From assembly GCA_902615145.1 (NCBI GenBank), contig CACMNK010000003.1:1-64000 (forward strand): a stretch of 64,000 nucleotides of DNA. Reading direction: 5' to 3'. The stretch comes from an uncultured Pelagibacteraceae bacterium (lineage in GTDB: Bacteria; Pseudomonadota; Alphaproteobacteria; Pelagibacterales; Pelagibacteraceae). Within the stretch, counting starts at the first letter, position 1. Each line of letters starts with the position of its first letter. The notes beneath the pieces are model-generated. The model was not told where the DNA came from. It made no database searches and saw nothing but the letters and a program-made list of their open reading frames with translations. Both the position numbers and the translations under genes were made by a program. Below, piece by piece: positions 1 to 64,000 of this stretch.

Positions 1-2
1 TG

Positions 3-401
3 GCGGAAGATGAAAATATAAAGATATCAACATATAATATAATTTATGAGGTATTGGATTTTGTCAAAAAAAGTATGTCAGGACTATTGGCTCCAGAAGT
101 TCAAGAAAGTATAACGGGCACAGCTCAAATTTTAGAAATATTTAAAGTATCTGGCGCAGGCAAAGTTGCAGGTTCTAAAGTAACTGAGGGTGAAATCCTT
201 GCTAACTCTAGTGTAAGGATTATTAGAGATGGTACGATTATCTATACTGGTAAAATAGCAACTTTATTTAGAGAAAAAAATCAAGTAAAACAGGTAGATA
301 TTGGTCAGGAGTGTGGTATCGCTCTCAAGGACTACATGGATTTTCAAAAAAATGATACAATTGAAGCTTTTAATGTTACATCTACAGAAAGGTCAATATA
401 A
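3..401 (+). CDS. infB: Translation initiation factor IF-2, C-terminal part (5' truncated by window edge)
   Basis: Open frame runs from base 3 without needing a start; C-terminal IF-2 motif GEILANSSVRIIRDGTIIYTGKIATLFREKNQVKQV...GQECGIALKDYMDFQKNDTIEAF; followed by rbfA as in bacterial infB-rbfA operons. Confidence 0.95.
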   Translation, partial: AEDENIKISTYNIIYEVLDFVKKSMSGLLAPEVQESITGTAQILEIFKVSGAGKVAGSKVTEGEILANSSVRIIRDGTIIYTGKIATLFREKNQVKQVDIGQECGIALKDYMDFQKNDTIEAFNVTSTERSI

Positions 402-769
402 TGGCTGATAGAATAGGAAAACAGTTTACTCAAAGACAATTAAGAGTTGGTGAAATGATCAAACAATCTTTGAGTATGATTTTTATAAGGAATGAGGCAA
501 AAATTCCAAATTTAGAAACAAATAATATAACAGTGACAGAAGTTAGAATGAGTCAAGATTTGAAAATAGCTAAAGCGTATGTATTACCATTAGGTGGTAA
601 AGATGCTGATAAAACGATCGAAAAATTAAAAGAATATTCTTTTTTAATAAGAAAAATTTTGTCTCAAAAAATTATCGCAAAGTTTTTACCAAAAATTCTT
701 TTTCGTAAGGATGAATCTTTTGAATATGCAGAAAAAATTGAAAATTTAATTAAACAAACAAATAAGTAG
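401..769 (+). CDS. rbfA: Ribosome-binding factor A
   Basis: RVGEMIKQSLSMIF...ITVTEVRMSQDLKIAKAYVLPLG; directly downstream of infB. Confidence 0.93.
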   Translation: MADRIGKQFTQRQLRVGEMIKQSLSMIFIRNEAKIPNLETNNITVTEVRMSQDLKIAKAYVLPLGGKDADKTIEKLKEYSFLIRKILSQKIIAKFLPKILFRKDESFEYAEKIENLIKQTNK

Positions 770-779
770 GAAAGCAAAT

Positions 780-1028
780 ATGAGTAAAAAATCAGCAGAA
801 ATGGCTATTCATGATAAGGATACAGGATCGTCCGAGATTCAAATAGCTTTATTGACAGAAAAAATTGAGAATTTATCTAAACATATAAAACAGTTTAAAA
901 AAGATAAACATTCTTCAGTTGGCTTACTGAAAGCAGTTAATAAGAGAAAAAAATTGTTGGATTACCTTAAAAGAAATAAGGTTGATTCTTACAAAAATGT
1001 ACTGTCGAAATTGAAATTGAGAAAGTAA
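780..1028 (+). CDS. rpsO: 30S ribosomal protein S15
   Basis: DTGSSEIQIALLTEKIENLSKHIKQFKKDKHSSVGLLKAVNKRKKLLDYLKR. Confidence 0.97.
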   Translation: MSKKSAEMAIHDKDTGSSEIQIALLTEKIENLSKHIKQFKKDKHSSVGLLKAVNKRKKLLDYLKRNKVDSYKNVLSKLKLRK

Positions 1029-1042
1029 AAATCAAAATAGAT

Positions 1043-1085
1043 AGAACGGAATGAAACGAAACGAACGAAACGAAATGGAAATGAA
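1043..1085 (+). repeat. Purine-rich degenerate GAAAC/GAAAT repeat tract in the pnp leader
   Basis: Read directly: GAACGGAATGAAACGAAACGAACGAAACGAAATGGAAATGAAATG, ending at the pnp start. Confidence 0.8.
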
Positions 1086-3158
1086 ATGTTTAAAGTTTAT
1101 AAGAAGGAAATTGAAGTAGCAGGAAAGAAGATAAGTTTAGAAACAGGAAAAGTAGCAAGACAAGCAGACGGTGCAATAATCGCAACATGTGGAGAAACAG
1201 TTGTTTTAGCAACAGTGGTGGGAGCAAAAAGAGTAAATCCTGATGTTGATTATTTTCCACTATCCGTAAATTATCAGGAAAAATACTATGCTGCAGGAAA
1301 AATTCCAGGTGGGTATTTTAAAAGAGAGGCAAGACCAACTGAGAGTGAAACATTAATCTCTAGATTAATTGATAGACCAATCAGACCGTTATTTCCTGAT
1401 GAATTTAAAAATGAAGTTCAGTTGTTACCAACTGTAATTTCTTATGATAAAGAAAATGAAGCAGATATTTTATCAATTACAGCATCATCAGCAGCTTTAG
1501 CTATATCAGGAATGCCATTCATGGGTCCTGTTGGAGCTTCTAGGGTTGGTTTTATTGATGGAAAATATGTTTTGAATCCATCAAAAGCTGAGCTTGAAAA
1601 ATCAAAATTAGATTTAGTTGTAGCGGGTACTAAAGATGCAGTGCTTATGGTTGAGTCTGAAGCGAACGGATTAAAAGAGGATGAGATGTTAAATGCAGTT
1701 AAATTTGGTCATGAAGGTTTTGTTCCTGTGATTGAAATGATTGAGGAACTTGCAAAAGAATGTAGAAAACCTGAATGGATCGTTGAAAAGAAAGACCTAT
1801 CAGAAGTTAAGAAAAAACTTGAGGGATCTTTCACAGAAGATCTTAAAAAAGCTTTTGCGACAAGAGATAAACAAGATAGATCAAATCAAATTTCAGAAAT
1901 TACTGACAAAGCTAAAAAACTTTATGAGGAAGATGAAAATTACACAGATCTTGATGTTAATTCTGAACTTAAAAAAATTGAAAAATCAATAGTTCGAACA
2001 GACATTTTAAAAAATAAAAACAGAATTGATGGTAGAGGATTATCTGATGTAAGGCCTATATCTTGTGAAGTTGGTGTTCTACCACGAACCCATGGTTCTG
2101 CATTATTTACTCGAGGTGAAACACAGGCAATTGTGACAGCTACTTTAGGTACATCGGATGATGAGCAAAGAATTGAAAGTTTAGATGGATTACAAAGAGA
2201 AAGATTCATGCTTCACTATAATTTTCCACCTTTTTCAGTTGGAGAAACAGGAAGAATTGGAACTGGTAGAAGAGAAATAGGACATGGTAAATTAGCGTGG
2301 AGAGCAATCCATTCTTCATTGCCATCAAAAGAAGCATTCCCTTATACTTTTAGAGTAGTTTCGGAGATTACTGAATCTAATGGTTCATCTTCAATGGCCA
2401 CAGTTTGTGGAACATCATTAGCACTAATGGATGCGGGTGTGCCTATCAAAGAACCAGTTGCAGGTATAGCAATGGGTTTGATCAAAGAAGGTGATGATTT
2501 TAGTGTATTATCAGATATCCTAGGTGATGAAGATCATTTAGGTGATATGGACTTTAAAGTTGCTGGAACTAAAGATGGAATTACTTCTCTTCAAATGGAT
2601 ATCAAAATTACAGGTATTACATTTGAAATCATGGAGCAGGCATTAAGTCAGGCTAAAGATGGAAGAATTCATATCTTAGGAGAGATGAATAAAGCATTAT
2701 CAGCCTCAAGAGCTGATGTTGGAAAACACACACCAAAAATGGAAAAGATTAATGTTGATAAAAAAGACATTGCGGCTGTAATTGGAAAAGGTGGTGCTAC
2801 GATCAGAGAGATAGTTGAAAAATCAGGTGCAAAAGTTGATGTAAATGATGAAGGTGTAGTTACAGTTGCTGCTCCTGATGAAGAATCTAGAAACATTGCA
2901 ATGCAAATGATCAAAGATATCACTGCAAAAGCTGAGTTAAATAAAATTTACTCAGGTAAAGTTATGAAGATTATGGAGTTTGGTGCATTTGTTAATTTCC
3001 TAGGAAAACAAGATGGACTTGTTCATATTTCTGAACTAGCAGACAAAAGAGTTGCTAAAGTAACTGATGTTGTCAAAGAAGGCGATGAGGTAAAAGTAAA
3101 AGTGATTGGATTTGATAGAGGAAAGGTAAAACTTTCGATCAAACAAGCTTTAGTTTAA
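1086..3158 (+). CDS. pnp: Polyribonucleotide nucleotidyltransferase (PNPase)
   Basis: 690 aa; [31 protein letters not shown]-terminal KH ([14 protein letters not shown]) and S1 domains. Confidence 0.98.
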
Positions 3159-3200
3159 TAAGTAAAATCTAATAATAAGTAGAATAATTAAAATTATTTT

Positions 3201-5432
3201 ATGAGAGTTACTGTTCTAAGTTTGATAATTTTATTATTTTTCTTTAACAGTAATAAAGCTTATTCAGGCACACTTACAATGCCTACAACTTTAACGACTG
3301 ATACAACTGATTTTGTTTTATTATCAAGTTCAGGAACAACACCTAGTATTAGTGGTTACACAGGAACTCTTCTCGTTTCAGCAGTAGCATCGGATGGAAA
3401 TATAAAGGTAACATCTGTTAATAATTTAATGCAGGCGGCAGGATATTGTACTTATACAAGTGACAGTTCAAGTGCACCTATTGCTTGTACAGGTAATTCT
3501 CTTACAGAAATAGGTTTTAGAGGTACCCAAGATGATATTAATAATGCACTTGCAACATTGTCATTTAAAGGCGATGGTGTTGCTGGATCTCCTACTATTA
3601 CTGTTGCTGTAACTCCAGCTGGTACAAATTATTTTTCAGGCAATGGTCATTATTATCAACTTGTAACTGGAACGATTAATTGGGAAGATGCAAAAACTGC
3701 TGCAGAAGCCTCAACTTACCTAGGTCTAACAGGTTATCTTGTAACAATTACAAGTGCAGCTGAAAATAATTTTATTAAAAATAAAATTAGTACCGCTACT
3801 TGGATTGGTGCATCTGATGATGCAACACATACATCTAATACCCATCCAGCAATAACTAGTGGTGGTGCAGGATCTGATCCCACAAAGGGACTAGCTGGTG
3901 AGGGTACTTGGGAGTGGGTTTCAGGACCTGATAATGGAAAAACTTTTCACTGCCAGGAAAAAATTGAACCCAAAGCTGATCCTGCTCATCCAGATTGCAC
4001 GGTAGCATCAGGATATGAATATGTGAATTGGAAAAGTGGTGAACCTAACGACCATAATAGTGATCATGATGGAGAAGAAAATTGTGCTCATATGTATGGT
4101 TCTCCAGCTGCCGTAAAAGGTCAGTGGAATGATTTACATTGTACAGAAGATACAACTACAGGATATGTAATTGAATATGGCGGAACAGCTGGTGAAAGTG
4201 CAACAGTAAGTGGTCAAACAACATTAACAATTAATTCAACAGAGGCTAGCGGCAGTACTTACACTGCGTTCAATGATAAACAAGTAAGTGGAATGGTAAA
4301 CGCACAAACAGAGCATGCTAAGAGATTTATGTTTAATACTACCAATCAAGTCATGCGTAGAATGGAACAGTTTAGAAGAGTTGGAATTAATAAATCAACT
4401 CGAATTAAAGATATGAAATTGACTCTTTCTAATCAAAATAATTACAAAGAACAAATACCTCCAGAATTCTTTGATCATTACATTGATGAATATAAGAATT
4501 TATCTGCAAAAAATATTGATGATTTAATTAGTGAACTACCATTAACAAAATATTTAAAAGAAAATTATAATATGACGCCAAAAGATTGGGCGTTTTGGAC
4601 AGCTGGATCAATTAATAAAGGTAGACTTAATCTTACCTCAGGCGGTGATTTAGGAATAATTAATAGAACTGAAAGTTTTTTAGTAGGTGCAGACGTTAAC
4701 TATGATAAAGGTTCTTTATTTGGACTTGTTTTAAAGCATGAAGATGATCGATCTAATATAGGCACCAAGAATAGTACTAAGTTTTTAGCAAGATCTGATA
4801 ATTTTTCATTATACAATACCTGGCAAGGATCTGAAAAAAATTATATTGATTCTTTCTTGGGATTTGGAAAAACTACTTACGCTACAACACGTGTTGTCGA
4901 TACCTCAAATCCTTCTAACGTTGTTAAAGGTAAATTTAGTGCAAATCAAGTTTTTGGTTCTGTTAAATATAATTTTAAGAATGTCCATAAAAATTATAAA
5001 TTTCACAATTATTCCAAATTTGATTTTGGTTTTGTAAATTTTGATGGATATTCTGAGACAGGTAGCAGTAGTTCAAAGCTAAAATTTAATAAAAGAGAAC
5101 TTGAAACATCATCAATTTCTTTAGGATCTGCTGTTGAGAAAGAAATTTACCTTACCGACTCATTATTTATACCTTATTTTAAGTTAGATTTTAATAAAGA
5201 CCTTACAGATGGATCAGATATACGAGCCAACTATGTTGGAAATACAACCATATATAACACTACTATTGATAAAAACTTTAGCTCAATGATTATCTTGGAA
5301 ACTGGATTTGATTGGTTTTTAGATAATGGCTGGAATATTAAATCTGTATTTAGTAGAATTGATAAAGATGGTGTTGGACACGAAAACTTAATAGAGTTAA
5401 GAGCTGTTAAATCAAGACAAAACTTATATTAA
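3201..5432 (+). CDS. Secreted/outer-membrane protein: signal peptide, C-type-lectin-like domain, probable autotransporter beta-barrel C-terminus
   Basis: N-terminal MRVTVLSLIILLFFFNSNKAYS; lectin-like segment HYYQLVTGTINWEDAKTAAEAS...WIGASDD...WEWVSGP...WKSGEPNDH...ENCAHM...QWNDLHC...GYVIEYGG with EPN and WND motifs; repetitive amphipathic C-terminus ending in Tyr. Confidence 0.75.
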   Translation: MRVTVLSLIILLFFFNSNKAYSGTLTMPTTLTTDTTDFVLLSSSGTTPSISGYTGTLLVSAVASDGNIKVTSVNNLMQAAGYCTYTSDSSSAPIACTGNSLTEIGFRGTQDDINNALATLSFKGDGVAGSPTITVAVTPAGTNYFSGNGHYYQLVTGTINWEDAKTAAEASTYLGLTGYLVTITSAAENNFIKNKISTATWIGASDDATHTSNTHPAITSGGAGSDPTKGLAGEGTWEWVSGPDNGKTFHCQEKIEPKADPAHPDCTVASGYEYVNWKSGEPNDHNSDHDGEENCAHMYGSPAAVKGQWNDLHCTEDTTTGYVIEYGGTAGESATVSGQTTLTINSTEASGSTYTAFNDKQVSGMVNAQTEHAKRFMFNTTNQVMRRMEQFRRVGINKSTRIKDMKLTLSNQNNYKEQIPPEFFDHYIDEYKNLSAKNIDDLISELPLTKYLKENYNMTPKDWAFWTAGSINKGRLNLTSGGDLGIINRTESFLVGADVNYDKGSLFGLVLKHEDDRSNIGTKNSTKFLARSDNFSLYNTWQGSEKNYIDSFLGFGKTTYATTRVVDTSNPSNVVKGKFSANQVFGSVKYNFKNVHKNYKFHNYSKFDFGFVNFDGYSETGSSSSKLKFNKRELETSSISLGSAVEKEIYLTDSLFIPYFKLDFNKDLTDGSDIRANYVGNTTIYNTTIDKNFSSMIILETGFDWFLDNGWNIKSVFSRIDKDGVGHENLIELRAVKSRQNLY

Positions 5433-5434
5433 AA

Positions 5435-6220
5435 TTAAGTTATATTTTTTGGATCAGGCATTCCTACTTTATTGTAGCCAGCATCAACATAGTGAATTTC
5501 ACCAGTAACACCATTTGCAAGATCGCTTAAAAGATATAATGCTGAATTCCCAACATCATAAATATCAACATTTCTTTTTAGGAATGAATGGTCTTCATTC
5601 CATTTATATAAAAATTTCGCATCTCCAATAGCAGAAGCTGCTAAGGTTTTGATGGGTCCAGCACTTATCGCATTAACTCTCAGGCCTTTGGCACCCAAAT
5701 CTCTAGCTAAGTATTTTACACTAGCCTCAAGAGCTGATTTACACACACCCATCACGTTATAATTCGGAATAGCTTTAGTAGACTCGTAAGTTAAAGTTAG
5801 TAAACTTCCACCTTGTTTCATCACTTTTGATGCTTCTTTTGCAACTTCTGTAAATGAAAAACACGAGATTAACATGCTTCTTAAAAAGTTTTCCCTAGTT
5901 GTATTTAAATATTCACCTGATAATTCTGACTTATCTGAAAATGCAACCGCATGAACTACAAAATCAATTTCTCCCCATTGAGATTTAATATCCTCAAATA
6001 ATTTTACTACCTCTTCTTTTTTTTCAACATCACAGCTAAAAGTTGCTTTTGAATTTAATTTGTCTGCTAAAGGAACTACTCTTTTTTTAAGAGCATCACC
6101 TAAATATGTAAATGCTAATTCAGCGCCAGCCTCTGAAAGTTTTTGAGAGATACCCCAAGCAATAGATCTTTCATTAGCAACTCCCATGATTAATCCTTTT
6201 TTACCTTTCATCAAGCTCAT
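5435..6220 (-). CDS. fabI: Enoyl-[acyl-carrier-protein] reductase (NADH)
   Basis: KGLIMGVANERSIAWGISQKLSEAGAELAFTYLG...GPIKTLAASAIGDAKFLYKW; adjacent to fabB/fabA. Confidence 0.95.
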   Translation of the reverse strand: MSLMKGKKGLIMGVANERSIAWGISQKLSEAGAELAFTYLGDALKKRVVPLADKLNSKATFSCDVEKKEEVVKLFEDIKSQWGEIDFVVHAVAFSDKSELSGEYLNTTRENFLRSMLISCFSFTEVAKEASKVMKQGGSLLTLTYESTKAIPNYNVMGVCKSALEASVKYLARDLGAKGLRVNAISAGPIKTLAASAIGDAKFLYKWNEDHSFLKRNVDIYDVGNSALYLLSDLANGVTGEIHYVDAGYNKVGMPDPKNIT

Positions 6221-6222
6221 GA

Positions 6223-7434
6223 TTAAACCTTTTCAAAAATAAGTGCCGCATTGGTTCCACCAAAACCAAAACTGTTAGACATTACTGCATTCAAAGAAAC
6301 ATTTTTCTCTGATTTTGCAACAATTGGAAACTTCTTAGCTTCTTCGTCCATTTCATTGATATTAGCTGAACCAGCAATAAAATTATTTTTCATCATAATT
6401 AAACAATATATTGCTTCGTGCACTGACGCAGCTCCCAAAGGGTGACCTGATAAAGATTTTGTCGAGCTAATTTTTGGAATTTGTTCACCAAAAGTCTCTT
6501 TTACAGCATTTAATTCTGTTATGTCTCCAACAGGAGTAGATGTTCCATGGGTATTAATATAATCAATTTTATTTTTTGCTGTTGCCATCGCCATTTTCAT
6601 ACACCTTACAGCCCCTTCACCAGATGGAGCCACCATATCATAACCATCAGAGGTTGCCCCATATCCAGTAAGTTCAGCATATATTTTGGCACCTCTTGCC
6701 TTAGCATGCTCATATTCCTCGAGCACTAATACTCCGCCACCACCAGCAATAACAAAACCATCTCTTGTTTTATCATAGGCTCTTGAGGCAGTTTCGGGCG
6801 TATCATTATATTTTGAGGACAAAGCAGTCATTGCATCAAACATAGCTGTCATGGCCCAATGAATTTCTTCGCTTCCACCAGCGAAAACAATATCTTGCTT
6901 GCCCATTTGAATTAACTCCATTGAGTTTCCTATACAATGCCCACTAGTTGCACATGCTGAACTCATTGTATAATTAGTACCTTTTATCTTAAAAGGTACA
7001 GCCAAAGTTGCTGAAGCAGTGCTTGCCATTGTTCTTGGAACAATAAACGGTCCCATTAATTTTGGAGTTTTAGCTCTAGTTTTATCTGCAGCTAAAATTA
7101 CATTTTCAATTGATGGGCCACCTGAGCCCATTACTATTCCAGTTTTAAAGTTACTTACCTCTTTCTCCTCAAGTCCGGAGTCCGCAATAGCTTCTTTCAT
7201 CGCAATATAATTATATGCTGAACCAGATCCCATAAACCTTATTGTTTTTCTATCAATAAAATCTTCAAGTTTTATATTTGGTTTACCGTGAATATGACTT
7301 TTAAGATTATGTTCTTTATACTCTGGACTAAAAGATATACCAGACTTTGAGTTTAAAAGAGAATGATATACCTCATCTTGGTTGTTTCCAAGACATGAAA
7401 CAACTCCTAAACCTGTAATTACTACTCTTTTCAT
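6223..7434 (-). CDS. fabB: Beta-ketoacyl-ACP synthase I
   Basis: [16 protein letters not shown]...[13 protein letters not shown]...[12 protein letters not shown]...[16 protein letters not shown]. Confidence 0.95.
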
Positions 7435-7934
7435 TATTTAAATAATCCTACTTTTAAATTGTCTGCTGAATAAATTTTTTTATCATCGGCTAAAACTATA
7501 CCATTAGCAAGACCTACAGTGGTGCCCCCAGGAGACATGATTTTTTTCATATCAATTTCATATTTTACCAATTTTATATTCTGTAAAACTTCTCCCGTAA
7601 ATTTAACAGTTCCCACACCCAAAGCTCTACCTTTTCCAGGATTCCCAATCCAACCCAAGAAAAAACCTACTAACTGCCACATAGCATCAAGACCAAGACA
7701 GCCAGGCATAACAGGATCCTCTTTAAAGTGACAATCAAAAAACCAAAGATTTTTTTTAATATCTAATTCAGCTTTTAAAGAACCTTTTTTAAATGCTCCT
7801 TTGTCATCATTAATTTCTGTAATTCTATCAAACATCAGCATTGGTGGAAGTGGTAATTTAGCATTTCCTGGACCAAATAATTTTCCTTCTCCACAATTTA
7901 TAAGTTCATCATACGAGTATGAGTTTTTTTTCAT
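7434..7934 (-). CDS. fabA: 3-hydroxydecanoyl-ACP dehydratase/isomerase
   Basis: [15 protein letters not shown]...[32 protein letters not shown]. Confidence 0.96.
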
Positions 7935-7993
7935 AAAATTGAGTATCCTTATTTACTTGATTTTACCATTATATAATATAAATTAAATTTTAA

Positions 7994-8010
7994 TTTAGAA
8001 TAATTTTAAA
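7994..8010. promoter_or_regulatory. 17-bp imperfect palindrome TTTAGAATAATTTTAAA, candidate Irr-type operator between divergent fabA and irr
   Basis: Fits TTTAGAAT-N-ATTCTAAA symmetry with one mismatch; near-identical 17-mer upstream of katG. Confidence 0.55.
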
Positions 8011-8028
8011 TAACAATACGGTTAAACA

Positions 8029-8427
8029 GTGAAATATATCGATAAATTAAGAAATTCTGGATTACGACCAACTAAACAAAGACTTCAAATATGTGAGGTT
8101 TTATTTGATACAGAAAAGACATTTCATTTCACGATTAATGAGCTAGATCAGAAAATCAAGAAGCAAAAAAATAACAAAATTTCATTAGCAACGATTTATA
8201 ATACTGTTCATGCTTTCGAAAAAAAAGGATACCTTAAACAGATTCCGATTAATTCAAACCAAACTTATTTTGATACAAATATTACCGATCATCATCATTT
8301 TTATGATTTAAAAGATGAAAAGTTGATTGATTTAGAAAATTCTGATGTAGGCCCAATAAACATCTTGAAAAAAATAAACGGCAAAAAGATTAAATCTGTT
8401 GAAGTTCTTGTTAAGCTAGAAGACTAA
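8029..8427 (+). CDS. irr: Fur-superfamily regulator, probable iron response regulator Irr (GTG start)
   Basis: LRNSGLRPTKQRLQICEVLF...ISLATIYNTVHAFEKKGYLKQI...DHHHFYDL; divergent from fabA, an arrangement known for alphaproteobacterial irr. Confidence 0.8.
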   Translation: MKYIDKLRNSGLRPTKQRLQICEVLFDTEKTFHFTINELDQKIKKQKNNKISLATIYNTVHAFEKKGYLKQIPINSNQTYFDTNITDHHHFYDLKDEKLIDLENSDVGPINILKKINGKKIKSVEVLVKLED

Positions 8428-8462
8428 TTATTTGTTTTTACATTAGCGTCATTTTAAACCAA

Positions 8463-8489
8463 TTGACAGCTTTTTAGAATCATTATAAA
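8463..8489 (+). promoter_or_regulatory. katG promoter candidate (TTGACA, N15, TATAAA) overlapped by 17-bp palindrome TTTAGAATCATTATAAA (8473-8489)
   Basis: TTGACA at 8463-8468, TATAAA at 8484-8489; palindrome differs from the irr-promoter copy at 2 of 17 positions. Confidence 0.55.
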
Positions 8490-8524
8490 CTACAATTAAT
8501 AACGAAATAATCTAGAGGAAAATA

Positions 8525-10762
8525 ATGAGTACTGAAAATTTTAAAGATAAATCTTTTAAAGCAAATCAAATGAGCAAATGTCCTTTTACGGGTGCAGGAA
8601 CACCTGCAAAATTTTCTGCAGGACGGGGACAAACGGTGAGAGATTTTTGGCCTAATAGCCTAAATCTTAAAATTCTTAGTCAGCACTCAAATTTATCTAA
8701 CCCTATGGATAAAAAATTTAGTTACGCTAAAGAGTTTAAAAAACTTAATTATAAAGCACTGAAAAAAGATTTAAAAAAATTAATGACTGACTCACAAGAG
8801 TGGTGGCCAGCTGATTACGGTCATTATGGACCACTTTTTATTAGGCTTGCTTGGCACGCTGCAGGAACTTACAGAACTGGTGATGGTAGAGGTGGAGCTG
8901 GAACAGGTAATCAAAGATTTGCTCCTCTTAATTCTTGGCCAGATAATGTGAATTTGGATAAAGCTAGATTGCTTTTATGGCCGATCAAAAAGAAATACGG
9001 AAGAAAAATTTCATGGGCTGATTTATTTATACTTGTTGGTAATGTTGCATTAGACTCAATGGGTTTCAAAACTTTTGGTTTTGGAGCTGGTAGAACAGAC
9101 ATTTGGGAGCCAGAAGATGATATCTATTGGGGCTCGGAAAAAGAAATGTTAGGTGTTGAGAGATATAGTGGAAAAAGAGATTTAGAACAACCATTGGGTG
9201 CTTCACATATGGGTTTAATTTATGTTAACCCCCAAGGTCCTGATGCTAATCCAGATCCAAAACTTGCAGCACATGATATTAGAGAGACATTTGGCAGAAT
9301 GGCTATGAATGATTATGAGACTGCCGCATTAGTTGCTGGAGGACATACGTTTGGAAAATCGCATGGTGCAGCATCTGAGTCATTTAAGGGTCCTGATCCT
9401 GAGGCTTCAAAACTTCAAGACCAGTCCACCGGATGGAATAGTGGTTACAAATCTGGAAAAGGTGTTGATACAATAAGCAGTGGTATAGAGGGCGCCTGGA
9501 CTCAAAATCCCATTAGATGGGACATGGGCTATTTAGATTGTTTATATGGGCATGAATGGGAGCTTACAAAAAGCCCTGCTGGTGCTCACCAATGGACGCC
9601 TAAGAAAAATGGTCAAGAAATTAAAATGGTTCCTGATGCACATAAGAAAGGTGTGCTACACCCACCAATGATGCAAACAACTGATATCTCAATGAAAGTT
9701 GATCCAAGTTATGGCCCTATCACAAAACATTTTCATCAAAATCCAAAAGAGTTTCATGATGCTTTTGCAAGAGCTTGGTTTAAATTAACTCACAGAGATA
9801 TGGGTCCTAGAGTTTGTTATCTTGGTAGTGAAGTTCCAAAAGAACAGTTAATTTGGCAAGACCCAATAGATAAACCAAAATATAAACTCAAGTCAAAAGA
9901 TATTAAAGATTTGAAAAATAAAATTTCTAAATCAAAAATATCAATTTCAGATTTAGTATCAACTGCTTGGGCGTCAGCGTCAACTTTTAGAGGATCAGAC
10001 AAGAGAGGTGGTGCTAATGGTGCAAGGATAATGTTAGAGCCCCAAAAAAATTGGAAAGTTAACAATCCTAAGAAGTTATCAAATGTGATTAAAGCCTTGA
10101 GTAAAATCAAAAGTAAATTTGACAATAATAAAAAAAATGTTTCAATGGCTGACTTAATTGTACTAGCAGGTGGTGTTGGAGTCGAAATGGCCGCAAAAAA
10201 AGCTGGTTATAAAGTTAAAGTTCCATTTTCAGCAGGAAGAGGAGATGCGAGACAAGACCAAACTGATATTAATTCATTTGGCCTTCTAGAACCACAAGCA
10301 GATGGCTTTAGGAATTACTTGAATGGCGGAGCTTCAAATGTTTCTGCAGAAGAAAAATTAGTAGATAAGGCTCAGTTGATGGGTTTAACAGCGCCTGAAA
10401 TGACAGCTCTAATAGGTGGAATGAGAGTTTTAGATACTAATTATGACAATTCAGAACATGGTGTTTTTACAAAAAGACCTGGTAGTCTTACAAATGATTA
10501 TTTCATAAACTTATTAGATATGAATACCACTTGGAAAGAAGAAGATAAATCAGAGCAGACTTTTGTCGGGAAAGACAGAAAGACACAAGAAATTAAATGG
10601 AAAGCGACGAGAGTTGATTTAATTTTCGGTTCAAATTCTCAATTAAGAGCCCTAGCAGAGGTTTATGCATGTGAAGATTCAGGGGATAAATTTATTAATG
10701 ATTTTATCGCAGCGTGGGTTAAAGTAATGAATTCGGACAGATTTGACTTGAAATTAAATTAA
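8525..10762 (+). CDS. katG: Bifunctional catalase-peroxidase
   Basis: 745 aa; [53 protein letters not shown]-type motif, duplicated peroxidase domain. Confidence 0.98.
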
Positions 10763-10782
10763 CAAAAACTAATGATAATTTT

Positions 10783-11394
10783 ATGCCATCAGTAACTTTC
10801 GATGATTTTTATGAGGTCCCAGACCTTAATTTTGATATCACAAGATTAAGAGAAGATTTAGATAAAATTTTAAAAGCTAAAAAATTTAATTCTCCTGGAG
10901 TAACACACTTTGGTGCAATATCATTAAACCAAATTCCAAATGACAAAAGCTCTATTGAAGGAAATAATATACGAGGAAAATATTGGACTATAGCAGATGA
11001 AACTGGAAAAGAAGTTTCTAGAGATGTTGATATAGATGAGTCTAAATATACTCAATTAATCCCTGAATTTGAGAATACTTATTTTAAAGAAGTTTATAAC
11101 ACTTTAAGTAAAAGATTTAAACTGGGTAGAGTAAGACTTTTGTTAAAAGAGCCAAGGTCCACACTCAGCTGGCATAAAGACCCAGAGTGTAGGCTGCACG
11201 TACCAATTATTACTAACAAGGGCTGTTCGATGGTAATCGAGAATGTTGCAAAACACCTCCCTGCTGATGGAAAAGTTTGGATAACAAATAACACAAAATA
11301 TCACAATTTCTTCAATGGTGGGGAACAAGCAAGAATACATCTAGTAGCTTGCGTGCTAGAAAGCCCTTTTAAGGAAAAAAATGGAAATAACTAG
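10783..11394 (+). CDS. Aspartyl/asparaginyl beta-hydroxylase-like 2OG-Fe(II) oxygenase
   Basis: HxD...H arrangement: LSWHKDPECRLHVPIITNKG...HNFFNGGEQARIHLVACV. Confidence 0.65.
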   Translation: MPSVTFDDFYEVPDLNFDITRLREDLDKILKAKKFNSPGVTHFGAISLNQIPNDKSSIEGNNIRGKYWTIADETGKEVSRDVDIDESKYTQLIPEFENTYFKEVYNTLSKRFKLGRVRLLLKEPRSTLSWHKDPECRLHVPIITNKGCSMVIENVAKHLPADGKVWITNNTKYHNFFNGGEQARIHLVACVLESPFKEKNGNN

Positions 11395-11620
11395 CGGGAT
11401 ATTTAAGGCAGCAGGTAATATCTATCAAAATAACAAAGGTTCTATTCTTAGGACAATAATCTATACAATCGGACACTTTGCAATAGCTATAACTGTTCTA
11501 ATGTTAGTTGCTGACGTTTCTTTCATGATTGCATTGACTGACGCGATTGTTGAACCAATAGCCAACTCCGTTTGGTATTTTATTTTGGACAAATGGTGGG
11601 CCAGTAGGTCGAAAAACTAA
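11381..11620 (+). CDS. DUF2061-like small membrane protein
   Basis: IIYTIGHFAIAITVLMLVADVSFMIALTDAIVEPIANSVWYFILDKWW. Confidence 0.65.
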   Translation: MEITSGIFKAAGNIYQNNKGSILRTIIYTIGHFAIAITVLMLVADVSFMIALTDAIVEPIANSVWYFILDKWWASRSKN

Positions 11621-11666
11621 AAAAAATTTAAATTAAATCATAATTCTTTTTTTCGAGATAAATCTT

Positions 11667-11685
11667 GATAATAATTATCATTATC
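11667..11685. promoter_or_regulatory. Fur-box-like site 1, GATAATAATTATCATTATC
   Basis: Matches 17 of 19 positions of the classical GATAATGATAATCATTATC Fur box. Confidence 0.65.
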
Positions 11686-11696
11686 AAAAAAAATGC

Positions 11697-11715
11697 GCTA
11701 ATGATAATTATTTTC
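11697..11715. promoter_or_regulatory. Fur-box-like site 2, GCTAATGATAATTATTTTC
   Basis: Matches 16 of 19 positions of the same consensus; starts 30 bp after site 1. Confidence 0.5.
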
Positions 11716-11760
11716 ACAGATTTTTCTTGAAAGCATTTTTCATAATATTATTTTAACTAC

Positions 11761-11940
11761 ATGCAAATTGAAAACTATAATTGTAAAAAATGCGGGCTTA
11801 CGATTTCTTCAACTTGTTCTAAATGTGATAAAGTAGTTGATGTTGAAGTTCTAGATGATGGTTGTATTGTGCAGAAAACAAAATGTGGAGATTGTGCAAA
11901 TACACCAGTAATCAAAGACGTTTGCGCGCAACAAAAGTAA
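11761..11940 (+). CDS. 59-aa cysteine-rich (8 Cys) zinc-ribbon/metal-binding-like small protein; absent from the ORF track
   Basis: Manual translation: MQIENYNCKKCGLTISSTCSKCDKVVDVEVLDDGCIVQKTKCGDCANTPVIKDVCAQQK*; CxxC pairs. Confidence 0.65.
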   Translation: MQIENYNCKKCGLTISSTCSKCDKVVDVEVLDDGCIVQKTKCGDCANTPVIKDVCAQQK

Positions 11941-11955
11941 CTGAATATTTAAAAG

Positions 11956-12402
11956 TTATTTAATTTTTCCCCAAATATTGGTGTTTTTAATCCATCCCTT
12001 AAACTTGGATGTTTTAATTTGACACCAATTTTCATTACATCTTTTAACAATTAATATTCTACCTTTTTTAATTTTTGCCAGCGGTTTTGAAAAATTAGAT
12101 GGTCTTTGAAATAAAATTTTATCCTTAAGTGGTATAATTGAATTTACCTGTTTTAGTTGTGAAACATGTATCCAGCCACTATTATTTTTTACATCAATAA
12201 TCCTTCGAAAGTTTTCATTTTTATCAATTTGTTTTATTGGGAGATTTATTTTCATATATACATATTTTATGGGAGATTCTAAGCTAGGTCCATATCTGAC
12301 ATTAACCTTATCTTTTTTCAAAGACAGAAAAACTTCATTTGCAAAACAATTGGATAAATAAAAAAAAATTAAAATAAGTGATAGTATTATTTTTTGAAAC
12401 AT
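11956..12402 (-). CDS. Secreted SH3-like domain protein
   Basis: Signal peptide then KVNVRYGPSLESPIKYVY...NNSGWIHVSQL...CNENWCQIKTSKFKGWIK. Confidence 0.75.
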   Translation of the reverse strand: MFQKIILSLILIFFYLSNCFANEVFLSLKKDKVNVRYGPSLESPIKYVYMKINLPIKQIDKNENFRRIIDVKNNSGWIHVSQLKQVNSIIPLKDKILFQRPSNFSKPLAKIKKGRILIVKRCNENWCQIKTSKFKGWIKNTNIWGKIK

Positions 12403-13151
12403 TATTTAGATACTTTTAATTTTTTTAATTTAACTTTTCTAAAACTTAGATTTAGTAAATCAAGTATAAGGATATATCCATTTAAATTTTTTCCGATGTT
12501 TAAAATTTTTTTTAATATCTCATTAGCCTGAATTGTACCAATGATACCAGCAACTGTTCCTAAAACACCTTCATATTCACAGTTTAAAATATCATCTGAG
12601 ATTTCTTTTTCTTGGAAAAAAGATCTTATGCATGGTGTGTTTTTATTTTTAAAATTAAAAGTAAAAATATGTCCATCAAATTTACTTATAGCTCCTACCA
12701 CTAAAAATTTTTTTGTTTTTTTACAATAATCATTTACCAAGAATTTAGTTTTGAAGTTATCTGATCCATCTATAATATAATCATATTTACTAGTAATATT
12801 TTTGATATTAATCTCATTAAGTTTAACTTTGTAACAATTAACTTTTGTGCTTGAATTAATTTTACGCAATTTTTTTTTTGCCGCTATAACTTTTGATTTT
12901 TTGATATCTTTTACATCATAAAGGCTTTGTCGATGAATATTAGTTATATCTACATTGTCGAAATCAATTATACCAAGACTACCTACACCTGCTCTAGTAA
13001 GAAATTCTGCTACAGAACAACCTAAACCACCCATTCCAATGATAAGAACTTTAGATTGAATTATTTTTTTTTGACCTAAAGCACCAATATTCTTTAAGAT
13101 TATTTGTCTTGAGAATCTCGCAACCTGGCTTTTATTCAAATTTTGACTCAT
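12402..13151 (-). CDS. ThiF/MoeB/HesA-family adenylyltransferase
   Basis: RQIILKNIGALGQKKI...VLIIGMGGLGCSVAEFLTRAGVGSLGIIDFDNVDITNIHRQ. Confidence 0.88.
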   Translation of the reverse strand: MSQNLNKSQVARFSRQIILKNIGALGQKKIIQSKVLIIGMGGLGCSVAEFLTRAGVGSLGIIDFDNVDITNIHRQSLYDVKDIKKSKVIAAKKKLRKINSSTKVNCYKVKLNEINIKNITSKYDYIIDGSDNFKTKFLVNDYCKKTKKFLVVGAISKFDGHIFTFNFKNKNTPCIRSFFQEKEISDDILNCEYEGVLGTVAGIIGTIQANEILKKILNIGKNLNGYILILDLLNLSFRKVKLKKLKVSK

Positions 13152-13585
13152 TTACCTGTTGAGCCAAATCCACCCTCTCCTCTTAAAGTTTTGGGTAATT
13201 CATTTGCTTCCTCTAATTCTATCTTTGCAATAGGGGTTAAAACCATTTGTGCGACTCTATCATTATTATTAACAACAAAATCGTGTTTACTATGATTAAA
13301 TATTATAATTTTTAATTCACCTCTGTAGTCACTGTCAATAGTTCCAGGGGTATTTAAAACACTAATGTTATTTTTAGCTGCTAAGCCAGAACGTGGCCTT
13401 ATTTGTATCTCATAATCTTCAGAGAAAGCGACAGATAATCCTGTTGGAATTAAAGCTGAGGTTTGTGGTTTGATTACTACTTTTTCCTTCACGAAGGCCA
13501 TTAGGTCCATGCCCGAAGCTCCTTTGGTCTTATAAGATGGAATGGCAACTTTAGGATCAAGTTTTTTAATTAGTACTCTGACCAT
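13148..13585 (-). CDS. dut: Deoxyuridine 5'-triphosphate nucleotidohydrolase
   Basis: GASGMDLMAF...IQIRPRSGLAAKNNISVLNTPGTIDSDYRGE...RGEGGFGSTGK. Confidence 0.96.
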   Translation of the reverse strand: MVRVLIKKLDPKVAIPSYKTKGASGMDLMAFVKEKVVIKPQTSALIPTGLSVAFSEDYEIQIRPRSGLAAKNNISVLNTPGTIDSDYRGELKIIIFNHSKHDFVVNNNDRVAQMVLTPIAKIELEEANELPKTLRGEGGFGSTGK

Positions 13586-14790
13586 TAATTCATCTGAGTA
13601 ACAATTCTATCAACAATCTCTTCGGAGATTTCAGATTTTTTTTTGTATGAAAGTGTCTCTTTTTTCTTTTTAAAATCATTATAATGAATTGTAACCTCAT
13701 TAAAATCACTATCAAAACCAATATTTTTTTTAGACACATCATTTGCAACAATCCAATCACAGTTTTTGTTTTTAAGTTTTTTTATGGCATTTAAGTCTAA
13801 ATTATTTGTTTCGGCCGCAAAACCAATAACTAGTTTTGGTCTCATTGAATTATGATTTGAAATATAATTTAAGATATCAATATTTTTTTCTAACTTGATA
13901 TTTAGGTTTTCCTTCTTTTTTATTTTGTCTTTACTTTTTATATTGATCTTAAAATCAGAAACCGCGGCAGAAAATACCGCAATATCTGTTGGTAAATTCT
14001 GTTGAGCAGCTTTAAACATTTCATCTGCCGTTTCAACTTTTATAAGTTTGATTTCTTGATCTATATCTAGATTAGTTGGACCTGATATTAAAGTCGTATC
14101 GAAACCTCTTTTATGTAAGGATTTTGCAATTTCATAACCTTGTTTACCACTTGATTTATTTGAAATAAATCTTACTGGATCTATGTATTCATTTGTTGGG
14201 CCCGCAGTAACTAAAGCTCTAATTTTTTTATTTTTTTCTCCGACTGTGAGAAAATTTCGGATTTCATTAAATATATCAATTGGATCAGACATTTTGCCAT
14301 CACCATATTCTCCACATGCCATATCGCCAGCAACAGGACCTATAAATTTATAACCATAACTTCTCAAATTTTTCAAATTATCTCTAGTAGATTTGTGTTC
14401 CCACATTCTAACATTCATTGCAGGAGCCAAGTAAACTTGTTTATTAGATGCTAGAATAACAGTCGAAGCTAAATCTTCAGCGTTTCCAGTGGCGAGTTTT
14501 GAAATAGTATTTGCGGTTACGGGAGCAACAATAATTACATCAGCCCATCTTGATAAAGCAATATGTTCCATTTCTAACTCATTTTCTATACTGAATAGGT
14601 CCTCGTAAACTTTCCCCTGTGATAATGAAGCGATTGATAAGGGAGTTACAAATTTTTTAGCACTCTTTGTTAAAATTGTTCTTATAGTAGCTTTATTTTT
14701 CCTAAATAATCTGATCAATTCTAAACTTTTATATGCGGCAATTCCTCCACAAATTATAAATAAAATTTTTTTATCAGCTAAATTTCTCAT
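13585..14790 (-). CDS. coaBC: Phosphopantothenoylcysteine decarboxylase / phosphopantothenate-cysteine ligase
   Basis: GGIAAYKSLELIR...APAMNVRMW...GPVAGDMACGEYGDGKMSDP...VTAGPTNEYIDPVRFISNKSSGKQGYEIA. Confidence 0.95.
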   Translation of the reverse strand: MRNLADKKILFIICGGIAAYKSLELIRLFRKNKATIRTILTKSAKKFVTPLSIASLSQGKVYEDLFSIENELEMEHIALSRWADVIIVAPVTANTISKLATGNAEDLASTVILASNKQVYLAPAMNVRMWEHKSTRDNLKNLRSYGYKFIGPVAGDMACGEYGDGKMSDPIDIFNEIRNFLTVGEKNKKIRALVTAGPTNEYIDPVRFISNKSSGKQGYEIAKSLHKRGFDTTLISGPTNLDIDQEIKLIKVETADEMFKAAQQNLPTDIAVFSAAVSDFKINIKSKDKIKKKENLNIKLEKNIDILNYISNHNSMRPKLVIGFAAETNNLDLNAIKKLKNKNCDWIVANDVSKKNIGFDSDFNEVTIHYNDFKKKKETLSYKKKSEISEEIVDRIVTQMN

Positions 14791-14798
14791 TTTATGAA

Positions 14799-16379
14799 TT
14801 AAAATACTAGTAGGCCAAGAATTACAAGCAATAAAAAACCTATTATAGATTGATTTCTGAAAGCTACCATTTCAGATCTTTTATCACTTAATGCATTATA
14901 AGAATTTGAGTTTTGAGGAATTTGTCCACTAGCCAAAAAAGTAAGAGCCTGATTAGCTTTATCCATTATTTCTGGAAATTCTGGTAATCTTTTTATTACT
15001 TCCGATGTGCTATTAATTGTTTCATTAATTGTAGTCATAGGGTTTTTTGTCTCTTTCAACCAGTTTTCAAGAATAGGTTTAGATGTAGTCCAAATGTTTG
15101 TTTCAGGATTCAATTTTCTTGCTACTCCTTCAACTACCACCATTGTTTTTTGTAACATTAATAACTGGGGTTGTGTCTGCATATTAAATTTTTCTGTGAC
15201 ATCAAAAAGTTGTTTTAACAATTTTCCACCGGATATATCTTTAACTGCTTGACCAAAAATAGGCTCACCTATAGATCTTAAAGCTTGAGCTAGATCATTT
15301 ATGGGGACATCTTTTGGTACTAGACCCGCGATTAAATGAACTTCAGCAACTTTTTTGTAGTCTCTTTGAATAAAACCAAAGAGTATTTCAGCTAAAAATC
15401 TTTTACTCATTTTATCGAGCCTGCCCATAATTCCAAAATCAATAGGAACAATATAGCCATCATTATCTATCAAAATATTTCCTTGATGCATATCAGCATG
15501 AAAAAAACCATCTCTAACGGCATGTCTAAGAAAATTTTGGATAATATCCTCTGCTAATTTCTTTGTATTTATATCTCTTTTTTTTAACTCACTAGTTTCT
15601 CTAATCGAGATACCCTCTACCCAGTCTAGTGTCATTACATTTTCACTAGTATAATTCCAGTAAATTTTTGGAACATTAAAACCAATATCATTTTTTGTGT
15701 TTTCTGCATATTCATTTGCAGCAGCAGCCTCAAACCTTAGATCCATTTCAAGATTAGTAATTTCTTTGAGTAAAAAAACTACTTCTACAAGTTTTAATCT
15801 TTTTGTTTTTTTTATTAAAGACTCAACTAAGAATGCAAATAACATAATAGCATCAATTTCATCGTTGAAAATTTTTTTAATATCAGGCCGCAAAATTTTT
15901 ATTGCAACATCTTTTATTATTCCATTGTCGTCTATTTTAGCTTTATGAACTTGAGCTATAGATGCAGCTGCAACAGGTTCGCTTAAATCAATAATTGAGT
16001 TATAGGTATCAATTCCTAAATCATCATTAATAATTTTTTTGGCTTGATCTTGGGAAAAAGGAGGCAATCTATCTTGAAGATTTTCAAGTTCCTTTGATAA
16101 ACCTTCTCCAATAATGTCTGGTCTTGTTGCTAAGAACTGACCTAGTTTTATAAAGGTTGTACCCATTGACTCTAAAGATTTAGATAACCTTTCTCCTTCA
16201 TTATTGGTTACACTTGTGTTATTTTTTGATGAAAAAGAGAAAGATAAAATTTTAAATAAAACTTTAATAGACAAAGGTGGCTCTTGAAATTTTGAGGTTA
16301 TATTTAAAATATCTGATTTTGCGATTTTTCTTCCAAGTTTAAATAATGTTATTAATTTTTTAATCATTATATTTTCCAA
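14799..16379 (-). CDS. ubiB: UbiB family protein (ABC1/ADCK kinase-like)
   Basis: LGQFLATRPDIIGEGLSKELENLQDRLPPF...AAASIAQVHKA...FFHADMHQGNILID...DFGIMGRL. Confidence 0.93.
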   Translation of the reverse strand: MENIMIKKLITLFKLGRKIAKSDILNITSKFQEPPLSIKVLFKILSFSFSSKNNTSVTNNEGERLSKSLESMGTTFIKLGQFLATRPDIIGEGLSKELENLQDRLPPFSQDQAKKIINDDLGIDTYNSIIDLSEPVAAASIAQVHKAKIDDNGIIKDVAIKILRPDIKKIFNDEIDAIMLFAFLVESLIKKTKRLKLVEVVFLLKEITNLEMDLRFEAAAANEYAENTKNDIGFNVPKIYWNYTSENVMTLDWVEGISIRETSELKKRDINTKKLAEDIIQNFLRHAVRDGFFHADMHQGNILIDNDGYIVPIDFGIMGRLDKMSKRFLAEILFGFIQRDYKKVAEVHLIAGLVPKDVPINDLAQALRSIGEPIFGQAVKDISGGKLLKQLFDVTEKFNMQTQPQLLMLQKTMVVVEGVARKLNPETNIWTTSKPILENWLKETKNPMTTINETINSTSEVIKRLPEFPEIMDKANQALTFLASGQIPQNSNSYNALSDKRSEMVAFRNQSIIGFLLLVILGLLVF

Positions 16380-17072
16380 CCACTATGAATTGAAACTATA
16401 CCACCAGATAAATTTGTATAATTACACTTATCAAATTTACTCTCATGCATTAAGTCTATGAGTTCATCTTGATTAACAAAATTTTCAATACTTTTAATTA
16501 AATACTGGTAAGGTTCTTTTTTTCCTACAACTATTTTTCCAATTTCTGGAATTAGCTTAGAATATTTTTCATAAAGATTATTTAAATTAGTGTTTTGAAT
16601 TTTTGAAAATTCAAGACATAAAAACCGACCACCTGGTTTTAAAACTCTGTATGCTTCTTTCAATGATTTTTTTATATTTTTTGTATTTCTTAATCCAAAA
16701 CTAATTGTATAAAAATCAAATGTATTACTTGAAACAGGCAAACTTTCAGCTGAGGATATATACCATTTTAGATTTTTACATTTAGGCAATTTTTTTTTAG
16801 CAATATTTATCATTCCCTTATTTGGATCAACACAAGTTACCTCGGCATTTTTTCCTACATTTTTTTAAGTAAATTTTAGCTATATCTCCTGTTCCACAAG
16901 CTACATCTATTAACTTTTGGTTTGTAGAAGGGTTCATCATATTTAAAAGGTTTTTTTTCCATATTCTATGCACACCTAGTGACATTAAATCGTTCATTAG
17001 GTCGTATTGATCGTAAACCTGGTTAAAGACATTTTGTACCAGTCCTTTTTTATTTTGAAGATACTGTTGCAT
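16367..17072 (-). pseudogene. ubiE: Demethylmenaquinone/ubiquinone methyltransferase UbiE split by a frameshift near 16860-16866
   Basis: N-terminal half 16827-17072 (...LMNDLMSLGVHRIWKKN...DVACGTGDIAKIYLKK) and C-terminal half 16367-16813 (MINIAKKK...FDFYTISFGLRNTKN...YRVLKPGGRFLCLEFSK) lie in different frames; the second frame reads VGKNAEVTCVDPNKGMINIA straight after the A7 run. Confidence 0.85.
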
Positions 17073-17104
17073 AAAATTTAATTATACAAATAATATAGTA
17101 GGAA

Positions 17105-17968
17105 ATGCCAGAATTACCAGAAGTAGAAATTGTAAGACAATCATTGAGTAAAAAAATAATAAGAAAAACTATAAAAAAAGTAATAGTAAGGAATAGAAAT
17201 TTAAGGGTTAAGGTACCTATAAATTTCAAAAAATTTTTAGAAAACCAAAAAATTTTAAATGTTGATAGATTTTCTAAATATCTAATCCTTTTTTTATCTG
17301 GAAGGAATATATTGTTAATTCATCTCGGCATGAGTGGTACAATACACTTTTTGGAACAAAATAAAAAAAATATTTTTACAAATACAAGCTTTTATAATTC
17401 TCCAGAATTACCTACCAACCATAATCACATTGAAATTTTTTTTGATAAATTTAAATTAGTATATAACGACCCTAGAAGATTTGGTTTTTTTGAAATTATT
17501 AAAGATAAAAAGTCTTTTGAAAAAAGATTTGAAAAACTAGGCCCTGAACCTTTTAATTCAAAGTTTAGCACAAATTATATTTATAATAATTTAAAAAATA
17601 AAAAAAAAAATATTAAAAATTTTCTATTAGATCAGAATTTTATATCAGGAATTGGAAATATTTATGCTAGTGAAATTCTTTATCTAAGCAAGATAAATCC
17701 TGTTAAAAAGGGAAAATCTGTCAATAAAACAGAGTGTAAAAAAATTTTTAAAAATACAAAGTTGGTGCTACTAAATGCTATAAAAAGAGGAGGGTCATCA
17801 ATAAGAGACTTTAAAGACCTCTCAGGAAAAAAAGGATCATTTCAAAAAAATTTCAAGGTTTATCAAAGAGAAGGACTAAAATGTAAAAGAATAAATTGTA
17901 AAGGTATTATTCAGAAAAAAAATATTTTAAATAGATCAACATTCTTTTGTGCATTCTGCCAAAAATAA
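17105..17968 (+). CDS. mutM: Formamidopyrimidine-DNA glycosylase
   Basis: MPELPEVEIVRQSL...HLGMSGT...NHNHIEIFF...DPRRFGFF...QNFISGIGNIYASEIL; C-terminal Cys zinc finger. Confidence 0.95.
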   Translation: MPELPEVEIVRQSLSKKIIRKTIKKVIVRNRNLRVKVPINFKKFLENQKILNVDRFSKYLILFLSGRNILLIHLGMSGTIHFLEQNKKNIFTNTSFYNSPELPTNHNHIEIFFDKFKLVYNDPRRFGFFEIIKDKKSFEKRFEKLGPEPFNSKFSTNYIYNNLKNKKKNIKNFLLDQNFISGIGNIYASEILYLSKINPVKKGKSVNKTECKKIFKNTKLVLLNAIKRGGSSIRDFKDLSGKKGSFQKNFKVYQREGLKCKRINCKGIIQKKNILNRSTFFCAFCQK

Positions 17969-18019
17969 AAGAATTATTTGATTGACCGATAGTATTTATC
18001 AAGCTATACCCCTGCGCAA

Positions 18020-18280
18020 ATGGCTAATACAAAATCAGCAATCAAAAGAATAAGAAGAATATCAAAACAAACTTCTGTAAACAAAATCAGAAAGAGTAGA
18101 TATAAAAACGCAATAAAAAAAATGAATGTCCTATTGGAAAAAAAAGATAAATCAGAAGCTTTGAAATTCTTACCTAAGTTGAATTCTGAATTGATGAAGA
18201 TTGCTAAAACTGGGGTAATCAAAAAACAAAACGCTTCTAGAAATATTTCCAGAATAACGAAAAAAATTTCATCTATTTAA
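18020..18280 (+). CDS. rpsT: 30S ribosomal protein S20
   Basis: MANTKSAIKRIRRISKQTSVNKIRKSRYKNAIKK...GVIKKQNASRNISRITKKI. Confidence 0.95.
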   Translation: MANTKSAIKRIRRISKQTSVNKIRKSRYKNAIKKMNVLLEKKDKSEALKFLPKLNSELMKIAKTGVIKKQNASRNISRITKKISSI

Positions 18281-18290
18281 TCTATATTAA

Positions 18291-18311
18291 CGGTTGTTAA
18301 GAGATACAACC
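18291..18311 (+). other. Inverted repeat GGTTGT-N8-ACAACC after rpsT
   Basis: Perfect 6-bp stem, 8-nt loop; no strong T-tract follows, so terminator function uncertain. Confidence 0.4.
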
Positions 18312-18460
18312 TCAGGATCTACAAAATCTGTAATTAAAAGAAATTGTTATACAATATTTAGATTTAGTAAATAACCTGAACTCTTTTGATTCAATTAAAA
18401 ATTTTATTAACTAATTTATAAATAAAAAACGATACAAAAAAATTTCAATTAAAAAAATTC

Positions 18461-18564
18461 ACACAATCCTAGATTTTAATTTTTTTAGAATTTTTTTATA
18501 TTACACAATCCTAGATTTTAATTTTTTTTTTAAACTTGTTTGTATTACACAATCCTAGATTTTA
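18461..18564 (+). repeat. Three direct repeats ACACAATCCTAGATTTTA upstream of dnaA (18461-18478, 18503-18520, 18547-18564), each followed by a T-tract; candidate dnaA regulatory or origin element
   Basis: Exact 18-bp identity of three copies read directly; start-to-start spacing 42 and 44 bp. Confidence 0.85.
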
Positions 18565-18632
18565 TTTTTTTTTAAATTTATAAAATATTTTCTTGCAAAA
18601 ATTTTTATTATAGCTCTTACTGAACTCTCTTC

Positions 18633-20057
18633 ATGAATATGGAAAATAGCTACAAGAATCCAGAATTAAATAAATCTATTTCAAATAAATTAGATTGGCA
18701 ATTAATCCAAAACGAGATGAAAAAAAAATTGGGATCGGAAGTTTATGAAAGTTGGTTAAAAAAAATTAATTTTATTGAGGAATTCAATAATTATATACTG
18801 ATATCGGTGCCAACCAGATTTATTAGAGATTGGATAACATCAAGATATTTGGACCAAATCTTACAAATCGTCAAAATTTTTAAAAAAGATCTAATTAGGA
18901 TAGAATTTAAAATTGTAGAAAATAGTATTAATTTAGAAAATCAAAAAAATAGTGAAAGTTTATTGAAAAAAAATGAAAATATTTCATTTTTAAAGGACTC
19001 TTTTTTACAATACAATCGAGTTGATCATAATAAAAGATTTGAAAATTTTGTAACTGGTAGCAGTAATAAGCTTGCGTATGAGGCTTCATTAAAAGTTACC
19101 GAAAATCTGTCCCAATATAATCCTTTGTATATTTATGGAGGTGTAGGGATGGGTAAAACACATCTTTTAAATTCTATAGGTTTTGAATTAAAAAAAAGAA
19201 AAAAAGTAATGTTTATTCCAGCAGAACGTTTTATGTATCAATTTATTAAATCAATAAAAGCAAACGATATGGTAAGATTTAAAGAATATTTTCGAAACAC
19301 TGATATATTATTGATAGATGATATCCAATTTATGAACGGAAAAGAAGCTATGCAGGAGGAATTTTTTCATACCTTTAATGCTTTACTTGATAAAGGGAGT
19401 CAAATTATAGTATCTGCAGATAGATCTCCAAATAAATTATCTAGAATTCAAGAAAGAATAAAATCTAGATTCTCTGGAGGATTAGTTGTTGATATACAAA
19501 AACCTGATCTAGAATTAAGAAGGAATATAATTGAAAAAAAGATTAACGAATTAAATAAGCTTTATACAGATAAGATTGAAATTTCAAAGGAAATTAAAGA
19601 TTTTATAAGCCTTGAAATTTCTAACAGTATAAGAGAATTAGTTGGTGCTGTTAACCGTTTAATATCTTTCTCAAGAATTTATAATAAATTACCTAATTTG
19701 GCTGAAACTAAGGTAGTCTTAAAAGACTTACTAAATATTAATGAAAATAAAGTTACTATTGATTTAATACAGACTTTGGTGTGCAAATTTTTCAAAATTA
19801 GCAAAAATGAGATGTTGTCCTCAAGAAGATCAAGGTATCTGGTAAGACCTAGACAAACCGCTATATATCTCACTAAAATTCTTACACCAAAATCTTTACC
19901 GGAAATAGGTCGAGAATTTTCAAATAGAGATCATACAACTATAATTCATTCAGTCAAAACTATAGAAAGATTAAAAGAGAATGATAAGGATATGGCAGAA
20001 AATATAAATAATTTAAAGAACCAAATATTATATAATACAAAAGAAAATGAAGTTTAG
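18633..20057 (+). CDS. dnaA: Chromosomal replication initiator protein DnaA
   Basis: YNPLYIYGGVGMGKTHLLNSIG...DILLIDDIQFMNGKEAMQEEFFHTFNAL...RPRQTAIYLTKILTPKSLPEIGREFSNRDHTTIIHSVKTIE. Confidence 0.98.
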   Translation: MNMENSYKNPELNKSISNKLDWQLIQNEMKKKLGSEVYESWLKKINFIEEFNNYILISVPTRFIRDWITSRYLDQILQIVKIFKKDLIRIEFKIVENSINLENQKNSESLLKKNENISFLKDSFLQYNRVDHNKRFENFVTGSSNKLAYEASLKVTENLSQYNPLYIYGGVGMGKTHLLNSIGFELKKRKKVMFIPAERFMYQFIKSIKANDMVRFKEYFRNTDILLIDDIQFMNGKEAMQEEFFHTFNALLDKGSQIIVSADRSPNKLSRIQERIKSRFSGGLVVDIQKPDLELRRNIIEKKINELNKLYTDKIEISKEIKDFISLEISNSIRELVGAVNRLISFSRIYNKLPNLAETKVVLKDLLNINENKVTIDLIQTLVCKFFKISKNEMLSSRRSRYLVRPRQTAIYLTKILTPKSLPEIGREFSNRDHTTIIHSVKTIERLKENDKDMAENINNLKNQILYNTKENEV

Positions 20058-21159
20058 TGTAAACCAACAGGATTTACAGCAAGCATTAAATTACTGTCAG
20101 GGAGTTATAGAAAAAAGAGGAACATTACCAATCTTATCAAATATTCTTTTGAATGCTAATAATTCAAAACTAATTTTAACCGCAACTGATCTAGACATTA
20201 TTTTTATTCACCAAATTAATAATATCGAAGTGTTTGAGGAGGGCAAAACTACTACAACTTCTTCTATAATGTATGACATAGTAAGAAAAATTTCCTCTGG
20301 AAAAAAAATTAATTTAACTTTAAATGACAAGAATAAGTTACATCTTGAGTCAGACAAATCCACTTTCAATCTTAATTGCATAAGTGATTCGGAGTTTCCT
20401 GTAACTGATGAAAATTTTAATCAAAATGAATTTTCGATTAAATCTAAAAAATTCTTAAAATTATTAAATAAGTGTAAGTTTTCAGTTTCAAATGATGAAA
20501 CAAGGCATTATTTAAGTGGCATATACTTACACCAAACCGAGGTTGATGAAAAAAAATATTTGACAGCTGTAGCAACCGATAGCCACAGAATGTCAATTTC
20601 AAAAATAAGACTAGAAAAACAAATTGATTTTGAACCTATAATTTTACCAAAAAAGACCATTTTTCAATTATGTGCTATTTTAGATAACTATGATGGTGAA
20701 GTAAAAATTTCAAATATGAAGTCAAAAATAAAATTTGAATTAAGTAATAGCATTCTTATTTCAAAACTTATTGATGGAAAATTCCCAAATTATATACAAG
20801 TGATACCTAAAAATAATCAAAAAAAATTAGAGATCGATTTAAAATTATTTTTAAATTCAGTAGATAGAGTTGCATCAGTTTCTTTAGACAAAAAGGATGG
20901 TGTAAAATTTAGTCTAAAAAAAGATACCTTAAATCTTTCTGTTAACAATACAAACAGTGGAGATGGCAATGAGACTATTGCAACAAAATTTGAGCATGAT
21001 CTAGAAATTAGTTTCAATTCAAGGTATTTGATTGATGTAGCCTCTCAGTTAGATGGTGATAAAATTGAATTGCACTTTAATGATACCGGTTCACCTGTAC
21101 TAATTAAAGATCCAAGTGATTTTGATAGTATTTTTATTGTAATGCCAATGAAAGGCTAG
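20047..21159 (+). CDS. dnaN: DNA polymerase III beta sliding clamp
   Basis: MKFSVNQQDLQQALNYCQGVIEKRGTLPILSNILL...VATDSHRMS...SPVLIKDP...FIVMPMKG; overlaps dnaA end. Confidence 0.97.
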   Translation: MKFSVNQQDLQQALNYCQGVIEKRGTLPILSNILLNANNSKLILTATDLDIIFIHQINNIEVFEEGKTTTTSSIMYDIVRKISSGKKINLTLNDKNKLHLESDKSTFNLNCISDSEFPVTDENFNQNEFSIKSKKFLKLLNKCKFSVSNDETRHYLSGIYLHQTEVDEKKYLTAVATDSHRMSISKIRLEKQIDFEPIILPKKTIFQLCAILDNYDGEVKISNMKSKIKFELSNSILISKLIDGKFPNYIQVIPKNNQKKLEIDLKLFLNSVDRVASVSLDKKDGVKFSLKKDTLNLSVNNTNSGDGNETIATKFEHDLEISFNSRYLIDVASQLDGDKIELHFNDTGSPVLIKDPSDFDSIFIVMPMKG

Positions 21160-21857
21160 CAAATTATGTCTAGTTCATCATAAATTTTTTTTTGGAGGAC
21201 TCGTAAAAATTCCTCTTTTTGTAATCCAGGACCAATTGGCTTAAGTATTGATATAGTAATTACCTTATTAGTTTTTTTGATACCGTCTTTAGGCCATACA
21301 TAACCTGAATTAATTGCAACCGGTTGGCAGAGAATATTTAATTTTTCGTAAATTCGTGATGCTCCTTTTTTAAAGGGTGGCCGATCTTCTGGTAATACTC
21401 TTGTGGCCTGGGGAAAAATAACTATCGGTCTTTTAGAATTTTGAATTGTTTCTGAAATATCTTCAAAAAAATTAATATTATCTTTCGTAATCTTATCTCG
21501 TTTTATTGAAATAGAGCCTATTTTTTTTAAATACCATCCGAAAATAGGAATTCTCATGAGTTCATTTTTCAAAATAAACACTGGTGAATTAAAAATGGTT
21601 TGAAAAAAAAAAGTTTCAAACATTGATTGATGTGAAGAAGCGATGAAAAACTTTTCGTTACTTATCATATTATCTTTTCCTTTGATAATTATCTTGGTTG
21701 ACAGAATGATTTTCAGACAAAATTGAGACCAATAACCCATAAGTTTCCCACCAAACAAAGTAATTTTTTGTGGCAACAAAAGTGAGGGTAAAAAAATTAA
21801 TGATATAAATACAATTCCTGAAAAAAAAGAAAATGAAAATAAAAAGTTTCTTATCAT
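21156..21857 (-). CDS. 1-acyl-sn-glycerol-3-phosphate acyltransferase family protein
   Basis: SSHQSMFETFFFQTIF...FPQATRVLPEDRPPFKKGASRIYE. Confidence 0.85.
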   Translation of the reverse strand: MIRNFLFSFSFFSGIVFISLIFLPSLLLPQKITLFGGKLMGYWSQFCLKIILSTKIIIKGKDNMISNEKFFIASSHQSMFETFFFQTIFNSPVFILKNELMRIPIFGWYLKKIGSISIKRDKITKDNINFFEDISETIQNSKRPIVIFPQATRVLPEDRPPFKKGASRIYEKLNILCQPVAINSGYVWPKDGIKKTNKVITISILKPIGPGLQKEEFLRVLQKKIYDELDIIC

Positions 21858-21869
21858 ATTTAGATAACT

Positions 21870-23084
21870 TTATATTATTTCAATAAGTTTTTGTCTTTTT
21901 GAGATCACACTAGCTTTTGATTTTTTAATTAATATTTCTGCTGGTTTGGGTCTTAAATTATAATTTGAACTTAAGGATACCCCATAAGCTCCAACATCAC
22001 AAATAATTATTAAATCATTCTCCTTCAATTTTTGAAACTTTTTGTATGATCCAAATTTATCAGTGCTCTCACAAATTGGACCAACAAATTCATAAACTTT
22101 ATTTGTATAGCTATTATTCTTTATAGCTGGTTTAATTTGATGTTTTGCATCATACAAAGCTGGACGCATAAGATCATTCATAGCTGCGTCTAATATTATG
22201 AAATTTTTTTTATGTCCTTCTTTATTGTAAATTACTTTTGATATTAAAATACCTGTATTACCAATTATAGATCTACCTGGTTCTAGTATAATTTTAGATT
22301 TATTTTTTTTTAAAAAATTTTTTATACTATTGGAATATTTATCTAGATTTAAAGTTTTCTTATCATTATTGTAACTAATTCCCATTCCACCACCTAAATC
22401 AATATATTCAAAATTGAACTTGGTTTTTTTTATAATCTTATCAAGTATCTTGAGCATTTTTTCATATGGTTTTGAGTCTAAGATTTGACTTCCTATATGA
22501 ACACTTAAACACTTCAAATTTAAATTTTTTGATTTTTTTACATATCTGACAAGTGTCAGAAACTCTTTATCGGAAACTCCAAATTTATTTTCTTTTTTAC
22601 CTGTCGATATCTGGCTTAAAGTCTTTGCGTCAGTGTTTGGATTTAATCTAATTCCTACATTAACTTTAGTTTTGTACTTCCTAGCAATTTTTTCTATTTG
22701 CAAAATTTCATTCTTAGACTCTGCATTTATAAGTAAAATTTTTTTTTTAATAGCGTATTCAATTTCAACTTTAGTTTTACCAACTCCTGAAAAAACAATA
22801 TTTTTTGGTTTTATACCTGCTTTGAGGGCTTTCATTAGTTCACCAATTGAAACAACATCAGCACCCAAACCTTGTTTATTAATTTCGCGTAAGAGATTTG
22901 TATTGGGATTTGATTTTACAGAAAAGCATATAATCGGATCAATTTTTTTAAAATTATTTTTCAAATTCCTTATGTTATTCGTTAGTTTATTTAATGAATA
23001 ACAATAAAGTGGAGTTCCAAATTTCTCCGCTAAATATGATGCTTTAATATCCTCAACAAAAAAATTTTTATTTACATATTTCAT
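21870..23084 (-). CDS. lysA: Diaminopimelate decarboxylase
   Basis: FGTPLYCYSLNKL...CFSVKSNPNTNLL...VGIRLNPNTDAKT...SVHIGSQI...EPGRSIIGNTG...GAYGVSLSSNYN. Confidence 0.96.
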   Translation of the reverse strand: MKYVNKNFFVEDIKASYLAEKFGTPLYCYSLNKLTNNIRNLKNNFKKIDPIICFSVKSNPNTNLLREINKQGLGADVVSIGELMKALKAGIKPKNIVFSGVGKTKVEIEYAIKKKILLINAESKNEILQIEKIARKYKTKVNVGIRLNPNTDAKTLSQISTGKKENKFGVSDKEFLTLVRYVKKSKNLNLKCLSVHIGSQILDSKPYEKMLKILDKIIKKTKFNFEYIDLGGGMGISYNNDKKTLNLDKYSNSIKNFLKKNKSKIILEPGRSIIGNTGILISKVIYNKEGHKKNFIILDAAMNDLMRPALYDAKHQIKPAIKNNSYTNKVYEFVGPICESTDKFGSYKKFQKLKENDLIIICDVGAYGVSLSSNYNLRPKPAEILIKKSKASVISKRQKLIEII

Positions 23085-23206
23085 GAATATTTTGTAACAT
23101 AATAAGGTATTTTGGAATTTGGTTCTTTATAGGTAGGATCTCCCCGTTTTCCACAAGACATTACTAGTAGGCAAAGTATCAATAAAAGATAAAATTTTTT
23201 CATCAT
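23081..23206 (-). CDS. 41-aa lipoprotein, LptM/YifL-like, between argH and lysA; absent from the ORF track
   Basis: Manual translation: MMKKFYLLLILCLLVMSCGKRGDPTYKEPNSKIPYYVTKYS*; lipobox and CG-x-x-GD-P motif; overlaps argH stop and lysA start. Confidence 0.8.
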   Translation of the reverse strand: MMKKFYLLLILCLLVMSCGKRGDPTYKEPNSKIPYYVTKYS

Positions 23207-24594
23207 AATTGTTTCTTATATTTTATTATCATTTTTTTAATATTATCAAAAGCAGTTCCTCCATAAGATTTCTTTGAATTTACAGAATTTTTTAAATCGA
23301 ATACTTTTAAAACATCTTCTGTCAAATTTGGCTCAATTTTTTTTAAATCATATAATGTTAACTCATCTAATTTTTTTTTTCTTTTCTCGGCCATATTTAT
23401 GATTGCAGCTGTTTTTTGATAAGCTTCTCTAAAAGATTTAGAATGATTTTTAACAATATAGTCAGCTAAATCAGTCGCAGTAATATAACCATTGTTAGCC
23501 AACTCTAACATTTTTTTTTTATTTGGACTAAAATTATTTAAAATTTCGTCAAGAATTTTTAAACAGCTTTCTAAAGTATCATTTGTTTTAAAGATTATCT
23601 CTTTATCTTCTTGAAGATCTTTATAATAAGATAGTGGTAAACCTTTAAGCACAGTTAACATTGAAAATAAATTGCCGTACATCCCTCCTGTCTTGCCTCT
23701 CAAAAATTCTAGCATGTCTGGATTTTTTTTCTGAGGCATTATGGAAGATCCTGTTACAACTTTATCTGATAGATTTATTAAGTTAAAACCTTCAGAGTTC
23801 CAAATTATTAATTCCTCAGCTATTCTGGATATATGCATTGCACATACAGAACAACTATATAAAAAGTCTAAGACAAAATCTCTGTCCGATACCGTATCTA
23901 CTGAATTGTTAGTAGGGTTTTTAAAACCTAATTTTTTGGTCGTAAGTTTTCTATCTATGTTAAAGGAAGTCCCCGTTAATGCGCATACACCAAGAGGGTT
24001 TTCATTAAGACTTTCCAAATTATTTAAAAATCTTTTTCTATCCCTTGTAAACATTTCAACATAAGACATTAAGTAATGACCTAAAGATAAAGCTTGAGCG
24101 TTTTTAAGGTGAGTGAAACCTGGCATAATAGTTTTAATATTTTTTTCTGCAATCTTAAGATTGGTTTTAATTAATTTTTTTAAATTTAAGTCTATATTTT
24201 GAGTTGCTGATTTCATCCATATCTTTAAATCTGTAATAACTTGATCATTTCTAGATCTGGCAGTATGAATGTAGCCTGCATCGTCACCTATCAGTTGTGT
24301 GAGTCTTTTTTCTATATTCATATGAATATCCTCAAATTCTTTATTAAATTCAAATTTTTTATTCAGTATTTCTTTTTCAATTTTATTAAGTCCATAAATA
24401 ATTTTGTTTTTAATTTTAAAAGAGATAATTTTTTGTTTAAAAAGCATTTCTACGTGAGCGATAGATCCGATTATATCTTCTTTGAAAAGTTTTTTATCAA
24501 TGTTAATTGAGCCCCCATATCTTTTATACAGAGCAGATGTCTTTGCTTTTATTCTGCTATCCCAAATTGCCTTATTGTTTTTATTTTTTACCAT
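23203..24594 (-). CDS. argH: Argininosuccinate lyase
   Basis: DDAGYIHTARSRNDQVITDLKIWMK...GSSIMPQKKNPDMLEFLRGKTG. Confidence 0.97.
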   Translation of the reverse strand: MVKNKNNKAIWDSRIKAKTSALYKRYGGSINIDKKLFKEDIIGSIAHVEMLFKQKIISFKIKNKIIYGLNKIEKEILNKKFEFNKEFEDIHMNIEKRLTQLIGDDAGYIHTARSRNDQVITDLKIWMKSATQNIDLNLKKLIKTNLKIAEKNIKTIMPGFTHLKNAQALSLGHYLMSYVEMFTRDRKRFLNNLESLNENPLGVCALTGTSFNIDRKLTTKKLGFKNPTNNSVDTVSDRDFVLDFLYSCSVCAMHISRIAEELIIWNSEGFNLINLSDKVVTGSSIMPQKKNPDMLEFLRGKTGGMYGNLFSMLTVLKGLPLSYYKDLQEDKEIIFKTNDTLESCLKILDEILNNFSPNKKKMLELANNGYITATDLADYIVKNHSKSFREAYQKTAAIINMAEKRKKKLDELTLYDLKKIEPNLTEDVLKVFDLKNSVNSKKSYGGTAFDNIKKMIIKYKKQL

Positions 24595-24618
24595 GCTAAT
24601 TATTTATACCTTTTTAAT

Positions 24619-25128
24619 ATGAGATTTTTAGTAATATTTATATTTTTAATTTCAAATACATTTGCAAATGAAACTCCGAATATTAAAAACCTTATAATTA
24701 ATAAAGAATTAAAAGATTATACAAATTTAACCGTTTTAGATGATCAAAATAATCAACTGAATTTAAGTGATTATAAAGGAAACATTTTATTGCTTAATTT
24801 TTGGGCAACCTGGTGTGCTCCTTGCAAAGAAGAAATGCCATCGTTAGATTTATTGAAATCAAACAAAGATTTAAATAACCTTAAAATATTTCCTGTAAAT
24901 GTCGGACAGGATAATGTTAAAAAAGCTGAAAAATTTTTTGATGATATGAATATTAAAAATTTAAATTTATATTTTGACGAAAATATAAATTTAACAAAAA
25001 AGTTTGCTTTAAGAGGAATTCCAACTACAATTTTATTAAATAAAAACGGAAAAGAATTTGCTAGAGTTATTGGTTCATTAGATTTTAATGAAAAGAATTT
25101 TATTGAGTGGCTAAAACTTTATAATTAG
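24619..25128 (+). CDS. TlpA/ResA-like thiol-disulfide oxidoreductase
   Basis: Signal peptide; NFWATWCAPCKEEMPSLDLL...RGIPTTILLNKNG. Confidence 0.9.
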   Translation: MRFLVIFIFLISNTFANETPNIKNLIINKELKDYTNLTVLDDQNNQLNLSDYKGNILLLNFWATWCAPCKEEMPSLDLLKSNKDLNNLKIFPVNVGQDNVKKAEKFFDDMNIKNLNLYFDENINLTKKFALRGIPTTILLNKNGKEFARVIGSLDFNEKNFIEWLKLYN

Positions 25129-25328
25129 TTTTTAAAAAAATACGCAAAGCCCACTAATACGATAATAGCAATAAATTGTAATATTACTCTCAACTGCATT
25201 AATTTATTTGAGTATTTTTTACTAGTCTCTCCTCCTTTAAACAAAGTTCCAATTCCAAGTATAAGGACTATTCCTACAACTATTAGTAGCGCTATTGAGA
25301 GCACTTTTAAAATTATTCCAGAAATCAT
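25125..25328 (-). CDS. Twin transmembrane protein, HIG1-like domain
   Basis: Two TM segments with SNKLMQLRVILQFIAIIVL. Confidence 0.7.
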   Translation of the reverse strand: MISGIILKVLSIALLIVVGIVLILGIGTLFKGGETSKKYSNKLMQLRVILQFIAIIVLVGFAYFFKN

Positions 25329-25377
25329 TTACTTATTGTAGGGTGTTTTTAAAATAAAAAAACATTAATTATAAACT

Positions 25378-26037
25378 ATGACATTTTGTCTTGACGCCAT
25401 AATATTGAAACCTGAAAAGGGTTTAGAAATTGAGAATGCAATAATTTTACTTCATGGGTATGGGGGTGATGGTCAAGATATTAGTATGCTATCTTTAGGC
25501 TGGAAACGTCATTTGCCAAATACAGTTTTTATTTGTCCAAACGGTCATGAAAAATGTGCAATAAATCCTACAGGTTATCAGTGGTTTGATTTGTCAAAGG
25601 ACGACCCAGAATATATTTTAAATGAGTCCAAAAAAGCAGAAACTAAACTAAATAAATTTATAAATGAAATAAAAAATGAGTTTAACTTACAGAATAATAA
25701 AATTTGTTTATCCGGTTTTAGCCAAGGGTGTATGATGTCATTAAACTTAGGCTTAATTTCTGATCAAAGATATAGATGTATAGTAGGTTTTTCAGGAAAA
25801 ATAATTAATCAAGAATATTTGATGAGAAAAAAAAATGTTGAAGCGGATATTTTGATGATTCATGGTGACGCAGATGAAATAGTTCCACCTAACTTTCTGC
25901 TTGAAGCTGAGGATTTTTTTATTAGGAATAGTGTTAATGTTGAAACACGACTTATAAAAAATTGTGGGCATCATATCCCAGTAGAAGCTTCAAGCATAGG
26001 ATTAAAGTATATTTTAGAAAAATTTAATAATCGCTAA
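25378..26037 (+). CDS. Phospholipase/carboxylesterase family alpha/beta hydrolase
   Basis: LLHGYGGDGQDI...CLSGFSQGCMMSLNLG...IHGDADEIVP...CGHHIP. Confidence 0.88.
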   Translation: MTFCLDAIILKPEKGLEIENAIILLHGYGGDGQDISMLSLGWKRHLPNTVFICPNGHEKCAINPTGYQWFDLSKDDPEYILNESKKAETKLNKFINEIKNEFNLQNNKICLSGFSQGCMMSLNLGLISDQRYRCIVGFSGKIINQEYLMRKKNVEADILMIHGDADEIVPPNFLLEAEDFFIRNSVNVETRLIKNCGHHIPVEASSIGLKYILEKFNNR

Positions 26038-26074
26038 TTATTGAAATAATTTTTAATTAAGTTACTATTATTTT

Positions 26075-26644
26075 ATGAATGATTTTATTGAACAAAATGC
26101 TTCATTAGAAAAATGCCCTGCATTAGTTTTAAATGCAGATTATAGGCCGCTAAGCTACTATCCTTTATCACTGTGGTCTTGGCAAGATACTGTTAAATCG
26201 GTATTTTTAGATAGAGTTATTATAGTAAGTAGTTATGATAGAATAATTAGGAGCCCATCTTTCAATATGCAGCTTCCAAGTGTTATTGCTTTAAAAAATT
26301 ATATTGTACCCCAAACTAAACCAAGTTTTACAAGATTTAACGTTTTTTTAAGAGATAAATTTTCTTGTCAATATTGTGGTAGTGGTGAGGAGCTAACCTT
26401 TGATCATTTATTGCCAAGATCTAAAGGGGGAGAAACAAATTGGGATAATGTTGTAACAGCTTGTTCAGAATGTAATGTCAAAAAGGGTGGTAAACTTTTA
26501 AAAACATCAGGAATGAAGTTAAGTCAGTACCCTTATCAGCCCTCAACAGAAGATCTACATCGCAATGGAAAAAATTTTCCTCCAAATTATTTACATAAAA
26601 GTTGGATGGATTATTTGTATTGGGATGTTGAGCTTGAGGCTTGA
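26075..26644 (+). CDS. HNH endonuclease family protein
   Basis: CQYCGSGEELTFDHLLPRSKGGETNWDNVVTACSECNVKKGG. Confidence 0.9.
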   Translation: MNDFIEQNASLEKCPALVLNADYRPLSYYPLSLWSWQDTVKSVFLDRVIIVSSYDRIIRSPSFNMQLPSVIALKNYIVPQTKPSFTRFNVFLRDKFSCQYCGSGEELTFDHLLPRSKGGETNWDNVVTACSECNVKKGGKLLKTSGMKLSQYPYQPSTEDLHRNGKNFPPNYLHKSWMDYLYWDVELEA

Positions 26645-26647
26645 TCT

Positions 26648-27178
26648 CTAAACTTTTTCTGAAATACGAATAGCTATTTTCGAACCTGTTTTAATTATTT
26701 TGTCCATAATTGAGTAAAAACCTTTTTTTGATGCACCCTCCTCATAAGCTATATCTTTATGATCTAGCTCATCTTGTCTAAATTTAGTTATTTTTTTTTT
26801 CAACTCTTTTTCTTCTGGACCTAATTGATTAATTTGATCTAAATAATGTTTGTCGATTACTTCTTCAACTGATGCAGTACATAACATTGCTGCTTTTTTT
26901 CCTAATAGAGTTGAACCAAATCCTAAACCTATACCTAATAAGTCCCACAAAGGTAAAAATTTGGTAGGTCTAATATTTCTTTTTCTTATTTCATTTTCAA
27001 AAAATTGACAATGTTCTATCTCATGCTCTTTCATGTCTTCTATTGTCTTTTTCAGATTCTCGTTTTTGACAATAGTATTTAGAGCTAACAGCTGACCTTC
27101 ATAAATTTTGACAGCCCCTCTTTCACCTGCATGGTCAACTCTTATAAACTCTTCAACTTTATTACTTGTTTTTTTCAT
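26648..27178 (-). CDS. coq7: Coq7-type demethoxyubiquinone hydroxylase
   Basis: RVDHAGERGAVKIYEGQLL...EHEIEHCQFFENEI...ASVEEVIDKHYLDQI...FRQDELDHKDIAYEEGA. Confidence 0.93.
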   Translation of the reverse strand: MKKTSNKVEEFIRVDHAGERGAVKIYEGQLLALNTIVKNENLKKTIEDMKEHEIEHCQFFENEIRKRNIRPTKFLPLWDLLGIGLGFGSTLLGKKAAMLCTASVEEVIDKHYLDQINQLGPEEKELKKKITKFRQDELDHKDIAYEEGASKKGFYSIMDKIIKTGSKIAIRISEKV

Positions 27179-27647
27179 ATTTAATAAAAATTTTAATGAG
27201 GGTTATAATAAATAACAAATTTAATACAACATTAATACTTGTTAAAGAAAGCCCAAAAACCCTAAATGTCACATCCTTACAGCTTATGGTTTTTTTACTC
27301 AACTCTTTAAGTAAATCTTCTTTAGTTATATTTTCTGTAAAACTCCTCGCGTTACATACAGTTGATTCCTCAAAAAAACCTTGCTCAATCCCATAATGGT
27401 AAATAGAAATTGTAAATGAAAAGGCAAAGGTAAGAATTAACAACAAAGTTAAAAATTTTTGATTTTTCTTTATGATAAAAATTATTGCAATTAAGATTAT
27501 ACTTATCCCATAAGGAATTCTTTCAATAATGCATAAATTACATGGTTGATGTCCTAAAATATGTTCTACGAAATACGCAAAAATTAATGCAGTAAAGCTA
27601 ATAATTAAAATAATTTTTAGGTAGAATTCATTTTTTAAATCAAACAT
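27162..27647 (-). CDS. dsbB: Disulfide bond formation protein DsbB
   Basis: ILGHQPCNLCIIERIPY...Cys pair (TVCNAR...ISCKDV) and multiple TM segments. Confidence 0.85.
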   Translation of the reverse strand: MFDLKNEFYLKIILIISFTALIFAYFVEHILGHQPCNLCIIERIPYGISIILIAIIFIIKKNQKFLTLLLILTFAFSFTISIYHYGIEQGFFEESTVCNARSFTENITKEDLLKELSKKTISCKDVTFRVFGLSLTSINVVLNLLFIITLIKIFIKYEKNK

Positions 27648-28245
27648 AAAATTTTATAATTAGATAAATCAATAAGCCAATTATGACAATTAATAATCCA
27701 ATTATTGTAAACCATTTTGACCCGTGCTTTTCCATAAATTCAGTAAATAAATTCCCAAATTTATAAGAGAGGTATGAGACTATAAAAAATCTCAACCCTC
27801 TTGAAACCAAACTAATAAAGATGAATATAAAAAAATTAAAACTTATTAGGCCACTTGCAATGGTAAAAACTTTATAGGGAAGAGGTGTAAATCCTGCTAA
27901 AAAAAGTATACCTAGCCAAGCATAAAAACCATCACTATTAACTAAATTTTCTTTGATATTTGATAATTTATTTTCATATCCATAAAAACTCATAATTTGT
28001 GATCCAAAATCAAAAAAGAAAGCACCAATTAAATAACCTAACATACCACCCATAACAGAAAAAATCGTTGTTATAAGAAAGATTTTGATAAAATCATTCT
28101 TTTTTGAGATCACCATTGGTATGACCATAATGTCAGGAGGAATTGGAAAAAAAGAACTTTCAACAAAAGATACAATTGCTAAGTAATATTTTGAACTTTT
28201 GTGTGCCGCTAAATCTAAACACTTTTTATAAAGATTATTAAACAT
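27640..28245 (-). CDS. YqaA/DedA family membrane protein
   Basis: FVESSFFPIPPDIMVIPMV...FLAGFTPLPYKVFTIASGL. Confidence 0.85.
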   Translation of the reverse strand: MFNNLYKKCLDLAAHKSSKYYLAIVSFVESSFFPIPPDIMVIPMVISKKNDFIKIFLITTIFSVMGGMLGYLIGAFFFDFGSQIMSFYGYENKLSNIKENLVNSDGFYAWLGILFLAGFTPLPYKVFTIASGLISFNFFIFIFISLVSRGLRFFIVSYLSYKFGNLFTEFMEKHGSKWFTIIGLLIVIIGLLIYLIIKFYV

Positions 28246-28304
28246 TTTTTGGTTTTAATATAATTTTAGTTCTTATACTATTTAATAAATTATTAAACAA
28301 TTAC

Positions 28305-28389
28305 GGGCGAATGGCGGAACTGGTAGACGCGCACGACTCAAAATCGTGTTTCGCAAGAAGTGAGAGTTCGATTCTCTCTTCGCCCACCA
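28305..28389 (+). tRNA. tRNA-Leu (anticodon CAA), CCA encoded
   Basis: GGGCGAA...TTCGCCC-A-CCA acceptor; anticodon arm CACGA-CTCAAAA-TCGTG; GTTCGATTC T-loop; long variable arm. Confidence 0.95.
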
Positions 28390-28393
28390 TGTT

Positions 28394-30139
28394 ATGGAAC
28401 TAAAACATATAAATAGTTTAGTAGAACTTTTTTTTAGAAAATCAGAGGAAAATATTCCAAAAAAATACAGTTTAAACGAGCCAGCGTTTTTAACAAATCT
28501 CAAACCTAAAGACCATGAATTAGTTAAATTAAGAGAGCCAACTTCGTATTCTTGGAGATTGATAGACGGGTATATAAGAATATTATCTAATTATCTAAAA
28601 AAAAAAATTTCTAAAGGTGATAGATGTATATTACTTTCAGAAAATAGACCAGAATGGTTAGTTTCTGATTTATCAATTATGAATGCAGGTGGAGTAACAG
28701 TACCTTTATTTACTACTTACTCTGATAAAGATTATGAATATATAATTAAAGACTGTTCGCCAAAAGTTTGTATTGTTTCTAATCAAGAACAATTTGATAA
28801 GATCAAGAAATATATTACTAAAGAAATAAAACTTATATCAATAGATGGAATTAATGAAGAGGCAGATCTTTTTCATAATATCTTTACTAATTATCAAAAT
28901 AATTTGATCGATGAAAACTTTAAGACTCTACATTCTGTTAATTCTGATTTAAAACGAAATGATCTTGCATGTATTATCTATACATCTGGAACGACTGGAA
29001 ACCCAAAAGGAGTAATGTTGAGTCATGGAGGAATTTTATCCAATTGCGAAGGAGCATTAGATATTTTAGTACCTTTATTTAAAAATGAAAAACCAGTCTT
29101 TCTAACGTGGTTACCATTATCTCATTCATATGAACATACGGTTCAATTTGTTCAAATTTCACTTGGAGCAAAAGTTTATTATGCTGAAAGTCTGGAAAAA
29201 TTATTATCTAATATGTCAGTTGCAAAACCAACAATAATGACAGCAGTCCCTAGATTTTATCAAAATTTATACAGTAAAATTTATATGAATTTCACAAAAC
29301 AAAAAGGTCTTAAGAAGAAGCTGATTTCATCTACTATTTCACTTGGGATTAAAAAACTAAATAAAAGTAAATTTAGTTTGAAAGAAAATTTTATTAATTT
29401 TTTGTGTGAAAAATTGGTAAGAAGAAAAATTAAGAATCAATTTGGGGGTAAATTAAAGGCTTTTGTTTCTGGAGGGGGTGCCTTAGATCAAAAAATTGGT
29501 GAATTTTTGAATTCTATAGGATTACCAACTTTGCAAGGATATGGATTAACTGAAGCCTCTCCTGTTGTTAGTTGTAATATTCCTGAAAAAATTAAGATCG
29601 AAACAGTGGGTCCCCCTTTCAAAACTAATCAAGTAAAAATTGCTGAAGATGGTGAGATCCTAGTTAAAGGTGAAAACATTATGCTAGGTTACTGGAATAA
29701 AAAGAAAGAAACAGATGAAGTAATTAAAGATGGCTGGTTACATACTGGGGACATAGGTGAAATTACAAAAGAAGGAAATTTAAAAATAACAGATAGAAAA
29801 AAAGAAATAATCGTCAATCTTGGTGGAGATAACATATCACCTTCCAAGATTGAAAATTTATTATGTTTAAATGAAAAAATTAAACAAAGTTTTGTATATG
29901 GAGATAAAAAAACATATCTAGTTGCATTGATTGTGAGTGAAAGTAGTGAAAATAAGAAAGAAATTGAAATTTATTTGGAAGATTTAAATAAAACTTTATC
30001 ATTAGTAGAAAAAGTAAAAAAATTCACATTAATAAAAGAAGAATTTACAATTGAAAATGGAATGTTAACACCAACTTTGAAATTAAAAAGAAAAAAAATT
30101 TTAGAAAGATATAAAGAAGATTTAGAAAAACTTTATTAA
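28394..30139 (+). CDS. Long-chain acyl-CoA synthetase (AMP-forming)
   Basis: ACIIYTSGTTGNPKGVMLSHGG...LQGYGLTEASPVVSCN...GWLHTGDIGEI...TDRKKEIIVNLGGDNISPSKIE. Confidence 0.92.
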   Translation: MELKHINSLVELFFRKSEENIPKKYSLNEPAFLTNLKPKDHELVKLREPTSYSWRLIDGYIRILSNYLKKKISKGDRCILLSENRPEWLVSDLSIMNAGGVTVPLFTTYSDKDYEYIIKDCSPKVCIVSNQEQFDKIKKYITKEIKLISIDGINEEADLFHNIFTNYQNNLIDENFKTLHSVNSDLKRNDLACIIYTSGTTGNPKGVMLSHGGILSNCEGALDILVPLFKNEKPVFLTWLPLSHSYEHTVQFVQISLGAKVYYAESLEKLLSNMSVAKPTIMTAVPRFYQNLYSKIYMNFTKQKGLKKKLISSTISLGIKKLNKSKFSLKENFINFLCEKLVRRKIKNQFGGKLKAFVSGGGALDQKIGEFLNSIGLPTLQGYGLTEASPVVSCNIPEKIKIETVGPPFKTNQVKIAEDGEILVKGENIMLGYWNKKKETDEVIKDGWLHTGDIGEITKEGNLKITDRKKEIIVNLGGDNISPSKIENLLCLNEKIKQSFVYGDKKTYLVALIVSESSENKKEIEIYLEDLNKTLSLVEKVKKFTLIKEEFTIENGMLTPTLKLKRKKILERYKEDLEKLY

Positions 30140-30257
30140 TTAAAGTAAAAAATTTGATTATTAAGCGCATAAACATTAACTTTTTTATACATTAAAATTA
30201 TAAAAATATTTTTGAATTTAAAAAATTTTTATAAAAATTTTAACTTCAATTAAAGAA

Positions 30258-30286
30258 TTGACATAACGTGTATAAAAAAATAAAAA
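30258..30286 (+). promoter_or_regulatory. Sigma70-type promoter candidate (TTGACA, N17, TAAAAT) for the polybasic micro-ORF
   Basis: TTGACA 30258-30263, 17-bp spacer, TAAAAT 30281-30286. Confidence 0.6.
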
Positions 30287-30295
30287 TAAGTAATT

Positions 30296-30315
30296 ACGAA
30301 TCAATTTTGATTCGT
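30296..30315. promoter_or_regulatory. Perfect inverted repeat ACGAATCA-ATTT-TGATTCGT in the micro-ORF leader
   Basis: 8-bp perfect arms, 4-nt loop, just upstream of the SD. Confidence 0.75.
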
Positions 30316-30337
30316 TTAACTAAAAAGGGAGCTAAAG

Positions 30338-30415
30338 ATGGCTAAAAGAAGAAAAAAAGCAAAGAAGGCTAAGAAAAAAGCTAAGAAAAAAGCTAAAAAA
30401 AGAAGAAGAAGATAA
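30338..30415 (+). CDS. 25-aa polybasic Lys/Arg/Ala peptide; absent from the ORF track
   Basis: MAKRRKKAKKAKKKAKKKAKKRRRR*; AGGGAG SD 6 nt upstream; in-frame stop at 30317-30319 with no other start between; flanked by promoter and terminator. Confidence 0.75.
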   Translation: MAKRRKKAKKAKKKAKKKAKKRRRR

Positions 30416-30437
30416 TACCTTAGTATTCTTTATTAAA

Positions 30438-30478
30438 AACGCTTCTCATAACGTTATGTGTGAGAGGCGTTTTTTTTA
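30438..30478 (+). terminator. Rho-independent terminator after the micro-ORF, overlapping the end of the convergent carD-like gene
   Basis: AACGCTTCTCA / TGAGAGGCGTT 11-bp stem (one G-U) followed by TTTTTTT; A-run on the other side allows bidirectional use. Confidence 0.85.
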
Positions 30479-31345
30479 GTCTTCAACAGGTTCGTCATTA
30501 TCGCTTTCTGAAATTGGCTCTTCATCTTGTATTTCAGGTGCTTGACCTTTAATAGTAGTAGTCTCTTGTTTATTTTGGACATCGAGGTTTCTCTTTAGTG
30601 CTTTATCCAATTTTTTTTGAGTATCTTCTAAAGATATATTCAAAATTATTTTAAATTCAGATAAAATTCTTTCATAGGCTTTTTCAAAAAGTTGTCTTTC
30701 ACTATAGGATTGGTCGACCATTAAATCGTCTCCTTTATTTAAATCTCTTACTACTTCTGCCAATTCATAAATTTTACCTGAAGAAATTTTAGCCTCATAT
30801 TCTTGCGCTCTCCTACTCCACATTGATCTTTTAATTTTTGGTTTACTTTTTAAAATTGAAATACATTTGTTAACTTGATTGATGGTAGCTAATGGACGAA
30901 GGTGAGACTGTTTATTAACTGGAACCATACCATTAGCTTTATCTTTCTCAAATTTTATTACATATGTTTCAACATCAATTCCACCAATACTAATTTTTTT
31001 AACTTCAGATATTTGTCCAACACCATGTTTAGGATAGACAACGTAATCTTTTATTTTATAATCTCTTTTTTCAGTTGCTTGTTTACTAATCTTTTTTATC
31101 TCAGGTTTAATTTCAGTTCCCTTTGAAATCCTTAAGTTTTCCGGTTTTAACTCTACTTTTTTTTGAGTGCCTTTATTTTGTTTTTTTTGAATAATTTTTT
31201 TTAATTTTGGTTTTACTGATTTTTTAATCTTTTTGACTGGTTTTTTTATACTTTTAGCAACTTTTGTTTTAGTCACCTTTTTTGTTTTTTTAGATTTATT
31301 TTTAAATGTTCTCTTTAAAATATTTTTCAAACTTATTTTGTTCAT
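30476..31345 (-). CDS. CarD-like transcriptional regulator with long Lys-rich N-terminal extension
   Basis: Core [52 protein letters not shown]-terminus [41 protein letters not shown]. Confidence 0.88.
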
Positions 31346-31628
31346 CTTTATAATCTTCGTGATCCGAAGGTGGATCTTTTTTTTCGCTTATATTTGGCCA
31401 GATCTCGGAATATTTTTTGTTGATCTCTAACCATTTGTCGCTACCTGGCTCTGTGTCTGCTTGAATTGCATTCACTGGACATTCAGGTTCACAAACGCCA
31501 CAATCTATACACTCATCGGGTTTAATTACAAGCATATTTTTACCTTCATAAAAGCAATCAACTGGGCAAACATCAACACAATCAGTCAGCTTACATTTAA
31601 TACATTTATCATTGACTAAATATGTCAT
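31302..31628 (-). CDS. fdxA: 7Fe-type ferredoxin
   Basis: [21 protein letters not shown]...[19 protein letters not shown]. Confidence 0.93.
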
Positions 31629-32041
31629 TATAAATTCTCACTTTTTATTTTTTCTTTAATGTCTCCCATTACTTTATTGTCGACATATAACAATCCTCCA
31701 AGCCTTCTCATTAAACTTGTTTCGTAGATGTCCGCCTCTTTATTAGAGTAAATAATTCTCCACAATGCCTCAATAATTTGAATTTTATTTTGTTCATTCA
31801 TATTTTTGACCTCTTTTGTAAAATTAAGAATTTGATTAGAATTATCCTCAATTTTTATTGCTTCGTTAAATAATTTATCTAAATGATCTTTTTTCACTCC
31901 AATTTTAAGCATTGTTTGTTTAATAATTTTTTCCTCTTTTTCAGAGAAATGTTCATCAATTTTTGCTGCATGAATTAAAAGAGCACATATTTCAATTAAA
32001 TTACTATTAATGTCTACTTTTTCTTTTTTTTTAAAAAACAT
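31628..32041 (-). CDS. TerB-like domain protein
   Basis: [31 protein letters not shown]...[19 protein letters not shown]. Confidence 0.7.
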
Positions 32042-32044
32042 CTA

Positions 32045-34528
32045 TCAGTTTAAATTGAGATTTTTAAGAACCATAAAGGGGCTTTCTTTATTAGATTTTT
32101 TTAAAAAAATCTTTTTGTTCTTTTTAGGGGGATTGTATTTAAAAAAAAGTTCATTATTTTTTTCAAAAATTTTATAGTTCATCATACTAATTAACCTTTT
32201 AAAATTTTCTTTAGTACAACCTAGTAGATTAATCATCTCAGGGACCATTTTGATCATTTTTTCATTTTCTTTATTATGGGAATTGAATATTTGTATAAAT
32301 AATCTCTCTAGAATGTCAATTCTAACAAAAAAAGTATCAAATTTTTCAAATCCACATAACAACATAAAATTTTTATTTTTAAAATTCTTATCATTTAAAA
32401 AGTTCAAACCAAATGTTGGAGGTCTTAAATTGAAATATTTTTGATGATAGTTTTTCCATAATAGTGTCCTTAAGGAAACAGCATCAGGTTTTATTAATTT
32501 ATATAAAAAAACGTGATATCTTCCAAATTTCACTCCTATGTTGCGTAAAGTTTTTCTTTCATTTTGATTTAACTTTTCTAAATATTCAGAAACTTGTTCT
32601 CTTTTAATTACACCATTATTTTCATAAAGCTGATATGCTAAAGCTTTTGTTGATGGATTTTTTTCTTTTATATTCTTTAAATCGATTAAACTTTTTAAAA
32701 CTGTGCCAATTTTATTTTTTAACCATTTACTAATAAATTCCAATAATTTTTGCTTTTGATTTTGTTCTAAAATATCATCAACTATTAATTCTAAATTAGG
32801 GTTTAGATAATCTTTACCAGCAGTCAACTTTCCAATTGCTGATTTATTCCAATAAATTTTAGAGTCATCTCTAAGTTCAACAAGACCAGTATCAATTATA
32901 ATTTTAACTCTTTTTTCGAGTTCAGGACCAACAGATTGTCTGGCGGCTTTTTTTAGTGATTTAATGTCAGTTTCTAAGGCTCCTTTTTTTAAATCCAATT
33001 CTAGTTTGAGACCATTTATTTTACCGATAAACTGATTGTCAATTATTACATCATTATTTTCTAAAATTTTCGTATTAAACTCCATATCTTGCTTCAAACC
33101 TCTCGCAAGAATACTTGCACGTTTATCAATAAAAGTTTTTGTAAGTTCCTCATGCAATCTGTCAGAAAGTCTGTCCTCTAATAATTTTGTTTTTTCTATC
33201 CAATATTTTTGGTTTTCTACCCAATTATTTTTGTTTGAAACATATGACCAAGTTCTTACATTTGCAATTCTATTTGACAAGGAATCTACATTTCCATCTA
33301 ATTTATCAAGTTTCATCAGCTGTAATCGCATATAATCGTTAGAAATTTTGCCTTTTTTACTGTTTAAATATTTGAAAACATTTTCAATTACCTCATAATG
33401 GTTACCATATGTTTTTTTAACAAAATCTGGTATTTGACAACATTCCCACAAAAGTTTTAATTTTTCTTGATTAGACTTGATATTTTCAAAGTTTTTTTCA
33501 TTTAAAAAAAACTTTAAAGCTTTTTCATCTTCACATTCATATATTTTTCTCAACCAGTCTTTATGGGGTTTTTCATCCAGCGATTTTATTAATAAAGCGG
33601 AGCTATTAAAATTCAAATTTGAATTTCTCCAAAATAAATAGTTAACATCTTCAAATTTATGGTTTTCGAGTAATTCAACATTCTCAGGACTAATTATTCC
33701 ACATTGACCAGTTATTCCAAAGCTTCCATCATTCATATATCTACCTGCTCTACCAGCAATTTGACCAATTTCAGATAGGTTTAATCGTCTTAATTTTTTT
33801 CCATCAAATTTTTTTAAATTTGAAAAATACACATGATTGAGATCCATATTTATACCCATCCCAATTGCATCTGTTGCAACCAAAAAATCTACATCGCCAG
33901 ATTGATACAATTCAACTTGAGCATTTCTTGTCTTTGGACTGAGCGACCCCATAACAATTGAAGCTCCACCTTTTTGTCTTCTTATAAGCTCAGCTATTGC
34001 GTATACTTCTTCCGCAGAAAATGCAATTATAGCAGTTTTTCGATCTATTCTTGAAATTTTCTTGTGGCCTGAATAAGAGAGTTTTGACAAACGATTTCTA
34101 TTAATAAATTCTACATCGTCGTCTAGTTTGGCAACAATATTCCTAATTGTATTTGAACCCATAAACATTGTTAATTTTTCACCTCTCATATTTAAAAGTC
34201 TATCCGTAAAAATATGGCCTCTTTCATGATCTGAGCACATTTGAATTTCATCAACAGCAACAAAATCTAATCGTTTATCAATTGGCATAGACTCAACAGT
34301 ACATAGAAAATATTTAGCATTTGATGGAATAATTTTTTCCTCGCCAGTTATTAATGCTACACTGTCTGTATTTAGCTTTTTTAGTACTTTGTCGTAAACC
34401 TCACGCGCTAGTAGTCTTAAAGGAAAACCAATCATACCACTTTCAAAAGACAACATTGTCTCTATTGCGAGATGGGTTTTTCCAGTATTAGTTGGACCAA
34501 GAATTGCAGATATTTTATTTTTAGACAT
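32045..34528 (-). CDS. SUV3-like helicase (mitochondrial SUPV3L1-type)
   Basis: LGPTNTGKTHLAIETMLSFESGMIGFPLRLLAREVYDK...VDEIQMCSDHERGHIFTDRLL...ATDAIGMGINMDL...QIAGRAGRY. Confidence 0.88.
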   Translation of the reverse strand: MSKNKISAILGPTNTGKTHLAIETMLSFESGMIGFPLRLLAREVYDKVLKKLNTDSVALITGEEKIIPSNAKYFLCTVESMPIDKRLDFVAVDEIQMCSDHERGHIFTDRLLNMRGEKLTMFMGSNTIRNIVAKLDDDVEFINRNRLSKLSYSGHKKISRIDRKTAIIAFSAEEVYAIAELIRRQKGGASIVMGSLSPKTRNAQVELYQSGDVDFLVATDAIGMGINMDLNHVYFSNLKKFDGKKLRRLNLSEIGQIAGRAGRYMNDGSFGITGQCGIISPENVELLENHKFEDVNYLFWRNSNLNFNSSALLIKSLDEKPHKDWLRKIYECEDEKALKFFLNEKNFENIKSNQEKLKLLWECCQIPDFVKKTYGNHYEVIENVFKYLNSKKGKISNDYMRLQLMKLDKLDGNVDSLSNRIANVRTWSYVSNKNNWVENQKYWIEKTKLLEDRLSDRLHEELTKTFIDKRASILARGLKQDMEFNTKILENNDVIIDNQFIGKINGLKLELDLKKGALETDIKSLKKAARQSVGPELEKRVKIIIDTGLVELRDDSKIYWNKSAIGKLTAGKDYLNPNLELIVDDILEQNQKQKLLEFISKWLKNKIGTVLKSLIDLKNIKEKNPSTKALAYQLYENNGVIKREQVSEYLEKLNQNERKTLRNIGVKFGRYHVFLYKLIKPDAVSLRTLLWKNYHQKYFNLRPPTFGLNFLNDKNFKNKNFMLLCGFEKFDTFFVRIDILERLFIQIFNSHNKENEKMIKMVPEMINLLGCTKENFKRLISMMNYKIFEKNNELFFKYNPPKKNKKIFLKKSNKESPFMVLKNLNLN

Positions 34529-34773
34529 TCTATGTTTGGTATGCTTTTTTCTTACCCTACCAGATATTGTTAGTCCTAAAGAACAAAAATAGACTAAAAC
34601 AAGACCGAATCGGAAGTTAAAAAGTTCTCATTTCAAAAATAATCAAGTTTATTTTAGCACATATATGAAGTTTATATAACAATTAATATTTATTCTTCAG
34701 GTATATTTAATTTTTTATTCAATTTATTTCATCTTTAACTAATTAGTCAAATATATACTAGATATTAGCGGGT

Positions 34774-35172
34774 TTATTTTTTTAAGATTTTCCAAATACC
34801 GTTTGCTGTAGTTATTATTTTATCGTTACACTTAAGTTCACAAAATAAAAACACGAGTGTTTTGGTTTTTTTTAAAATTCTTACATGACCTATAATTTCA
34901 TCATCAACTTTAGATGTACCAATAAATTTTAAATCTAATGAAATTGTTACACATGGCGAAGGTTCAGCTGATCTGTGAGCAGCTGAACCAGAGCCAGCAT
35001 CAATTAAAGCTGCAAGGTAACCACCGTGAGTGATACCAGCTGAATTTAGATGGTTTTTTGTTATTGTAGTTTTAAACTCATAATGATTTTCAGAAATTTG
35101 TCTAAATAAAACTCCACCATTATGTTTCATAAATCCTGTTTTTAGACTAATTTGCTCAAATTTATCTGTCAT
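34774..35172 (-). CDS. PaaI-type hotdog thioesterase
   Basis: NSAGITHGGYLAALIDAGSGSAAHRSAEPSPCVTISLDLKFIGTSKVDD. Confidence 0.85.
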   Translation of the reverse strand: MTDKFEQISLKTGFMKHNGGVLFRQISENHYEFKTTITKNHLNSAGITHGGYLAALIDAGSGSAAHRSAEPSPCVTISLDLKFIGTSKVDDEIIGHVRILKKTKTLVFLFCELKCNDKIITTANGIWKILKK

Positions 35173-35179
35173 AGAATTT

Positions 35180-35278
35180 TTATAATATAAAAGTTAAGAT
35201 TAATAAAATAATAAAGATTATTATGAAAAAATAAATTACGGACATTTGCAAGGAAGATTTAAGAAGCCAATCAAACAT
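35180..35278 (-). CDS. 32-aa single-TM microprotein between tRNA-Arg and the thioesterase; absent from the ORF track
   Basis: Manual translation: MFDWLLKSSLQMSVIYFFIIIFIILLILTFIL*; lies in the tRNA-thioesterase gap on the same strand. Confidence 0.5.
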   Translation of the reverse strand: MFDWLLKSSLQMSVIYFFIIIFIILLILTFIL

Positions 35279-35284
35279 TTTTTT

Positions 35285-35361
35285 TGGTGCGCCTGCTAGG
35301 AGTCGAACCCAGAACCTCCTGGTCCGTAGCCAAGCGCTCTATCCAGTTGAGCTACAGGCGC
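35285..35361 (-). tRNA. tRNA-Arg (anticodon ACG), CCA encoded
   Basis: Reverse complement GCGCCTGTAGCTCAACTGGATAGAGCGCTTGGCTACGGACCAGGAGGTTCTGGGTTCGACTCCTAGCAGGCGCACCA. Confidence 0.96.
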
Positions 35362-35433
35362 ATTTATAAATTTATTTAAATACAATATATTAATTTTTAG
35401 TATATTTTAATTATAAGATAAATTTAAAAATTA

Positions 35434-36609
35434 ATGATAGATAAATCAAAGGAAGTGGTGATAGTTAGCGCTGTTAGGACACCTATAGGATCTTATAGAG
35501 GTTCATTAAAAAAAATGAGATCTGATCAGCTTGGATCTTTAGTGATCAAAGAAGCTTTAAAATTAACTAAATTTAGTCCAGATGAGGTAGATGAAGTAAT
35601 AATGGGCCAAGTATTGACTGCTGGGGCTGGACAGAACCCTGCTAGACAAGCTGCAATAAACGCTGGTATACCAATTTCAAAACCAGCTCATATAATTAAT
35701 CAAGTTTGTGGGTCTGGATTAAGAGCAGTAATATCGGGATATCAGTCTATCAGATTAGGAGAGTCATTAAATGTTATTTCTGGTGGACAAGAGAATATGT
35801 CAATAGCACCACATTCAATTTTTTTTAGAGATGAAAGAAAAGTTTCAGAGGATAAACTAATAGATACAATGATTAATGATGGATTAATGGATGCTTTTAA
35901 TAACTATCACATGGGAGTTACAGCAGAAAATATTGCAAAAAAATTTGACATATCTAAAATGGAACAAGATGAGTTTGCTCTAAATTCTCAAAAAAAAACA
36001 GAAGAAGCAATCAAAAATAGTAAATTTGATGATGAATTAGTTAAGATCAATCAAGGTAATAACATGCTAAACTTAGATGAGCATCCACGAATAGGTCTAA
36101 AAATTTCTGATCTAGAAAAACTTAAAACAGTTTTTAAAGAAAATGGAACAGTCACACCTGGAAATTCTTCTGGGATAAATGATGGTGCTGCAGCTTTATT
36201 TTTAACCACTATTGAAGAAGCAAAAAAAAAATCTATCAATCCCCTTGCAAAAATAGTCTCATGGGCATCAGTTGGAGTAGATCCAACTTTAATGGGTCTA
36301 GGGCCAATAGAAGCTGTTCGTAAGGCAATTAATATAGCTGGATGGAATTTAGATGAGGTTGATTTATTTGAAATTAATGAAGCTTTTGCAGCTCAAAGCA
36401 TAGCTGTAATTCGTGAGTTGGGTGTTGACCCAAACAAAGTTAATGTAAATGGTGGTGCAATCGCGCTAGGTCATCCTATTGGTGCATCAGGAGCAAGAAT
36501 ACTTGTAACTTTATTACATGAAATGAAGAGACAAAAAAAAAGTAAGGGTTGTGCAACTCTCTGTATTGGAGGTGGAATGGGTATAGCTTTATGTGTTGAA
36601 AGATTTTAG
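35434..36609 (+). CDS. Acetyl-CoA acetyltransferase (thiolase)
   Basis: VSAVRTPIGSYRGSLK...NQVCGSGLRAVISGYQSIRLG...NVNGGAIALGHPIGASGARI...CIGGGMGIALCVERF. Confidence 0.95.
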   Translation: MIDKSKEVVIVSAVRTPIGSYRGSLKKMRSDQLGSLVIKEALKLTKFSPDEVDEVIMGQVLTAGAGQNPARQAAINAGIPISKPAHIINQVCGSGLRAVISGYQSIRLGESLNVISGGQENMSIAPHSIFFRDERKVSEDKLIDTMINDGLMDAFNNYHMGVTAENIAKKFDISKMEQDEFALNSQKKTEEAIKNSKFDDELVKINQGNNMLNLDEHPRIGLKISDLEKLKTVFKENGTVTPGNSSGINDGAAALFLTTIEEAKKKSINPLAKIVSWASVGVDPTLMGLGPIEAVRKAINIAGWNLDEVDLFEINEAFAAQSIAVIRELGVDPNKVNVNGGAIALGHPIGASGARILVTLLHEMKRQKKSKGCATLCIGGGMGIALCVERF

Positions 36610-36816
36610 GAATTTATCTTTCCGTATTTCTCATCTAGTAATATTTTTTGTATCCACATTTTAGCGTCTACGTGTGTATTATAATTTGAATGAATAAGTA
36701 ATTTTAGTATCTTTTTAATCATTTTTGCATTTAAGAGTAAAAGAGTGTCAAAAAATAGGACAGAATGTGTTAAAATTTGCAATTAACTATATTTTTATAG
36801 TGTATAAAACATTAAA

Positions 36817-39800
36817 ATGACTGAAAAATTATTAGTTCCTGATATTGGCGATTTTGAAAATGTTGAGGTAATTGAATTACTTGTTGCAGAAGGTCAAGAA
36901 GTTAAAATAAATGATCCAGTGGTCACTATTGAAAGTGATAAATCTAGTGTTGAAATTCCATCAACTTTTTCAGGGAAAGTTGAAAACATTGAGGTAAAAG
37001 TTGGTGATAAAGTTTCAAAAGGGGACTTGCTTCTCAATATATCAAGCCCTAGTAAAAAATTGTCTAAATTAGAAGAGGTTCCAAAAAATACTGAAAATTT
37101 AATTTTAGAGGCGGAAAATTCTTTAAATAAAAATAAAGAACAAGAAAAGCAAATTCCAGAATTAGAGAAAGAAAAACCTAGCAAAATTGAAGTTATAAAT
37201 GAGGGTGATATTGATCCATTAGAGACACGTGAATGGATAGAATCTCTATCAGATGTCATCGAAAAAGATGGTAATAACAGAGCTCACTATTTGATTAAGG
37301 AATTAATTAATAAAGCTTATATGGAGGGCGCTAATATTCCATACACGCAAAATACCCCTTATATAAATACGATTCCTGTGAGTGAGGAGAAGAAATCAAA
37401 TGGTGATCAGAATATAGAAAGAAGGATTAGGTCATTAATTAGATGGAATGCTGCTGCAATGGTAGTAAGAGCAAATAAAAAATTTCCTGAACTTGGAGGT
37501 CATATTGGAACTTTTGCATCTGCGGCTACTTTATATGATGTTGGAATGAATCATTTTTGGAGAGCTAAAAATAATAAATTCGGTGGAGATCTTATTTACT
37601 TTCAAGGTCATAGTGCACCTGGTATGTATGCTAGAGCATTCCTTGAAGGAAGGCTTAATGAAAAACAATTAGACAGTTTTAGACAGGAAGTTAAGCCTGG
37701 CGGTTTATCTTCATATCCACATCCTTGGTTAATGCCAAACTTTTGGCAATTTCCAACAGTCTCTATGGGTTTAGGACCAATGTTAGCGATTTATCAAGCG
37801 AGATATATGAAATACTTGATTAATAGAGGCCTAATTAAGGATGAGGGTAGAAAAGTTTGGTCATTTTTAGGTGATGGAGAAATGGATGAGCCAGAGTCTT
37901 TAGGAGCAATTGGTTTAGCAGCTAGGGAAAATTTAGATAATCTTATATTTGTTATAAATTGTAACCTTCAAAGATTAGACGGTCCAGTGCGAGGTAATGG
38001 AAAAATTATACAAGAATTAGAGGGAATTTTTAGAGGAGCCGGATGGAATGTTATTAAGGTAATTTGGGGTTCTTATTGGGATTCACTGTTAGCGAATGAT
38101 AAAACAGGCCACCTTATTAAGACAATGAATGAAACAGTTGATGGAGAATATCAAGCAATGAAAGCAAAAAATGGAGCTTATGTTAGAGAAAAATTTTTTG
38201 GAAAATATCCAGAAACTTTGGAACTTGTCGCAAGTCTTTCAGATAAGGATATTTGGAGATTAAATAGAGGTGGGCATGATCCCCATAAAGTTTTTGCAGC
38301 ATATGACAAAGCATCTAAAAATGTCGGTAGTCCCACTGTAGTAATTGCTAAGACTATAAAAGGTTATGGCATGGGTAAAAGTGGTGAGAGCGTAAATACA
38401 ACTCATCAGACTAAAAAATTAGATGTTGAAGACTTAATGTATTATAGAGATAGATTTGATGTTCCATTAACAGACCAGCAGGTCAAAAATATTGAGTATT
38501 ATAAGCCAGATCAAAATTCTCCTGAAATAAAATACATTAAAGAAAGAAGACTTCAGTTGGGTGGCTTTATTCCTGAGAGAACTACTTATGCAAAACCTAT
38601 TAAAGCACCTCCAAAAGACATTTTTGATAATATGAAAGTTTCAACTGGTGAAAAAGAAATGTCGACCACAATGGCATTAGTTAGAATGTTGACAAATCTT
38701 TTGAGAGATAAAAATGTTGCACCGAGACTGGTCCCAATCATTCCTGACGAAGCTAGAACATTTGGAATGGAAGGTTTTTTTCAAAAGATTGGAATTTATG
38801 CACATGAAGGTCAAAAATATGAGCCAGAGGACTCTGCTCAACTAAGTTCGTATAAAGAGGAAAAGAGCGGTCAAGTTTTAGAGGAAGGTATTAACGAAGC
38901 TGGAGCAATGTCATCGTGGATAGCTGCTGGAACTTCATATACCAATCATGATATTGAAATGATCCCAATTTATCTTTTCTACTCAATGTTTGGCTTTCAG
39001 AGAATTGGGGATTTTGCTTGGGCAGGTGCAGATAGTCAGTCTAGAGGATTTTTAATTGGAGCTACTGCTGGAAGAACAACTCTTGCTGGAGAGGGTTTAC
39101 AACATCAAGATGGTCATAGTCATTTAATGGCTTCAACTATTCCTAATTGTAGATCATATGATCCAACATTTCATTACGAGCTTGCAGTCATTTTCCGAGA
39201 AGGTTTAAGAAGAATGCATGAGAAAAAAGAAAATATTTTTTATTATATTACAACTATGAATGAAAATTATCCTCATCCAGAAATGCCAAAAGATAAATCA
39301 TGTGAGGAGGGTATTTTAAAAGGAATGTATAAAATAAAGGAGTTTAATAAGTATAAAAAAACTAAAATTCAATTTCTTGGATCTGGCACAATATTAAGAG
39401 AAATGATAGCTGGTGCAGAAATATTACAAAATGAATATCAAATCGATAGTGAGATTTGGAGTGTGACAAGCTTTAACGAATTAAGAAGGGACGGTCTTGA
39501 AGTAGAGAGATATAATCTTCTAAACCCTGATAAAGAACCTAAAAAAAGCTATGTAGAAAAATGTTTAGGTAACACTGAAGGACCAATTTTAGCAGCCTCT
39601 GATTATATGAGAATGAACTCCGATCAGATAAGACCTTATGTAAACAAAAGTTTTTATTCACTAGGAACAGATGGATTTGGACGAAGTGATACAAGAAAAG
39701 AGTTAAGAAAGTTTTTTGAGGTTGATAAGGAACATATCACAACATATGGATTGAGCATTTTAGCTAAGGAACAGCTTATTGCATCAAAATATGCTAAAGA

Positions 39801-39855
39801 AGCAATTAAAAAGTATAAGATTGACACTGACAAACCTATGCCAACAAAACTATAG
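36817..39855 (+). CDS. aceE: Pyruvate dehydrogenase E1 (homodimeric AceE type) with N-terminal lipoyl domain
   Basis: N-terminal lipoyl domain ...[33 protein letters not shown]; then AceE body [21 protein letters not shown]...[28 protein letters not shown]. Confidence 0.95.
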   Translation: [1012 protein letters not shown]

Positions 39856-39856
39856 A

Positions 39857-41119
39857 ATGCCTAAAAAAGATATAAAAGTTCCAAATATTGGTGAATTCAA
39901 AGATGTAGAGGTTATTGAAATTTTAATCAAAAAAGGTCAAGAGATTAAAAAAAATGATCCTTTAATCACAATTGAAAGTGATAAATCGAGTGTTGAAATT
40001 CCCTCATTACACGATGGACTAGTTACAGAATTAAACTTAAATGTTGGTGATAAGGTTTCTGAGGGTAGTAAGATTTTAGAAATTGAATTAAAAGACAACA
40101 ATGTAGAAACTAAAGTAATACAATCAACTAAAAAAGAATACATCAAAAAAAACAAAATAGAAATTGAAAAAGAAGTTAAACCAAAAAATATTATCGTAAA
40201 AGATTTTTCAAAAAAAACTTCAGCCTCACCAAAAGTCAGAAAATTTGCTAGAGAACTTGGTGTTGATATTAGTAAAGTTGAAGGTAGTGAAAGATTAGGA
40301 AGAGTAACTGAAAGTGATGTTAAGTCATTTGTTGCAAAAACCCCTGAGAGAAATATTGAAAAAGAATTCAAAAAAGATGAAATGATAGAACTAGAGTATC
40401 CTCACTCTGAATTTGGAAAAACGGAAATAAAGGATATCCCAAGAGTAAAAAAACTTTCGTCTAAATATCTTATGAATTCTTGGTCCAATATTCCTCATGT
40501 GACCAATCATGACGAAGCAGATATAACCGAATTAGAGGAATTTAGAACTTCTCTAACAGATATTTACACTGGAGAAAAAAAAAAAATTACTCCTTTAGCT
40601 TTTATTGTCAAAGCTTTAACTGCATCACTTAAAAAATTTCCAAATTTTAATTCATCTATCGATGAAATTGATAAAGGAAAAATGACTCTAAAAAAGTATT
40701 ATCACATTGGAATAGCTGTGGATACGAAACATGGGCTTATGGTACCAAAACTAAGAAATGCTGATAACAAGAACATAACTTTAATAGGAACTGAGCTTAA
40801 AAAATTAAGTGATCAATGCAGAAATCTTAAAATTGATAAAAAAGAATTATTTGGTGGTTCTATGACTATAACAAGTCTAGGAGGTATTGGTGGTTCTTTT
40901 TTTACACCTATTATTAATTACCCTGAAGTCGCAATTTTAGGAGTTGGTAAATCTCAAAAAAAACAAATTTTTATTGATGGAAAGTTCATAACACGAACAA
41001 TTCTACCTTTATCTTTATCATATGATCATAGAATAATTGATGGAGCTGAAGCTGCTCGATTTAACAACGATTTGAAAGATAATCTTGGAAAAAATTTTGC
41101 TTATAAATTAGCTGTATAA
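39857..41119 (+). CDS. aceF: Pyruvate dehydrogenase E2 (dihydrolipoyl acetyltransferase); start placed at 39857, not the track's 39779
   Basis: [23 protein letters not shown]...[45 protein letters not shown] binding domain; [16 protein letters not shown]. Confidence 0.93.
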   Translation: [420 protein letters not shown]

Positions 41120-41124
41120 AAAAT

Positions 41125-42015
41125 ATGTCAAAAACTCTATCGTTATTTAGTGCATTACTGTGCACTTTCATTTGGGGGACTACATTTGTTGCACAGGATA
41201 CAGGTATGGATGACATCGGTCCATTCACTTTTAATTCTGTAAGATTTTTTGTAGGCTTTTTAGCAATTATTCCTTTAGCATTATTTTTTGAAGCAAAAAA
41301 ACTAAAAAAGGAATTTAGATTTGATACGAAAAAATTCATTATTCTGTCCCTTTTAATTGGAGTGTCATTATTTCTAGGCTCAGCATTACAACAGGTTGCG
41401 TTGCTTTACACCGATGTAGCTAATGCTGCTTTTTTTACAATTTTTTATGTGCCAATGGTCCCCATAATTATTTTCATCTTTAGAAAAGATTTTTTACATT
41501 GGAGTGTATGGCCATCAGTAATTTTATGTTTGATCGGTGGGTATTTATTAACAAATTTTCAAGATGCAACTGTAAGACTAGGTGACACTCTTGTAATATT
41601 GGGAGCTTTATTTTGGAGTACGCATATTATCTTTACTGGTATGATTATTAAAAAGTACAATCTACCATTAACGATTGGCGCGATTCAAACTCTACTAGTT
41701 GCTCTATTTTCATTTGTTATAGGTTTATTTTCTGAAGAATTTGTAATTGAAAATATTTTGAATGAAATAGATTCAATTTTATATGCTGGAATTTTGTCAG
41801 GTGGTTTTGCATTTGTTTTACAAATTTATGCCCAAAGAAATATAACACCAGCACCAGCAGCAATAATTTTTTCCTTGGAAGGTGTATTCGCAACGATCGC
41901 TGCTTGGTTTCTTTTAAATCAAATATTAGGTATTAATAATCTGCTGGGTTGTTTTTTCATATTAAGTGGAGTCCTATTATCTCAATTAGTTCCATTGATT
42001 AAGAAAACGACCTAA
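41125..42015 (+). CDS. EamA/DMT family transporter
   Basis: About 10 hydrophobic segments; LCTFIWGTTFVAQDTG...SLEGVFATIAAWFLLNQ. Confidence 0.9.
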   Translation: MSKTLSLFSALLCTFIWGTTFVAQDTGMDDIGPFTFNSVRFFVGFLAIIPLALFFEAKKLKKEFRFDTKKFIILSLLIGVSLFLGSALQQVALLYTDVANAAFFTIFYVPMVPIIIFIFRKDFLHWSVWPSVILCLIGGYLLTNFQDATVRLGDTLVILGALFWSTHIIFTGMIIKKYNLPLTIGAIQTLLVALFSFVIGLFSEEFVIENILNEIDSILYAGILSGGFAFVLQIYAQRNITPAPAAIIFSLEGVFATIAAWFLLNQILGINNLLGCFFILSGVLLSQLVPLIKKTT

Positions 42016-42779
42016 GTATATATTATTAAAAATAAAATTAAGCCAAGAATTATTCGATATACTACAAATATATTGAAGGAAATTTTATTTATAAATTTAA
42101 GAAAATATTTAATTGTAAAAAATGAAAACATAAATGATAAGAGAGTAGCAATCAATAATAAATAATTTATTTCTATTGATTGTTCAAAAGCCTCCCTCAA
42201 ACCTAGGAAGCTTGCTCCTGCTAAAGCAGGTATAGATAATAAAAAAGAAATTTTACTAGAGTCAATTCTATTAAAATTTAAAAATCTTGCTGCAGTAATT
42301 GTTATTCCAGCCCTACTAACTCCTGGTATTAATGCCAATATTTGAAATAAACCTATTAATAAAACTGACTTAATATTCAAATCAGTAGAGATATTTCGAT
42401 CAGTTTTTCTTTGATCAGCAAAAAAAAGTATGAATCCAAAAAATAATGTTGTTGATGCAATTATTTTTGTGTTTCTTAAAAGATTAATAAACTCAGTGGT
42501 ATATAAAATATATCCAAATATAATTAAAGGCAAAGAACCAATAATTATTAAACTTAATAATTTATTATTATTTCTTAGATCAAATAACTCTTTTCTAAAA
42601 TAAAAAATTACCGCAATTAATGAGCCTAAATGTAAACTTATATCTATCAACAAAGAACTTGTCTCTAAATCGTAAAAGTTTGATACTAATATTAAATGAG
42701 CTGATGAGCTTATGGGTAAAAACTCTGAAATTCCTTGAATAGAAGAAAGAATTAAAATTTCTATAAAATCTCTAAACAT
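42012..42779 (-). CDS. uppP: Undecaprenyl-diphosphatase
   Basis: SIQGISEFLPISSSAHLILVSNF...IPGVSRAGITITAARFLNFNR. Confidence 0.95.
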   Translation of the reverse strand: MFRDFIEILILSSIQGISEFLPISSSAHLILVSNFYDLETSSLLIDISLHLGSLIAVIFYFRKELFDLRNNNKLLSLIIIGSLPLIIFGYILYTTEFINLLRNTKIIASTTLFFGFILFFADQRKTDRNISTDLNIKSVLLIGLFQILALIPGVSRAGITITAARFLNFNRIDSSKISFLLSIPALAGASFLGLREAFEQSIEINYLLLIATLLSFMFSFFTIKYFLKFINKISFNIFVVYRIILGLILFLIIYT

Positions 42780-42885
42780 ATAAGTGTCGTAACTTAAAAA
42801 ATATTCATTTTAAACAATTCGATTTAATCATAGTAGATATGCAAAAATCAGATTAAGTAGGTTTTAAGCTAAATATTGCTATATT

Positions 42886-42906
42886 TAGGTCAAAATTATT
42901 GACCTA
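42886..42906. promoter_or_regulatory. Inverted repeat TAGGTCAA-AATTA-TTGACCTA upstream of gltD
   Basis: Perfect 8-bp arms; right arm contains a TTGACC -35-like hexamer. Confidence 0.6.
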
Positions 42907-42961
42907 TATATTTCTTTTACTAATAAAAACAATGTATATCTTGCCATAAAATTTAAAAAAA

Positions 42962-44401
42962 ATGACTGATAAAATGCTAAAATTCGTCAAAATAGGTCAA
43001 CAAACTCCACCTAAAAGAGGAGTAGATAATAGAAAAGATGATTTTAATGAAATCTATGACGAATTTATAACTCAAAAAGCACAAGAGCAGTCAAGTAGAT
43101 GCTCTCAATGTGGTGTTCCCTTTTGCCAAGTCCATTGTCCGCTAAGTAACAATATTCCAGACTGGCTCAAATTGACTGCTGAGGGCAGATTAAAGGAAGC
43201 TTATGAATTATCTCAGAGCACAAACAACATGCCCGAGGTTTGTGGTAGAATATGTCCACAAGACAGATTATGTGAGGGTAACTGTGTTATTGAGCAGTCA
43301 GGCCATGGCACTGTTACTATTGGATCAGTCGAAAAATATATTACAGATAGTGCATGGGAAAATGGATGGGTAAAACCAATTTCAGTTAAACACGAAAAAG
43401 ATCAAAGTGTTGGAATAATTGGCGCTGGACCTGCTGGACTTGCAGCTGCTGAGCAACTTAGGAAAAATGGATATCAAATAACTGTTTATGATAGATATGA
43501 CAGAGCAGGTGGTTTGTTAATTTATGGTATACCAAATTTTAAATTAGAAAAACATGTAGTCGAGAGAAGAACCAAATTGTTGAAAGATGGTGGGATTAAA
43601 TTTGAACAAAATTTTGAAGTTGGTAAGGATGCAACTTTAGAGCAACTGAGAAAAAGACATGATGCAATTTTAATTGCTACCGGGGTTTATAAATCAAGAG
43701 AGATAAATCTACCAGGGAATGACTTAGATAATATTTTTCCTGCTATGGAGTTTTTAACAGCATCAAATAAAAAGGGATTAGGAGACAAAGTTGATTTATT
43801 TGATAAAGGTATATTAAATGCTGAAGGTAAAGATGTTGTAGTTATTGGAGGTGGAGACACAGCAATGGATTGTGTTCGAACCTCAGTAAGACAAAAAGCT
43901 AACTCGGTTAAATGCTTATATAGAAGAGATAAAGATAATATGCCTGGATCTGCAAGAGAAGTAGCTAACGCAGAAGAAGAAGGTGTTGAATTTGTTTGGT
44001 TGTCTAGTCCAAAAGAATTTAAAGGAAAAAATAAAATCGAAAAATTAATTGTAGATCAAATCCAACTTGGAGATCCAGACGACTCAGGTAGAAGAAGACC
44101 AGAAATTAAACAAGGATCTGATTTTGAAATTAAAGCAGATATGGTAATAAAAGCTTTAGGATTTGATCCAGAAAACTTGCCATTATTATTTGAAGCACAA
44201 GAGTTACAAGTTACAAAATGGGGAACAATAAAAGCTGATTTTGATACCATGGAGACAAATATCAAAGGTGTTTTTGCTGCTGGAGATATTGTAAGAGGTG
44301 CATCTTTAGTGGTATGGGCAATAAAAGATGGAAGAGATGCTGCGTCATCAATCAAGTCTTATCTTGAAAATATAGAATTAAAAAAATCAAAAGTTGCATA
44401 A
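42962..44401 (+). CDS. gltD: Glutamate synthase small subunit
   Basis: SRCSQCGVPFCQVHCPLSNNIPDW...CGRICPQDRLCEGNCV...GAGPAGLAAAEQLRKNGYQITVYDR. Confidence 0.95.
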   Translation: MTDKMLKFVKIGQQTPPKRGVDNRKDDFNEIYDEFITQKAQEQSSRCSQCGVPFCQVHCPLSNNIPDWLKLTAEGRLKEAYELSQSTNNMPEVCGRICPQDRLCEGNCVIEQSGHGTVTIGSVEKYITDSAWENGWVKPISVKHEKDQSVGIIGAGPAGLAAAEQLRKNGYQITVYDRYDRAGGLLIYGIPNFKLEKHVVERRTKLLKDGGIKFEQNFEVGKDATLEQLRKRHDAILIATGVYKSREINLPGNDLDNIFPAMEFLTASNKKGLGDKVDLFDKGILNAEGKDVVVIGGGDTAMDCVRTSVRQKANSVKCLYRRDKDNMPGSAREVANAEEEGVEFVWLSSPKEFKGKNKIEKLIVDQIQLGDPDDSGRRRPEIKQGSDFEIKADMVIKALGFDPENLPLLFEAQELQVTKWGTIKADFDTMETNIKGVFAAGDIVRGASLVVWAIKDGRDAASSIKSYLENIELKKSKVA

Positions 44402-47400
44402 TGAGGACTTATAAAAAAAATTTAGAATTACTTACTAAAAATAATGTTTATTCTAAAGAAATGGAACATGATGCATGTGGAGTAGGGTTAATTGCATCGA
44501 CAGAGGGAAAAAAATCAAGAGAAGTTGTAGAATATGGAATTGAAGCTTTGAAAGCTGTTTGGCATAGAGGGGCTGTTGATGCTGATGGAAAAACGGGTGA
44601 TGGGGCAGGAATACATTTAGAAATACCCAAAGATTTTTTTGTTGAAAAAATAGAGGTTACAGGTCACACACATGATGGTTCTGATATTTGTGTTGGGATG
44701 ATTTTTTTACCCAGGAATGATTATGCTGCACAGGAAAGCTGTAAAACGATTGTAGAAAGTGAGTTAACCAAAAATGATTTTAGTATTTATGGTTGGAGGC
44801 AGGTGCCTGTTAATCCAAAAGTTTTAGGAGAAAAGGCTCTTCAAACAATGCCAGAGATAATTCAAGTACTTTTCAAAGCAAATAATAAAAATCTACTTGA
44901 TAAAGATCTTGAGAGAAAAATTTATGAAACAAGAAAAAAAATAGAGAATAAAGCGTTCAATTTATCATTAAATAATTTTTATATTTGTTCAATAAGCGCC
45001 AAATCAATTATCTATAAAGGCATGTTTTTAGCTGAAGCTATTTCAGATTTTTTCTTGGATTTAAGGGATGTGAGATTTATTTCAAGATTTGCAATTTTTC
45101 ATCAGAGATTTTCAACCAACACCGCTCCGAGCTGGAGTTTGGCTCAACCGTTTAGAGCGGTCGCCCATAATGGTGAAATTAATACTTATAAAGGAAACAA
45201 AAACTGGATGAGAGTTCACGAACAAGAGATGAGTAGTCCTTTTTTTGAAAATATTGAAAATTTAAAGCCAGTTATTCAAAAAGGTGTTTCAGACTCTGCG
45301 GCCCTAGATAATGTTTTTGAGTTATTAAATAAATCAGGTCAACCCGCCCCTTTAGCAAAATTAATGATGATCCCTGATGCTTGGTCAAAAAGAAATAAAA
45401 CTCTACCAAAAAACCATCAACAACTGTTTAATTTTTTAAATAGCACTATGGAACCTTGGGATGGTCCTGCAGCAATTGCTGCAACAGATAATGAGTGGGT
45501 TATTGCAGCAAATGACCGTAATGGTTTAAGACCCTTAAGATACGCAATAACAAAAGATAAATTTCTCTTTGCTGGATCTGAAACTGGAATGATTGAGTTA
45601 AATGAAAAAAGAATTTTATCAAAAGGTAGATTAGGCCCTGGTGAGATAATTGGGGTTAGAATTGAAAAAGGTAAATTATTTACGAATAACCAAATTAAAG
45701 ACTATTTAGCGAAAGAATATAAACATTTTAATTCTCAGATAATAGATTTAGATGAAAAATTATTCATTTCTAATGAGAAACATAATTTTGATGGCGAGGA
45801 TCTAAGGAGACGACAACACACTTTTGGAATAAGCTTAGAAGACTTAGAGTTAATCTTACATCCAATGGCAGAAGACGCTAAAGAGGCAACGGGTTCTATG
45901 GGTGATGATACACCTTTAGCAGTTTTATCAGATAAATACAGACCACTTTATCATTTTTTTAGACAAAACTTTAGCCAAGTGACTAATCCACCGATTGACT
46001 CTCTAAGAGAAAATAAAGTTATGAGTTTGAAAACTAGATTTGGTAATCTTGGGAATATTTTAGATTTTGATACCTTAACAAAAGAAAATATTTATGTTTT
46101 GAATAGCCCGGTATTATCGAATTCACAATTTAATAAATTTATTAATTTTTTTGGCAAAAACTCAGTTTCTATAGATTGTACTTTTTCGAATGAGCAAAAT
46201 TTATTTGACTCTATTAAAAGGATTCAAAAAGAGTCAGAAATTGCTGTTAGGCAGGGTGTGACACAATTAGTTTTAAGTGACAAAGATATTTCAAATAAGA
46301 GAATGCCTATGCCAATGTTGTTATGCGTTGGAGCGATTAATACTTTTTTAATTGATAAAAAATTGAGAGGATATGTTTCAATCAATGTTCAATCTGGTGA
46401 GGCGTTAGATACCCACTCTTTTGCAACATTGATAGGAGTTGGAGCAACTACAGTTAATCCATATATAGCTTTTGATAGTTTATACCAAAGACATGAGAAA
46501 AAGTTATTTGGTCAGTATAGTTTTGATGAATGTGTCGAAAGGTATATCAAATCAGTGAATGCAGGATTGTTAAAAATCATGTCAAAAATGGGTATCTCTG
46601 TTTTAAGTTCTTATAGGGGTGGATGTAATTTTGAAACTGTTGGTCTAAGCAGATCAATAGTTGATGATTATTTTCCAGGAGTTACCTCAAAAATTTCTGG
46701 TATTGGATTGTCAGGAATTGAAAAAAAAATACGTGCAATACACAAAGAAGCATTTGAGAGTACTGATACGGTTTTGCCTATTGGTGGTATCTATAGATAC
46801 AGAAAGAATGGAGAAACACATCAATATCAAGGTAGATTAATCCACTTATTGCAGAGTGCAGTGGGGTCAAATTCTTATTCAGCATATAAAAAATATGCTG
46901 AGGGAATATATAACTTGCCACCAATTAATTTAAGGGATTTGATTGATTTTAGAAAAAAAAAATTAGGTCCTTCTATTCAAATTTCTGAGGTTGAACCGAT
47001 AGAAAAAATATTAAAGAGATTTGGTAGTGGAAGTATGTCTCATGGAGCATTATCTAAGGAGGCACATGAAACTTTGGCTATTGGGATGAATAGGATTAAA
47101 GGTGCATCCTGTAGCGGAGAAGGCGGTGAAGATGCCAATAGATTCAAAATCATGGACTCTGGTGATAGTGCGAATTCGAGGGTAAAGCAAATCGCATCTG
47201 CTAGATTTGGCGTAACAGTTAATTACTTGAACAATTGTAATGAAATTGAGATCAAAATTGCTCAAGGTGCAAAACCTGGTGAAGGTGGCCAATTACCAGG
47301 ATTTAAAGTAACAGATGAAATTGCTAAGCTAAGGCATTCAACACCAGGCGTTACATTAATTTCTCCACCTCCACATCATGATATTTATTCAATTGAGGAC

Positions 47401-48906
47401 TTAGCTCAGCTTATTTATGATTTAAAACAAATCAACCCTAGGGCAAGAATTGGTGTCAAATTAGTTGCGTCATCTGGTGTAGGTACTATTGCAGCTGGTG
47501 TGGCAAAAGCTAAAGCTGATATAATTTTAATTTCAGGACATAATGGAGGAACTGGAGCTACACCACAGACGAGTGTAAAATATGTAGGCATTCCTTGGGA
47601 GATGGGACTTACAGAGGCAAATCAAGTTTTGACATTAAATAATCTAAGACACAAAGTTACCTTAAGAACTGATGGAGGCATTAAAACGGGAAGAGACGTT
47701 GTTATTGCAGCTATGATGGGTGCAGAGGAATATGGTGTAGCAACTACTGCTTTAGTGGCTATGGGTTGCATTATGGTAAGGCAGTGTCATTCAAATACTT
47801 GTCCTGTAGGAGTATGTACACAAGATGAAAAACTAAGAGAAAAATTTACTGGAACTCCTGATAAAGTAGTAAATTTATTTACGTTTATCGCTACAGAGGT
47901 AAGAGAAATTTTAGCTTCACTTGGTTTTAAATCTTTAAATGAAGTTATCGGTCGAACAGATTTATTGATGCAAGTAAGTAAAGCCTCGCCTAATCTAGAT
48001 GATTTAGATCTTAATCCTCTATTTGTACAAGCAGACCCTGGTAATAATAAGAGGTACTGTGAGATATCGGAAATTAACGAAGTTCCAGATACGCTGGATC
48101 AAGAGATTTGGCCTCAAATAGAAAAGGCTTTAGATAACTCTGAGAAAATAAATAATGAGTTTTTAATCCAAAATACTAATAGAGCTGTGGGTACTAGAAT
48201 TTCACATCACTTGTATAAAAAATATGGTTATGAAAAATTAGAGGAAAATTTTTTAACTCTTGATTTTAAAGGTTCAGCTGGACAATCTTTTGGGGCATTT
48301 ACAGCAAAAGGACTTAAACTTAATTTAAAAGGTGATGCAAATGATTACGTTGGTAAAGGTTTATCAGGAGCTACCATTTCAATAAAACTTCCTGATGAAA
48401 GTAATTTAATTTCAAATGAGAATACTATTATTGGTAACACGGTTCTTTATGGTGCAACTTCAGGTAAACTTTTTGCAGCTGGTCAAGCTGGCGATAGGTT
48501 TGCAGTAAGAAATTCTGGTGCAATAACTGTTGTCGAGGGTTGTGACTCAAATGGTTGTGAATATATGACAGGTGGAACGGCAGTAATTCTTGGAGATGTT
48601 GGTGATAATTTTGCAGCTGGTATGACAGGGGGTATGGCTTTTATTTATGACAAATCAAAAGAATTTGAAAAAAAAGTAAACCCTGACTCAGTCGTATGGC
48701 AAAATGTAGAGACCGAATATTGGTCAAAATTTTTAAAAGAATTAGTACTCGAACACAGTAATGAAACTGGATCTAATTTGTCAAAAAAAATAATTGATGA
48801 TTTTGACAACGAGTTAAAGAATTTTGTACAGGTTTGTCCAAAAGAAATGATAGATAAGCTTAAAAATCCAATTTCTGCAAAAACAAAAAAACAAAAAGTT
48901 AGCTAA
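44401..48906 (+). CDS. gltB: Glutamate synthase large subunit
   Basis: 1501 aa; EHDACGVGLIAS...FHQRFSTNTAPSWSLAQPFRAVAHNGEINT...GHNGGTGATPQTSVKYVGIPWEMGL...CHSNTCPVGVCTQD. Confidence 0.98.
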   Translation: MRTYKKNLELLTKNNVYSKEMEHDACGVGLIASTEGKKSREVVEYGIEALKAVWHRGAVDADGKTGDGAGIHLEIPKDFFVEKIEVTGHTHDGSDICVGMIFLPRNDYAAQESCKTIVESELTKNDFSIYGWRQVPVNPKVLGEKALQTMPEIIQVLFKANNKNLLDKDLERKIYETRKKIENKAFNLSLNNFYICSISAKSIIYKGMFLAEAISDFFLDLRDVRFISRFAIFHQRFSTNTAPSWSLAQPFRAVAHNGEINTYKGNKNWMRVHEQEMSSPFFENIENLKPVIQKGVSDSAALDNVFELLNKSGQPAPLAKLMMIPDAWSKRNKTLPKNHQQLFNFLNSTMEPWDGPAAIAATDNEWVIAANDRNGLRPLRYAITKDKFLFAGSETGMIELNEKRILSKGRLGPGEIIGVRIEKGKLFTNNQIKDYLAKEYKHFNSQIIDLDEKLFISNEKHNFDGEDLRRRQHTFGISLEDLELILHPMAEDAKEATGSMGDDTPLAVLSDKYRPLYHFFRQNFSQVTNPPIDSLRENKVMSLKTRFGNLGNILDFDTLTKENIYVLNSPVLSNSQFNKFINFFGKNSVSIDCTFSNEQNLFDSIKRIQKESEIAVRQGVTQLVLSDKDISNKRMPMPMLLCVGAINTFLIDKKLRGYVSINVQSGEALDTHSFATLIGVGATTVNPYIAFDSLYQRHEKKLFGQYSFDECVERYIKSVNAGLLKIMSKMGISVLSSYRGGCNFETVGLSRSIVDDYFPGVTSKISGIGLSGIEKKIRAIHKEAFESTDTVLPIGGIYRYRKNGETHQYQGRLIHLLQSAVGSNSYSAYKKYAEGIYNLPPINLRDLIDFRKKKLGPSIQISEVEPIEKILKRFGSGSMSHGALSKEAHETLAIGMNRIKGASCSGEGGEDANRFKIMDSGDSANSRVKQIASARFGVTVNYLNNCNEIEIKIAQGAKPGEGGQLPGFKVTDEIAKLRHSTPGVTLISPPPHHDIYSIEDLAQLIYDLKQINPRARIGVKLVASSGVGTIAAGVAKAKADIILISGHNGGTGATPQTSVKYVGIPWEMGLTEANQVLTLNNLRHKVTLRTDGGIKTGRDVVIAAMMGAEEYGVATTALVAMGCIMVRQCHSNTCPVGVCTQDEKLREKFTGTPDKVVNLFTFIATEVREILASLGFKSLNEVIGRTDLLMQVSKASPNLDDLDLNPLFVQADPGNNKRYCEISEINEVPDTLDQEIWPQIEKALDNSEKINNEFLIQNTNRAVGTRISHHLYKKYGYEKLEENFLTLDFKGSAGQSFGAFTAKGLKLNLKGDANDYVGKGLSGATISIKLPDESNLISNENTIIGNTVLYGATSGKLFAAGQAGDRFAVRNSGAITVVEGCDSNGCEYMTGGTAVILGDVGDNFAAGMTGGMAFIYDKSKEFEKKVNPDSVVWQNVETEYWSKFLKELVLEHSNETGSNLSKKIIDDFDNELKNFVQVCPKEMIDKLKNPISAKTKKQKVS

Positions 48907-49645
48907 TCATTAATTTTAACTCTCTTTTCAATATTTTAAGCCATTTAGATGAAGACAAACTATGATCACCGTTTTTTACAATTACTAATTTCTTTTTTTT
49001 CGATTTAAACATTTTCAAAATCTTTTTTGAGTAAATTACGGGGACAGACTCATCTTTACTCCCATGAACCATTGTTACATTTACATTTTGATTTATTTTT
49101 TTGTTTAAAACTTTGTTCTTTTTCCCATCTTTTAATAATTGATGAGTAATTGGATAAGTGTAGTCACCATATTTAAGAGAATATATACCATTTTTAATAA
49201 TTTCCGATTTAATTTTTTTTGTAAATTTCTTCCACATTAAGTGTTCTAGAAATTCGGGTGCTGACCCAATTCCTAAAAAACCTACGATTTGTTTCTTAAA
49301 ATATTTAAATTGATTTAATGAAATCCAAGAACCCATGCTTGACCCAATTAATATTATTTTATTTTTTTTGACAATTTTTCTAATTAGTTGATAAGTTTCA
49401 TTTGTCCATTTGGTTATATTCCCATTAATAAATTTTCCTGATGATTTTCCATGGCCGGAATATTCTAAAGCTAAAAAACCTAAATTATTTTTCTTTGCAA
49501 ATCTTAAAAAAGTTTTGGGTTTTTGACCCTCTAGGTCTGATTTAAAACCATGAAGAAAAACAAGATAAGTGTTTTTCCTCTTAAAATTCGTCAAATATCT
49601 TATTCTTTTAGTTTTTGTCAGTTTTAAGTATTTAAACTTAGTCAT
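48899..49645 (-). CDS. Alpha/beta hydrolase
   Basis: LVFLHGFKSDLEGQK...IGSSMGSWISL...VHGSKDESVPV...GDHSLS. Confidence 0.85.
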   Translation of the reverse strand: MTKFKYLKLTKTKRIRYLTNFKRKNTYLVFLHGFKSDLEGQKPKTFLRFAKKNNLGFLALEYSGHGKSSGKFINGNITKWTNETYQLIRKIVKKNKIILIGSSMGSWISLNQFKYFKKQIVGFLGIGSAPEFLEHLMWKKFTKKIKSEIIKNGIYSLKYGDYTYPITHQLLKDGKKNKVLNKKINQNVNVTMVHGSKDESVPVIYSKKILKMFKSKKKKLVIVKNGDHSLSSSKWLKILKRELKLMIS

Positions 49646-49687
49646 AAAAGTTTATTAGTTATTTCGATTATTATATAATTAATTCTA

Positions 49688-50842
49688 ATGTCATTTAATT
49701 TAAAAGTTTTACAAGTTATCCCCAAACTAGGCTATGGGGGAGCTGAAACTGGTTGTTATGATATTGCTCATTATCTTCCAGAAAATAACTGTAAATCTTT
49801 CATAGTTACGAGTGGTGGCGAGCTGACAAAATTTATAGATAGGAAAAAAGTAAAATTAATTAGATTACCTGTTCATAGCAAAAATCCTTTTATAATTTTA
49901 TTAAACTCAATAATTTTAGTTTTTATTATTTTATTTTACAATATATCCATAGTTCACGCTCGAAGTAGAGCGCCAGCTTGGTCCTGTTTAATTGCAACTA
50001 AATTAACAGGAAGAAAATTCGTAACAACTTTCCATGGCACATATAATTTCAATGGAAAAATCAAAAAATTTTATAATTCGGTTATGGTTAGGTCAGATCT
50101 TATCATAGCTGGATCTAATTTTATTTTTTCCCACATTAAAGAAAATTATTCAAATCTTATTGATGTAAAAAAAAAATTACTTGTAATATTTAGAGGCATA
50201 AATGTTGATTATTTTGACTCCAGTACATTGTTAGAAAAGGACGAAAAAAAATTATTAAACGAATGGGGCATATTAGAAAATAAAAAAATTATTTTGTTAC
50301 CTGGTAGATTAACTTCCTGGAAAGGTCAGGAACTATTTATTGAGGCGATTAATTTGGTTAACATTGAATTAGGTTATGAGGCATTTTATGCAGTAGTCTT
50401 AGGTAATGATCAAGGACGAGATGCGTATAAAAAAAAGTTACATCATCTTTGTGAACAATTCAAAATTTCTAATCAAGTAAAATTTATTGATTCGTGTAAA
50501 AATATGGCTTTGGCTTATAAAGTTTCAGATATAATTGTTTCAGCATCAATTGAACCGGAAGCATTTGGACGAGTTGCAGTAGAAGCCCAATCAATGGAAA
50601 AGCTGATAATTGCTAGTAATATTGGTGGATCAAATGAAACTGTGATTGACGATAAAACAGGATTGTTGTTTGAGTCTGGAGATCCGAAATCTTTAAGTAA
50701 AAAAATAATGCAATCTTTAACCATGGACGAAAGCTTATTGAAAACTATGGGTATTGAAGGTAGAAAAAACATTGTAAAAAAATTTAATGTTGAAAAAATG
50801 TGTTTTTCTACTTATTCAGAGTATAAAAGATTGTTAAATTAA
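49688..50842 (+). CDS. Glycosyltransferase family 4-like protein
   Basis: KVLQVIPKLGYGGAETGCYDIA...LPGRLTSWKGQELFIEA...ASIEPEAFGRVAVEAQSMEKLIIASNIGGSNETV. Confidence 0.9.
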   Translation: MSFNLKVLQVIPKLGYGGAETGCYDIAHYLPENNCKSFIVTSGGELTKFIDRKKVKLIRLPVHSKNPFIILLNSIILVFIILFYNISIVHARSRAPAWSCLIATKLTGRKFVTTFHGTYNFNGKIKKFYNSVMVRSDLIIAGSNFIFSHIKENYSNLIDVKKKLLVIFRGINVDYFDSSTLLEKDEKKLLNEWGILENKKIILLPGRLTSWKGQELFIEAINLVNIELGYEAFYAVVLGNDQGRDAYKKKLHHLCEQFKISNQVKFIDSCKNMALAYKVSDIIVSASIEPEAFGRVAVEAQSMEKLIIASNIGGSNETVIDDKTGLLFESGDPKSLSKKIMQSLTMDESLLKTMGIEGRKNIVKKFNVEKMCFSTYSEYKRLLN

Positions 50843-52756
50843 ATGCCTATAATTTCATTACCTGACGGAAAAACTTTAAATTTTCAAAAAGAAGTTACTG
50901 GATTGGAAATTGCAGATAGGATTAGTAAATCTCTCTCAAAACAAGCACTAATTATGAGCGTAGATGGTCAATTAAAAGATTTGTATTTTTCTATTGATAA
51001 AGATTGCTCAGTTAAAATTTTCACCTCAAAAGATCCTGAGGGGTTAGAAGTTATTCGACATGATACTGCACATATAATGGCCATGGCTGTTCAAGAATTG
51101 TATCCAGGAACTCAAGTAACTATTGGGCCAGTAATTGAAAATGGCTTTTATTACGATTTTGCCCGAAAGGAACCTTTTACAAAGGATGATTTAAAAAAAA
51201 TAGAGAAAAGGATGTCAGAAATTATTGATAAAGATTTTAAAACAAGAAGAGAGGTTTGGGAAAGAGATAAAGCAATAAGCCATTTTAAAAAAATTGGTGA
51301 GAAATATAAGGCTGAAATAATTGAAAGTATTCCAGAAAATGAGGAGCTTTCTGTTTATTATCATGGTGAAACATGGCATGATTTATGCAGAGGTCCTCAT
51401 TTAGTATCGTCTGGCAAAATTGGTAAAGCATTTAAACTAACAAAAGTCTCGGGAGCCTATTGGCGTGGAGACTCAAATAATGAAATGCTCCAAAGAATTT
51501 ACGGAACAGGCTGGGCTAATCAAAAAGACTTGGATGATCACTTAAATAGAATTGAAGAAGCAGAAAAAAGAGATCACAGAAAAATAGGAAAAGAAATGGA
51601 TTTATTTCATTTTAGAGAGGAAAGTCCTGGCTCGGTTTTTTGGCACGAAAAAGGTTGGAGCTTATTTCAAAAATTAATCGATTATATGAGAATGAAACAA
51701 AATATTGCTGGTTATAAAGAGATAAATACTCCAGAAGTTTTAGATAGAAGTTTATGGGAAAAATCTGGACACTGGGAAAAATTTGGGGCAAATATGTATA
51801 CTACAACTACTCCAGATGAAAAAATTTTTGCCGTAAAGCCTATGAATTGCCCAGGTTGCATTGAAGTTTTTAATCAAGGCCTTAAGAGCTATAAAGATTT
51901 ACCTTTAAAGATGTCAGAGTTTGGAAAAGTTCACCGTTATGAGCCTTCAGGGGCATTACATGGTTTGTTAAGGGTAAGAGCCTTCACGCAAGACGATGCT
52001 CATATATTTTGTACCGAAGATCAAATTACTCAAGAGTGCTTGATAGTAACAAATCTTATTTTAGAAATTTATAAAGATTTAGGTTTTGAAAATGTCATTT
52101 TAAAATATTCTGATAGACCTGAATTAAGAGTTGGAGATGATAGTGTATGGGATAAAGCAGAATCTGCTTTATTAGAAGCAGTTAAAGCAACTAAATTAGA
52201 ATATAGTATAAATAAAGGTGAAGGTGCTTTCTATGGACCTAAAATCGAATTTGTTTTGAGAGATGCAATTGGAAGAGATTGGCAGTGTGGAACTTTACAA
52301 GTCGACTTTAATTTGCCAGGTAGACTAGGTGCCTCATATGTAGATAGAGATGGAACAAAAAAAGTGCCGGTCATGATTCATAGAGCTTTGTTCGGTTCTT
52401 TAGAAAGATTTATAGGTATATTAATTGAAAATTATGCAGGAAAGTTTCCTTTCTGGATATCTCCATCACAAACAATGGTAATTCCGATTTCCGAGGAATT
52501 CAATGACTATGCTATTAAAGTTTGCGAAAAAATTAAGAATTCAGGCATGAGTTCTTCAGTAGATTTAAAAAATAACAATCTAAATTATAAAATTAGAGAT
52601 CATTCTTTAGCTAAGATACCAATTCTATTGATTTGTGGTAAAAAAGAAGTTGACAGTAAGAGTGTAACCATTAGAAGATTGGACTCTAATAAACAAGAAA
52701 ATATGAAACTAGATTTATTTTTAAAAAGTTTTTCTGCACTAAACAAAGTATCTTAA
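50843..52756 (+). CDS. thrS: Threonyl-tRNA synthetase
   Basis: TGS domain; RHDTAHIMAMAVQELYPGTQVTIGPVIENGFYYDF...FAVKPMNCPGCIEVF...MIHRALFGSLERFIGILIENYAG. Confidence 0.98.
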   Translation: MPIISLPDGKTLNFQKEVTGLEIADRISKSLSKQALIMSVDGQLKDLYFSIDKDCSVKIFTSKDPEGLEVIRHDTAHIMAMAVQELYPGTQVTIGPVIENGFYYDFARKEPFTKDDLKKIEKRMSEIIDKDFKTRREVWERDKAISHFKKIGEKYKAEIIESIPENEELSVYYHGETWHDLCRGPHLVSSGKIGKAFKLTKVSGAYWRGDSNNEMLQRIYGTGWANQKDLDDHLNRIEEAEKRDHRKIGKEMDLFHFREESPGSVFWHEKGWSLFQKLIDYMRMKQNIAGYKEINTPEVLDRSLWEKSGHWEKFGANMYTTTTPDEKIFAVKPMNCPGCIEVFNQGLKSYKDLPLKMSEFGKVHRYEPSGALHGLLRVRAFTQDDAHIFCTEDQITQECLIVTNLILEIYKDLGFENVILKYSDRPELRVGDDSVWDKAESALLEAVKATKLEYSINKGEGAFYGPKIEFVLRDAIGRDWQCGTLQVDFNLPGRLGASYVDRDGTKKVPVMIHRALFGSLERFIGILIENYAGKFPFWISPSQTMVIPISEEFNDYAIKVCEKIKNSGMSSSVDLKNNNLNYKIRDHSLAKIPILLICGKKEVDSKSVTIRRLDSNKQENMKLDLFLKSFSALNKVS

Positions 52757-52762
52757 AATTTA

Positions 52763-53308
52763 GTGGCAGACATCAAACAAAATTACTTCCAAAAAAGAAC
52801 TAAAGATCGTGGCCCGAGATCTAATAATAGAATTTCATCACCCGAAGTTCAGGTTATTGCAAATGATGGAAATAATTTAGGAATTTTGAATACAAATGAG
52901 GCAATTACAATCGCTAAGAGAGAGGGATTAGATCTTATAGAAATATCTCCAAATGCTAATCCACCTGTCTGTAAAATTATGGATATGGGAAAGTTTAAAT
53001 ATGATGCTCAAAAAAAAGCAAACCTTGCAAAGAAAAAGCAAAAAATAGTCTCATTGAAAGAAATAAAGATGCGACCTGTTACAGAGACCCATGATTATGA
53101 ATTCAAAGTAAAAAATGCAAAAAAATTTATTGCTAAAGGTGATAAAGTAAAATTTACAATAAGGTTCAAAGGTAGAGAGCTTCAACATTCTCACCTTGGG
53201 AACGAACTTATGGCTAAAATTAAAGAGGATATGAAAGATATTGGCAAAATAGAATTACATCCGAAGTTTGACGGTAAACAAATGATTATGGTAATCCAGC
53301 CTTTATAA
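52763..53308 (+). CDS. infC: Translation initiation factor IF-3 (GTG start)
   Basis: NRISSPEVQVIANDGNNLGI...LDLIEISPNANPPVCKIMDMGKFKYD...MKDIGKIELHPKFDGKQMIMVIQP. Confidence 0.97.
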   Translation: MADIKQNYFQKRTKDRGPRSNNRISSPEVQVIANDGNNLGILNTNEAITIAKREGLDLIEISPNANPPVCKIMDMGKFKYDAQKKANLAKKKQKIVSLKEIKMRPVTETHDYEFKVKNAKKFIAKGDKVKFTIRFKGRELQHSHLGNELMAKIKEDMKDIGKIELHPKFDGKQMIMVIQPL

Positions 53309-53361
53309 GCTTTAATATAGGTTGTAAATTTATTTCTTTGTATGTATAACCTCGCTCAATT

Positions 53362-53568
53362 ATGCCAAAATTAAAAACTAAAAGCTCAGCAAAAAAAAGA
53401 TTTAAGATATCGGCCAGAGGAAAAGTTATAATGGCCCAGGCTGGCAAAAGGCATGGAATGATTAAAAGGACTAATTCACAAATAAGAAAACTAAGAGGCA
53501 CTACCACAATGTCAAAACAAGATGGAAAAATTGTTAAGTCGTACATGCCTTATAGTTTACGAGGTTAA
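53362..53568 (+). CDS. rpmI: 50S ribosomal protein L35
   Basis: [22 protein letters not shown]...[19 protein letters not shown]. Confidence 0.96.
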
Positions 53569-53569
53569 A

Positions 53570-53926
53570 ATGGCTAGAGTAAAAAGAGGTGTTACAAGTA
53601 GAGCAAAACATAAAAAAGTTTTAAAAGCTGTTAAAGGTCAGTGGGGTCGAAGAAAAAATACTATTAGAGTTGCAAAACAAGCCATGGATAAGGCAATGCA
53701 ATATGCTTACAGAGATAGAAGAAATAAAAAAAGAGATTTTAAATCTTTGTGGATTCAAAGAATTAATGCAGGTGTAAGAGCTGAAGGATTAACTTATTCC
53801 AAATTTATTAATGGCCTAAATAAATGTGGAATTAAAATTGATAGAAAAATACTTGCTGAGATAGCTTATGATAGTCCAGAAGCCTTCAAAACTATTGTCC
53901 AAAAAGCACAATCTGCACTAAATTAA
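53570..53926 (+). CDS. rplT: 50S ribosomal protein L20; start placed at 53570, not the track's 53522
   Basis: [57 protein letters not shown]. Confidence 0.97.
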
Positions 53927-53969
53927 TCTTCACTATTGTTTTATTTCACTGAAGAAATAATCTGTAAAA

Positions 53970-55037
53970 ATGTCAGATCTTAAAAAAATAAAAGATGAAC
54001 TTCTTTTGAAACTGAAAGGTAAATTAAACTTGTCAGAGGTAAATAAAATGAAATCCGATTTATTTGGTAAGAATGGATTAGTTTCATCGCAATTTAAAAA
54101 GATAGGAACCATAGCAGAAACCGAGAGAAAAAAATTTGCCTCAGAACTGAATGTTATTAAAGATGAATTACAAGATTTAATTAATTTGAAAATAAAGGAA
54201 ATTGAAAATGAGGAAATTAGAGAGAAGTTACAAAAAGAAAAAATTGATATTACTCTGCCTGAGAGACCATTTGTAAGAGGCAAAATTCATCCTGTGTCAC
54301 AAACAATAGATGAAATATCCTCGATTTTTTCTGAAATTGGTTTTAGCGTTGAAGAAGGTCCAGACGTTGAGAGTGAATATAATAATTTTACCGCACTTAA
54401 CACGCCGGAAAATCATCCAGCTAGAGATATGCATGACACATTTTATCTTGATGAAAAAAAAGAAAGATTATTACGCACTCATACTTCTCCAGTTCAAATT
54501 AGAACAATGTTAAAAGACAAACCACCGTTTAAAATAATAGCTCCTGGCAGAACATATAGGTCAGATAGCGATCAGACACACGCACCTATGTTTCACCAGG
54601 TTGAAGGTCTTCATATAGACAAAGATATTAATATGGGACATTTAAAAGGATGTCTAAATTATTTTATTAAGGAATTTTTTGAATTGGATAAAATTAAAAT
54701 GAGATTTAGACCAAGTCATTTTCCTTTCACAGAGCCGTCTGCTGAAGTTGACATAGGATACGAGATGAAGGATGGCAAAATAGTAATTGGTGAAGGCGAT
54801 CAATGGCTAGAGATTTTGGGATGTGGGATGGTACATCCAAATGTTTTAAGAAATGTTAAAGTAGATCCAATAAAGTTTCAAGGATATGCATTTGGGATGG
54901 GTATTGATAGGTTGGCAATGTTAAAGTATGGAATTAACGATTTAAGAGCTTTTTTCGATTGTGACTATAGATGGTTAAATCATTTTGGATTTGATCCTTT
55001 GGATGTACCAACAAATTATAGAGGCCTGAGTAGATGA
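53970..55037 (+). CDS. pheS: Phenylalanyl-tRNA synthetase alpha subunit
   Basis: [53 protein letters not shown]...[19 protein letters not shown]. Confidence 0.98.
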
Positions 55038-57439
55038 AAATCACATTTGACTGGCTTAAAGATCATTTAAAAACAAATTTAAAAGAAAAAAATCTTTTAG
55101 AACAACTTACCAATGTTGGATTAGAGGTAGAAGGAGTACAAAATCTTTCTTCAGATAAAGAACTTTTTACAGTCGCTAAAATTATTAAAACAATAAAGCA
55201 TCCAAATGCTGATCGGCTAAAAGTTTGCGATGTTGATGTCGGAGAAAAAAAATTTAAAAAAGTTGTATGTGGGGCTGCTAATGCAGTTGAGGGACTAATT
55301 ACAGTATATGCACCTCCAGGATCAATTATCCCGAAAACTAAAACAAAATTAGTTGTGGCTAAAATAAGAGGAGTTACCTCTTATGGAATGCTTTGTTCAG
55401 AGTCTGAATTAAATTTATCTGATGAGAGTGATGGTATAATTGAACTATCATCAGGATACAAAAAAATTATTGGCAAGAGTTATTTTTCAAAATCAAAATC
55501 TAACTTGATTGATTTATCTATAACACCTAATAGACCAGATTGTCTTGGCATAAGAGGAATTGCAAGAGATCTTGCTGCTTCAGGCTTTGGAATATTGATT
55601 GATTTTAAGAAAAAAAAAATTAAATCTAATAATAGACATTCTTTAAAAGTCAAAATAAAAAAAGAAAAAAATCAGGGATGTAGCATATTTGGTAGTTGCG
55701 TTATTACTGATGTAAAGAATACTGAAAGTCCTCAATGGCTTAAAGACAAATTGATTTCAATAGGCCAAAAACCAATTTCTGCAATAGTTGATATTACAAA
55801 TTATGTAATGTTCGATCTTAATCGTCCATTGCATGCTTATGATGCTGATAAAATCGAAAAGGGTATTATTGTTCGTAATTCAAAATTGGGAGAGAAATTT
55901 ACTGCTTTAGATAATAAGGATTATAAGCTTGAAGATGGAATGTGTGTAATCAGTGACCATAAAGGTGTTTTAGGACTGGGCGGAATTATTGGTGGAACAA
56001 GATCAGGAACAGAATTAGATACAAAGAATATATTATTAGAGTCAGCTTATTTTAAACCTGGATCAATAAGAACCACGGCAAAAAAATTGAATCTTGATAC
56101 TGATGCAAAGTTTAGATTTGAAAGAGGCATTGATCCATTATCAATTGAGGATGGATTAAATAAAGCCGCAATATTAATTAAAGAAATTTGTGGCGGTAAA
56201 ATCAGTAAAATTGATGTTCAAAAAATTGAAACTCATAAAACAAAAATAATTAAATTTGACATAAATTTAGTTGAAAAAGTAGCAGGTTTTAAAATTTCTA
56301 CTAAAGAAATTTTTAAAATTTTAGAAAATCTTGGTTTCACATTGAAAAAGAAAAAAAATTTTTTTGAATTAACTGTTCCATCATGGAGACCTGATATCAC
56401 GCAAGAAATAGATATTGTTGAAGAATTGGTTAGAATAAGTGGTTATGATAAAATAAGTATTATAGATCCAATCAAGAAAAGAAAGAAGTCTACTTTAAAC
56501 AAATCCCAAAAATTATTTCATTTTTTACAGAGATCAATTGCTTCTAAAGGTTATCTAGAAGCAATAACTTGGTCATTTACAGACTCAAATTACAATGATT
56601 ATTTCAGAGACACTAAAAAAGAAATTAAGATTGTAAATCCAATAAGTACGGAATTAGATGTTTTAAGAAATTCAATATTCTCAAACTTGATAATATATAT
56701 GAATAAAAATCTTGATAGAGGTTTTAAGGATTTATCGATTTATGAAATTGGGCCAACTTTCACTGGTTCTAAGCCAGGTGAACAAAATACTGTGGTATGT
56801 GGTTTGTCATCAGGAAAAAAATCAAGATTATCTTGGATTGAAAAAGAGAGAAATGTTGATGTCTTTGATGTCAAAAAAGATGTAGTCCAAACTTTAATTG
56901 AGGCAGGGTATAAATCAGAAGAATTTTTTATAGACAACAAAACTCCAAATTATTATCATCCTGGTAAATCTGGTAGATTATTTTTAAAAAAAGACGAAGA
57001 CTTAGTAGCAGCTTATTTTGGAGAAATTCATCCAAACATAATTAAAAAGATTGATATGAGAACAGAATCTCTAGTAGGTTTTGAAATTTTTTTAGATAAT
57101 TTGAAATTATCAGTAAAAACCTTAAATGATCAAAAAAATAAATTTAATGTTTCAGATTATCAAAAGTCTGAAAGAGATTTTGCATTTATCATAAACAAAG
57201 ATGTTAATGCACAAGACTTAATTAATGCTATCGCAAGTGTAGACAAGAATTTGATAAGTAATATTAAAGTTTTTGATGTTTATGAAGGTGACAATATTCC
57301 TGAGAATCAAAAATCGATAGCAATAAGTGTTACTATACAATCTATAGAGAAAACATTAAATGACAATGAATTAGAAAGTATTAATAAATTAATTATTGAA
57401 ACAGTAGAAAATAAAACTGGCGCAAAGATCCGTTCTTAA
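55034..57439 (+). CDS. pheT: Phenylalanyl-tRNA synthetase beta subunit
   Basis: [17 protein letters not shown]...[19 protein letters not shown]...RFERGIDP; C-terminal anticodon-binding-like domain. Confidence 0.97.
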
Positions 57440-57444
57440 TAAAA

Positions 57445-59253
57445 ATGACAACAATTGATCATATAAGAAATTTTGCAATAATTGCACATATAGATCATGG
57501 CAAATCTACAATAGCAGATAGAATAATTCACAAATGTGGAGGATTGACCGAAAGAGAGATGAAAGCTCAAGTTTTAGACTCAATGGAAATTGAGCGAGAA
57601 AGAGGAATTACTATCAAAGCTCAAACGGTAAAACTTAATTACAAATCTAAAAACGGTAAAGAATATATTTTCAACATAATCGATACACCAGGTCATGTAG
57701 ACTTTAGTTATGAGGTTAGTAGATCTTTATATGCTTGTGAAGGCTCTATACTTATTGTTGACAGTACGCAGGGTGTAGAGGCACAGACATTAGCAAATGT
57801 CTATCAAGCTATGGATATAAACCACGAAATTATACCAGTTTTAAATAAGATTGATTTACCAGCATCAGATTTGGACAGAACAAAAAAACAAATAGAGGAT
57901 GTGATTGGTATTGAAACTGAAAATGCTATTCCTTGTTCTGGCAAAACAGGTGAAGGTATAGATGAAATATTGGAACAAATAGTCAATCAGCTACCTGGAC
58001 CAAATGGTAATTCAAATCAAGATTTGAAGTGTCTGCTGGTGGATAGTTGGTATGACACTTATCTTGGGGTTGTGATTTTAGTTAGAGTTATGGATGGAAA
58101 AATTATTAAAAATATGAAAATAAAAATGCTTTCAACCAATCAAGATTATATTGTTGAAAAAGTAGGTTTATTTACGCCTAAACCAAAAGATGTAAGTGAA
58201 CTAAATTCTGGAGAAATTGGATTCATAACCACTGGAATTAAAGTTTTATCAGATACGAAAGTTGGAGATACAATCTGTGATGCCTCAAAACCAATTGTCG
58301 AGCCTTTGCCAGGTTTTAAACCAAGTAAACCAGTAGTCTTTTGTGGCTTATTTCCTGTTGATAGCTCTGAGTATCAAAAATTAAAAGATGGTTTAGCAAA
58401 ACTACAACTAAATGATGCTAGCTTTTCTTATGAGGCAGAATCTTCATCGGCTCTAGGTTTGGGTTTCAGATGTGGTTTTCTTGGATTATTGCATCTTGAA
58501 ATAATAACAGAGAGGTTAGAGAGAGAATTCGACGTTAACTTATTAACAACCACGCCAGGTGTTGTCTATAAATTAAAACTTAACAATGGAGAAATTAAAG
58601 ATTTACAAAATCCTTCGAGTTTACCTGATCCAACATATATTCAATCGATAGAGGAACCATGGATTAAAGCTACTATAATTACACCAGATAATTATTTGGG
58701 TTCTATAATAAAATTGTGTCAGGATAAAAGAGGAATTCAAACAAATCTTAGCTACTCGGGCAATAGAGCTGTAATTTCTTATGAACTACCTTTAAATGAA
58801 GTAGTTTTTGATTTTAATGATCGAATTAAATCGATGACAAGTGGATATGCAAGTTTCGATTATGAAATACTTGAGCATAGAGAGGGTGACTTAGTAAAAC
58901 TTGGTATTTTAGTTAATAGTGAACCTGTTGATGCATTAGCTATGATGATACATAAAGACTTTGCACAAAAAACTGGAAGAGAGGTTTGTGAAAAATTAAA
59001 AGATTTAATCCCTAGACATAATTTCATGATACCAGTTCAGGCAGCTATTGGGGGAAAAATTATAGCGAGAGAAACCATAAAAGGTTTTAAAAAAGATGTC
59101 CTTACCAAAATCCATGGTGGTGGCGCTACTGATAGAAAAAGAAAGCTTTTAGAAAAACAAAAAAAAGGTAAGGCAAGATCAAAGCAGTTTGGTAGAGTCG
59201 AGATTCCACAAGAAGCATTTATAGGTGTACTTAAAATAAATAAGGAAAAATAA
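57445..59253 (+). CDS. lepA: Elongation factor 4 (LepA)
   Basis: [56 protein letters not shown]...[16 protein letters not shown]...[27 protein letters not shown]. Confidence 0.98.
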
Positions 59254-59257
59254 ATTT

Positions 59258-60037
59258 GTGACTTATTTAGTTTTTATTTTGATAATATTGAATATTTTAA
59301 TATTAATTGCATATAATAAAAAAAAAATAAAAAAACACTTTTATAAAACAAAAATCCTAGAAAAAGATATTACAGATTTACACTCAATTTTTAATTTAAA
59401 AAAAGTTAGTAATGATTTAAAAGGGCCCACTAAAAATTCAATTGTTAAAAACTTTTGTATAACGCCTGAAAATCAAATAATTGGCATGACTTCAAACTAT
59501 GAGTCATGGATAATTTCTGTATTAAGTACAATCAGTAAAAATATCTTAGAATTTGGAACTTGTAGCGGAAAAACCACTTATTTAATGGCGTTAAATTCTG
59601 ACAAAGATTCTAAAATTTATACTATAACTTTGAATCCCTCTGATGCTGATAAGATTTATAAAAAAAATGGTGATAGTAAAATTGCACAAAAAAATATAAT
59701 TAATGAGACAATTTATAATAAATTTCTATTCTCAGGCGAACCCGAAGAGAAAAAAATAAAAGTATTTTTTATGAACTCTCTAACATTTGATGAGAGTAAT
59801 TTTTTAGATAAAATGGATCTAATATTTATTGATGGTGGACATACTTTTTCAGTAATTAAAAATGATAGTGAAAAGGCCTTTAAAATGATAAAATCAAAGG
59901 GCGTTGTACTTTGGCACGATTACAATCCAGGTAAAAATTCATCTAAAGACGTTGTTAGATATCTCAATTCTATCTCCAAAAATAAAGAAATTTTCAAAAT
60001 AAAGAATACCTCTTTGTGTTTTTATCAAAAAGATTAA
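59258..60037 (+). CDS. Membrane-anchored class I SAM-dependent methyltransferase-like protein (GTG start)
   Basis: N-terminal TM helix; ILEFGTCSGKTTYLMALN...DLIFIDGGHTFSVIKNDSEKAFKMIKSKGVVLWHDYNPG. Confidence 0.75.
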   Translation: MTYLVFILIILNILILIAYNKKKIKKHFYKTKILEKDITDLHSIFNLKKVSNDLKGPTKNSIVKNFCITPENQIIGMTSNYESWIISVLSTISKNILEFGTCSGKTTYLMALNSDKDSKIYTITLNPSDADKIYKKNGDSKIAQKNIINETIYNKFLFSGEPEEKKIKVFFMNSLTFDESNFLDKMDLIFIDGGHTFSVIKNDSEKAFKMIKSKGVVLWHDYNPGKNSSKDVVRYLNSISKNKEIFKIKNTSLCFYQKD

Positions 60038-60065
60038 ATTTTTATAATTAAGATTGAGAAATATT

Positions 60066-61436
60066 TTAGTCGAACTTCATTTTTTGAATAAAGTTATTCA
60101 AATCTTCAGGTGTTCCTAACCCCCACATTTTATCTACTTTATGAATTTTTATTTTTTTATTTTTCTTTAAAAATTCATTATAAACTGGACAGACATAAAA
60201 CTCATTATTCACTCTAATATTTTTTCTAATCATTTCTTCAGCAGATTTGACGTAATCAGAACCATGTTTCCAATAATAAACTCCAACAGTTGCGTTCCTC
60301 GAAATAACTTTTTTTTCTGCAACTTCTGTTACAAATCCCTCATTATTACATTTTGCATAAGACCATTTTGGATGGATTGCTTCAAAAGTTAAAATTGCAC
60401 CATCTAAATTTTTTGAGTTAAAGTCATAAAATGCTTTTGAACTATTCCAATTAATATATTGATCAGAGTTTGCAATTATTAGTGGATCATCATTGTTGAT
60501 ATACTCTTTAGCTAATAATGTTGTGCAAGCTGCTCCTTCAGTTAAGTGATCTAATTCAATAATTTTGCAATTGGGTTGTAAAATTTTTAAAACACTTTTA
60601 ATATTATATTTTTCCTGATGTTCTTTCTGAATAATAAATATGTAATTAGCTTGTAAATTTAAACTTTCAATTACCCATTGTATCATTGGTTTATTGTCAA
60701 TCTCAATTAAAGGTTTTGGGAATATATAACCAGCATCGAAAAATCTTTTACCTGCTCCAGCCATAGGAATTAAGATATTCATCTTATTATCTTCCCATGA
60801 TACATTTTTTTTATTAATCATTTTTTTAGACGTTAAGTTGAGCCTAATTTTTTTTAAATCTAATTCTTCAATTTTTTTAATCGGTAAAAGTTTAGCTCCA
60901 GAAGAAATGGCAGCTTCCCTACCGTAGTGAGAATCTTCAATTATTAGAGCTTCTGACGGATATATCCCAAACTTAATGAAAATTCTCAGATATATTTCTG
61001 GATTCGGTTTTGGTTTGTTAATGTCTTCATTCGATAATTTAAAGTCTACGTATTTTTCAATGCCAAGTTTATTTAAACAAATATTTAAAGTAGAATTTAC
61101 AGCGTTTGTAGCTACAACAATTTTATATTTATTGTGCAAATTCCTCATTATTTTTATTATTTTATTATTTTTTTTAATCTTTCTTTTAAGTATTTCTGAT
61201 GTTATTTTTTGTTTAAATTTCTGTATCTTTGAAAAAAATTTTTTAGGAAGTTTTTTAGTTTTTTGAAGAAGTTTTAATTTTTCAATTGTAGGTAAACCAT
61301 CAAAAATTTTTACATGATCATCAATAGAAATTTCATCAAAATTATATTTTTTTAATGCTGAATTTAAGGCTTCAAAATGTATTAATTTTGTATCAACTAA
61401 CACTCCATCCAGATCAAATATAATAACCTTTATCAT
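60066..61436 (-). CDS. Fused HAD-family phosphatase (N) and sugar-nucleotidyltransferase-like domain (C)
   Basis: N: IIFDLDGVLVDTKLIHFEAL...KPKPNPEIYL...IEDSHYGREAAISSGA; C: MNILIPMAGAGKRFFDAGYIFPKPLIEIDNKPMIQWVIESL...ANSDQYINW. Confidence 0.9.
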   Translation of the reverse strand: MIKVIIFDLDGVLVDTKLIHFEALNSALKKYNFDEISIDDHVKIFDGLPTIEKLKLLQKTKKLPKKFFSKIQKFKQKITSEILKRKIKKNNKIIKIMRNLHNKYKIVVATNAVNSTLNICLNKLGIEKYVDFKLSNEDINKPKPNPEIYLRIFIKFGIYPSEALIIEDSHYGREAAISSGAKLLPIKKIEELDLKKIRLNLTSKKMINKKNVSWEDNKMNILIPMAGAGKRFFDAGYIFPKPLIEIDNKPMIQWVIESLNLQANYIFIIQKEHQEKYNIKSVLKILQPNCKIIELDHLTEGAACTTLLAKEYINNDDPLIIANSDQYINWNSSKAFYDFNSKNLDGAILTFEAIHPKWSYAKCNNEGFVTEVAEKKVISRNATVGVYYWKHGSDYVKSAEEMIRKNIRVNNEFYVCPVYNEFLKKNKKIKIHKVDKMWGLGTPEDLNNFIQKMKFD

Positions 61437-61439
61437 GAT

Positions 61440-61865
61440 TTACTTATATTTCCCTATAAAATCTGAGCAAATTCCCAAACAATCAATTTTTTTATAATTA
61501 ACTCTTTCTGGTAAAACACAAATACTTTTAGGTAATATTTTTTTACCTGGATATGTCCAAATATATCCTTTACTTGTTATAGTATAATCATCTTCTTGGT
61601 GCCAAAAATAATGCGCTTTAATTTGCTCTAAAGCCATTAATGCTTCATTTGTTTTTGCGTGGCACCATATCTTATCATTTTGGAGGAAATTTTTATCGAT
61701 TTCAAATTGATTGAAATCGTGACCTAAAAAAAATTTACCATTTTCAAATCTTACATCTACTTCAACGTCAAATCCATTTTCCAGAGCTTCATTAATATAA
61801 TCAGGACTATTTTCTCTATCCTTATCAATATTATTAATATTTCCTCTATGTGAAATTAAATACAT
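61440..61865 (-). CDS. Short GDPD/PI-PLC-barrel-like protein; start likely at 61865 rather than 61886
   Basis: MYLISHRGNINNIDKDRENSPDYINEALENGFDVEVDVRFENGKFFLGHD resembles GDPD HRG/E-x-D core. Confidence 0.65.
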   Translation of the reverse strand: MYLISHRGNINNIDKDRENSPDYINEALENGFDVEVDVRFENGKFFLGHDFNQFEIDKNFLQNDKIWCHAKTNEALMALEQIKAHYFWHQEDDYTITSKGYIWTYPGKKILPKSICVLPERVNYKKIDCLGICSDFIGKYK

Positions 61866-61929
61866 ATATAACTTTAATATAATCAATTTTATTTTTAATA
61901 ACTATTAGATTATACATTTAGTATTACAT

Positions 61930-62019
61930 GGAGAGGTGGCCGAGTGGTTGAAGGCGCACGCTTGGAAAGCGTGTATAGGGGAAACTTTATCATGGGTTCG
62001 AATCCCATTCTCTCCGCCA
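61930..62019 (+). tRNA. tRNA-Ser (anticodon GGA), CCA encoded
   Basis: GGAGAGGTGGCCGAG...CACGC-TTGGAAA-GCGTG...GGTTCGAATCC...CTCTCC-G-CCA with long variable arm. Confidence 0.96.
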
Positions 62020-62046
62020 CTAAAAAGATCACTATTTTCAACCCTA

Positions 62047-62071
62047 ATTAAGTCATTTTAATTGACTTAAT
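62047..62071. promoter_or_regulatory. Inverted repeat ATTAAGTCA-TTTTAAT-TGACTTAAT between tRNA-Ser and gyrB
   Basis: Perfect 9-bp arms, 7-nt centre. Confidence 0.6.
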
Positions 62072-62130
62072 GTATTATAAGTGAACAAATTTTTTGAAAA
62101 AATGTTATAATAATATTTTCCGATATATAA

Positions 62131-64000
<1,870 letters not shown>

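Follow-up and report, generated by a model that had tools for sequence, protein, structure and literature searches.

Three exact copies of an 18-bp sequence stand directly upstream of dnaA in a SAR11 contig. Does this array mark the replication origin, does it control dnaA, and what kind of protein would bind it? The original prediction read it as a noncanonical binding array for DnaA or another protein, acting as oriC or as an autoregulatory region of dnaA. We compared the locus with the dnaA upstream regions and complete genomes of its relatives.

Repeat array in the rpsT–dnaA intergenic region

The window, i.e. the whole stretch of 64,000 nucleotides analysed here, is a SAR11 (Pelagibacteraceae) contig. 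The relatives of its dnaA were titled Pelagibacteraceae, Pelagibacterales or Candidatus Pelagibacter ubique, and its nearest DnaA relative was that of AG-920-L03 (99.6% identical). The gene order was mutM, rpsT (ending at position 18280), an intergenic region of 352 bp, dnaA (18633–20057, + strand; TIGR00362, 477.8 bits), which is the putative target gene, and dnaN. The 18-mer ACACAATCCTAGATTTTA occurred exactly three times in the intergenic region, at 18461–18478, 18503–18520 and 18547–18564 on the + strand, their starts being 42 and 44 bp apart. Each copy was followed by a T-tract (AAT7-10 or T9), confirming the three direct repeats as originally described. Together with their T-tracts, the distal copy spanned 18461–18486, the second copy 18503–18529 and the proximal copy (ACACAATCCTAGATTTTA-TTTTTTTTT) 18547–18573, all on the + strand; the proximal 18-mer started 86 bp 5' of the dnaA ATG. 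No further site with at most three mismatches to the 18-mer was found within the window. At this threshold, 0.17 matches were expected from dinucleotide shuffles, and no shuffle gave three. The searched part of the window's own genome contained no further exact copy.

A weaker, degenerate fourth copy (ATTCAATTAAAAATTTTA, 18389–18406, + strand) scored 14.7 bits with the core PWM. It aligned with the block TCAATYATAAATTTTATT, which was conserved in the genus in an alignment of 38 intergenic regions. A second block conserved in that alignment (TACAATATTTAGATTTAGTAAATA, 18350–18373, + strand) had a negative core-PWM score, so that it can be related to the element by eye only. Downstream of rpsT, a GGTTGT-8-ACAACC hairpin with no U run (18292–18311, + strand; −7.5 kcal/mol, z −1.4) was located in the genus-conserved sequence TACAACCTCAGGATCTACAAAATCT, and distant SAR11 genera had similar TACAACC/GTTGTA sequences near dnaA. 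Elsewhere in the window, a ubiE-like gene (16367–17072, − strand), assigned by its sequence to the class I methyltransferases, was split into two open reading frames by a frameshift. Both halves were in a single frame in the close relatives L104, L105 and L117; the split is probably an assembly or amplification error.

Conservation and near-exclusivity to dnaA

The element was scanned for with a core matrix in 105 rpsT–dnaA intergenic regions (a few genomes entered twice), the same regions from which this PWM had been derived. The element, to which the proximal copy of the window belongs, has the consensus WYWCAMTYNNAGATTTTATTTTTTTT and was present in 104 of the 104 Pelagibacteraceae regions; the sole region without it came from the sister family. 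The repeat was thus found throughout the genus and is not unique to the strain of the window. Its position was conserved as well: in 61/104 regions the ATG came 86 bp after the start of the last copy, and most others deviated from this distance by no more than 2 bp. Computed from 41 regions selected to be <75% identical, the information per column was 1.15 bits for the 18-mer, 1.05 bits for the T tract after it and 0.11 bits for the 60 columns upstream. The 18-mer and its T tract were the most conserved stretch, and the upstream flank had diverged. The element was kept in genera g9 (TTTCTATCCTAGATTTTATTTTTT) and g14 (TTCACTCATAGATTTTAAATTTTTT), where DnaA is about 56–60% identical. In genera g5, g6 and g7 it was not found, and TACAACC followed by T-rich DNA was present in the same place. 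It was likewise not found in sister family f2 (L214–L228), which had another conserved block, TTGCGATTCATTTTTA, between rpsT and dnaA. The element upstream of dnaA thus seems to differ from family to family.

Within genomes, the element appeared to be almost exclusive to dnaA. When the complete genome G012 was scanned with the PWM, the site at dnaA scored 33.6 bits versus 20.8 bits for the next best site. The exact 22-base core CAMTYNNAGATTTTATTTTTTT, a search that uses the same consensus as the PWM but covers whole genomes and includes a control, matched 40 of the 121 genus genomes with a single match in each, and the reversed pattern matched none of the 121. Fourteen of the 40 matches were in genomes with a known dnaA position, and all 14 were directly upstream of dnaA. 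Neither the PWM scan of G012 nor the exact search of the 121 genomes gave a second conserved target, as a regulon would have.

Most of the genus had one strong copy, often accompanied by a weaker copy (TCAATYATAAATTTTATT) located some 50–87 bp further upstream. Within the clade of the window (dnaA at least 87% identical), every scanned member had the proximal copy and one or two upstream copies, spaced by 42–46 bp. In the dnaA tree, three copies were present in the window, L007/L104 and L105, and two in L117. Since L117 is 98% identical and the difference amounts to about one 42-bp unit, it probably lost a copy recently through recombination between repeats, the order of gain and loss being read by parsimony from a small dnaA tree. 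Throughout these changes in copy number, the clade kept the proximal site. The spacings of 42 and 44 bp correspond to 4.0 and 4.2 turns at 10.5 bp, and the proposed helical-turn spacing holds for the window to this extent. Strict phasing across species found little support, because the weak copy is not at a constant distance in all species (about 50–87 bp). The A/T tracts were phased modestly above shuffles (p about 0.02–0.03).

Location of the replication origin

Could the array be oriC? Its AT-rich repeats adjoin dnaA, and no more than about 100 kb separates dnaA from the skew minimum. In the skew of a single genome, the complete relative G012, 12.5% of bootstraps fell at or beyond dnaA, with an interval of about 170 kb. 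When the skew was averaged over three complete genomes, its basin lay between −40 and +50 kb relative to hemE–PPSRP, and dnaA fell on its shoulder at −60 to −62 kb. The GC-skew check named in the original prediction therefore gave a combined minimum elsewhere than at dnaA, though the broad interval of the single genome spans dnaA.

Gene context and DnaA boxes were more decisive. The origins of Caulobacter and Rickettsia are located between hemE and COG1806 (PMC1914354), whereas the SAR11 array sits between rpsT and dnaA and has neither these flanking genes nor the boxes. SAR11 has the same hemE–COG1806 (PPSRP) locus elsewhere, with DnaA boxes. The hemE–PPSRP pair, with a gap of about 260–285 bp, was present in 30 of 30 same-genus genomes, including that of the window; in G012 the gap was 261 bp and contained two TTATTCACA boxes. 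Over the hemE–PPSRP regions, 24 exact TTATNCACA sites were counted versus 0.4 expected, with a box in 20/30 regions, and 130 sites were within one mismatch versus 25.3 expected. Among complete genomes with a listed dnaA position, both from this genus and from genus g12, dnaA was 60–73 kb from hemE–PPSRP. We place the SAR11 oriC with near certainty between hemE and PPSRP, an assignment based on synteny and boxes more than on skew. The proposal of an origin at the array was not borne out, given that 60–73 kb separate it from the box-rich hemE–PPSRP locus in the skew basin, and we regard an origin function of the array as barely credible. A single parS-like site (AGTTTCACGTGAAACA) was observed at G012:C1:1254719 (in L098), 7 kb from the candidate origin.

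Putative dnaA promoter and candidate binding proteins

The proximal copy was followed, at a nearly constant distance, by a conserved block that includes TTGCAA. This block can be read as the dnaA promoter (18593–18621, + strand), with TTGCAA as a −35-like hexamer (18593–18598), a spacer of about 17 bp and a −10-like TCTTAC region, although a consensus scan did not find a sigma-70 match. The element is a conserved sequence at a fixed position upstream of the −35 of this putative promoter. Its genus-wide fixed position, the adjoining promoter-like block and its near-exclusivity to dnaA support the predicted regulatory region of dnaA. The repeats are likely to be a promoter-upstream cis-regulatory array of dnaA, with candidate operator or activator sites for a DNA-binding protein. 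What the comparison shows directly is the sequence of the element, its conservation and position, its near-restriction to dnaA and the changes in copy number; action at the DNA level, binding of a protein and the setting of dnaA expression are inferred from this, and the effect could be positive or negative.

Which protein might bind was less clear. DnaA could repress its own gene from the array through noncanonical sites consisting of weak boxes and an AGATTT core. In E. coli, DnaA represses its own gene through TTATCCACA and through ATP-DnaA AGATCT boxes, and a DnaA box and AGATCT boxes are located upstream of E. coli dnaA (PMC8203912). Like the autoregulatory region of E. coli dnaAp1/p2, the SAR11 region has several short sites before dnaA and an AGAT-containing core. 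With dnaA as the only target, DnaA is an obvious candidate by logic, though not from its boxes. The left part of the motif, TTATWCAMT, is close to TTATNCACA, and the copies in the window contain TATTACACA or AAATTCACA, each with two mismatches. In addition, GATTTTATTTTTT is similar to the E. coli 13-mer GATCTNTTNTTTT, which was counted in favour of DnaA. Against DnaA, the canonical box TTATNCACA did not occur in 32 dnaA intergenic regions (0.8 expected), and the 15 sites within one mismatch were at chance level (17.5 expected). As originally noted, there was no perfect TTATNCACA box in the rpsT–dnaA intergenic region of the window. AGATCT was found in 4/32 dnaA regions (eight counts on both strands, versus 4.0, sd 2.9, in shuffles); the element itself carries AGATTT, not the ATP-DnaA box AGATCT. 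Conversely, the element was absent from the hemE–PPSRP regions, with a best core score of 10.6 bits. The SAR11 region also differs from dnaAp1/p2 in having no canonical DnaA box, in its core AGATTTTA instead of AGATCT, and in its arrangement as direct repeats with T tracts. With no canonical box and a one-mismatch count at chance, the boxes did not support DnaA as the binding protein, and autoregulation through this array seems unlikely.

DNA structure could act without a specific protein if the T tract and AT-rich stretch formed an UP element or curved DNA that boosts the dnaA promoter. The T8-9 tract is nearly invariant, AT-rich DNA is located directly 5' of the −35-like block, and the A/T tracts are phased above shuffles. 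However, the fixed C, A and G positions (CAMTY..AGATTTTA), which UP elements and bending do not need, were conserved as strongly as the T tract. The motif also occurred about once per genome, yet T tracts are abundant. We consider this explanation improbable, somewhat more so than DnaA; because the C, A and G positions are fixed, the conservation argues for a protein that reads the sequence. Still less plausible is a role in RNA, be it in the leader of dnaA or as a terminator of rpsT, to which the AATC-N3-GATT dyad with its T run in each copy might point. All three copies folded with an MFE of 0, so that no RNA hairpin was predicted; no terminator-like site and no Rfam match were found, and the dyad was not preserved in relatives (ACTCGGAGATT, AATCATAAATT). 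An IHF site was also considered, and its consensus, compared with both strands by eye, fitted poorly.

If the array is a protein-binding regulatory region of dnaA, the proximal copy would be an ancient, position-fixed site of a DNA-binding protein. Its centre would lie roughly 70 bp 5' of the putative transcription start, and about 30 bp 5' of the −35-like hexamer. Activators that contact the alpha subunit of RNA polymerase usually bind at such a distance, as do proteins at upstream operators. In the clade of the window, the site and its T-tract appear to have been tandemly duplicated, the second copy being a clade-specific duplicate of the copy conserved throughout the genus. Two or three proteins could then be bound at intervals of about four turns, and neighbouring proteins could cooperate, aided by modest bending at the A/T tracts. 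A dedicated, undescribed regulator may have the element as its only strong chromosomal target, with lineages tuning dnaA output via the number of sites. This proposal is tentative. It would be unusual for a regulator that is not DnaA to have a single target, which counts against the protein-bound reading as a whole.

Control of dnaA in SAR11

Pelagibacter has no CtrA ortholog (PMC2877005). SAR11 also apparently lacks CcrM, as it is listed as an exception to the conservation of this enzyme, though the printed sentence misses the word 'not' (PMC3973325). Control of dnaA in SAR11 must therefore differ from that in Caulobacter, for which promoter methylation and a cis element located 5' of the −35 have been proposed as controls (PMC8203912). 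As described there, the Caulobacter element resembles the SAR11 element in being alphaproteobacterial, upstream of the −35 and a proposed control of dnaA. The proposed response of Caulobacter dnaA to methylation sets it apart from SAR11, which appears to have no CcrM (PMC3973325). An incomplete literature search yielded no earlier paper on SAR11 dnaA regulation or on this element.

A rule that places the origin at dnaA would be about 60 kb off for SAR11. An origin at hemE–PPSRP matters for peak-to-trough growth estimates that assume an origin at dnaA. Few bacterial groups in the ocean are as abundant as SAR11, and with CtrA reported missing and CcrM apparently so, the question of what times its replication makes the element relevant. 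A promoter element almost restricted to dnaA would provide a handle on this question, as a short bait in a search for the regulator and as a target for a precise promoter change.
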